From Polytrichum commune (taxonomy: Eukaryota > Streptophyta > Polytrichopsida > Polytrichales > Polytrichaceae): a DNA stretch of 64,000 nucleotides. A program made the position numbers and the translations under genes. Below the pieces are notes generated by a model that was not told the origin of the DNA, did not search any database, and saw nothing but the letters and a program-made list of their open reading frames with translations. Shown here piece by piece: positions 1-64,000 of the stretch. Each line of letters opens with the position of its first letter. Position 1 is the stretch's first letter. The stretch spans positions 10,910,001 to 10,974,000 of the forward strand of contig OX485804.1 in assembly GCA_950295325.1 (NCBI GenBank). The letters run 5' to 3'.

Positions 1-3000
1 GTCAATGTCATTGGTGAAAGTCTAGTGATATAGAATAAGTTGATGTATTATTACATTGTTGAATGATGGGATAAATTAACATTTTAAATTTTGATTCATG
101 TGATGATTTCAATAATGAGGTTACTCATCCTATGTAATGATATAATAGTACTCTTTTTAGTTGTATTTTTTCATTTAGTTTCTTAGATATAATGTTTGTA
201 TATGCCAACGTTATCCAATTATAGATGATAAGTATGGTCTATTGTTTATAATTTCATGTTATTGGAGAACATATATAACAATACTCTAGTAAATATGGAA
301 GCAAGAAATTAAAAACACGATCAAGTATAGATTTCTTAAAAAATTGACATTGTATATTATGACATTTACACTTTGATCAACAGTAATCCCTCCAATTTTC
401 CTAAAATACTTAACATTCATATTTGAATTGTATTGAATTGACACAAGCATTGGGCGCCGATGTAGATAGAAGTGCCCGCCAATTTTTTCAGAGGACATCA
501 CTTGATTTAATTCTTGCACAAGAAAATACATGTGAATCATTGTCCCATTATCTTTATGCATCGTAAGGACCTAGCCCCATGACATTCTAGAAAACAAGGG
601 TGCACCCCTTAGGCTCTTACCCTTAAGTGTGTCCTTGTTTTCCAAAATGCTCCAATGCTTGGGTTTCACGTACTACATAAAGTTAATGAGGCAAAGACAC
701 ATGGATCAGTAGCTATATATTTCACAAGAAAGAGTGTGGATACTCTACATTGTTTTAAACATCTTTTAATGCTTCTATAGTCAATTTTTGAATGTTGTAT
801 GTTTTATATATTTGGACGTCAATGGACTTGTGAACAAGATATTTTTTGCAAACTTTTGGTGATGTAAATGGGCATAACTTGTAGTTCAATTTTGATACTA
901 ACATGCACCTTAACAAAACAATGAGGTCAAAAGAGTTCAAGACAACACACAACCAGAAAAAAACCAAAACACTCTCCATCCGATGGACTCCTTGATTGAC
1001 ACCCATGTAAGATCCTTGGATCCAAGTTTGTGCTTCTAAATTGTCTTTGACTTTCATAGATATTGTGTTTTTTTTATTAAATCGCAAACCATGATTATAA
1101 TTATGATGTAAATAAACATGGGTAAAATATTTGTCCAAAAAGAATATTGCATGTGAGACTCTCAATTTTGCCATCAACAGATGTACATTGCCTTTTTTTG
1201 AAATACAAAGAGAGGAGAAAACTTTGAAAAGATAATGGAAACCCTAATTTAACATACTTTGAGAAGCAATGTGGTTGAAACACTGATGTGTATTGTGCAT
1301 AATTAACATCACATATGTGCAACTTTAGGAGAGTGTTTGCAAGAAGAGAGATATTCCACATCTATATTCAATTTATGTTATTTTTCTACAGGGCATGCTA
1401 TTTGAAAAGCATGTATACAATCTCATCATCTCCAAAATTTCATGCAAAATCTCTAGATTTACCTAATACATGGGTTTATAAAGGGGCCTTTGCATATGAG
1501 CATAGTTGAAACAAAGGTGATGTAATGTTTTGCACATGATTTATTTACAAAGTATTGCAATGAATACTAGATACCACAATGTAGACAATGTTAATTAATT
1601 ATAAGGACACCCAAACATATTACCTATGATTATCTTGAAGGAACCAAACAAAACACTTACCCTAGCAGCTTGGGCTGAAAATAATAGATTGTTAAGGTGC
1701 CTAAATTTACGGGAAATTAATTTTGATGAGTGTCAAAATAATAATAATTATAATAATTTAAAGAGTGCCTAAAATCATAATAATTTTGGTTAAGGGAAGT
1801 GTTTAGGTTAATCGTGGCTATCATAGATGAAATTAGAAAAATCATCCATGAATTAAAGAAATGACATGGATGAATGTCTAACTTATCTTAAATTACTTTT
1901 TTTAATATGACCAAAATTAGAATAGTAAGTTATGGGTTGCGTGACTTACTTTGGCACTTTAATTAATTATTAAGCAGAAAGAGAGCTATGCATCTTTTTC
2001 TTACACTAGAGTCATCTCTTGATTCAAATAAACTTTTCATCCATTGGTTGGTTTGGATACAAGTATTTACACATGTTTAGTTTTGTGGTTCATGCTTGGA
2101 GGTAGTGTCAAATAAGTTTGAAGAGCAAGTTATTCTAGTTCAAACTCATTTCCCCCTCATTGTCGATAAAAAGTCCCCTTGATTCTAAAGGACAACTCAA
2201 TTAGGAGCAATTCAAATCAAATTAGTGTATCATGTCATCAAAATATACCCACAACGGCCCTTCCCTACGGGTGAGAACACTATATTAAACATTTCGGGAC
2301 TTTAAAGACAAATTTGGGACTATCTTCAAGATAGGGGGAAGACATAGGGAACACATTGGGAACATGGAAGCCACATATGCACGCATTGAAATATAGGGGT
2401 TTGTGCACCATAAAGGGCATTTGCCAACACGTACACATGGGCAACCCAAAGAATGGGAATGTAGGTATATTCAAAACCTACGATTTTATTGAATGAAAAC
2501 CGTATGTCATACAATCAATGGGAAGTACACCAAAATGTAATTCAACTGAACACTAGGTCTATACTAGGAAGATTTGTAATGGACAAATCTTGTGACACTC
2601 TAGAGCCATAAGGCATGTGCTTTATAAAAGTCTAGGATGAAATTATGCTAATTTATTGAAAGGTTATTGACATGGTTGATCATCATATGTAAGTCAGGAT
2701 GGAGTAGGTAATCTAAATGAGGTTCGATTTCTTGAGTGGTTGACCACATAACTGTCTCCATTAAGTACAAATCTGGAATATGTTGTTGGAGGGACTCCAC
2801 TTGGGGGATGGTGAGCCCTATATGTTCAGCAACATGCACCAATCTCCCAAGCATGTATGCTTGCATTCCAACCACCTGGCATGCTTGATATCTATCTAGA
2901 GCAGTGGTCATGGTCTTTTGTAGTCTCATGAAATTTCCTGTGCACTCATCAATCTGATTAGCTAAGTAGTTAAACTCGTCATCCATACATCTCACATCAT

Positions 3001-5470
3001 TGGAACTCTAAATGACGTGTGTAGGTGATTATGAAAATAATTCCCCTATATACATAAAGACTATACATAAAATCAAAGGTATATGTCATAGGTACCGATA
3101 CCCTACATAATAAATTTATATATTTTATCACAAGGTTTTCAATGTAATGTGATGATATGCCTCAACTACATCCCAACTACATATAAAAAATCAAAAGAAG
3201 AATGTGTTTTTTTTTTTTGTTAGTCATGTAGCTTGCGAATGAGAAAGGCATTGAAGATTTTTATTCATCCATAGGACATATCTTATAAAAATATTACCAT
3301 AAAACATACTTCATTTAGAGGCAGGGTAATGAATTGGATGATACTAGCACATTTATCATCAATTTTTTTTGTGAATTTAAGGACCCCCTTTTGTACATCT
3401 AGATCTACTTTGAAAGCCTCAATAACCTTTCTAATTGTGCACACTAGGAGAAAATAATACCTCCCCTTGTATACTTCTTCAAATAATACTTTGTTGGCTC
3501 TGTCTGTAGGACAGAGACTATGCATCAACTTCTTCGTTTCAAGAGCAAATTTCCTAACCACTTTGTGTTCACACTTGGACGTTACTTGTTTAACGTGGAT
3601 GGTGAAAGTTTGCATACCTTGGACAACTAGCAAACAAATTCAACTCTTAGTTAACTAGTTGCCTTTCGTAATTATAATTGTTTGTGATTTGACCTGCCCA
3701 AAAATGTAGTTAACTATAGTTATATACATTTAGTTAACTATAGTTGTTCCCTAAAATGTATTGGAAAAATTTGATTGACTATAGTTGGTTATAGGTATAA
3801 TAAATAGCCATGAACTGACATGAGCAAAATATACCACTACAATTATAGTCTTTCATAAGAGAGGACAGAGCCTCACGTTTCTACCGTTTTCTTGTTTACA
3901 CTCACGTTAGTTTGTACATGGTTATGAAGAATGCACCCAAGGAGTCCCTTGTGCCCCTTCCCACCTAACTATACAAAATAACCAAAAGTCTCTCCTAAGA
4001 ACCGGGTAAAGCTCTCCCGGTTATAGTGGACTAGGCATCCAGCTATCCCAACGCACATACAAGAACTTGGTCCGGAGATTTTCAAGTAGGTTTTAGTTCA
4101 GTAGCTTTCACACATGTTCATTGGTTCATCTACCAAGCAATGAATGTTGGATAGTTTTTGTCCCATCCTAAAATGCCTTACTACTCATCTATCTTACCAT
4201 CGCTTTGTGTTAATGAAGCTCCTCGTGCCCTCACAGATAAGACTAAAAGCAACCAATCACAAGGGCAGGAGGCGACACTTTTAAAAGTCCTACATTCCTC
4301 ATGTCTAGGAACGCAATGGGAGGGTCAGTGCTTGAGGCTTAAAACATCCACTTTTAAACCATGCCACATCATCTGCCAACTAAGCTCGGGACTAGATAGT
4401 GCCAATGGTGTGAAGACCATGTTTTAAAAACCAACTTTTAGGCTCAACTAAAGTCAAGTGGGAAGGGGGCATTATCCAAACATACAATAATTTATTTATT
4501 TTTTAAAATACATTCAAAAGCCCAAATTTTTCTGACATGGTTGGTAGAAAATATTCGATATCCATTTACATTAAGTGGAGCACTTAAATTTTTTTTATTT
4601 TGAAAATCAACTGTGGCGAACATCATCATGTAACAACTTATGGCCTTAGCCTGGTATCATTCATTTCAACAATTTAAAGCTCAGAGAAGTTTAGTTTGGG
4701 TTGAGGTAAACAAGCCTAAAGCATGATTTTTTCATCTTCTTCTTCTGCGTTAAACTCATACTAAACACGCATGAAATATGCCAAGTCGTAAAAATGAGCA
4801 ACAAACACACATAAAAGTTATATCGGCATTTCCCAGTCATTTTCATTCATGATTTTTGGAACTATATGAGATCGCTCTTCATCATCCAGAACCTATTTGT
4901 GAGTGCCAAGTGGCACACGGCGAGTTTCATAATCAAGAACGGACACCCAAAAAGCATGACATGGTATGATGAGATTGGATTATGAACTTAGATTATATTT
5001 GACCATTTCTAAAATAAGTTAAACTGTCAACATGTTTACGAGGACTTATGCAACCACCAAGTCAAGAGAAAGAGGATCTTGACTTCCACCTTGCATAGCA
5101 GCTTTCAAAGCGCAATTCCAATTCTGAGACTTAAAATGAATAAGTGTCGTGAGTCACAATTGCGAATCGAATGAGACAATTCCCAATATGTATACGATTG
5201 GACATAATTGTGTGGGGAGTTCGAAACACCTACAATAGGGGCCACACAGAACCCTTAAGACTCGCAATCACAAAGTCAAAGCGCATCTCCATGATCGGGT
5301 GAAGATGGGACAACGTCAAGATGTGGTGGCCGCATCCCTTGTGCGCGCTCAACTCTAAATTTGTTCCCCAATAATTTCATTTTGCAACCAGGCTGATCAC
5401 GATGCATGCCTCGGCTCGTCTTGAATTGAGATTATTCTTCATGGTTTAAATTTGAGGAAGCGGCTTTGAT
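1..5470. other. AT-rich spacer without a recognised gene
   Basis: I see no gene I can support here. Two minus-strand open frames (2648-2995, 115 codons; 3283-3633, 116 codons) are the longest, but neither matches a family I know and neither has convincing splice partners. Around 4925-5050 lies a piece of the dispersed F6 repeat, recognisable by the 'aagaacggacaccc...aaaaagcatg' stretch that recurs at 18.4, 30.9 and 60.3 kb. The rest is low-complexity AT-rich sequence. Confidence 0.6.
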
Positions 5471-5685
5471 CAAGGGTGAAGTGTCTCTTTTTAAGCAGTT
5501 CATGTGTTAAGATTTTGGAGCTCACATCCAACTACTTGTGTGCTGCTGGTCGATTTCATGAGCAGTTTCATCCGACCATGCGCCTGAATTTCATCACAAC
5601 TGGACAGGCCGTTACTCGCCGACGATTTAAACTGCTGGATGCTGGGATTAAGGTTCTGAAATTCTCCTAAATTTGCTGATTTGCA

Positions 5686-6290
5686 GGAGATGGAACTTTG
5701 TGAGCGATGGGATATGGAGAGGAGGAAGTTCGATTTACCGTGCTTAATTTGGGGTATCTGAATGAATCGGGAGTGGGGGTGATGATGATCAAGTTTCAGA
5801 TTGTTGTGTTTGGATTGTTGAATTGTGATCATAGTGCGGCTAGGTCCTCCTCCGGAATAGTGGATGAGGATGATGACGAGGGATGGTGATCGAGTCACCC
5901 TGCTGGATGATTGAATTAAGGCTCTCATGTAGTTCTAGTTTTCATGAATTGTGTTTATTTGCACTGTTGAATCGGTGCAGTGGTCATATATATTGAGGAT
6001 AAGTCCTCCCCCGGAGCAGGTGGAATGATGGCGACGGCGAAATTTTTGTTCTAGTTCTAGTTCTAATTTTGAACGTATGCAGGAGATGAGAAACTCTGTG
6101 AGCGATGGAACGGACGCGAGGAAGCTGTTGGGTTCACGGTGCCTTGAGGAATCTGAATGAATCAGGACAATGAAGACAGTGCAGGGCACGGGCCCGATTA
6201 TTGAGTTGGAGTCGGCGAATTGTGATCATATTAATTGAGGATGAGTTCTCCCGCGGAGAAGTGGATTATGGTGATGGTGAAATGGGTCCT
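5686..6290 (+). repeat. Triplicated leader and start-codon region of the glycosyltransferase gene
   Basis: The sequence around the glycosyltransferase start (6216-6290: 'gaattgtgatcat...attgaggATGAGttctcccgcggag') is preceded by two decayed relatives: 5974-6050 ('gtcatatatattgaggATAAGtcctcccccggag') and 5817-5895 ('gaattgtgatcat...ggctaGgtcctcctccgga'). The segment just upstream is also doubled ('tgcaggagatg...ctgaatgaatc' at 5684-5770 and 6078-6163). The initiator ATG is intact only in the last copy; it reads ATA in the middle one. Unequal duplication of the 5' end is the simplest explanation. Confidence 0.7.
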
Positions 6291-9200
6291 GCCTCTGTCG
6301 GTGCTGTTGGTTCTGACGGTGCTCCTGGGCAGCCGCGACTGGATCTTCGACACGCTCCAGCTTACAACTACAAGCTGGCAGCAGCTGGTCGATAATTCAG
6401 AATTGCGAAGACGAGGAAACGCGTCTGGATGGATACAGGAAGTGAATTCATACTTCCCGGAGGCGGGCGAGGCGGACGTGCGGGAGTGCCGCGCGTATCG
6501 AAGCTCGTACAATCGATCCTACGGCGAGTGGCTGTCGCTGGGCACCAATGCTAGCGACGAGGAGGTCCTGTGCGCCGCCCACCATGCCGCCACGCGGCCG
6601 ATGGCGGCAGCACGCGGCCAGCCTCGCGTCGCCTTCCTCTTCCTGGTGCTCGGTATGTGATCGAATCCCGCCCAATGTATGTAGATGCTTTGTTGGCTCC
6701 CCTACACTACACTAAATAGGAGATATTTAGTGTTTGATTATACTTAGTGTTGTTACCCCCCTTCTCTGCTCAACACTAATTTTCAATTCCTTGACAATTA
6801 GAGTTAGACATAAATGTGCTGCTACTTTCCCTATGGCCACCTCCCTTATTATATATATTTTTCATATCCTTACTAACACTAAATTCAAACATGTAACTTC
6901 CACATATTACCATAGTTGATATTTAGTGTTTGGATTTACATTTGATGTTACTTACTTTCATAGGGTTATTGATATTTAGTGTTTGCGTTCGCATTTAGTG
7001 TATCAAACACTAAATATCCTATTCAATGTACTTCATAAGGCATGCGGGTGTTACTTGATTATTTTTCTTAGTCGGACACCTAGATTTGATCGGTGGGTGG
7101 GTTGGCGAGGATCCAAGAACAAGCACCATAGGGCAAATGTTGGAAAGAGGTTAACTTGTGTCTTCATTTTTTGCCTGTTTGTTCCACAATTGGGAGGACC
7201 TATGTATGCAATTAAGAAAATCACGAAACATGCCATATGGTAATCATAACTAAATCAGAGCAGATTGATCTCCAATCCAATGTTTGCTTACGGCTTATCA
7301 TAGATTTGCTAATGCAACGTAGATTTCATCGTGTAAATGTAATCGGTAGAAGTCAGAGAACATGAAAAACAAATCGAATAACACCCACATACCTTTGAGG
7401 ATGTCTAAGGAAGTGAGAACATATTATCACTACCTTCGGTTTTTGAGGCTTTTGAGGTATGATGTCATGTTTGGCCCTCCATCATAATTAAAATGACTCG
7501 TCGGCCACTGTTTATGTTTTCATATTTGCCCAACCGATGCTTTTAAACAAAGAGATGCCCTGATGCATAGCATAATTGTGTCCTCAATTTAAATGCCTCC
7601 AGTAGGAGTGGCAAAAATTACTCGCTCCCATGGGTTTAGGGTTTACGTACGTGGGCATAGTGTAGGAACTTCCAACTCCACAAATAATTATGAACTCTTG
7701 TTGGATTCTTGTTGGATCCAATCCGAAATTGCCTCAGTTAGCAATTGCCAACTTTATCATGCAAAATCAAAGTTGAGATGCAATAGTCATAGAAGTTTAA
7801 AGCAAATGTTCTCTTTTCTTTATAATTGGATCATATGGGCCCTCCCAATTTTGTTGATAATTGGACCTAATATGAGGACATAGTTCGATCTCATAATTTA
7901 CAAGTGGGCTTTTGGTGTTCCTTAACTACGAGACTTGCAATATATGCCACACAAATATAAGTGTCCAATGAAGAAGAGTGACCACATATGGGGTCCAAAT
8001 GCAAGGCCATGTTCATTCAATCATATAAGCGACATGAAGGAACCACCATTTGTAGGTCAATGTGAACTAACATGTGGTTATTTACATGTAGAATGGAGCA
8101 TGAAAATGATGACTCCCAACTAGGGTAGTCATTGTAATGTGTGTGGATGCTTGAGAATGAAAGAAAACTACCAAGTAGGTTACTCCCGGCGACTCTTATG
8201 AGAGAACAACCTTTTTGAAAAGGCCTTCTTCTTTGTACTAGTGCAATCACAAATTAGCACTCGAGTCATCAAGGGCATAACACTTTACTTTTGTCATGAG
8301 ACGGGTCCCCTTTTCCCCCTTTTTGCTAAACCCTTTTGGTGTGGGAGAGGGTACTAGCGAGAGTGATCAAGTTTTGTTACAAACCCGACAAACTAGAGTA
8401 GATAGAAAGGCCCACACACTCTCCTATGCCAAAAATACTTATCAAAGGGATCCATGTCATGACAAAACTGTATTGTTTTTTGACCACAATGTTTCAATGC
8501 AAACTTGTGATTGCACAAATGCCAAGGAGAAGTCCTCTTGAAGTAGGTTACATTCTTATGTATGTGCACACAAATTGTATGTCATCTCTCAAACATATAA
8601 GTGTTAGAATGACTAACCAACTTGGGAGTTCACTACTTGTTACATGCAACTATCCATATATATTAATTTTAGTTCGTTTACAAGTGACACTTCCCCCCAT
8701 AGTTCACATGGTTTAAATGAACCAACGAGCAATAGGAGATAGTTTATGGTTCTCCATTTCCAGTTATCCTAAACCACCATCTCACATTGCAACCCCCTAA
8801 TAGTGTTGCAATCTTTAGGAGCTTGATGGACACTAAGGTCAAGGTGACGCTTGGATCTCATGCAATAGTTTTTGTGGATTTGCCAAATCGACCTCTCAAT
8901 AAGATGAGAAAATAGTAACTTTCTTGAGCTTTTACTTCAATTCGTCAAGAAATTGACATGCTCAAGTGACAGAGACAAAGAGAAACAAAATGTGAAGTTT
9001 GAAGGGGCTTGTACTATAGCTTCGAGATTGTGTCCTTTGTCTTTTTCTTTTTCATTTTCATTTTCTTTAAAAAAAAACAGTACCGCAACGGAGGTGTGTG
9101 GCCACTTCCTAGTTTTTCAATTGAGTAGATAGAAGATTTTTCGGTTAAAAAAATCGAATCACTAACCACTGTATTGAATTTGACTGCTTCTCCAATAGCT

Positions 9201-12055
9201 TTTGGTGTTTTAGGGTGTTTTTGGATCAACTTTTGTCCTCTGTTGCTCTACTAGTGCACATGTGTTTCCCTGAAATGGAAAGTGAGTTGACCCTTGACAA
9301 TTCAATAGACTAAGGGCCACTTCACACAAGAACCAATTGCCAGGATCATGAAAATCTAAGGGCCCTTGAAAATTATCCAAAGGTCATGCCATGGGAACTA
9401 GAAATCCATTTTTGTAATTGATGGGCTCTCAAGTTTAGTGTAAAGTGAAAGTGAACCATGTCGAGGGACCGCAACATGTATTATGGATAATCCAAATAGT
9501 ACATGTAATATGGGACCCCATCAAGGCAATATAATAAATTTTAACAACCAATGGCAATTTAATTGCTTGCAAGGGCCCTTATATTTGCATTAGACCCACC
9601 TCTATGATGGGCCTAATACAATATCCGGTAGACCGTGAAAATTTATCCACTTGGTGGCATACATGATGCAATATACATTTTTGCATCATTTGGATTTCTT
9701 TGGTTCCTCAAGCCCTCATGATCTAATGTAAAGTGAACTTACACCACCTACGGTTTCTTGACCAATCACATAATTTTCGTATCATGGGTCAAGGGCCCTC
9801 AAGCTATAGTGTAAAGCGGCACCAAGTTTCATATCAAAGGTAATTAGATCATTCCCTAGAGCTTTGTGGTCGCCACCAATTACCACATTCCTAGGCAGAT
9901 GAATGTCCATCCAGAACCAAGCCCCCAAATTAAGTCCTATTGGACCCATTCTCAAGGCCTTTGATGCTCATTTTGGTGTCAAATGAGTTAATAGTAGTAC
10001 ACTCAGAGCTTGGCAAGCCAATCAATTTCAGGGGCTGCAAAGGCTAGTTGATCAAGCAAGTGCTTCTTGTGTGGCACTAATGTCCACCGAAGTCTTCCCG
10101 ACCGCAGAATTTGCAACATGCAAGTTAGGTAGGGCAATGAATTTTGTCTCATTTGTGAAGGATTGTTCAAGAGAGGTTGAGGTAATATTATTGCAAGACA
10201 AACCCCCTAAACATAAAGAACTTTTATACTGGGTTAGGACGGTGGGGTAGATAATTAAATATAAACGCCAACTCCTGATGGAGCAAGCGTGGATGAAGAG
10301 CCTCTTAGCATGCGGGCTACTGCCCTCTTTCGAGGGTGGGATGGTAGTGCATATAAAAGTCAACATTTATATCTTTGTCATATGGTGATCTTTGCAGTCA
10401 ACCTTTGACATTGCATTGTTGGGAGTAAGAGTGAGCTCTTGGGTTAGGCCAACTGAGAGCCGGGGTGAACCAACCCGTGCAATGGTTCCTTGGAGGCAAG
10501 GGTTTAGGCATCCAACAAGGAATGAGTGTATGGGTTGGTTCACCCAAATCCCAAATGAAGGGGTTGAGCTCAAGCTTGCAAGTTTGGTGGGCTTGCAAGG
10601 TAAAAGACTTCAACCCCTACATGTGCCTAAGATGGTGAAACTTTGTCTCAAGATTGGTCCCCACTTTTATTGAATCGAACTTGTAGTCATGTCAAGTTCG
10701 ATGACTCCAAGTTCAAATTCTAACTTGAACTTGAAATCAGTCCAAACTAAGAAGAAACCAAGCTCCACCATCTTGGGCACACATAAAAGCTCATATTCAT
10801 TTTACGTTGGCTCACCAAACTTGCAAGCTCGCTCGATCAAGCCCTACAAAACGATTTAGACTCTGGTAGAGTGTACATACATTGCTTCGGAGACCGGCGG
10901 AGTTCTTCTTCTTCTTCTTCGATGTCTTTCAAGTTCCATTCGAATGATCATCTGGTAGTGAATTGCATGTGCAGATGAGGTGCCCCTCGAGGAATTGTGG
11001 CGTGCTTTCTTCACTGGCCACAAAGGGAAATACTCCCTCTACGTTCACCCCCACCATGCTAATCACGTCTACTCTCCCGCCTCCATCTTCTTCGGGCGCA
11101 AAATACCCAGCAGGCCTCTCCGCCGCTTCACAATCTCGGAGCCCGCGGCTGTCCGCCGGGCCCTTGCATACGCGCTCCTCGACACGGCGGTGCCCAACAT
11201 TTGGTTCACGATCCAGTCCGAGACCTCAATCCCCGTGCGCCCGTTCCCGTTTACGTACAACTACCTCCGGGGCTCCAATCTGAGCTTCGTGGAGGCGTTC
11301 TACCCGTGGGACTGGTGGCGGAAGCAATGGCGTGACAAACCGCAGGTGAGGGACAATGTCCAGGGAGATTTTGGACATAATCAGTCAAGATCCAAGTATT
11401 TCCCAAGTCCAACCGGTTACATGTTGATATATTTGATTTCCGTTTCCGTTTATTGCTTTAAGGTACATTCCAAAAATTCTTTCTTGAATGGTCGGCGATT
11501 TTTTCCTAGTATCTTGAACTTGAACCGGCTATTTCTCAAACTCAACCGGCCCCTCTGTATTTAGCGTTTGAATCTCCCTGTTTGTAGGTGAGGGACGACC
11601 AGATGCGCAAGGGCGAGCTATGGATCACCGTCCACCGGCGCCACGCGGGCCTCATCGTGGGCGATTTCCGCATCTTCCCCAAGTTCGAGTTGGAGTGGAA
11701 GCCGAACGCAATTTCTTGCGAGATTTACGTCCCCACTTTGATGTACATTGCGGACCCGTCCGGCATAGCCAATCGAAGTGTCATGTACGTGAACTGGAGC
11801 ACGCACTCCGGCCACCCACGGCTTTTTAATTCAACCAACATCAACGCGACGCTTATCCGCGCGATCCAGGAGCAGCGTGAAAATGTGGATGGAATGTACG
11901 GACATACACATCACATTGGGCACGAGGATGAGCTCTCGTCATGCCTATATAACGGCAGCCTAAATGCGTCGTGTTGGTTGTTTGCTCGCAAGTTTGCGGG
12001 TGGAGCTGCTGATCTCAGAGCATTGGTGGCAGTGAAGGAAGTTCTCGGATACTAA
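6241..12055 (+). CDS. GT14 / BC10-type (DUF266, core-2/I-branching-like) glycosyltransferase, 3 exons, 416 aa
   Basis: Exons: 6241-6652, 10975-11345 and 11588-12055. The lengths sum to 1251 nt, an intact frame of 416 residues ending in TAA. The ATG at 6241 is the first in frame. Residues about 9-30 form one hydrophobic anchor, as expected of a type II Golgi membrane protein. The lumenal domain has the plant BC10 block order: 'RVAFLFLVLGDEVPLEELW', 'GKYSLYVHP', 'FFGRKIPS', 'ALLDTA...SETSIPV', 'SFVEAFY', 'MRKGELWITVHRRHA', 'NRSVMYVNWS' and a final 'CWLFARKF'. Family members are putative Golgi glycosyltransferases, rice BC10 being linked to wall properties; the donor and acceptor of this one are unknown. 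Intron 1 (4322 bp) carries MITEs. Intron 2 (11346-11587, 242 bp) is a transposable element plus its target duplication. Family call confident; biochemical role inferred. Confidence 0.9.
6715..7024. mobile_element. F5-like TIR element (MITE) in glycosyltransferase intron 1
   Basis: The ends are inverted copies: the left end reads 'gatatttagtgtttgatt' and the right end reads 'atcaaacactaaatatcc'. The element is about 310 bp and AT-rich with no coding capacity. The 'tatttagtgt' terminal signature recurs at 22.4, 41.6 and 58.0 kb. I could not fix a target-site duplication. Confidence 0.6.
7030..7395 (-). mobile_element. F2 MITE, inverted copy, in glycosyltransferase intron 1
   Basis: This is a roughly 365-bp copy of the F2 repeat in reverse orientation. 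Its ends, 'gcgggtgttacttgatt' and (reverse complement of the right side) 'gggtgttattcgatttg', are inverted repeats. Internal landmarks shared with other copies include 'catgttctc..acttctaccgatta', 'gttgcattagcaaatcta' and 'gatcctcaccgacccacac'. Other copies lie near 12.5, 15.7, 22.0, 35.5, 50.4 and 63.5 kb. Confidence 0.75.
7396..10559. other. Remainder of glycosyltransferase intron 1
   Basis: No coding exon is supported. Several short motifs of the type 'agtgtaaagtgaa' or 'agtgtaaagcggc' (near 9440, 9730 and 9810) recur at 14.99, 20.6 and 21.96 kb, suggesting decayed TIR elements of one family. Open frames on both strands here are short and unrelated to known proteins. Confidence 0.5.
10560..10850. 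mobile_element. F1 TIR element in glycosyltransferase intron 1
   Basis: The left arm begins 'ctcaagcttgcaagtttggt' and the right arm ends with its inverse, 'accaaacttgcaagctcg'. The inner parts of the arms are also complementary ('aagatggtgaaactttgtct' against 'ccaagctccaccatctt'), so the whole roughly 285-bp unit could fold as a long imperfect hairpin. Related copies sit in P450 intron 3 and upstream of the P450 gene. Confidence 0.7.
11354..11587 (+). mobile_element. F4 hAT-like MITE forming glycosyltransferase intron 2
   Basis: The element begins CAATGTCCAGGGAGATT and ends with the imperfect inverse AATCTCCCTGTTTGTAG, both 17 bp. It is flanked on both sides by GTGAGGGA (11346-11353 and 11588-11595), an 8-bp TSD. 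The left TSD copy starts exactly at the spliced-out GT, and the right copy is the first 8 nt of exon 3. Internal sequence ('caaccggttacatgttga', 'tatttctcaaactcaacc') matches the F4 copies at 12219-12429 and 55513-56406. Confidence 0.88.
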
Positions 12056-12218
12056 TAACTTAGAGGCCCTCAATAGTGCATGGTGCATGATGGTCCTGCA
12101 CAATTGATTACTACTTCCACATTTAGAGTTTACCGCAATTTTTTGACCATCCGAAATCTCATCAAGTCAACATACATTGAGCTCAACAATTGATGTCCCA
12201 CGTAGCAACAACTTGGAG

Positions 12219-12429
12219 CAGTGAACGGGAGAACCGACTGCTACTTACAGATGAACAGGTTGAGTTTGAGAAATAACCAGTTGAAGTTCAAGACTTCAGG
12301 AAAAATTACCGATCATTTTAGAGGGATCCATGGAATGTACCTCAAATCAATAAAGACAACATGGAACCGGTTGGACTGGGAAACACTAGGATTTTGACCA
12401 ATTATGCTCAAAATCCTCCCGAGACGCTG
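12219..12429 (-). mobile_element. F4 hAT-like MITE with perfect TSD, 211 bp
   Basis: The termini are CAGTGAACGGGAG... and ...CCTCCCGAGACGCTG. The flanking 8-bp duplication is ACTTGGAG (12211-12218 and 12430-12437). It lies just downstream of the glycosyltransferase stop codon, in opposite orientation to the intron 2 copy. Shared internal blocks include 'tttgagaaataaccagttga' and the inverse of 'gtcaaaatcctagtgtttcc'. CAGNG ends with an 8-bp TSD are typical of hAT elements. Confidence 0.88.
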
Positions 12430-12507
12430 ACTTGGAGGCCAATTTTTGTAACTTGCTATGTGCATCACCATCACTTCATTGAGAACTGGATCATGTTTGG
12501 AATTTCA

Positions 12508-12880
12508 TAAGATATGCTGGTGTTATTTGGTTCCTTTTTCTTGTTCTCTATCGTCTATTGATCATATTTACATCTTCGAAGTTGTGTTCCATTAGAAAAC
12601 CTACAATGAAACATCAACACAAACTAGATTTACAATCGGGGCTTCCCTGATTTAGTTGCGGTTATCGGATGTACATGATTGTTAGATCCTTAATTGAATT
12701 CATAGGTCTGCCCAATTGTGTTCGCTATTGAGTGTAGAGTAGTTAATCAAATTTGAGAGCATAGTCTAAACTCTTTCTAGCATGTGTCTCTATGATGTTT
12801 GTCCTTTGATACTCACCTACCCACACACCTATCAAACATAGGGTCTGACTAAGGAAAACAATTGAATAGCACTCGCAGAC
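12508..12880 (+). mobile_element. F2 MITE copy
   Basis: The copy starts 'ggtgttatttggtt' and contains the F2 landmarks 'cttccctgatttagttg', 'cccaattgtgttcgct', 'ttgagtgtagagtagtta' and 'acccacacacctatcaaaca'. It is non-coding. Confidence 0.7.
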
Positions 12881-13639
12881 CTTATTATATCCAAACTCTG
12901 GCATTTCTAACATGATCCTCCTTGAGCATGAAAGTGGCATTCTGATATCCCTTCTTTGAAATGTCCAGGTCATATGCTTGCCTAAATGCTGGCAATATGG
13001 AGTCAAGGCCAACGATTAATACTTGGCCTTGAGATGGCCCCCAAGACATAATAGACCCTTATGGATTGGGGGCAAACAAGTTTACAAATAACTTCACTTC
13101 ACAACTATCCTCACAATCCATTTTGAATAATGCTAAGAAGTAATTCAATGAATAAACCATATGTATGTTTTCCAAGATAGTTGAAAATAGTAATCATGTA
13201 GTTAGAAATTTTAAACAAGCCAATGCTTTATTAGAGATAATTGATCGTCAAATGGACAGACTCGTAGATAAACAATGACATCAATATAATCAATCACTAT
13301 CTAATATAATATACTAAAAAAAAACCTCATATTTTTTCTTCAACTTTTCTATATAAAATATTTCTATAACTAACTCATAGACTCAAGTGGCTTCTTGTAA
13401 TAAATTTTTTTATTATCGATTCTTTGTCTTTTCTACTTCCTGCTCTATCTTCAATTTATTCGTCACTCGAGTTGTTTTCTTCATTAATACATGTTTCCAA
13501 TTCTTAAGTAATTTCAAGATGTCCTAACGTTTGCATATTTTTTATTGCATTTTTAGCAACATGAAATATGTCAGTAGTTTTCAAATTTTCAAAGGTGTTG
13601 TTGTTTCTTTTTTCTTTTTTCTTTTTTTGCTTCTTTTGC

Positions 13640-14215
13640 CTAGTCCATATTAAATGCATCTCTACGTATCATGCATAAGTTATGCAAACATACCGAAGCA
13701 GTGACCAAGTCTGGTAGATGCCTCAATGACATATTCATTTTTTTCAATAGGATTCTCCATTGTCCTTTTAGTATTCCAAATGCCCTTTTAACTACGATTC
13801 TTGTACTAGATTGGATAAAATTCTAGTGAGTTTTTGGTCTTGACAAACCATCATTCTCACCTTTGAATGAATAATAAAGCCAGGGTCTCATGGGATAGGC
13901 TACATCTCCAATCAATTTGTAAGATAAAACACATCTCTTATTATTTTCTTCCGTTTTGAATTCGTTGAAACAATACCCAAGCATGAGAACGTCCTATCCA
14001 TCTAAAATGATAATCCCAAAATTTGCATTTTAAATATACTACTCCCTAGAGTAAATTTAAATTGAATAAAATCCTTTATGGCAGTGGTAAGATATTGGAT
14101 CAAGTTTAGGAGCAATTATGGGTATATGGCTGCCATCTATAGCTCCAATAACATATGAAATTTCTTGCAATGCTTCAAATTCTACTTTTGTTGCATTTTT
14201 TTTTCATACTTTGAC
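13640..14215 (-). pseudogene. PIF/Harbinger transposase fragment (DDE nuclease), inactivated
   Basis: Minus-strand translation gives successive HARBI1-like blocks. First is 'EALQEISYVIGAIDGSHIPI', containing the first catalytic Asp; then 'HKGFYSI' followed by an in-frame stop. In another frame comes 'FWDYHFRWIGRSHA', corresponding to the D..VG.PGS.HD block. Then come 'LIGDVAYPMRPWLYYSFK', a stop, and 'SSTRIVVKRAFGILKGQWR' and 'LPDLVTASVCLHNLC'. The block that normally reads VE.AFG.LK has Lys in place of the catalytic Glu. Several stops, at least one frameshift and the lost Glu make it a relic. No partner MYB-like gene was seen. Blocks are clear; outer boundaries are not. Confidence 0.85.
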
Positions 14216-15654
14216 TATTGGGATTTCCAAATACTAAGGGCTTTAAATATTTCTAATAAATGCACAAAAATCTCCAACTATAATTGAAGTTTTATTTTCT
14301 GCCATTCCAAAGACCTCACCACACATTTGTAATATTACTACTTTCTAATCAACTTAGTGTTATATATAGCTACACGTATTTCTACTGAATTGCAAGCTTG
14401 TATATGAAAATTTGATTTTTTTGAAAGAAATTGCAACAATCTAACATAAATATGTAAAAGTTTTTGGATTCAACCTTGTTCGTTGCTTGAACGTTCGAGT
14501 TAAATAATTATCCATCAATTGTCTCTCCATCTATGCACAAGCTTTCTCGTACATTCAAACACTACGTTCTCATGGTTGGTTGCACTCAATGATCATGACA
14601 AACATAATCATTAGAGCACCATAGTGGTCATCAATGGCAAGTTGTTGTGCAACTACTACAATCGTCACGATGTGTCGAATGGCCATGAAAAACACTAGTG
14701 CCACCAAGGTTTTGTATCTATGGGAATCCATAGTGTATATACTAAACCCTACAACTCAAGAGGTAAGACAAAAACTCAAAACATGAAGAGCCCAAAGAGA
14801 ATGAGTGAGAGTTACTAAGAGATATATGAAGTTTTTAAGCCTCGGCCTCTAATCCTCAGCCCCTAGGTCTTTATATTAGTGATCCTTGACCCCTAGGATA
14901 TTTTTCTTTAATTGTTCACTTGAAGCTGGCTCAAGCTTCAAAAATTCTCAAATATTGGTTAAGTTGGCCTCAAGATTTCACGGTCTTGACTCCTAGTGTA
15001 AAGCGGCCCTTAATATGCCACACAGCAACCAATTGGGTGGCGAATTGTACCTTGTTCTCATTGCCAATTACTGCATCGAGAACTGGACTCGATGTTGGGG
15101 ACCTTCTATTGTACACAAGCTTCTACCATCCTCCTCATCGACCATGAAAAATGGCATACTGATTCCTTCCTTGAAATGCATTACTTTTCAATGTCCTGGT
15201 TAGTTTCTTAACTGAATGTTGATTCTTCAGTGCCCCGTGCTTGATTAAGTTGGGATGCATGGGAAGAAAAATATGATATCAAAGAGAATGTTGGATTTTC
15301 CTTGGTCCAAGATAACACTAGTCTACTTGCAATCAAACGTCACTCACACCACTTCAGGCTCTTCAAGAAATTTGATGACAAATTTGAACCAGAGGAAGAT
15401 TAGGCATGAGCTAAATGAGTCTTCACAAATGCTGGTGTATGCTTTTGAAACGTCCTTATGATTAAACAGAATACCGGCCTTCTAACAAAGTTGCAATCCT
15501 AATGTAGAAAGATCTGAAGGAAAGCAGTATGTTCTTATTTTTCTCGAATTCTCTGCAGCTGTTCTACAACATCTTGTAATGAATGCAGTTTGAGATCTTC
15601 CTCAAGCCCTTTCCTCAATGCAATCTTCTCAGACCTTCATATCTACACCCACAA
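14216..15654. other. Spacer between Harbinger relic and P450 3' side
   Basis: I see no supported gene. A decayed element edge ('cctagtgtaaagcggccctt', near 14994) matches others in intron 1 of the glycosyltransferase gene. Short plus-strand frames at 14920-15461 have no recognisable product. Confidence 0.5.
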
Positions 15655-16070
15655 GGTATTTGGATGTCATGCGGTTCGTTTTTCATGTTATCCAACTTCT
15701 AGCGATTAGATTTACACAACAAAACTTGTTTTGCATTAGCAAATCTACAATGAAACATCTAAAAACACCAGATTGAAAATCGTACCTCCCCTAATTTACT
15801 TATGGTTATTGGAAGTGCATGCTTTTTTATTTCTTAACTGGATGCATAGGGACCTATATGATCATTTAGAGCATGAGAAATCTTCACTTCGATAAGGATT
15901 GAAGATATTCACATGAGCTCCGAAAATGACGAGGAAAGTGGCTATGCTATGGCCTTCATTTGGATTTACTTACCCATCTTGTACTGGTTGTGTGTTTACA
16001 TATCCTAGGCGCAGTGGCCTAGTCGGAAAAGGAAAGTGACCAATTCATACCATTTAAGACCCATCTACTT
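15655..16070 (+). mobile_element. Chimeric F2/F6 repeat near the P450 3' end
   Basis: The left half (to about 15850) is the 5' half of F2 ('tcgtttttcatgttatccaa', 'ttgcattagcaaatcta'). The right half has F6 features ('gagaaatcttcacttcgata', 'acatgagctccgaaaatga', 'atcttgtactggttgt'). It ends in 'agacccatctactttacc', the right terminus seen in full F2 copies at 35.8 and 50.8 kb. Either F2 and F6 recombined or they share ends. Confidence 0.55.
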
Positions 16071-16101
16071 TACCAAAGAGTGCTTCTAAGTTATTTGATT
16101 G

Positions 16102-19100
16102 CTAGTACAGAAATGCAGGGCTCCTAGGATGGGCCACCAAGCGCAGCGGGGTCTTCATGTTGACCGTCAGCGATGAGGAACTCTCCGACATGTCCAGAGC
16201 TTCAAGAGTGTGACCTTGAGGCAGGGACCAATCGAAGCTATGGAGAAGGTGAGCCAGGAGCAACGAGACCAGTCCGTTCCCTATATTGAGTCCTGGACAC
16301 ATTCGTCGGCCTGCACCGAAGGGCATGAGCTCGTAGGAATCGTAGGCAGATGTTTGGTTCACCTCTGGATGCTCCACAAAGCGTTGAGGATTGAATGCAT
16401 GCGGCTTGTCGTACACGCTGGCGTCACGGTGGATGGCAAAGATGTTGAGGATGAGGCGTGTGTCTGCCGGGAGGCTGAATCCCATCACATTTGAGGCTTG
16501 GGTTGCTTGATGGGGAATGGACACAGGTAGAGCGGGGTGCATCCGAAACGCTTCCTTCACAACTGCTTGCAGGTAGGGTAGTTTGGGAATGTCCGATTCT
16601 TCCACAAGGCGGTCCACACCGATCACCGTGTCGAGCTCTCTCTGCGCTCGCTTCAAAATGTCAGGGTGGCGAATGAGCTCTGCCATTGCCCATTCTACTG
16701 TGGTTGAAATTGTTTCTGTCCCGGCAAGTAGCAGCTCCTGAATTACGCCCAGTATGATGAGCACAGAAAACATTTCATAACCGGTTGCTTTGTTAGCATG
16801 AGCAAGAACAAAGGTGAATAAGTAGCTAGTTATCATCTTCCCACAGTGACTGATAGGATGAAAGATTTCGATTCTGGAAAGCAATTTGGGTTTGTAGTTA
16901 TGGTCATGGCAGCAAGAGGGAGTACACACAAAGGCCAGCCACACAGAGCTTGAGATCAAGCTCAAGCTTGCAAGTTTGGTGGGCCAAAGTCAAAGAATGT
17001 AAGCCTTTATGTGTGGGCCTAAGACACCGAAGCTTGGTTCCTTCGAATTTTGAATTGATTTTCAAGCTCAAGCCCGAACTTGAACTTGTAGTCGTCTGAC
17101 TATGAGTCGAGGGGGTTGCATCACACAACTTGGGCTCAAGCTTGCAAGTTTGGTGCGCCAAGGTAAAACATTTTAGCCCTTGCATGTTTGAAAGAGAGTG
17201 GAGCTTTATCTCAAGATTGGTCCCGCATGAATTTTCAAGTTCACACCGGAATTTGAAAATCAATCCAAAATAAGAAGGAACCAAGCTCCACCATCTCAGG
17301 CACAAACAAAGGCTCACATTCTTTTACCTTGGCCCACCAAACTTGCAAGCTTGAGAGCGAACTGAAGCTCCGTGTGGATGACCCTTGAAACCCCCAATTT
17401 GAACTTGAAAATCAATCGCAAATAAGCGGGGAACAAGCTTGAGACAAAGTTCCACCATCTTACGCAGATGTAAGGGCTCAAGTCTTTCAGGCACTTTGGC
17501 CCACCAAACTTGCAAGCTTGAGCTTGAGCTCAAGTTGTGTGAGGCAACCCTCATAAGTTAGGCATGCATTCACTTGAGATGTGGCACATCATCCTTACCG
17601 AGAGGATCGTGGAAATGTCTGTGTCAGGGAGGGTTTTCCCATCTTCCAGAGGGGCTGCCTGTAACACATCAACGAAGTCTGCCACATATTCCTCCTCCTC
17701 ACGATGCTGCTGCAGCCTTTCCTGAGCACGCTCCCTGTGCTTTTGCGGCTCAAAAATCCTCTCCACGACCTCCTTATCATATTTGTGGAATTCTTCCAAC
17801 TGTGAGTAGATTCCTTGCAACTTCGTGATGAAGCTCAAGGATGGCACGAAGTCACTTATGATGATCTTGGAAAACCAAGCAACAGTAACGTTGATCAGCT
17901 GCTCCAGCTCTTCCTTCTCACGTTGATCCTTTACTCCATCTCCATAATATCTGTGAATAAGGCCATCATCATGAATGTACAAATTGCTAAGTACCCGATG
18001 CCCAGAATATGGAAGAATTCTGCATTCTGAACATACATGTTAATGGTCATCGACAAGCTCTGCAAGTATTCTTTCACGTTCCCCTTCCGTACCAACTACT
18101 ATATACATATCATTTGGGGGTCCCATCTTGAGATATTAGGATATTTCTAACTGGGAGCAGCAGAATAGGAGAAATGAACCAAGACTTCCAAGTAGGTCAG
18201 TCACTGTAACATTTAGGGCGTGTTTACTCGAGTGTCCAAGACCAAAGAAACCTACAATCGAGAGAGATCCTATTGGTCAAGAGTACGACTTCGGACCCAC
18301 CAAACGACTGGAACATGATACCGCAAAGGAATTTAGAACCTCGTCATATGGAGATCATCATAACTCACATAAGGTACACGTCGTGCCTAAATCAAACACG
18401 ACATTAATCATGACGCCTCTATTGACATGATAATATGTGGTTAGGTGTTGATCTAAGAACTTACACCAAAATGACCTCATATGTTTTACAAAGATTGGAC
18501 TACATGCTCAAAACATGCTCACCGTTCAAGCTAGGCTCAATAATCAACATGATTGGAGGGACTATATGACCACTTCATGAGCACAAGAAACTTCACTTCG
18601 ATAATGAACAAGATCCGCACATGAGCTCCAAAAATAATGAGGCAAATGGCTACGGCCACGACCTGGATTTGCTAATTTCATCTTGCACTAATTGTGATGT
18701 GTCTCATGTCCTACAAGAAGTGCGTGCAGAGAGAAAAGCATCCACCTAACACAACTAAGTCTACAGGGTCATCTAGGTTGTAGGGTGTAATATAGTACGT
18801 ACCTCTTGTTAGTGATCATCCTGGTGGAATTGTTAGCAGCAACAGCATGCAGGTGCGTTAAAAGGTGGATGGTGTGTCCCTTGCTTGAGTTTTTCAAGAC
18901 AAGCTTCATCATGTCATGAACCTCCTCGATGCGGACTTTCTGGTGGAGTGCATGCCGCATAGGGGAAAACAGTTCGTTGACGCACAGCCTACGCAGCTGC
19001 CGCCAGAATGAGCCGTAAGCACAACCCACCAAACTTCGGTAGTCGGTGCTTCCTTTGAACTTGGTGGTCCAAAACGACATTACTGGGCGTGATGCGAAGA

Positions 19101-19859
19101 TTGCGTCGTTCTTTTGAAACAGCTCCTTTGCCACTGCCGCAGTCGACACCACAATACATGGGCAGGCCCCTACGACACAGCTTTCGTTGGAGTTAGGTAG
19201 CTTTCGCACTTTCCAAACAATCCAATCTCGGAGGAGGTCACATGACCACATTCAAATCTCATGCATCTGGTTTCGATGGAATCCTCTGTGCCTAATTACA
19301 ACATACTGTAAGGTGCTTCCTGGGTCATCAGTTGGATGCCGACATATGATTTCCAAGTGGCATCTGAACGGGTCTCAAGCCATAAAAGAGAACAATCATT
19401 CATTAACAGCCGAAGCAGGAAGGAGCAAACGGTACCTATCAATCCACTCAAGCTGGACCAGCAATTGAAGGTTGAGAGATCGCCATGGCAATACCTACCC
19501 AATTGTAGAAACATGAGGCCCCCGAACTTGTTGGACAGCGACCACAGAGTTCGGTGTGGCAGGTCCCCTGTAGCCAAGTTGGGCAAATTGCCCAAAATCG
19601 GCCATCTCCAAGGACCTGGCGGCAGCTTTCTCCGCCGCTGCTGCAAAGCTCGATGGATGCACCACACTGTCACCAAAACCACAAGAGTGGAGGTCAATGC
19701 TGTCACCGCAAGTTGGCTCCCATACTCTTGCTGCACCCAGAATCCTCTTGCGCTTGACAGAAGGCTGCTTTGGTCGATGATGGGATCTTCAAATGTCGAT
19801 TTGGCATCTTCATGACTAGAAAGCCCATCAATGCCACCGGGTGCAAGCTCTTCCATCAT
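16102..19859 (-). CDS. Cytochrome P450, A-type (CYP71-clan-like), 4 exons, 571 aa
   Basis: Exons on the minus strand: 19859-19499, 19169-18803, 17950-17599 and 16737-16102. They sum to 1716 nt with consistent phases (1, 2, 0). The start is the first ATG of an ATG ATG pair; a conserved-looking extension of about 48 residues precedes the anchor (about residues 50-68). Motifs in order: hinge 'PPGPWRWPILGN' (80-91), helix C 'WRQLRR', I-helix 'AGTET' (365-369), ExxR 'EAFR' (422-425), PERF-like 'FNPQRF' (475-480), and heme loop 'FGAGRRMCPG' with ligand Cys 507. All catalytic elements are intact. Substrate and CYP family number cannot be told from sequence alone. It would be an ER-anchored monooxygenase using a P450 reductase. 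The exon 3/4 junction is about two residues shorter than is common before the I-helix. Introns 2 and 3 contain MITEs. Confidence 0.9.
16950..17540. mobile_element. Nested F1 TIR elements in P450 intron 3
   Basis: Four F1 arms occur in the order left (16957), left (17130), right (17330-17352) and right (17500-17530). Left arms read 'caagcttgcaagtttggtg' and right arms read 'caccaaacttgcaagcttg'. The simplest reading is one F1 copy inserted inside another. The inner left end and outer right end share a further 'gggttgc.tcacacaactt' stretch, probably the true terminus. The insertion accounts for most of the 861-bp intron. Confidence 0.7.
18205..18775 (+). mobile_element. F6 repeat in P450 intron 2
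   Basis: This is non-coding sequence homologous to 30930-31275 and 60070-60605. Shared blocks are 'ggtgttgatctaagaac', 'aagattggactacatgctca', 'cacttcgataatgaac', 'gctacggccacgacctgga' and 'cagagagaaaagcatccac'. The left boundary is uncertain because similarity fades near 18380. It is part of the 852-bp intron 2 (17951-18802). Confidence 0.65.
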
Positions 19860-19984
19860 ATTAATTAGTTTGCGTAAGTAAGTACTCACCCCTAAGCTAC
19901 TCCACTCATTCCCGTCTTGCTATCGATGCTTCAACCTTTCGTCCATGCGCCACCTCCAAGTCTGAGCGACATACTTCCTTATCA

Positions 19985-20225
19985 GGTAAATCTGACGGGC
20001 CGGCCACGCAGACGTTGAGCACGCTTGCCAGTTCGATGGGCCAAGGCTGAAGAATGTGAGCCGACTATGCGGAGATACTTGGTATCTTACAAGTTTAGAT
20101 TGATTCTCAAGTTCAAACCGGAACTTGAACTTGTAGTCATTCAACTCCACACCATTAAGGGCCGGTGTAGACCATGGAAGATGGCCTTTTTTCATGGTCC
20201 GACTTGATGGTCCATCTTCCAAAAA
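19985..20225. mobile_element. Degenerate F1 copy upstream of the P450 gene
   Basis: 'gccggccacgcagacgttga', 'cgatgggccaaggctgaaga' and 'ggaacttgaacttgtagtca' match the F1 copies in intron 3. The right arm is decayed. It lies about 130 bp upstream of the P450 start codon and so overlaps the presumed promoter. Confidence 0.5.
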
Positions 20226-21990
20226 ATCGATTTACAAAGTCTTTGGGTCCCTCACTAGGTGAATGTGTTATTTCTTTTTAATATCTTTTCAAAAAGGGCA
20301 TTTTTGAAGGAAAAAAAATTAAGTTTTATCATTCTCTCATCTTCTCTTGTCCTCATCTTCTCTTCCTCAAAAGACATGTCATTATACAATGATCATAACA
20401 TCATTTCTCAGCCATGGGCCCTTGCGTTTTTCTACTAGAGTACCTCTTTTGCCTTTCCCTCCACAAAACCCATTGGACCATGTCAGTGTATAATCCTAAA
20501 GGCCACTTCATACACGAGGCAAAAGCCATGACCATGAAATTGTGATAGCCCAAAAAAAAGTGTCCAAAGGCCCTCCCAAGACATCTCCAATATCATGTAG
20601 TGTGGTCACGGACCTTCTCAAGTGTAGTGTGAAGTCATATGTAATTGGGCCCTCAACCAAATGCTAATTTAATGAATTTATATTCATGCGGGTCCTCACA
20701 CATGATAAAATAGAATAAATCAACGGTTGTGAGCGTTTGGAGTGCCATGGTCTCCTGATTTTGTATCAAACTTACCTCCAAAAGGTGGTTTTTGAAAATA
20801 GTCCAAGTGACCGTGGATGTCGTGCACCTCTCCATGAGGAGTGCCCGAAACACCATGGGCACAAAGGGGACCCCGGAGTGACACCCGGGACTTGTGGCGC
20901 CGTTGGTGAGAGGGCCCAAGTGATCCTAATGTGGGTGAGGGCCCCAGACATTGGGAACGCTTCCCTCCCACGGACATTAGGAGTCACGAGGATAAGGCCA
21001 TGAGCTATGCGTAGCTTATGGCGTGTGAATTCTAGAATGCTCAAGAACACCTCAATCGGAGGTGTGAGCTAAGAGATATGACAATTTGAGTGGGGCGCTG
21101 TCCCGGGACAATGCCCTGGTACAGCAGTGGCCTGGGAGTGATTCCCGGGACTGCCAAGGTTTGAACAGGCATAACTTCCTCAATAATTGCCTGAATGAGG
21201 CAAGTGAGGAGTCCATTGGCATCTACGTGAAACGTAGATGACGATGAAGTGGTTTAATGTGAGCATCAGAGATGATACAAGGAAGTTATAGTGTTTTGAA
21301 GCTGCTAGAGGCTTCTAGCCCCAGCGGCTAAGGGAAAATGTCTACCTGGCCCCAACTCTTGGTAGAGAAACATAAGGTTTCTTAACGGTGGTGTAGGGGC
21401 CCTACCAAAAGTCCTAGAGGCTTCTACGGGTGGGGTGGTTTGGCCGAACCCACCCGAGGCTGAACGACACGGCCTCCATGGGCTTTGGCCTAATGTGAAG
21501 GCATAGTTGCCTAGTATAATTCAAGTTGTTATAGTGTTGCTTTGGCAATGCAATGATCAACATAAGATTGGACTTCCATGGAAGGAAGTCCACATCTAAG
21601 AATTGGTAACCGATTAAGGGTGAATCCCAAAAGCAAAGTAGGAGGGTTGGTTCCCCTCTTATAAACTATAAGGTCCGGGGTAGGAGGAGCTAACCATTAG
21701 CATGGTGGAATGCGAAGGGTTAGCGCTCATGACCCTTGCTAGAAATGAAAATGGTTAAGATAGTTAAGGGGAATTAGCAAGGGTTGCGACAGTGAAACAT
21801 GATCCATTTGATGTCATGCAATAATCCATGTAAACTTTACATCCATCTTACATTCACATACTCAGTTGGTCCCTCAAGCATATATATTGTGAAGCGAACT
21901 TGGATTGGTTCCGCCTTTTGCACCAATGAGAGTGTTTGAAGTGTAATGGTCAGGGGCTCTCAGTTTCGTGTGTGAAGTGGACCTAAGGTA
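20226..21990. other. Spacer, no gene recognised
   Basis: No coding exon is supported. Motifs 'gtgtagtgtgaagtc' (20597) and 'gtgtgtgaagtggacc' (21968) resemble the ends of the decayed TIR family seen at 9.4-9.8 and 15.0 kb. Overlapping open frames at 20653-21050 occupy a locally GC-richer stretch, but run on both strands and resemble no protein I know. Confidence 0.5.
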
Positions 21991-21994
21991 TGAG

Positions 21995-22195
21995 GGGTGT
22001 TGTTCGGTTCGTTTCTCCATGTTCTCCAACTTCTACCGATTATATTCACACAACAAAAGTTGTGTTGCATTCACAAATCTATGATGAAACATTTGCAAAC
22101 ACCTTATTGAAAATCAGACCTTCCCTCCTTTAGTTATGGTTATTGAAAGTGCATGAAATTCTTGTTGATATCTAAACTACATATGTAGGTTTACA
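21995..22195 (+). mobile_element. F2 MITE, 5' half only
   Basis: It begins 'ggtgttgttcggttcgtttc' and continues through 'ccaacttctaccgatta', 'tatgatgaaacatttgcaaa' and 'ttagttatggttattgaaag', then stops. The following sequence belongs to F5. Confidence 0.6.
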
Positions 22196-22199
22196 AAGA

Positions 22200-22515
22200 G
22201 TTTTATGCCAAATTCACTTTTAGTTCATCCAAATGCCAATTACTGAAACAAAGTTTGGTATATTTTGCATCCTTTCATTCATGTAATGAAATATTATCAT
22301 GGATGATTGAAATTTGGTTGAAAATCACTTAGTAAGTCACAATGATGGCAACATTGTGAATCTATTCTTCCCAAAATGTTTGTACAAGGAATAACAAATA
22401 ATGTTAGGTTTACATTCGGTGTTGGTAACACTACATGAGTGATTTACAATTAGTATTGAGTGAGACAAAAAGAATTGGTGATACTAAATACAACATTTAG
22501 TGCAATTTTCCTCAT
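22200..22515 (-). mobile_element. F5 TIR element (uninterrupted copy)
   Basis: Its reverse complement matches the split element at 57995-58830: 'tgtatttagtatcaccaatt', then '...ttgtaaatcactcatgtagt', then 'accaaactttgt...ggcatttggatgaact'. It is useful as the empty-site version of the locus where the 497-bp element inserted at 58082-58578. Confidence 0.65.
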
Positions 22516-23056
22516 AACCCAAAAGTCAACGGTTGGCACGATTGTAGGGGATAACCTAGTTTAAGTTCAGAAGGGGGATTTCATTGACTCTTGTATCTTA
22601 AAGTGGGAGTTGACTTTCATTTGAGTGGTAGAACTTGCTTCCCCTAAAGTTGTTGGTGTGGACCGGTGAACAAGGAGTGCCAGCAATTAATTACAAGCTA
22701 GCCGATTGATCTTGAGAATTTCTGAATGAAATAGAAATGTTTAGGAAGGGATTCCGGAAGAAAAATTAAGGGTTTTAGAAATGAGACGATTAGGAGAAGA
22801 AGAAAAAAATGCCGGCATTTAGGCAAGTTGTTTTGGAGTATCCATGGCAAATTACCAATTGAAAGACATTTTTCATAGTGGGCAGCCGACCATACATATA
22901 TATTTCTTAGTAACAAATATTAATACTATGCATAGTTGGAATTATCGCTCACATGGAAGCTTCAAACTCCCTCCTCTTGTGCACTAGACAACATGTAAGT
23001 GTGAATTTTTAGCCTTTAAACTTCAGTGCACTACGGATTGGGGGGATTAGAATTTC

Positions 23057-23362
23057 ATGGAGTTGTGGGGCATGGTAACTTGGAATCATGCTTTGCAAGC
23101 ACGGTACCCCAACATCCTCATTCTTGGAAAGTTAGCTCATGTGCAATGTGTTTCTACAACGACATGTGAGCATGCTTTTAGTGTGCAAAACTTGATAAAG
23201 ATTGAAGTAAGAAATAGATTGGGCAATAATCTCGAGGCGATGCTACGAATTGCCTTGGAAGGGCCAAATGAGGGGGTAGATGACATTAACAATGACATTG
23301 TCCCACTTCGGAAGAATGACAGTAAACACTGTTTTTGTATGCTAATCCCTCTTCTTATTTGA
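23057..23362 (+). pseudogene. hAT transposase C-terminal (dimerisation) remnant
   Basis: An open stretch encodes 'VQCVSTTTCEHAFSVQNLIK' followed by 'EVRNRLGNNLEAMLRIALEG'. This is the pattern of the hAT C-terminal dimerisation domain, including the S.a.cER.FS..n.iKt..RnrL core. The rest of the transposase, including its catalytic residues and BED finger, is missing from the window, so it is a fragment. It could be a relic of an autonomous relative of the hAT-type MITEs here, but nothing ties it to a given family. Confidence 0.7.
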
Positions 23363-25478
23363 ATTATCCTAATACACCAAGTGTGAGTGACGTGTCTTGT
23401 TCGTTTGGGGCAATTGATACTAATGGCAATGGTACGCATATTTCGTGACTTTCAATACTAACCAGCCTCGGGAAAATACTTGGACCCTTTGTGGATCTTG
23501 TATTTTTGGTAGGCTACATCATTGGCCCTAAGATGGTAGGGGCTTTGCTAGGTCCAAATCCTACTAAGGATATTATTTAGACAAAAATAAATAAAGAGTG
23601 AATGCCAACATTCTTTAACCCTTAACACTTGAAAGAAAAAAAAAATGAAATGAATGACAATGAAACTTAAAGGAAAAAAGAATGGGGAGAAAAATAACAT
23701 CCACCACCAAAATACAAAACCGGCCCCATTTTAGACATTTAAGACACTGGATAAATGAAAAAATAAATGTCATCTAATTGCCTAAATACATTAGGAAATG
23801 GGGGAAATCAACTGATAAAATTTGCACTCTCTAGGCCCACTTCCGGGAAATTTTGAAAATCCCAAGCCACCTCCTAGAAGCTAGGAAATTATCCGTTTTC
23901 TCTATAGAACTCCCTAGACTCTGGTGCGGACTCAAGAATGTTGTATTTTACACTATTTTTTTTTCATATTGCCATGTATTTTGTAATGTAAACTTGTCCA
24001 ATGTTGTCATTTTGTTGGATTTATTCTCAATTTTCTTAAGACTTAAATTTCAATCAATCCAATCATGCAACATTCAAAATGGGTAAGTGCAAGGAAGGTC
24101 ACACTCTTGGACAACAAGGCATATCCACTCTCAGATAGATAGAAGATAGATAGAAACTCCGGTCCCTTTTTAGCAAGAGGCCGGCGTGAATAAAGTGTCC
24201 ATTCGTAATGCCAATGACCCGATGCCCACTGGACAAGGGGGCATTGGGACAAATACTACTCTCCCCTTTCGAGGATGGACACTATAGTGACACACTATAC
24301 AAGTTCCTAGCTAGCCACTAGTGCCTTGAAGATACCGGACATGGTATCCCCCCAAAGGGCTTTGAGGTACCCATACAACAAGGTCCAAGGAACCCCCATC
24401 ATAGTTGGGTGGACTAAGGTGGTGAGCACCACGCCGGCATGGGGAATAGAACCCACAACCTCCTCATTGGGGGCCATGAACCCTGACCACCAAGCCAAGG
24501 CCCGTGGTGCCTTATCCACTCTCACATATGTTGGCCCATGAGTTGTGTGAGGCCACCCCATTGTGTACCTACATGAATTTTGGTGTTGAATTCTTCAAAT
24601 AAGGAAAAGTGTGCCAAAGATAACTTCCCCATATGGTTAAGTTATATTCCTATGTTGAGCATCTGATGGGCCGCATCATACTACCTTTATGGCAAGAAAG
24701 TTTGATAAAAGAAAGAACCTAACAAAAGTATGAATAGTAAATAGTGCCTTGGGGTGCAAACGTAGTAAAGTGGACCAGAAAGTGCTCCGGCATACGAAAG
24801 CCATGATTTTATTGGTCCAATGTTTGTAAGTAGTAGCAAATCGTTGTTTAAAATATATTGTTTTTCATGATGACATCTATTGTTAAGTTGGGTATTCAAA
24901 TATAGAATACCAATATGAGATCTTCAAAACCTATCATCAAAAGTGATGCATAAAAGCAATTGACTAAATATAGTTTGAACGTAAATTTCATAACTTTAAA
25001 TATTTTGAACTTGGATTCTTTTTTCATGTTACTTGAATTCATTATGGACTTGAGGACATCATAATTTTTTTCTCAAAGTTTCATCAATTTATTATAATGT
25101 AATTATATTTTAAACAAGTTTTTGACAATTATCTTTCCAATGTCACCCACTTTTTCATCACTTGCACCATATTCTAAAATACACATATGTTGTTTGAATT
25201 TTTGTTTTTTGTAAACATAAATTGCTTGGCTTTGTATTTCATAATTAAAAAATTTGTTTCGTAAATCTCAAAGTTAGTATATAGTTTTGGATCACTTTCA
25301 CTTCAACCTGATCAAGAGTTATCCACTTTACCGTGCCTACACCCGTTGATGAATGTTGTGAATAGTACCAGTATTTTTAATGAACAATGTTGCTATGAAT
25401 ACTATTTTCAACAAGTAACGACAGGAGCACAATGCTTCCTATGAATAGTTCATGTTGGACAACAAGATAGATCCACTC
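23363..25478. other. Spacer with dispersed repeat pieces
   Basis: The segment 24510-24680 ('ccactctcacatatgttggc', 'cctacatgaattttggtgtt', 'ccaaagataacttcccc') recurs at 25825-25980 on the far side of the 346-bp TIR element, and 'gttgctatgaata' pieces recur at 25.38, 26.0 and 63.1 kb. A short GATA tract lies at 24135-24155. No gene is supported. Confidence 0.5.
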
Positions 25479-25824
25479 TCAAGGCCGGTTCACACTATGC
25501 CCAAGTCGAGAGGAGAAGTGTCACTTTTCTAGACCAAACTATGTCGAGAGGAGAAGCCTTTGGGATGAAAAAGTATATTAAAAATCACGGCTAAAAAAGT
25601 TCAGCCTCTCGAAGGAAGTTTGGGTCGAGCATTTTGCTCGAGAGGCCGAACTCTTGGCGCCATAACTTCCTAAAAGTGCTGCCACCTAGGCTCCTTTGGA
25701 GGCGACATCCTTTGGACTTCGGCCTCTAGTGTGAAGGCCGAGAGGACGGACTTTGGACATTTCTGCATTTTCATTGGTCCAAACGCTTCTCTCGAAGTTT
25801 GGCCATAGTGTGAACCGGCCCTGA
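25479..25824. mobile_element. 346-bp TIR element (MITE) with near-perfect 21-bp ends
   Basis: The left end TCAAGGCCGGTTCACACTAT and the inverse of the right end, TCAGGGCCGGTTCACACTAT, differ at one position. The interior contains further inverted 'gtcgagagg' / 'cctctcg' motifs. The related segment at 24510-24540 lacks the element ('ccactctcacatatgtt'), so this was an insertion. The exact target duplication is unclear. Confidence 0.75.
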
Positions 25825-27221
25825 CATATATGTTGCCCACCCCATTGTACCACAGTACCTACATGAATTTTGGTGTTTAAAAAAAGAAATTCTTCATAAA
25901 AGGAAAAGCATGCCAAAGATTACTTCCCCGCATGGCTGAATTATATTACTATATTTAGCATCTGAAGAGCCCCATCATACTACCTTACCTGCCGGTATTT
26001 TTGATAAATAATGTTGCTATGAATAGCAATTTTTAGTGACTAATGCCAGGATGAACAGTGCTTCCTATGAATAGAGCCAAGAATATGTCTCCACCCAAAA
26101 TGGAGTTTTTGTAGTGTACACGAAACATTCCACAAACGGTGCATCTGGGGTTGGCTTTTTAGTCTTTGTACGCAGTCCTTTGTTTTACTTGTTATGACTT
26201 CGGTCTTCAGTGAAGATCTCCACACTTTATCAAGCTGTGGGGTTTCTAGTTTACACATGGAGGACTCAAACCTTGCCAGGTGATCAAAGAGAAGGTTGCT
26301 CCACAAAACTTGGCCCTTAACTGTTGCTGTTGCAGTGTAGCTGTAAAATAATCTTAAGTAATCTCCATTGCATTTCACGCTAAATAGGGTCATGAGTGTG
26401 ACTAACACTAATTTCTCCAACATTTCATAAATATCTATAATACTTACTTTTACTATGACAATAAAAGTGATATTGGATCAATATTACAAGAACAAATGAA
26501 ATTATTGCATTAAATAAGTAGAAGACACACTTACACAGCTCCACATGTCACCTCGTGTCAAAAAGTGAATTTGACTTATCTTAATAACGTGCTAGAACCA
26601 CAAGCCAACACAATAAGTCACTTATAAACCTATTTGGTGCAGAAGCAAAGACATAACTCTCACTCAAACCATGATAACTATACCTGACAGTGTAAGGCTA
26701 GAATTATTTTGCTCTGATAGATTGCAAACGAATTCAGGCAGAAGCCTCTGCAAACAACTTAAGGAAGAAGCCTCAGCAACCAGCTCCACTCTCATCTAAC
26801 AACTACGCTCCATGTTTTATTCGGTGTATCTTTAGATCTAGTGTGATAACCTTACACATCACCTTGAAACCATTTGTTTTTAATTAGAGGTTCTCAGAAG
26901 AGAGCATTCAATGTAGTGACTGCTGGATGTAAAGAGAAAGGAAAATGGTGATGAAAATGGACACTACAAGGCACAGAAGGATGTACTTGCAAACTTCCAC
27001 ACTTCCAGTTACCCCTGGTCTGTTGCAGCAGTTTGAGAGTACATACCAATCTCTATGACTGCCATGACAAAGTAACAAATGTGAAAAAAAATTCATGCAT
27101 GAAAATCAAAAAGCTTGTTGTTTTGAAGACTAATCTTGGTCTGAATAAACATGAAAAATGACATTTCTACCAAGGCGCCTTTTAATGGTCATTGCTAAAT
27201 GAAGATCTCCAGCAAAAGTCT
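25825..27221. other. Spacer downstream of PPME1
   Basis: The first part repeats the 24.5 kb segment. A minus-strand open frame at 26040-26423 has no recognisable family. The stretch nearest 27221 should hold the PPME1 3' UTR; I could not fix a polyadenylation signal. Confidence 0.45.
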
Positions 27222-30200
27222 CTAGTTTGAAGACCTCAAACTGATTGGTCGACGAAGCCCAGGAATCTGACACAAACACATGTTGCTTAGATTAAAACAT
27301 TCAAATTTGGATAATTACTTGGTGTATTGAGACATCCATGCAAGAACATCCATAAGTCATGCATCATGACACACATACACAGTCAGCTTACATTTTCTCT
27401 AAACTGACTGCCATGTGTCAGAGCACCAAGGTATTTCAGCTGGTTCAAGATGATAGATACAAAGAAGAATGAGACGAAGGATTACCTCAACACCTCGTGC
27501 ACCAATCCGATTCCTTGCTATGAAGTTCAACACCACACCTGCGAATTCTTCTGGTTCATCCTCCTATGAAATTACCACTGGTTAGACAGTCCATCCCAAG
27601 GAACATAAAACCAGATGCAAACTGCGTAGTAAACTACAGGACTACATTAATAACAAAATAAATCCAACTCTTGAGAATAGAGAAACAGTACCTGAATAGC
27701 ATGCCCTGTATGACGCACAACTATCATCTGAAATTTCCCTTGCATCTGCCCAATAGTGAGCTGCCTGGAAGTCAAAAAACAATGAAAGAAATCATCTCAT
27801 AACCAAAGCAGCGTACCCTTCCCTCAGAGGTAAAACCAAAATCAACAACCAAGATAAAACTACATATCCCCAAACCAGCAGCCTTTTGCATATTGAGACA
27901 ACAGGAATATACCTGTCTAATCTGTCAGTTCCTGCAAGGAGCAGGAGCTTTGGAACAGGGCAAGACAGAAACACCTCAGATAAACCTTCATACCTTGGTA
28001 GAACACATAGACAAGTATCAGCAACAAACAAATAAATGAAAAATGTTGCCAGCATGACATCATCTGCTAACAGTTCCATCATGCCTGATATACTAATCAA
28101 TTCACAGCATCAGCATTTAAATTAGTGAAGACTTCCAGTATTTCATTCTCAACAACAACATCAACCAGATCCTCAAACTTTATGGATTTTCTGGCATAAA
28201 ACAGCATGTAATTTATATACCAGCCTCTCCAGTGTGCTTCAGACTCCTCCAGGGGTGTAAGCCAAACATAACTGCAACACAACACCAAATTTAAAATTTT
28301 GAAAGTATATAAAAAAAACAGTCCACTTTCAAAGAAGAACAAAGTAATCTTCAGAAAGTGTAAGCAAGAGAACCGCAGTGGATTGGTGATTAGAGACCAA
28401 TACTATTGAAGTACCATTTTCGATCTGAATTATACTTCAACGTGGAAGGAACTGAAATTCGAGCAGACTCAATATTTCTTAGGGCACCACCACCTCTTAC
28501 GCTCCATTCAATCTGAAATCCATCCAGTACCAAAGACTTTTGACTCAAGTGCATTTCGGTTTCCTAAAGAAATTCCAAAGAATCAGCTGACTTCCTCCTA
28601 GCAAATGGTTGAGAATATGTGCTTCATGCCCCCAAATGTAAGTACAACTGATAAACAAGATAACTCCAAAAAACTGGGTGCAGGTTTTGACATTATATAT
28701 GTCCAATTGGCTAAGGTGTCACCTACAGCTTTCTCCACAGAGGGAAAATGGAGCTGTCTATTTGCCAAAATCCGCTGCATATGCACAAGCGAAGCCATCG
28801 CTGTTCCCTGTAAACAGAAGCCAGGCACATTGTGAGTGTCTGCTGTGGTTCTATAAGAGACTAATTACATGCTCACAGAACTTAAACAATACAAAACTCA
28901 ATGCACAGGTATTAAACATCTGATGGAATAGCAGAGGGATGAAATATACAAAGCACTCACCATGGGCCATCTCTCAAAAATATATGTGGAAAAGATGTAA
29001 CCAGAAATGATAAGCTCTTACCTCAACTACATCAACCACAACTAAACCTGCCAATGTAGGCATGGCACGCTTTGCTGCAACTCTCACTGCTATGGCACCT
29101 CCCATGCTGTCCCAATTGAGAGAAATGACAATTTTAGTAACTCCAACCTTTCTGCACATATTCTGGGGAAAATAGAATATTTTCATGCTTTCAATCACCT
29201 GAGATTTAATCTACAGAAGGAGCCAAGTCAGGAACTGCCAACCTGTGTCCAACAAGGATGATGGCTGGTACTTCATTGCCATATAATGACGATATCACAT
29301 TCAAAACGTCTTCGCATTGAGTCTGCATATGCACACCTCAATCTCGAATGAATGTTTGCACATGGAGAAGGTTAAAATAGAGACAGGGTCAATAACTGCT
29401 TCAGAGCTGCCTAACATTCAGAATAAATGACTCTGATTACACAAGGAACAGGTTGGCTGCCTAAAATGGTCATTATTTGACAGAGTTGATAGGCTAAACA
29501 GAAACTGATGCCTCTGAAAAAAAACAAAAATTTGAAAAATTATCCTTCACTTGTCCTGTGGATTGAATACAGAATATACATCATGCCTGGAATTGGAAGG
29601 AGTCAAGCACCATGCCTCAGCTGATAGGTCGCTATCATCACTTGTACAGGTGAGTCCGTGGCCTCGCATGTCCATGGCCACCACTCTAACCTTCTCTTTC
29701 ATTTTCCCTGCAATCAATGCAAAGGAGAGCCTGCCAAAACAACAGTGTCAAAACAGACAGCTCAAGAATTTACAGCCCCAATAACATTTGATGGTGTTTA
29801 TCGAGCTAGAATATTTTTTAGAACAGTTCCAGACATTCAAACTGTCTCTGGTCAGTAATGCTTCTTGCAAGCGGGCCCAGTAGATGATAAAGGAGCCAGA
29901 ACACTGGCACATGGAGGAATAATAAAGCTAGATTCCACTTCAAATTCCATGCTCAGACTACTGATACTACCCACCACTTCCATGAGATCCACCTGATGTC
30001 CAATTACATAGCCATCCAATTGTGCAGGCACCACTGAAATTACAAGCTCTAAGGTTACCAGAGCTAGGAGAAGCCAAAAATGAAAAAATGAAAAAAAACA
30101 AAACAAAACAAAACAAAAACCAATAAATAAATTGACTGTATTAAGTTGCATGAGGTTTTAAAGATCATCAGAAAATAACATAATTTTATAAGATCCTCAG

Positions 30201-31818
30201 ACAAGAACCTAAAATAAAACATCTATTTGCACGTTCTCTGCAACAAAGACTAAAACGTGAAAAAGCTTCACAGCCATCCATCAGCATAATTTTCAGATGC
30301 AAACTAATAAACCGAGTACACTTTGAAATCCAATCCTTCAACAAGACTAGTGATTGGTGAGTAGATTGATTACCCCGTATAGCCACCACCGTGCAGGCAA
30401 AATACTACTGGCCCTTGTGATCCGGCTAAGTACAAATGGAAGACCTGTCAATACACCCAGAAAGACAAGGGCTCAATGATGGACATCTCGAGAAATCTCA
30501 AATCAAGTAAAGGCCTAGTGAGGCTGCTGTAATCTATCAACTACAGGTTATATGGTAATATGAATCTACACATCTTGAACAGGTTTCAACAACCAGAAAT
30601 CGTCAGGAGAGTTTTAAATGAGATACTCACATCATCTGAATCCGGAATGGCAACTTTCAACTCCTCATCAAAATGGCCCTCCCATGGCAACGGAGAATAC
30701 TTGCTGCTGACAGACCTGTGATCACATGAATGTATCAAACATTTTGGACACGATATTACCACTTTACAAAACGATATACTTCTTGAGGCAACAGAGTGTT
30801 AAATATTGAAGATGTATTTGTTGGCAGGCAATAGTGGCTTCATACACAAACCCTGCTGATCGGAATTCACGCTTGAAACCAGATATAAGGTAAACGTGCC
30901 AAAATCCAACATAGCAATAATATGGACACCTATACTTGAGTGTTATGTGGGTAGGTGTGGATCTAAGAACGGACACCAAAAAGCCATCATGTGTTTAAAA
31001 GGATTGAGCTGCGTGCTCAAAGATATGTTAACCATTCTAGGCAAAGCTCAAGAGTAACATTATTAGGGGGACATGTTTGACCATTTGACGAGCACGAGAA
31101 TCTTCACTTTGAAAATGAATAAGATCAATTCATTTGATCTCCGAGAACTATGAATCAGGCAATTGGCTACGGGCACGATTTGAATTTTCTGTTTATACCG
31201 CACTAATTGCGATGTGCTCCATTTCCTACGAGAAGTGGCTGCAGAGAGAAAAGCATCCACATAACGCACATCTACCTTAAACCCTCACTGCTGCATCTGA
31301 GAGCTCTGTGTAGAAAACACTCCAGAACATCTCCTCTATTGGTACACATTTCTACTTGTTTGTGTGGCCACGATTTGACCACATCTGCATTTTACTGTCT
31401 AGGTATTTCGCGCGTGAACGCAAATCACTCGAGAGATTATGGCACGAAGGGAGGAAAGAAGGAAGGAAGGAAGGAAGGACGGATTTAAGGTCAAGAAAAA
31501 TTACTCTCTAACCGGACGCGGCGGGATGTTGTCGAACACGGATTTCTGCTCGGGAATTATATCCTCGTTCTCAGGCACGGGGTCAAGGCTGGGAGGTGCA
31601 GGAAGTGTTACAGGAGGCAAATCCTCCGTTGGAAATTCCGTTATCACATTGAATCCCGTCCCGAGCAACGAAGACGGCGATGATGAAATTGAACTCATCG
31701 TCGTCGCCGATGTCTCATCTACCGACAACGGCGACAAATCTGCCGCCATCCTCAGCGGCGGCAGGGTGGCTGCTGCATTGCTGCTCGCGTTCAGAGGCTG
31801 TCCTGTAACATCCTGCAT
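27222..31818 (-). CDS. PPME1: Protein phosphatase methylesterase 1 (alpha/beta hydrolase), 13 exons, 418 aa
   Basis: Exons (minus): 31818-31505, 30715-30631, 30444-30374, 29730-29616, 29322-29243, 29106-29022, 28807-28727, 28512-28415, 28271-28221, 27993-27913, 27764-27692, 27563-27486 and 27266-27222. They sum to 1257 nt in phase. Family knowledge: PME-1 removes the methyl ester from the C-terminal Leu of the PP2A catalytic subunit, countering LCMT1. Sequence: 'VVFCLHGGGY' oxyanion-region loop, 'AMDMRGHG', nucleophile elbow 'GHSMGGA' (Ser 222), 'VVVDVVEGTAM' (Asp 247), 'LLLLAGTDRLDR' and 'RHTGHAIQEDEP' (His 375), so the triad is complete. The first exon encodes about 100 Ser/Pro-rich, probably disordered residues. 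The Ser codon is split by intron 5. Intron 4 uses a GC donor. ATG 31818 is the first in frame; 31758 is a later option. Confidence 0.95.
30930..31275 (+). mobile_element. F6 repeat in PPME1 intron 1
   Basis: It shares 'gtgtggatctaagaacggac', 'aaaaggattgagctgcgtgc', 'ggcaattggctacgggcacg' and 'gagagaaaagcatccacata' with the copies at 18.4 and 60.3 kb. It lies wholly inside the 789-bp intron 1 (30716-31504). Confidence 0.7.
31443..31482 (+). repeat. GGAA microsatellite in PPME1 intron 1
   Basis: A short run of GGAA units ('gaaggaaggaaggaagga') lies about 25 bp into the intron from the exon 1 donor. Confidence 0.85.
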
Positions 31819-34800
31819 CTCCAATCTCACTTCGAACAACTACTTCCACACCAACTTCTCCCAAGCGATGCAGAGAGAAATTGACGTGGCTAACCTACGA
31901 TTCCCACAAGGCCGATGAGAATGTGGAGAGAAACAACAATTCCGGACACAGCGCTAGTCTTAAATGGTGGACCGTTGCAGGTTTTCGTAGACTCTTGCAT
32001 CGCCTAGGGTTTCATTTTACAAAAGCGAACAAAACTTGGCGGCAAAGATCCACAGCTTGCTTCGCTTTGCAGGGGGTGAGTGGCGAGGTCGGACTCCATG
32101 CGCATTGCGTGGCAATTGAGAAGCCGCTCTTGTCTTGTCTTGTCTTGCGTGGAGCCACTGAGAAAAGGCTCCCTAGAGGAGCCACGTAGCTGCCACGTGG
32201 TGATAGAAGATTGGTCGGGGCCCTAGAATCTCACGTGGAAATTGTATTTTGTTGTGTTGCCTTCCCAAAGCACGACTCCCTAATAATATAAGTTGCAGCC
32301 TTAGGCATTTTGGTAGTGTCCCAAGAATCTCCCATCATTGGGGGTTCACATGAGGACTCAAGAGCTTTCATGTAACCCCGTAAATGCTTTTGGAGCTCAA
32401 TGTGGGCCTCTCGTACATATGGAACTTTGGAGTTGTAAGATGTTTATCAATACTTTGTGATGTGATATTTTCATGAATAGTGATAGTTTGTTATCCTAGA
32501 AGGTTGCAATTCTTGACACTCATATGTAAAGTAACTTGGAAAGAGTTTGATAAAGATTTCACATCGTATAGTATTCCAAATAAAAAGGAATGTATTGTAC
32601 AATTAATATGAACATACTCTCAAAAATGTAAATAAGAGTTGAACACTTTTGACATGTGTATACTAATTGAGTGTTCTCTAATTATGACTTGTGATTTGAG
32701 ATCATCATCAAACTCTTTTTAAGGTACTTTATGTGGGTGTCAAGAATGATGACCTTGTGATACAACAAACTATTGCTATCTGCCACAAAGTCACATCACA
32801 CTGTATTTTCATGTTATATTGTATTGTGCAATTTACATTTTGTATGAGGGCTCAAATTAGGTTCAAACCCCTTCAGGGTTCAAAGGGAACATTGGGTCAT
32901 GGTCCGGTCTACACCAACACGAGTTTCAGTGTTCGTGTTGACAGTATAAATGAATGTAGCTTGAAATGAAATGCACGTTTGGTATAGACCAAAAGTGGAC
33001 GCAATGACTTGCCTTAAGGCATGGCGTAATAAAAGTACCCAAAGTTGTAAGGCTTTTGGAACAACATAAGTAGAGGTTCACGAGGACTTCATGTTACATG
33101 CTCCAGAATTGCCCAATTTAGAGCGAATTTGGGCATTATAAGACCAAACCTACCAAATATGAATTTGTTCCCATAATTGCACGAATGTGCCCCCTTTGGA
33201 CAAAAGCCATTGAGATTGTAAAGCCATGCATTTGCAGGCATCGAGAAAAAAAAATGTTTGTCACCATCTTGCATGAAGGTTGGACCCTTTCTATTCTACA
33301 ATGGGCGTGGGGCACATGCCCAAACATGGTTGGCCTTGCCACAGCCCACATGGCGATATGTTATTATTATTATTTATAAATATTATTCATGTTTTTAACA
33401 CGGTTTTTAATACCTATTTGTTGGTTTTAAGTTCCTAATATTTAAGAAACCTTTTCATTGTCACTTCTATGTTTGTGTGGCTTCTTTAGTCCATCTTAAT
33501 TCTATATTTATAATTGTTTTTCTAAATGGTTCCCCCATAATAAATTGTGCTATGTATGTGGACATATTTTTCCATTATTATTTTTATCAAACCTTATGCA
33601 AAGATTTTATGATCTTCATGTCAACCTCCATACTCGTCCATCTGTATGTGTGTCGTCCAAGCTATAATAATAAAAAAAAAACCAAGGAACGTCAATGTTT
33701 TTATACACTCTCATGAGATGTTTGTTCTCCAATCCCAACATGTTTGCTCAAACATGTATCATGATGTTGTTCTTCTGTCAACACCATACATCCAAGCTAA
33801 TAAAATACTACTCAAGAGGTGGCATGGAGGTAAGACGAAAATGTTGCAAAAACTAAGTACACGTGGTATCAATCTTCTACCAACAAACCTCACCAATTTG
33901 CAATTCACATGCACATGTGGTAGGGCCAAACTACACCATATTGTCATATTAGGTGTGGAGTGCAATTTGGAGTTTCATAATGCTATAGCTTCTTAAGTTG
34001 ATGAGCACAATACAAATAGTTTATTTACAAAAATAATCAATGGCAACTTTTGATGTTAAAGCAAAGTAAGCTAGGCTCAAGCCGAGGGAAGCTAAGACAT
34101 GAGCAATGAGCAATGAACAATGAGGTGTTAGTGGAAACATTTGAGTGGTAAGCAGTAACATATGAGTGATGAACGGTAACATGTGAGCGGTGAGCTCAAA
34201 ATAACAAAATCCCCACAGTTATAGGGTTTGTGATGTAAATTCTACACTTGTTTTCATAATTGTGTTATAAGATTTGGATATTAAGTTTTTCATTTCAAAA
34301 CATAAAACAATGCCTATTGTTATTCACTATAAATTAGGATTTAAATATACTTGGATTTATTCATGAATTTGTCCAAATGTGTATAGATGTTAGTTTATAG
34401 TATGTGTGTGGTCAAAATCGTGAAGCACTATTAATTAGAATCCCAAATTGATTATTGGTTGTAACTACTGTTGAATCAAGCATTTAATGGCATCTATTCT
34501 AAAATAAAAACACAATATGGACCAACCTTTTGAAAAGAATTTGGAGTTCACTGGACACCAACCAAGTGATGTAAAATATAGGATGTAAATCATTACTTCA
34601 AAAGAATCATCATTATATTCGGAGTAAAAATAAATGAATGTCAATCAAAACCCCATGCAATAAACTATCCCCAACGCTTACAAATACAACAACATGCTAA
34701 CAACTAAGAGAACAAAAAATTGAACCATTTTAAACACACAAATTTTAGTATTATATCTTATTTTCAAAATTCTTCATAAATGACTATTGTAGTGTTTCCC

Positions 34801-35452
34801 AAGGTTTTCCCAAGGCTTTGGGAAAACGCCCAATGAACCCTAAACCTAAACACACAAAATTTGGTTACATATATTTTTATTTTATTTTTCAATTTCTTTT
34901 AAAACAACTATTTTAGTATATCTCAAGGTGTTCTTAGGGCTTTGGAAAAACACCCAAACTTTTGATGATAATAGTCATAGACACACAATCTTGGTCATAA
35001 ATAGTGTAGTTAATTCACGTGCATGCGATGATTTGAATTCATGCAAGCTAACTTACTCGACACAAATGGTTGAGCATCGATGCAAACAACACTAACAATA
35101 CAATTAAGTGAGTTACCAACATGGCTTGGTTGGAAAGGGAAATAACCTTTATCACCAATGTGTTTAAGGAAATATACATGGTGGTGTGAGCCCTAACTAA
35201 ATGATTTAACATGTGTGCTTAGATAGTAAGTGTATGTACCATGGTTTTATAAACTCATATGAACCAATCAACCAAAGGAGTTCCAATGTCGAAGTTACCA
35301 ACATGGCACGATGAGAAAGTGAAACCTCATGTAAGTTATCAACATGAAGGATTGATTGATCTTTACCACCAACACTAGGCAAAAATACATGGTGGTGTGA
35401 GCCCATGTAATTGAAATAAAATGTGCAGTTAGCTACTAGGTATAACATATGC
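31819..35452. other. Spacer upstream of PPME1
   Basis: The first few hundred bases next to the PPME1 start are locally GC-richer and should contain its promoter and 5' UTR. Beyond about 32.3 kb the sequence is AT-rich. Open frames at 32733-32969 and 33646-33996 have no recognisable product. Two imperfect direct copies of a 'ttctttaaaacaactatttt...ggtttt' type segment with 'gctttgggaaaacgccc' / 'gctttggaaaaacaccc' occur at 34760-34840 and 34900-34960. Confidence 0.45.
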
Positions 35453-35826
35453 GGGTGTTGTTTGGTTTGTTTTTCATGATCTCTAGTTTCTACCGATTAG
35501 ATCTACACAACAAAACTTATGTTGCATTAGCAAACCCATGATGAAATATTTGCAAAAAATTGGATTGAATATTGGATTTCCCTTGATTTAGTTATGGTTA
35601 TCATAAGTGCACGTTTGTTGATTTCTTGACTTGATACATAGATCCTCCCAATTGTGTTCATTGTTGAGTGTGAAGTAGTTATTATTATTTGAAGACGTAG
35701 TCCAATATCTTTTAACACGTGTGTCTTCATGACGTTTGCTCTTTGATCCTCACCGAACCACATACCAATCAACACATCGGGGTCTGGTTGAGAAAACAAA
35801 CCACTTGAGACCCATCTACGTTACAC
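35453..35826 (+). mobile_element. F2 MITE, full-length copy
   Basis: It runs from 'gcgggtgttgtttggtttgt' to 'aaccacttgagacccatcta' and contains every F2 landmark, including 'ttgattggatacat'-type and 'gtgtcttcatgacgtttgct' blocks. It is non-coding. Confidence 0.75.
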
Positions 35827-37702
35827 GTGATGATTTGGACTCATGCAAGCTCACCAAAACCAGTCATGTAAATCATCGACTTAAAGTTTCAGCATGTACA
35901 CAGTGGTGCAAACTTGACCTTAGGCGAGGCGTCTACAACCCATTAAATAAGAGAGTTTGCATATGTTCATGGGAGTAAGCGGGGGATTGTTTTTCTTGCA
36001 AAGAGAAACAAATTCTAAGGAAAATGCAATTATTCTTAAAAAATTGTGAATATGAAAATTGCTACAAATTTGGAAGCGTAAATTTTAGGGTTACACATAG
36101 TCGATCTATAGGTTAACTCATAACCGCTCGTTTGAATGCTACTCCTTGGCTACAACAATTGTTAAAACTATTATGAGGGTAATCAATCATAAGCCAACAC
36201 CACATAAACTATGGATGCCTAAAACTTATTTGGAATATAGTATATAGTTAGGTAGTATACACATAATGATTGAATTTAAGTGAGTTGACCAACACACCTC
36301 ATGTAAGTTACCAACAACATGTTAACTTACCATAAAGTTAGCTATCAACAAGGCTTGGTGAGGAAGTGATTTCATTTTTACCACCATGTTACATAAAAAT
36401 ACACAATGATGTGAATCCTACTTAATTGAAACAAACAGTTGGTCGCAAAAAATCTTTGCCCTAGTCATGACCGATTATGGTTGGCTCTTTGACCAAGACC
36501 AAACTTTGGTTCATTTTAGAGAGCAATGTACAACAAAAATCGAATGCAACTAAATTCCACTTGAAGAGTGAATCACTAATACCATGTGTGGCCAGTTTTG
36601 GTTGGCTACTAAACTTTTGGCCCATTTCAAAGATCACCCCTAGGTCTCTTCTCACACGATGTAGTTAGTTAGTTAGTGCATACACAATGATTTGAACACC
36701 AAGTGTCAGGAGGTTGCACTTATGGTCAAGGTACCAATCATCATAGTAATTTAGCAGAAGCCTCATAAAAGGGTAATTCACACTAAAAACTATAAGCATG
36801 TATTGGGATTTGGTTGACAACACCTCATGGGGAGGGGGGGGGGTCCAAGTCCATGGCTCCTAGTGAAAGAAGGTCATGCAAGGACGTGCTTGTCGGGTCT
36901 CGATGTAGGGTTGACATATGTTGATGTTAAAAAAATAAATTAAATGCTTTGGACAACCGCTGCATCCCAAATACCATTTTATTTGCGGATTCCATCCATG
37001 ATTGAGTAACATTTCCAACAAACGGATTTTCAAGTGTTCCCAATGAACTTGGAACTAAGCTTTACTTGGACTAAGTGTGAGAGCCACTATTTGCTAAAAA
37101 GTGTAAATGCATGGAGATGTTGGGGTGGGGATTCAGACCCACGTCTTGTGCACCACAAGGACTAGCACCCGCATGTAGTAGCTATCAATACACTCCCTGG
37201 CTCATATGCGAATTTCACCCTAAAAGTTAATCAAAAGAGGGACCACGAGCTTGGAGTACTCAAGTGTGAACTTCATTGCGCATGATGTTGCTGCTTGCGC
37301 ACCTTTGGAGCCCACTCTCCAACCCACTCTACAACATTCATCCACCGAAGGGGTACCCATTCAATTTTTTTTCCATTTTCGTGTCCATGCATGGGCTCTT
37401 TCCGGTACGAGCAGCCAGGGACACGGGGGGGTCAATGCAATGTAAACCCACCCAACCCAAGTTTATGGTTTAATTCATTTCAATTGGGTCCCACAAGATT
37501 AAACATCCTAAGTTAATTACCAACATGGCTTAGTGAGAAAGTGATTGTTACCATCAATATTATCAAGGAAAATGCAAAGGTGATGGCACACCCTACCCAT
37601 CTTGGTATGAAAGGTATAAGTACACATGATGCTTTGACTCAAGTGAGCGTGCTCACACTCGTGGCGTGACGCAAAAGCAAAACTTTCTTATTACGTAGCA
37701 GC
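35827..37702. other. Spacer upstream of XRN
   Basis: No gene is supported. It contains scattered 'ttaccaacatggcttggtga' type phrases, also present near 35.1, 35.3, 36.3 and 37.5 kb, which are a low-copy dispersed repeat. A G-run of nine sits near 36834-36842. Confidence 0.45.
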
Positions 37703-37863
37703 CTCTCTCTCTCTCTCTCTAACATTGCTCTAATTACATTTCCCGGAAACTCAGTCACGGGGTTGCTATAGTGTTCATAGTTCAGCAGCTGTTAGGGTTT
37801 CATACCTCAACCGCCCTCACTCGGGATGCACGCAACTCGTGCATTTACGGACCCCAGCTGCCT

Positions 37864-37906
<43 letters not shown>

Positions 37907-37907
37907 C
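37703..37907 (+). repeat. (CT)n and (TTG)n microsatellites in the XRN leader
   Basis: (CT)n occupies 37703-37720 and (TTG)n occupies 37864-37906, about 135 bp upstream of the XRN start codon. CT-rich tracts are common in plant 5' leaders and core promoters. The apparent polyleucine/polythreonine frames across the TTG run are artefacts of the repeat. Confidence 0.85.
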
Positions 37908-38041
37908 AATTTGTTGTTACAACGGGCGCCGGAGAAAAAGCGCATGGAAGCAGGCGGCACGGAGCAGAAGGGTAGTAGAGGCGGTTGTTGTAGGCAGGGG
38001 TTTGGGGTTGAATCGTAAGAGAGTGCGGGGCGGGGGGAGCC

Positions 38042-47254
<9,213 letters not shown>

Positions 47255-48600
47255 GCACCACAAAAATGATAAGTAGGATTGTTGCGCGTTGATTCTTTAA
47301 CACAAGTTTTGGCCGATTTCCACTGGTTGCCTGTGTATCCTAGAAATCTTGTGTCATTTGTATGAGTAATATGGCACTTTCCTTTGTGTATGATCAATCG
47401 ATGCGGGGTTTATGAAAGTGATGATGACTGAGTAGTTGATTGATCTACTAAATCTATTTCCATGGCAACATATGGGTCGGGGTGAAAACTATGTTTAGCA
47501 CCTGCCAAGGGTCCACGGCATTAGAACATGATTTGGAGTTGCTAGTTTGTTTTCAAAACAACCTTATTTTGGAGCTTCTTCCACAGTACAGGCATTTGCA
47601 ACACCATAGGATGGTAGCCTCTGCTGTAGGAAAACTGCGTCTTATTAGTTGATTGATTCCAAATGTGTAACATTCAATGGATTCTTCTCAATATCCTTTT
47701 TCCAAGATCATTTCTCTCCTTTTTGAAATTGCAGATCGTTGACTGATAAGAAGGATGAGAGATGTTCCTAAGTGGTTTAGGAACATCTCTTATAAAGGGG
47801 AGGGTTGAGTTGATCATCATCATCATTTGAGTTGTATATTAGAGAACTTGAATACTTGTCGTACCCTATGTAGGTACTCTCTTCCTGCACTTTGCTTGAT
47901 TCCTGCGCGAAGCCCGGGATCAGAAACCGATTGGCCCTCTTGCACCTAATTAATTTTTAACCTCGCGAGAGAGAATGGAAGGCGATGCAACACTATTATG
48001 CACTCTTATAAGCACTGACAATCGGAGTAATCAAGGCACTTGATGATCACTGATCTTTTTTAATCCCTAATGAGAAGCCACCGAGAGGAGTCGGGAAGAG
48101 AGTTAGGGTTAGGGCTTACAAGTCAAAACAATCTACATTATCTTCAATAATTTTGTAGATTATATATTATAATTAGGTATGATGGAGATCAAATCATGGA
48201 CGAGCCACCTTGTCCAAGAGAAAGTCCACATTATTTTCCAATTATTTGTGTATTATAATACATACACATGTTCAAATCAAAAAAATTGTTACGTAGTATG
48301 GATGGTCTCAATGTGCACTACATCACTCCAATTCTAAGTTCTATAAAATTGTTCTTTGGTATAAATGTACAAGGATAATATGGATGGACCTAGTGAGTGG
48401 TTAATTGGACCTGGTCGACTATGAATGCCTCGACCTTAGATTGAACCTTTTAGTACTACATACACATTATGCTACATAAATTATAACTCGTAGTTATGTA
48501 CATGTATGGAGGACCTTTAAAAAATATACAACCTTTGTACTTATATGGTAGGGTCACTTATTGAGGCTCATTTTTTGGAAATGTGGAGGAGGATGAGGAG
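47255..48600. other. XRN 3' region and spacer
   Basis: The first part should be the XRN 3' UTR; the polyadenylation site was not fixed. No further gene is visible up to about 48.6 kb. Confidence 0.45.
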
Positions 48601-48714
48601 TGTGATTATATCACACATTGATTGAAGATTCTAGTGCACAAGGTGGTGACCAGGAAAAATTGACATGTTCGAGAATACAATTCAAATATGTGCAAGGATG
48701 TTGTCAAAGAGACA

Positions 48715-49101
48715 TAATTGATGCAGTCGCAGGTTGAAAATGATTTACATGAACATGTGGAGTTGTAAAGTGAACTTCGACATGCCTTGAATGTTCTAAT
48801 TGATGAACATGAAAATGTTGAAATGCCTGCTCAATCTAATGTAAAGTCCATTGTGGCTTATGTAGAGGTAGGGGAGTCTAGAAATTTCAAAATTACACTT
48901 GTTAGTCAATTGAATGGCAATATGACTTTATCTAAAGTTCGATTGACTCGGATTAAGGTTGAAATATTGTATATGAAGCCTAAACTCCTTACCCCTGCAA
49001 ATCATGATACTATGTTAAATCTTGATTGTGATTGTGGAGTGTGTTTCTTGAAGGCACTTGAAGCTTTAATTCGCAAAAACATGGTGGACCCAAAAAATTA
49101 G
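48715..49101 (+). pseudogene. Broken open frame of unknown origin
   Basis: From an ATG at 48721 the frame reads 'MQSQVENDLHEHVEL', then a TAA, then continues 'SELRHALNVLIDEHENVEMP' and on for about 90 codons to a TAG at 49099. The run across the stop looks like continuous helical, Leu/Glu-rich coding sequence, so I read it as a decayed gene or transposon protein fragment. I do not recognise a family; function unknown. Confidence 0.3.
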
Positions 49102-50415
49102 CTCCAATTAACGGTTGGGTTGTTGGGTGGGTTTATAAGATGCAAAGGAAATTCGGTAATGGTTGGGTGGAGTGTAGGGATCCAATTGACCTAATTAACC
49201 AACCATCAAACATGGAGATTGATTTATGTCAGTATTAAACAAGAACCAATAATAAGTGAACTTACAATCTTACGGAACATTTGATGATACATTTGATGAT
49301 TAGAAAAAATGATTGCATTAGCTTTCTACAACATATATTGTAGACTTAGATGCTTATCAGTTACATCTGGGAGATGAATTTTTTGTTAACAACTTAAATG
49401 AATACTAGGATTTTACATTTTTACATATGATACGTGTTCATTCTTATTCAAAAGTATATTTATATACTTATGTTGATGACTATATATGAATATAAATTGT
49501 TTAACGTAGACATATTATAACTTGTATTTATCATTGAAATTGTACGTGTATTGCTTGATTTACCAAAAAAAACATGTATATAGAGGTTTTTTTTAGAGTA
49601 TGTTGCGAAACGCATGTGCTTCTTGGTTCTTATGAAAGGTGCAACCCTGACGAGGCCTCAAAGTATGGGCCTCGGATTGGCGGTTGTAGGGTGCAATAGG
49701 CTCACTTTATAACGGTAGCTTGTAGTGGGTTTAGAGGCTAACTTGCCTTATTTCTAGGGCACCTATATGATATGTAAAGGCTCTAAATGCAGCTAGCAAT
49801 TGGCAATTTACTACGGCTTCAAACAAAGTCAGAGTTTCCTAAAACTTTTATGGTCTGGTGCGTGATTCAATTGCGAATACTTGAGAAATTTCTGGGATTT
49901 TTTTGGTAAAAATTCATAGTCTATACATGCCATGCACTTTGGAAGTATTAATTTAACGTCCTACTATCTTAACAAGTTTTGCAGTTAAGAATGGACACTA
50001 AAAAGAAGTGTATTGATGTGCACAATATACATCAACCATTCTTGACAAAAAAAATAAAAACACAATTGGGAGGGCCCATATGATTTTCAGCAAAGAAAAA
50101 TTATCTTCAGCTAGGTTTCACTCCAATTTTGAACCTTGAAACGACAATGTGCGTGATTTGCAGTTGCTAACTAAAGGAGACACTTCCCGACTTGATCCAA
50201 AGGTCCAGTTTGTTTGTGGAGTTGAAAATGGCCACGACATGGCCACATACCTGAGGTGATTTTTGTACTAAATCAATGTCTCCTCGTGAACATCCCATGG
50301 CTCATGTGCCGCTTTATCTTAGGTACATGAATAGCAAACACCTACTCTTTTCACCTACGGGTGGCTTTATCACTCCCAACTCTCGAATAATGTGGGTTGG
50401 AAATGTGCCGAGATT
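49102..50415. other. Spacer, no gene recognised
   Basis: AT-rich sequence with only short frames. A fragment 'gcagttaagaatggacacta' (49981) echoes the F6 core but is too short to delimit. Confidence 0.45.
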
Positions 50416-50783
50416 AAGGTAGGTGGGTGTTATCTTGTTCGTTTTTCATGTTCTCCAACTCCTACTGATAAGATTCACACAACAAAACTCATGTTGCATT
50501 GGAAAATCCACGAAGAAACATATGCAAAAACCGGATTGAAATCCAGACCTCCCCTCATTCAATTATGGCTGTCAAAAGTGCATGTTGTGGATTTCTTGAT
50601 TGGATACATAAGTCCTCCCAATTGTGTTCACTGCTGAGTGTAGAGCAGCTATTAGGATTTGACGATGCAGTCCAATGAGTTTTAAACTTTACAATGCTTG
50701 CTCTTTGATCCTCACCGACCCACACACCAATCAAATATAGGGATCCGAATAAGAAAAGGAGCCACTTGAGACCCATCTACCTT
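50416..50783 (+). mobile_element. F2 MITE 3' of the aquaporin gene
   Basis: This copy shows the longest inverted termini: left 'aaggtaggtgggtgttatc' and inverse of the right 'aaggtagatgggtctcaag'. It ends about 100 bp from the aquaporin stop codon, so it may lie in or near that gene's 3' UTR. Confidence 0.75.
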
Positions 50784-50886
50784 ACATGCTTTTGATGCTA
50801 GCCAATCCAAGAGACTTTGGTTCTTGGTCCCATGGTAGAAAGGCAGAAAGCTTAGCAATTTGTTTCACTTCAATGTTATTGTACAC

Positions 50887-53800
50887 TTATCGGTCTTTCT
50901 CCGGATCCCCGGAGGCGAGCACGGGCATCATCTCTATACATGCCGAAGGCGGCGAGTGTTGATCCGCTTGCTGCTGCTGCAACATCATCAGGTTACCATC
51001 GGACCGCTGGACGTCCCCTATGTTGGCAGTGCTGGATCGGCTGCTAAGATCCCCAGCCGCGCCGGTTGCGGGTTGCATCACTGCTCGGATTTGCAACACG
51101 AGCGACATTTTCTCGCTGATTCGCATTGGATCACTCGACGTAACAGCCTGCGGTGGCACTGGCTGCAATAATCCAGAGATTCGCCCAGGTGCGATTCGTT
51201 GCGAATGCGACTCAACGTGATCGACGATGGCAGGGTAATGAGGCTGTGGGCTCCGGGGGCCGAACCCGGGTCGATGGTGGTCGGGAGTGACGACCTGGAA
51301 GAAGTTAAGCGGAAGCACGGGCCCGGAGTCCGCGCTATCCACTTGATGCAACAAGATCTGGAACAGTCCCACGGCTATGGCGGCCAACAAGGGGCCGCTT
51401 ATGAAGATGAGCAAAGGGTCCCATAGGCTATGGTAGACGGCGGCCGGGCCGATGCACCTCGCCGGGTTCATTTGCGCGGTGTACCCTAAGCCTTGGGAGA
51501 TCAGACCCAAAAACCCGAACACGCTCCCGATCAGAAACGGGGACACAACGGGAAATGTCACCACGACGCTCCGGGAGTCGAACCCCACACCGTAGACCAC
51601 GAACAACATGATGGACGTAAACACGACCTCGGCGAAGAAGCCCTGGCCATGGCCTAATCCCGATGATGTGGTTGAATCCGGCAACTGGTGCAACAGACAC
51701 CCTCCCATGTGGTAGGTTGTGCGAGTTGGTTCATCGGTCATGCCCCGGATGGCCACCGCCGCAAGAATTGCACCCAAGGATTGGGCAACCATGTAGAGGA
51801 CACTCCGGATGAGTGAAGCTTGCCCAGTCAGGAGCGTGGTGAAGGTTATGGCGGGGTTGAGGTGGCCGCCGGAGATGGGAGCTGCGGCGAGCGTTGCGAA
51901 AGAGTAGACAAGACCTTGGAGAATTGCCATGGTGGGTTTGGAGGAGGTTCCACTTTGGAATGATACAGAAATACTCAGGAATGTGAGGGCGGCTGTTGCT
52001 GCGAGTTCCACAGCCACCGCTCGCCATACCTATGCATATCAAGCAAGTCATCAGCACATTAGTAATAAAACCCCCCTGATTGGCAAAACAGCGAGTATCG
52101 ACTGAGCCATCATGTTGAGAGAGAGAGATGACTCCAATATTGTCACCGGCGTGAATTACTCTGTTGCTTCATCTTCGAGTTTATCTAACTGTGTATGTAA
52201 TCCCCGCACAAGCATCACGAGATTTGCGGGCCCTTGAAGACCCTCTTTTCAAAGGTGAACACCTTGCCGGCGTGATTATTTACGTTGGTTCATCTTCAAG
52301 TTTGTCCAACTCTATGTAAATCCGACACAAGCATCACAAGAATTCGACAGCCGTTGTACACTATTGCCTCTTCATTGAGGTGAACATATGCCAAAGGCGT
52401 GAATCATTGTGTTGGCATCTTCGACCTTGTCTAACTTTATGTGTAATTCTCGCACAAGCAAGATGAGATGTTGAGAATTGAAATCTATTGCCTCTTTTCA
52501 AAGGTGAACACCTTGAATGGGCATGATAGATTGGCCCCCACGTTGCCACATGGTTGGTTGAAAATATCTGGTTTACCTGGATACGCCCCTATGATTAGGT
52601 GTGCCATAATGGTAGGGGCACCAGAAAATTCATGATCATATCTTTATAGAAATTTTGCACAGAATCACAAATCAACCTCAGAGCTATATAGAATCAGTGC
52701 CCAGAATCACAGAAGCTCCTGACAGTGGCAGCATGGTTGGTCGTTTAGGGTTGAATGCTAGTTCCATATTTGATACACTACTACGACAACAGACCATAAA
52801 CATTTATACACTACTTCTACACAAGTATACAACATAAGTCCATTTACAACAAACGTGTTGTCCTTTCACCCACAAGACAGTACAAACCCATCACAAAGGT
52901 TTACATATCACATTGGCAGCCGCTTTTGTGGCGAAATAAGTTTACTACAGCGCCGGACGGAACATCATTGTGAAGATCTTAAATACGCTGCGGTACAAAA
53001 TCACAGAAGGTGATCCTAAAGGGGCAACATGATGGGTCTGTTAGGCTTCCTCTTGATCCAATACTTGAACAGTGACGACTACACTCTTCGTCTCATAGCA
53101 TCAGATTATGAACGCCTTTGTGACGCCTTTTGTATAACAATTTAAGGATTTTTGGGTTCCTCAAAACAGATCCATTTTAAACAAACGTTTTGTTTTCCTA
53201 ACTAGAAGACAAAGTCAGCTAATCAAACGTTCATATAGCGTTCTAACTAACGAAGATTTCTCAAGGTGTTGGCAATGGATTGTGCACACACTTTAAACTT
53301 GGTGAGTTTCCTGGGCGTTCCGGGAGAAGTTTACATATAGCCTTGTTTCTTGTAAAGGAGAATAGGAACAGAAATGTCTGATTGCTAGTATACACATAGG
53401 CGTGGTGGCCGCAAGAGTATGTCAAATTTTTATTAAGATATAATATTTTTATGGAAGCCTGGATGGCCAGGCTGCTATCTATAGAGGGAAATTTGAGTTT
53501 CACACGAAGGTGAATCTTGCCATTAACGTTGCAAGGCGAACCAAACTGGGAGTGGGCATTGTGACTCTAATTTCACATTCAGCTAGTAATGAGGTGCAAT
53601 TGCAATTGGAAGCAAAAGATGAGGAAGTCTGCTGTAAGTAATTCTTTCTTTTCAAGATCTTTGTGTGTACTTCTGTCATCCCACACTCTGCAAAATACTC
53701 GGCTCTCATAGCTTATGTGTGTGTGTGTGTTTTGGGTTGGATAGACCCAGGAAAAATATGAGATGGCACTAGAAACATTACTCACATCAATTCTTCTGAA

Positions 53801-53993
53801 GTCGCATAGCCCAACCTTCTTCTGTAGACGTCGCTTGAGCGGTAGATTTGCAGCGCTCCCAACGTACTGCGCTTTGTCAGAGTCATTCCTCTTGAACCAG
53901 TTGCTGCCAACGTTTCGACAATCCTCCCAATCCGTAGTCTGCAAACCGCTCTGGATTGTTTGCAGGTGCTCCACTGGAACAGTCGTGGTGCTT
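50887..53993 (-). CDS. XIP: XIP-like aquaporin (major intrinsic protein) with a long C-terminal tail; 5' end incomplete
   Basis: The main exon 52029-50887 encodes 380 residues to the stop. 'ISGGHLNPAITF' holds the first NPA; 'GYTAQMNPARCIGPA' the second. The Cys after NPAR, the loop C 'MGGC' and 'GFDSR' are XIP features, and MIP knowledge places this in a membrane as a water or small-solute pore. Helices: 'VWRAVAVELAATAALTFLSI', the 'AILQGLVYS' region, 'VLYMVAQSLGAILAAVA', 'FFAEVVFTSIMLFVVYG', 'IGSVFGFLGLIS' and 'LLIFISGPLLAAIAVGLFQI'. After helix 6 about 150 polar Pro/Ser/Gln-rich residues follow. An upstream exon ending at 53786 (donor GTGAGT) encodes '...KKVGLCDFRRID' and joins in phase to 'VWRAV'. 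Its 5' limit is 53993 (acceptor TTGTCCTTAG) or about 54096; the exon with the start Met was not found. ar/R LE1 appears to be Ala. Confidence 0.85.
52148..52525. repeat. Three tandem units of about 120 bp in the aquaporin intron
   Basis: Units start near 52148, 52269 and 52396. Each contains a 'ggcgtgaatt/attat' start, 'cttcatcttcgagtttatct'-like and 'cgcacaagcatcacgag'-like blocks, and ends in 'caaaggtgaacacc'. The units are clearly diverged, so this is an old minisatellite. It lies in the 1756-bp intron 52030-53785. Confidence 0.75.
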
Positions 53994-54096
53994 CTAAGGA
54001 CAACAGCAAATGGGTGAGTCCTGGTTCTATGATTCCCTACTGGCCCACTTTGAGCCAGGAATATTATACTTGTCTCCAACTTCGTTTGAACCTGCT

Positions 54097-55504
54097 AAAA
54101 CTTTTTAATAAATTTTCTTACAAGTGAAATAAGTACCTAGGGGATCTGGATGGTAACCCCTCCTGGATATCAAAAACGACAATTGAAAGTTTGAACCTTT
54201 TCGAACCTAAAGCAGACACAAATGGTACTCATAGATCCCTCTCTCTCCAAGCATGTCGGTCCTCTTTGTGAGATAGCAAAGCACCAGTTCATTAGAACCA
54301 TTAGAAGGGGTTTAGAAGCCGTTCAACAAAGGGGGAGAGTTGGAGGGAGTTGCCAACTGTCTAGCTTAGGTATAACCAATTTATCAAATGCAGGTTCCAA
54401 CGACAAACTTGTACCTGGCACTTGAGCCATTGCGGTGGTACACTATCCCACCCGACGTTGACGCCATGATCTTATGGCTGAATCTTAGTAGTTATCCAAA
54501 TCCTCAGCTGTTGGTGATCGTCATAATCAGGTGATCACCACAACATATTTATAGTACTCGTCGATGTTGCCAGCTTCCAAACCAGTCTCGACACCAACCA
54601 CTCTGTAAGCCATACATGTCACTACTGGGCGTCAGGGAATACGAATGGGACTTATTTTCATCTTCCACAAATCCTGGCCGTGTATGCTCACGGAACGATA
54701 GATTTCTCCAGCAACCTGTACTATAATTTGTTTTCCTGCATCATCGACTCCCTCCATATCTTACAGCTCCTCGAGACAGTGACAAGTGCAAATCTTGTTA
54801 GGCTCTCTTGAACATTAATAGTGACCAATCATAGCTGTATCTAGGATGCTTTACACGACATCTAATCAAATTTCATGGTAGTGAGAGGAGGCGTGTCAAG
54901 AAGGTGCCCACCTCCCAGTGCCCTCCGAGTTCTCAATGTGACTCAGCAGTTGTAGCTGAAAAGACAGCGACACCTGCTGAATTGGTGGAACTGATTCAAT
55001 TCAACCATTGGGCTAGGTGCTGCTACTAAGTCATCCAGCACAGACACCAAAACCTTCTCTCCGGGGAAGCAGTACTCACGCCAGGTGCTTCATAACCCAT
55101 ATTGATGCCAACACCCAAAACTCATGTGATCAACCCCTATACACTCAGAATCATCATGTACTACAGTAGTTAAAACTATATTGCTCAACTCTATGTCATT
55201 CTAGCAGAATTGCAAACATCAAGGTAACTCTGAAAAACAAGAAACTATTCGGTGAGCCCCAGTGTAGCTGAAACTGGACATCCAAGAGCGAGTGGGGAAG
55301 CTCACGGGGCTGACAAAGCGGATCTGGTGGAGCGCGAAGGGTTAAAAAAGTCCAGGTGACAGGCGACGACGGCCGATGACGGGTAGTGTATGGCTTTAGA
55401 GTCAAAACGTTCCCCGGAACCGCAAGTACCCGAACCACCCGCCGTTCCGCCGGGTCGGGCGCACTCTATACCTGTCACCTGTGGATCCACAATAGTAACT
55501 TAAC
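54097..55504. other. Region upstream of the aquaporin exons
   Basis: The missing 5' aquaporin exon(s) and promoter should be here. A GC-richer stretch at 55240-55480 has overlapping minus-strand frames ending at nearby stops; I could not connect either to the aquaporin. Nothing else is recognised. Confidence 0.4.
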
Positions 55505-55512
55505 AAGAGGGT

Positions 55513-56406
55513 CAGTGGCCGGGGAGATTCTTGGGCACAGTGGGTCAAAATCCTAGTGTTTCCAACCAGAGTTCGGGAAGTTTTTGAAGCCTAAGTGGCT
55601 AATTGCCGGTAGTTGCTACGAAGGGTCGGATTTTTCCCAATTTACATCGCCAAGAGCCGGTCTTTTGTAAAATCAATCGGCCAATTGCCTATATTTTCAT
55701 ATTTTCATTGGCCAATATCCGATTAAATGGAATTCATATCGGCACTAATTGTTTAAAAGATGTATGAAAAGTTATTAGAAATCATTTCTTAGTACAATAT
55801 CTTGAATAAGTGAAAAGAAAGGCATGTTCAAAACTTTAAATTTGAAGAGTTAATATCCTTGGCAAGAATTGAACCTAGCAATGCCTTCACCGCTTGAAGG
55901 CCAAGGGTCCCCCAATCCTTCATAGAAGCAATTGGATTTGGTCATGGAAAGGTTGCATAATTCAAAAAGTTTAAGGTTTAGGGTACTTCCTCAAGTGCAT
56001 CATTAGATGCCTCAGACAAATAGCGCTATGGATGCTTCCGGTTGAAATCCAGTAACTCACAAGAAGAATCGGCTACATTTCCGGGACATTTTTTGGTTCA
56101 TCGGCTAATTGCCGGAGGATTGAAATTACAGTCGGATTGCCATCCGATGGTTGGAAATTTGGACCAGCCATGAGGGGAAATCTATCAGCTGATAATGAAC
56201 TAGCCATCGGTTTTCCCCGAACATAGTTTCCAACTCCAACCAATTACATATTGTGATCTTCCGGTTTTCCTTCACTAATTTGAGGTATACACCACAGATG
56301 CCTCTAAACTGATCCGTTATTCTCCTGAAGTCTTGAACTTCAACCGGTTATTTCTCAAACTCAACCGGCTCATCTGTACCTAGAGGTGGGTTCTCCCTGT
56401 CCATTG
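55513..56406 (+). mobile_element. F4 hAT-like MITE interrupted by a 660-bp hAT element
   Basis: The ends are CAGTGGCCGGGGAGATT and ...GGTTCTCCCTGTCCATTG. The flanking 8-bp duplication is AAGAGGGT (55505-55512 and 56407-56414). The F4 body is split after 'gtcaaaatcctagtgtttcc' by the element at 55567-56226 plus its 8-bp TSD. Without the insert the F4 body is about 226 bp, like the intron 2 copy (234 bp) and the 12.2 kb copy (211 bp). Confidence 0.9.
55567..56226 (+). mobile_element. 660-bp non-autonomous hAT element, copy 1 (nested)
   Basis: It starts CAGAGTTCGGGAAG and ends TTTTCCCCGAACATAG. The TSD is TTTCCAAC (55559-55566 and 56227-56234). No transposase is encoded. A motif at 55857-55906 can fold with CCTTGGC/GCCAAGG closing arms and includes, in reverse complement, an RNA polymerase III box-B-like 'ggttcaattc'. 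The interior has repeated 'ggctaattgccgg' phrases near both ends. Confidence 0.95.
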
Positions 56407-56949
56407 AAGAGGGTATCTAGTATCTAGCTATATCTGTATCTGTAGTAGCCTGCACTAAATAAAACCATGGGAGGACATAATTAAGCTCTGCCAAGGCCCC
56501 ACTATTTCTGCACCAAATTGACAACACAGGAAGCGTTTTAAAACTGAATCTGTGCACGAATTTCACCTCATGAACGGTAGCTGAGATTCCTTTTTCCTGG
56601 CACGACATGTTTCATGAACCCATTTCGATCATATTCAAGCAACAACAACCAACTGGTTGTTTTAAGGACCTCCTCCACGTACACACCGTTATACAAACTG
56701 CGGCAGCCGAGTTCATTTTAACCACCCCCCTCCACCCGGCCAGGCTCTGAAATGTGGCGGCCCGGTGTAACCCACGGATTGGGAGAATGGTTCTTCGTGA
56801 GTGTACCATGGTGAAATCAGCTCAGTGTTTTCTGGTCGACCCCAACATGATGTTCTAATTTTAAAGTTGTATGACCAGATATAACATTGCAAGGTTAAAT
56901 ATGGGTGGCCTCCTCGGGAGGCGGTCACCAACAGTCACATAATACACAC
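56235..56949. other. Remainder of the F4 copy and flank
   Basis: 56235-56406 is the right part of the split F4 element. The rest, to the next hAT copy, shows no gene; minus-strand frames at 56612-56931 have no recognisable product. Confidence 0.5.
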
Positions 56950-57609
56950 CAGAGTTTGGGAAGTTTTTGAAGCCTTAGTGGCTAATTGCCGGTAGTTGCT
57001 ACGAAGGGTCGGATTTTTCCCAATTTACATCGCCAAGAGCCGGTCTTTTGTAAAATCAATCGGCCAATTGCCTATATTTACATATTTTCATTGGCCAATA
57101 TCCAATTAAATGGAATTCATATCGGCACTAATTGTTTTAAAAATGTATGAAAAGTTATTAGAAATCATTTCTTAGTACAATATCTTGAATAAGTGAAAAG
57201 GTAGGCATGTTCAAAACTTTAAATTTGAAGAGTTAATATCCTTGGCAGGAATTGAACCTAGCAATGCCTTCACCGCTTGAAGGCCAAGGGTCCCCCAATT
57301 CTTCATAGAAGCAATTGGATTTGGTCATGAAAAGGTTGCATAATTCAAGAAGTTTAAGGTTTAGGGTACTTTCTCAAGTGCATCATCAGATGCCCCAGAC
57401 AAATAGCGCTTTGGATGCTTCCGGCTGAATTCTAGTAACTCACAAGAAGAATCGGCTACATTTCTGGGACATTTTTTGGTTCATCGGCTAATTGCCGGAG
57501 GATTGAAATTACAGTCGGATTGCCATCCGATGGTTGGAAATTTGGACCGGCCATGAGGGGAAATCCATCGGCTGATAATGAACTAGCCGTCGGTTTTCCC
57601 CGAACATAG
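56950..57609 (+). mobile_element. 660-bp non-autonomous hAT element, copy 2
   Basis: It has the same length and orientation as copy 1, starts CAGAGTTTGGGAAG and ends CCCGAACATAG. The TSD is ATACACAC (56942-56949 and 57610-57617). It differs from the other two copies by scattered substitutions and small compensating indels only. Confidence 0.95.
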
Positions 57610-57994
57610 ATACACACACATACATTCAGCTCGAAGCCATTGTGTACCCACTGAATGAGAACTTTGGGTTTAAGTTTCTGTGATCTCGGGTACTACTGGC
57701 CCAGAGTTGACACTGAAAAGAGCATGCAATGATGTTGTTATGTCAATATGGTGAACAGGTGCCGCCTCAATATGCGGCATGGACGACCTTTTGCCAGAAT
57801 CGCCCCTGGTAAGAATTGACAAGTTTTCCAACCACTGTAAGAAAACACCTCTTGATTACTTCAATGTGCTTTTAGTGCCACGACCTACCCAAATCAGTGT
57901 CTGGGCAGATTTTGGAGCACAAGCAGTCCGGGTTGAGGTTTAGGGTTTCAATCTAATGTATATTCCATATTTAAAAAAATGATCCACAACTTGC

Positions 57995-58830
57995 CTGGAG
58001 TCTTGAACTACACTAAATATTGTATTTAGTGTCACCGATACTGTTTGTCTTGTTCAATACCCATTGTAAACCGCATGTGTACACGGGTAGATCACTTAGT
58101 GCATTTTAAAAACGACGTGCGGCATAATATAGAGAGGATTAAAACCATTTGAAATAAAAATTATAAAGGAATTCCAAATAATGAAGGGGCCATTAAATGT
58201 AGACAATCCCATTATAAGTAAGTTAGATGGACATAAAATGTGGGCCATTATTTTTTTGTAAAATTAATATAGGGGCTGTAGATAAGGATCCTAGAAGGTA
58301 TGTTTAGTATGGTATGTAAATGGGTTTAGGACTCACGGGGATGGATGATAATTGGGATTTCCGTCTATCCAAAATTACTTAAAAGGAATATAGAGTACAA
58401 AAAATTACAGTGACTTGGACAATATAAGTAATGGAAGGGTGCAAACAAATGGGCCATTTTTGAAATTTAAGTAATTATAGGGAGGCTTTAATTCAGCCCT
58501 TGAAGGTAAATAGCCCCAAAACAAAAAACCCCCAGCCGCACGTGGTGCACAAAAATGCCTTAGAGTGATCTACCCGTGCATGTGTAGTGTCACCATCGCT
58601 AAATTTACACCCAATATTATTTTGTATTTTCTCGTGGTAAAATTTGGGCATTTTAGATCTACAATGTTGCAATTAATGTCACTTACTAAGTGATTCTCCT
58701 TCTAAATGTCAATCGTTCATGACAACATTTCGTTACAGAAATGTTAGGATGTTGAACATACCAAACTTTGTTATGATAATTGGTGTTTGGATGAACTAAA
58801 CATAAGGTGGGAATACAGTGCTCGTAAACC
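57995..58830 (+). mobile_element. F5 TIR element split by a 497-bp insertion
   Basis: 'ctacactaaatattgtattt' and 'agtgtcaccgatactgtttg' on the left continue after the insertion with 'gtgtcaccatcgctaaattt' and 'accaaactttgttatgataa' on the right. The inverse-orientation copy at 22200-22515 is the uninterrupted form. Outer limits are approximate. Confidence 0.65.
58082..58578. mobile_element. 497-bp TIR element with 8-bp TSD, nested in F5
   Basis: The left arm CACGGGTAGATCACTTAGTG and the inverse of the right arm CACGGGTAGATCACTCTAAG match over the outer part. Further in, 'aaaaacgacgtgcggc' pairs with 'gccgcacgtggtgcac'. The TSD is CATGTGTA (58074-58081 and 58579-58586). It is non-coding. Confidence 0.9.
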
Positions 58831-58927
58831 AATTCATAAGCTTATCCCCACAGTCAACATGTAACCGGTTGGACTAGCATACACTAGGATCTCAGCCGAT
58901 CATGCCCAAAAATCTCCCCGATCACTG
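58816..58927 (-). mobile_element. F4 fragment (internally deleted copy)
   Basis: 'catgtaaccggttggactag', 'cactaggatctcagccgat' and a terminal '...tctccccgatCACTG' match the inverse of F4. A CAGTG occurs at the other side (58816), but the flanking 8-mers agree only partly, so the ends are tentative. Confidence 0.5.
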
Positions 58928-59169
58928 AAAGAATATAGAATTGACACAGTGATTTCAATACCACTGATCACACACTTGTCAAATCTTGTTACCTGACTTG
59001 CATTTGACTTGATGCTGAGGCATACAATCACACTTTGCTTCAAAGATAATTAAACTGTTCTCCCCTCAGAGTGGCCGTGTCTGCCTTGGTTTTCAATGCA
59101 TTGGCCTTCGCATTTGCCCTTATGTCTTATTTTAGAATAAAATAAACTCGCTAACCAACTGCTCTAGAC

Positions 59170-59829
59170 CAGAGTTCGGGAAGTTTTTGAAGCCTTAGCG
59201 GCTAATTGCCGGTAGTTGCTACAAAGGGTCGGATTTTTTCCAATTTACATCGGCAAGAGCTGGTGTTTTGTAAAATCAATCGGCCAATTGCCTATATTTT
59301 CATGTTTTCATTGGCCAATATCTGATTAAATGGAATTCATATCGGCACTAATTGTTTAAAAAATGTATGAAATTTTTTTAGAAATCATTTCTTAGTACAA
59401 AATCTTGAATAAGTGAAAAGGTAGGCATGTTCAAAACTTTAAATTTGAAGAGTTAATATCCTTGGCAGGAATTGAACCTAGCAATGCCTTCACCGCTTGA
59501 AGGCCAAGGGTCCCCCAATTCTTCATAGAAGCAATTGGATTTGGTCATGGAAAGGTTACATAATTCAAAAAGTTTAAGGTTTAGGGTACTTCCTCAAGTG
59601 CATCATCAGATGCCCCAGACAAATAGCGCTCTGGATGCTTCCGGCTAAAATCCAGTATCTCACAAGAAGAATTGGCTACATTTCCGGGACATTTTCTGGT
59701 TCATCGGCTAATTGCCGGAGGATTGAAATTACAGTCGGATTGCCATCCGATGGTTGGAAATTTGGACCGGCCATGAGGGAAAATCCATCGGCTGATAATG
59801 AACTAGTCGTCAGTTTTCCCCGAACATAG
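59170..59829 (+). mobile_element. 660-bp non-autonomous hAT element, copy 3
   Basis: It starts CAGAGTTCGGGAAG and ends CCCGAACATAG. The TSD is CTCTAGAC (59162-59169 and 59830-59837). It is the same length as the other two copies, with only scattered differences. An apparent 64-codon frame at its 3' end is not shared as an intact ORF across copies and is not a gene. Confidence 0.95.
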
Positions 59830-60069
59830 CTCTAGACCATGTAATTTAGTCATTAACATTAGCTGTAAAGTTACTGCTAAATCTTGGCTGTAGCTGTGGC
59901 TTGTGAGAGTTTGTCATTGAAAAGACTTGTGATGAACTTGGCGATTCGTGGGATACTTTGCACGTAAACCCAAGTCACAAATGTCTTCAGTCCCACAGAG
60001 CCGTGACATCATGGTCGGAGTACAAGCCAGTGTCTTATATTATTGTCGTGTAAGTGCTAATGAATCGCC

Positions 60070-60605
60070 TACCAAGGCTCGCAACTTCAAGGGCCCTTCC
60101 TACCGCTCCCTATGCTGGTGGTGGAGGGTGCTTTAGAAGCCCATTTTTCTTCATCAATCAAATGCCGAGCTGATGTACAAAGTGACAAACCTAAAGGGAA
60201 TCATACCAACTATCCTCCTACAGTAGACGTGCCTAATTCCAACACAACGATAATCTCGACACGTACTATATATTTGAGTGGGAACATGATCTAGGAACAG
60301 ACATCGAAAAGACATGCGTTAAAAAGAGATTGAACTACGTGCTACAAAGAACTGAACGACTAACCATTTCAAGCTCATCAGCCAAACATGATCAAGAGGT
60401 CTATATGACTATTTAGTGAGCATGCAAATCTATTTTCACTTTGATGATGAATAAGGTATTCATCTAAGCTCCAAACATTATAAGGCAAATGGCTTTGGAT
60501 ACAGTATGGATTTGCTAATCATCTTGTAATAAGTGCGTGTTTCATGTTCTACGAGAAGCGGGCGTAGAGAGAAAAGTGTCTGACTAACACATGTCTACCT
60601 TACTC
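60070..60605 (+). mobile_element. F6 repeat
   Basis: It shares 'agtagacgtgcctaattcca', 'gggaacatgatctaggaaca', 'gattgaactacgtgcta' and 'gagagaaaagtgtctgacta' with 18.2-18.8 kb and 30.9-31.3 kb. The left limit is uncertain. Confidence 0.6.
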
Positions 60606-63497
60606 CACCACTTTCCATGTCTCACTCATAACCAACAAGGGCACCAACTACCACCTTAAAAACATGAGATTCAAAAGTGAGGAGGAAAGAGAGGGTAGAA
60701 AGGGGAGTGTGGTCCGGAGCCCTATTGAGGACTCTCATGACAATCACATGTCGACATAGATCCAAAAATAGACTTTAGTTAGCTCTATCTCGAGAGTATT
60801 GGAGTTTCATATTGGACTTATGCTGGGAATGTTTAAAGTGGGCCGATAATGGATGGGTGTACTTGGGAATGAGATCTATTGTGTGAGGTGAACAAGGGCG
60901 TTAACCCTTCCCCTACGAACTTTTACGGCAAGGGGTCAGAGACATGATATAGGCCGGGCCCGAATCCAAGACCCTTGGGCAGGCTCCCCCCAAAAGTTTC
61001 AGATTCGACCAAAAATTGTTGTCCATCCCACCTGACTTCAAGAAGAAGTTGCCCTTGTGTTCTTGAAGGCCGCCTTCTCCACAAAATCCATATTGAGTGG
61101 ACCTCACCTTCAAGGCCCAAAATCCAATATTTTATATATGTTAACTTTCACTTAGTAGATAAGCACTTGACTATGAATTCATTCCCGAAGTGAAACCATC
61201 AATAAAGCATGTATTTAACTTTGGACATTAAAAATATGAAAAAACCTCATTAGCATTGAGGTTACAATTTTTGCGATCTAGCATTTGAAAAGGCCTTTGT
61301 CATTTGAAAATCAAACTTAAAATAATGTGCTCATTTGAACAAACTACATAGGTTTCATTGGGGAACAATGATGACCATGGCTGGTCACACATAGACTACA
61401 TTCAACACAACGAATCATCAAGAGATTCATACTCAGTGCCAACTGAAATCACATGTCAACTGACACATTAAAAATCAAAATGACACGTACTTAGAATCTA
61501 GAATTTGAGGTGATATTTTAGAATAAAATGTACTAAATGTTGATTGACATACATTTTGTCTTTAAAAACATAAAGTGACACTTTGGACTTGAAGTTGAAC
61601 GTCAAATGAAATTTGTCAAAACAAACATGCTGTCAGGATGCACCTTCAAATATTTGGATGGTTACTACGCCTTTCAAAGACTAAGTTTGCTTTTAACAAT
61701 AAGTTGGATGTCACAAATGAGCATTTGGTGCTTGCAAGCCGCTATAAAATATGCCATGTCTATCCTCCTCCACAAAAGAAGAATAGAAAACCACCAACCG
61801 CTGCCCCAAACACTAGAACCCCCATAGACAAAGCCATAAAGCCTTAACAACTAAGCCACTACACTCCATCCACGAACAATACACTAGAAACCTGGCAACC
61901 AAACTCATATCAATAATACCTAAAAACTAACCATTCTGACACTTGTTACTGGTGACTGGTGACTATAGTGTCTACTCTCAAAAGGGAGGAGTAGATCTAT
62001 ACTTCCATACCTTTGTCCTGTGGGCATCGGATTGGGGGTGGATCGAACAGACACTTAATTCACGTCGGTCTCCTCCGGAGACCGAAGTTTTTCTCTCTCT
62101 GCTTGCAAGCTACAATTAGATGTCATGCATTGACCTGTAGGTTGACTGTAACATACAGCTTTGAAACCAAAGTATATGCGAAGAACATGCGGTTAAGAAC
62201 TCCTATTCCATTTTCTGTTTCTTGTTGCAAGTGTGAAATAGCAGGTCCAAACACCGCTTTTTCAAAGATCTTCATCACTATGTGCTCCATTTTACAGCAT
62301 TCACTCAAGCTCTACTTACTCACTGCGCAAGGTTCAGGACTCCAACAGTGTGTGTGTTTGACAAATTTCATATCACTTGATGGTCAAGCTCAAATTCAAA
62401 GTGTCACATGACTTTTTTCAAAACAAAAGTGAATGTCAAGACACATCTACATTTTCTTCTAAAACATCACTTCAATGTCACATGTCTAGTGGCACGTGTC
62501 AATTGTCTCTTTTTCTTTTCTTTTTCTTTTTCTTTTTTTCCTTCACAACTTATACTACATGCCAAATTCTAAAGTGTGTGTGTTAGTTGACGTGTGTTTT
62601 GTGTGTGCAAGTTTTGGGCGTGTCAAATGTCAAAAACTCACATAAACTTTGTCACGAATAGGCACTAACCTCCTTGGATCCCAGCAGTGAAGAGGAAAAT
62701 AAGGGTCTTTGCCTAATATTGTCAAAAGTTGGGTAACTTGATGCCATACCTACTATATTATATGCCGGCATACCCTTCAAATCTTTATTTTGTTGACATT
62801 AACATAACCTATATGCAAAATGGCATGTAACATATACCCAACTTCGGTATTATTACCTACTACCGTCCGTTTTGTCTACTCGAGCAATCCCCCTACACAA
62901 GAGTATATTTCCACAAAGGCTTCATGCACATAACTTTATCTAGTTACATGGTTGTGCTCCATTCTATATTTATCATATAATATGGGCTTTCACGATCTTA
63001 CTCATGGGAAAAAGCTTAGAAAATAGGAATACAATGACGCCAATACAAATAACGAATAATGCAAGGTATGAATAGTAATTATGAATAGTGTTGTTTTTTT
63101 TCAGTGATAATGTTGCTGCAAATAACATTTTTAGTGAGTAATATTAGGATGTATAGTGTTTCTTATGGATGGTATTGGGATGGCACTGTTACATGTGATT
63201 AGTGCCGGGAGTATAACTACACCCAAATTTTCAAGTGTCAACTTGAATGGATGAATAGAAAATGAAAATTCTTACCTTTGTTCAAGGGGCCCAAAGAATA
63301 TTATTGACATATTCTAGAGACATGGAACCCGACCCACATGGTTGATAAATGCTATGCATGGGACCACAAGTAATAATATCCAAACACATCAGCCTAGGTT
63401 TTTCGTATGCAAATCAGGCACTTTACCTAATAAGGCAAAATTGTACATGAGCTAGTGATTTGTCTTCTTAATTTTAGACCTAAGATGACAATGTAGG
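60606..63497. other. Spacer, no gene recognised
   Basis: AT-rich sequence. A pyrimidine tract of CTTTT units lies at 62507-62540. The 63070-63180 stretch ('gttgctgcaaataacatttt') resembles repeat pieces at 25.4 and 26.0 kb. Open frames at 61606-61847 and 62013-62411 have no recognisable product. Confidence 0.45.
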
Positions 63498-63802
63498 TGT
63501 TATTCAATTTGTTTTTCATGTTTTCCAACTTCTACTATTGATTTACACAACTAAATCTTGGGGTAAGAATCGGACTTTATGTGATTTAGCTATGGTGACC
63601 TGAAGTGCATGTTTGTCGGTTTCTTTAAAAAAAACATAGGTTCTCCCAATTATGCTCACTCTTAAGTATGGAAATACTTAATAGAATTTCAAGACGTAGT
63701 CCAATCTCTTTTAAACATGTGACTTTATGGTGTTTGTTCTTTGATTCTCACTCAACCACACACCAACCAAACATAGGGGTTTGATTAACCAAATAACACC
63801 TT
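63498..63802 (+). mobile_element. F2 MITE copy
   Basis: The terminal inverted repeat is clear: 'ggtgttattcaatttg' on the left and 'aaccaaataacacc' on the right. It contains 'gatgtagtccaatctctttt'-type and 'accacacaccaaccaaacat' blocks. A truncated F6-like stretch ('aagaatagaaaccaaaaaga', 'gattggactatgtgctca') follows at 63820-63920. Confidence 0.7.
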
Positions 63803-64000
63803 ATGTTTGAGTGCTATTTGACATGGTCGGAAGTCAAGAATAGAAACCAAAAAGACACATGTTATGATGAGATTGGACTATGTGCTCATACTACATTAAC
63901 AATTGCAGGTTCAATCACTACGAGAAATGCGAGGTCTTAACATCGGTTCTCTTCATCTAGATGGTTTTGAAATGTATCGATATAGTTTGAAAATCTATTA

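Follow-up and report, generated by a model that had tools for sequence, protein, structure and literature searches.

A Polytrichum commune glycosyltransferase gene with an intron apparently made from a target-site duplication and a hAT-type MITE

We analysed a 64,000-nucleotide stretch of the Polytrichum commune genome (the window; C2:10910001-10974000 of a 408-Mb genome, nearly all of which is carried by seven large contigs) and found that the second intron of a glycosyltransferase gene consists of one target-site copy and one complete transposable element. We conclude with high confidence that this intron is a hAT-type MITE inserted in an exon and spliced out by means of a donor derived from the duplication and an acceptor derived from the element. 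We directly observed the anatomy of the intron, the family membership of its element, an uninterrupted site in a paralog, and intact and constrained exons on either side. The origin of new plant introns is an open question, and birth through a jumping MITE appears to be a rarely documented route in land plants. At this locus the parts can still be told apart: the donor comes from the target, the acceptor comes from the element, and the paralog retains the uninterrupted site.

The gene and the anatomy of intron 2

The gene (6241-12055, plus strand) matches the PF02485 Branch (Core-2/I-branching) glycosyltransferase domain with 118.1 bits against a curated cut-off of 23.4 (E 6.3e-34, for the part from exons 2-3), and its product is presumably BC10-like. 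Once 11346-11587 is removed, the spliced model is intact and encodes a complete protein of 416 residues (Table 1). Exons 1 and 2 together comprise 783 nt, so the intron 2 site lies in phase 0, after residue 261. The element has a GC content of 0.39, compared with 0.57 for exons 2 and 3 combined, a contrast that fits the lower GC usually shown by plant introns relative to exons.

Table 1. Coordinates of the gene, intron 2, the F4 copies of the window and the paralogous loci spanning the site
Feature	Position	Strand	Basis
Exon 1, coding (membrane anchor and stem)	6241-6652	+	Open frame and splice signals
Intron 1, phase 1	6653-10974	+	Phase same as in paralog L021
Exon 2, coding, ends ...KPQ, phase 0	10975-11345	+	PF02485 match and paralog alignment
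Intron 2, phase 0, 242 bp	11346-11587	+	GTGAGGGA copy plus 234-bp element
Left target-site copy GTGAGGGA, provides 5' splice site CAG/GTGAGG	11346-11353	+	Identical to 11588-11595; sole GTRAG in the intron
Complete hAT-type MITE copy, F4 family, 234 bp; final two bases form the putative 3' splice site AG	11354-11587	+	Family alignment, common termini, 8-bp duplications
Left terminal arm CAATGTCCAGGGAGATT	11354-11370	+	Sequence; family left end CARTGTCYRGGGAGATT
Right terminal arm AATCTCCCTGTTTGTAG, carries acceptor TAG	11571-11587	+	123 exact genome-wide matches to ATCTCCCYRTTYRTAG, reversed control 0
In-frame TAG reached if intron 2 is retained	11562-11564	+	Translation of the unspliced frame
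Exon 3, coding, including stop; starts with right target-site copy GTGAGGGA (11588-11595)	11588-12055	+	Open frame, paralog alignment
Second F4 copy, just downstream of the gene, perfect 8-bp duplication ACTTGGAG	12219-12429	-	Sequence
Third F4 copy, split by other DNA, perfect 8-bp duplication AAGAGGGT	55513-56406	+	Sequence
Stop-free loci spanning query residue 125	C3:56890021, C4:40069870, C3:45488893, C7:15242475, C2:41952682, C4:18745202, C1:55313536, C6:9976832, C2:39751019		
Locus spanning the site with two internal stops	C1:26813677		

The 242-bp intron is accounted for by one 8-bp target copy and a complete element of the family F4, with zero leftover bases, and the target-site duplication matches at 8/8 positions. 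Because the direct repeat around the element extends with the neighbouring letters to 11 bp (AGGTGAGGGAC), the repeat alone cannot fix the ends of the element, which are fixed instead by the family termini. The 17-bp arms form an imperfect inverted repeat with 12/17 positions matching and the common core CAGGGAGATT. Elements of the hAT superfamily have short terminal inverted repeats with 5'-CA..TG-3' ends; in this family the left end is CARTG and the right end is of two kinds, TAG or ATTG, the intron 2 copy being of the TAG kind. A short-repeat finder run over 11000-12000 returned nothing, the 8-bp duplication being under that tool's default length.

An earlier note, made from the letters of the window alone, had described intron 2 as the left target copy plus the whole element, with duplicated coding sequence as the donor and the last bases of the element as the acceptor AG; the sequence and the family ends bear this out exactly. 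Its phase-0 site, at which removal restores KPQ-VRDDQ, agrees with the gene model, and the 17-bp arms with a common core that it reported were recovered, as were two other F4 copies in the window with perfect 8-bp duplications. The interval that it gave, 11338-11600, held for the intron itself and failed at its far end, 11600 lying inside exon 3 and the intron ending at 11587. The note had also named the F4 similarity as a point on which its reading could fail under a proper alignment; the similarity survived, both in a genome search (other copies to E 8.5e-42) and in a consensus of 55 copies.

That search with the element scored the best 40 of 2,362 candidates, a set that includes the copy in the window itself. 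All 40 reached E 7.3e-32 or better, and the 39 besides the window's own were 74-80% identical over the matched part. Judged by similarity of sequence, membership of the intron 2 element in F4 is beyond chance. A left-end pattern had 2,524 genome matches within 3 mismatches and 2 for the reversed control; because this count allows mismatches in GT, it is not confined to GT targets. Exact right ends numbered 123 for the TAG kind and 67 for the ATTG kind, with no matches to either reversed control, and the two patterns differ in width, that for TAG being the wider. F4 copies commonly begin with CARTGTC and finish with TAG or ATTG, many having their own 8-bp duplications (CTCCTTCC in L003, CTAGTGGC in L014, likewise L063, L068, L071 and L082). 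The ends of some copies are unclean (L006 and L019 lack the usual right end). Because F4 copies at other targets also end in TAG, the acceptor AG belongs to the element and not to the target. Among the first 65 places fetched in the survey reported below, 50 were recognisable F4, and the 8-bp duplication was perfect in 8 and had at most one mismatch in 19; these duplication counts are favoured, the far end having been chosen partly by duplication match. The element is short (234 bp), non-coding and of high copy number, and so meets the MITE criteria (the coding content of other copies was not covered).

Paralogs, constraint and the age of the insertion

The closest paralog, L021 (C3:56890021-56890863), is 79% identical over exons 2-3 and reads ...QWREDQAPQ/LREDQIRKG... 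across the site within a single exon. Because L021 keeps the phase-1 intron 1, this uninterrupted paralog is not a retrocopy, and a retroposed origin was rejected. The AGGT of the insertion site is absent from L021 (CAACTACGGG), so either the window's branch gained it or L021 lost it. A paralog search of the genome gave 18 matches, which correspond to the window gene and 12 other loci. The site is crossed stop-free by nine of these 12 and by one more with two stops (Table 1); spanning was judged from the sequence for four loci (L021-L024) and from the match range only for the other six. The remaining two, C1:11353314 and C2:49670366 (L102 and L103), are broken by an intron ~10 codons upstream of the site, whose phase, read from the sequence of L102, is 2 and whose position in L103, judged by alignment, is roughly equivalent. 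The earlier note had proposed the intron status of paralogs as a check on its reading, and within this genome the check was passed, none of the 12 other loci having an intron at the site.

We compared the window copy with the majority consensus of 55 copies, a non-random set picked by likeness to the window copy or by flanks. It showed 38 differences over 225 aligned positions (83.1% identity) and a K2P distance of 0.196, which ranks 30 of 55 (median 0.190). Dating by distance from the consensus may overestimate the age if the source copy had itself diverged beforehand. A 33-nt private segment of the window copy had no other genome match within 3 mismatches. The dS relative to L021 was 0.83 for exon 2 and 1.03 for exon 3. 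Because dS between the paralogs is ~0.9, or 0.46 per branch, and the element is absent from L021, insertion after the duplication is likely.

The dN/dS ratio relative to L021, an average over both branches and over the time preceding the insertion, was 0.17 for exon 2 and 0.13 for exon 3 and looser (0.52) for exon 1, and exon 3 is intact for 155 codons. With L022 as the outgroup, amino-acid changes on the window branch and the other branch numbered 8 vs 10 in exon 1, 3 vs 6 in exon 2 and 9 vs 8 in exon 3; there was no speed-up of change on the window branch in the flanking exons. This polarisation left 32 changes unresolved in exons 2 and 3 combined and another 46 in exon 1. We also calculated neutral decay, taking the indel rate from the same F4 family. 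At K 0.19, the probabilities of no stop and no frameshift were 0.010 and 0.0003 for exons 2 and 3 together and 0.086 and 0.012 for exon 3 alone. At K 0.10, they were 0.063 and 0.015 for both exons, and exon 3 alone would be intact with P ~0.02 (0.233 x 0.097); at K 0.05, the values were 0.23 and 0.12, and P ~0.14 (0.458 x 0.311). Because the probabilities at K 0.05 are high, the test weakens with younger age, and a much younger insertion is not excluded. Exon 3 of the window gene and L021 differ by only 44 non-synonymous changes, both branches summed, compared with ~60 over 359 sites that the window branch by itself would be expected to accumulate by neutral drift at K 0.19. The copy is diverged, yet both flanking exons are intact and constrained, which argues that the element is spliced out; its removal from the mRNA is an inference made without transcript data.

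Proposed mechanism and rival explanations

We propose that a non-autonomous hAT-type MITE would have inserted, in sense orientation, into an uninterrupted exon at ...CCGCAG^GTGAGGGA. Duplication of the 8-bp target would have created the near-consensus donor CAG/GTGAGG at the left side, and the element terminus TAG, set against the duplicated exon at the right, would have become the acceptor. Excision of the left target copy and the whole element (242 nt) by the spliceosome would then give the original mRNA and frame, KPQ/VRDDQ. The exact splice sites used and the order and age of these events are inferred. The usual donor consensus is CAG/GTRAGT, which the donor matches at 8/9 positions. The acceptor context provided by the element end is TTTGTAG/G, with a competing AG 23 nt upstream (TATTTAG/CG); pyrimidines make up only 65% of the last 20 nt of the intron, and a search for a yTnAy branch point whose A falls within the final 110 nt gave no match. 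The T fraction of the last 40 nt is 0.40 in the window copy vs 0.275 in the consensus tail; such a T-rich tail would help splicing and may be ordinary decay of CG pairs.

The competing AG and the branch-point consensus not found in the last 110 nt would suit a reading in which the element sits in the exon and is inefficiently spliced, the gene being a recent pseudogene or encoding a truncated protein that ends inside the element, where the unspliced frame meets its TAG (Table 1). Exon 3 would then be untranslated, yet it has remained open over its 155 codons at low dN/dS; the window branch carries no excess of changes, and the divergence of the copy is close to the median of the 55 compared. 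We therefore regard this reading as unlikely. The retained frame stays open for 72 codons into the intron before the stop, which would also permit regulated retention, the element intron being kept in some tissues to give a short form without exon 3. There is no direct evidence for such retention, which is compatible with the insertion of a spliced MITE; we consider it possible, if doubtful.

The intron close by in L102 and L103 raises the question of whether an older intron at the site was replaced or filled by the element, and the accessible parts of PMC4256211 state that in grasses losses outnumber gains and that apparent gains are often repeated losses. However, the neighbouring intron is displaced by ~10 codons and is in phase 2 in L102, not phase 0, nothing is left of any intron sequence beyond the duplication and the element, and the perfect duplication of eight coding bases identifies the target as exon. 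An older intron finds no support anywhere in this genome; it was rejected after alignment of L102 and L103 and seems to us highly improbable. A tandem duplication of AGGT-bearing exon sequence, with transposon similarity arising by chance, would explain the 11-bp direct repeat and the AGGT at both junctions, as in the model given in the accessible parts of PMC3443670, but the 234 bp enclosed by the repeats align with a dispersed family that has the same ends (E 7.3e-32 or better for the best 40 of 2,362). This reading is already contradicted by family membership, and we give it virtually no credence.

Survey of further copies and comparison with known systems

We surveyed the genome for further introns made by F4. 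A total of 77 places were fetched: an initial 65 chosen for a GT-type left flank or for an AGGT right end, and a later 12 chosen for a better donor or for ATGAGGGA. About 100 of the 2,524 places with the left-end pattern were among the matches listed. A two-ended pattern gave 14 matches vs 23 for the reversed control and hence no enrichment; four F4-like places besides the window were taken from it. The right-end list had 53 matches vs 30, and further pattern lists had 74 vs 3 and 46 vs 0, the latter being that for a better donor or ATGAGGGA. Because the reversed-control counts were high for the right-end and two-ended lists, part of the fetched places is due to chance. We left out 19 places from the 53-match list (17 with other ends, the window and L020) and 52 from the 74-match list (51 with GTT or GTC, and the window); two of these 52, C3:3326461 and C6:668415, nevertheless entered via the two-ended pattern.

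By consensus match, 62 of the 77 places are F4 copies (50/65 and 12/12), of which 45 match over at least 180 nt and 26 reach both ends. Only in the window did the joined flanks stay open throughout the test, which there covered 166 codons; at the other places, tested over 160 codons, the longest open spans were 133 (L028) and 130 (L050). Pfam searches of ten joined frames from the first 65 places identified a kinase in L034 (E 1.6e-4, below the curated cut-off) and MYB in L050 (E 3.7e-7), and nothing better than E 0.1 in the remaining eight. A GT duplication with at most one mismatch together with an AG end occurred at nine of the first 65 places (L050, L053, L063, L064, L065, L068, L070, L071 and L082), and L090 and L099 of the later 12 have the full geometry with an 8/8 GT duplication and a TAG end; all eleven are F4 copies.

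In L034, the kinase exon ends at the duplication, with apparently non-coding sequence beyond. The nearest rival case, L050, has GTGGAGAT duplicated 8/8, a TAG end and the open joined frame of 130 codons, but the MYB match stops at residue 53/130, and the donor context TT/GTGGAG is poor. The letters before the element, GGTATGT, resemble the start of the usual MYB first intron, and we interpret L050 as an element lying within an intron that predates it. In L090, each of the three forward frames contains stops. L096 and L100 had open spans of 107 and 105, judged by open-frame length only, without Pfam. No second coding-exon insertion was shown among the 77 fetched places (62 F4) of a family of thousands, by open-frame length (all) and Pfam (ten).

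Intron 2 thus seems to be a single fortunate event and not part of an introner burst. A rough expectation of 0.1-0.2 such events before selection supports this view; its inputs are ~2,500 copies, half of them sense, 8% exonic (assumed), 2 AGGT per 839 coding nt and TAG ends in about two thirds. Such an event requires a suitable target, a suitable orientation and a suitable element end all at once, which offers a testable reason for the rarity. The earlier note had seen a transposon-made intron with a likeness to introners, and at the locus the element and intron boundaries do coincide as in an introner, with one splice site coming from the duplication; the geometry is supported, and proliferation was not shown in this partial survey. 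It is rather improbable, in our judgement, that F4 is a land-plant introner whose TAG-ended copies, already equipped with a 3' splice site, gave rise to additional introns in coding or untranslated exons and that the narrow survey overlooked these. If true, intron creation by a hAT MITE would be recurrent in this lineage.

Maize Ds insertions are said to be spliced as introns, reportedly in the work of Wessler et al. in 1987 and Giroux et al. in 1994, and the spliced cases reportedly were mutant alleles. Papers on these Ds cases are cited in the accessible parts of PMC4256211 and PMC3443670. In both systems a hAT element lies in a plant exon and is spliced from the RNA, which for the present gene is inferred; here, however, a diverged copy sits in a constrained gene, and its junction restores the frame exactly (Ds junctions were not compared). 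The rice catalase intron, reportedly attributed to a SINE by Iwamoto et al. in 1998, is likewise a proposed plant intron of transposon origin, its element being a retroelement, unlike the DNA transposon here. Table 1 of PMC3443670, as far as that source was accessible, cites Iwamoto et al. 1998 under transposon insertion in Oryza and lists both Oryza and Zea under that heading, which disagrees with the statement in the accessible text of PMC4256211 that none of the proposed fixed gains had been linked to a transposable element. Our locus would be a concrete counter-example to that published statement on plant intron gain, provided that the insertion is fixed. In the literature searched, from which subscription papers were mostly missing, we found no case of a hAT MITE that had become a fixed intron in a plant.

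Other plant MITEs, hAT-like in carrot, also alter spliced transcripts or are removed with them: those of carrot have been tied to new splice variants (PMC8227079) and those of Arabidopsis are spliced out along with introns (PMC5454002). In contrast to intron 2, the accessible parts of both sources concern variants, retention or a location within introns, with no intron equal to a duplication plus an element. The AGGT transposon-insertion model of intron gain (Yenerall and Zhou 2012, PMC3443670, accessible parts) shares with our case the insertion at AGGT in an exon, the AG/GT donor, the AG/G acceptor and the unchanged coding sequence. There the target gives both splice sites, whereas here the acceptor AG comes from the element; the accessible text also allows a transposon that itself carries splice sites. 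In the introners of Symbiodinium, the donor comes from the target duplication and the acceptor lies in the element (Gozashti et al. 2022, PMC9860276, Fig. 2B), the same division of labour, again with a DNA transposon origin. According to the accessible parts of that source, most of its introner families leave the mRNA length unchanged, and the study reports no introners in land plants. The Symbiodinium duplication is 4 bp, whereas ours is an 8-bp hAT-type duplication, and introners occur in many genes, whereas we have a single case in a limited survey. The principle is already known from maize Ds and introners, and a model of the route has been published (PMC3443670, accessible parts); what is unusual here is that the element is diverged with age, the gene is constrained and the host is a land plant.

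Two kinds of F4 right end

Two kinds of right end were found genome-wide for F4, the high-copy hAT-type MITE family, one ending in TAG (123 exact matches) and the other in ATTG (67 exact matches), and the splice acceptor is present only in the TAG kind, not in the ATTG kind. The left end of F4, CAATG, forms a better inverted repeat with the ATTG right end than with TAG.

F4 copies at genes and other loci

The L050 copy is located in a MYB gene, and the sequence surrounding the copies at L090 and L099 has no clear coding frame. If transcribed, these three copies could be introns, either of untranslated exons or of exons of another type. At L034, the frame of a receptor kinase ends (...EFLNE) exactly where GTAATCAA, the left copy of the 8-bp target-site duplication, starts; the right copy, GTAATCGG, matches it at 6/8 positions, and the sequence beyond is apparently non-coding. 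Judged from the sequence, this F4 insertion may have occurred on an exon-intron border, with the donor site thereby duplicated. Beside the PF02485 glycosyltransferase gene of the window, a second F4 copy follows the stop codon after approximately 160 bp and could lie within the 3' untranslated region.

Coordinates of F4 copies and left ends (G000, source genome; C, its large contigs; L, fetched loci, listed by the span of the whole locus)
Feature	Location	Strand	Remarks
L050 copy	C6:40187299-40188059	minus	GT duplication 8/8, TAG end
L090 copy	C5:30344708-30345708	minus	GT duplication 8/8, TAG end
L099 copy	C7:36689614-36690614	minus	GT duplication 8/8, TAG end
L034 copy	C3:18098051-18098811
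Second copy	window 12219-12429	reverse (-)
Tandem left ends	G000:C2:41504437, 41504663, 41504889	+	left-end pattern search
Tandem left ends	C2:43727383, 43727614		left-end pattern search
Left ends (n=5)	G000:C6:37176304, 37214505, 37255662, 37293808, 37328797	-

Repeated F4 left ends

All five left ends in the C6 series, which are separated by intervals of 35-41 kb, are preceded by GGTTGAGAT, and they possibly represent a segmental array. On C2, the tandem left ends are spaced by 226 bp and 231 bp, and the flanking 8 letters are identical within each tandem (GTCATATA and GTTGACAT). From sequence alone, these tandems look as if the F4 element had been multiplied head to tail together with its duplication.
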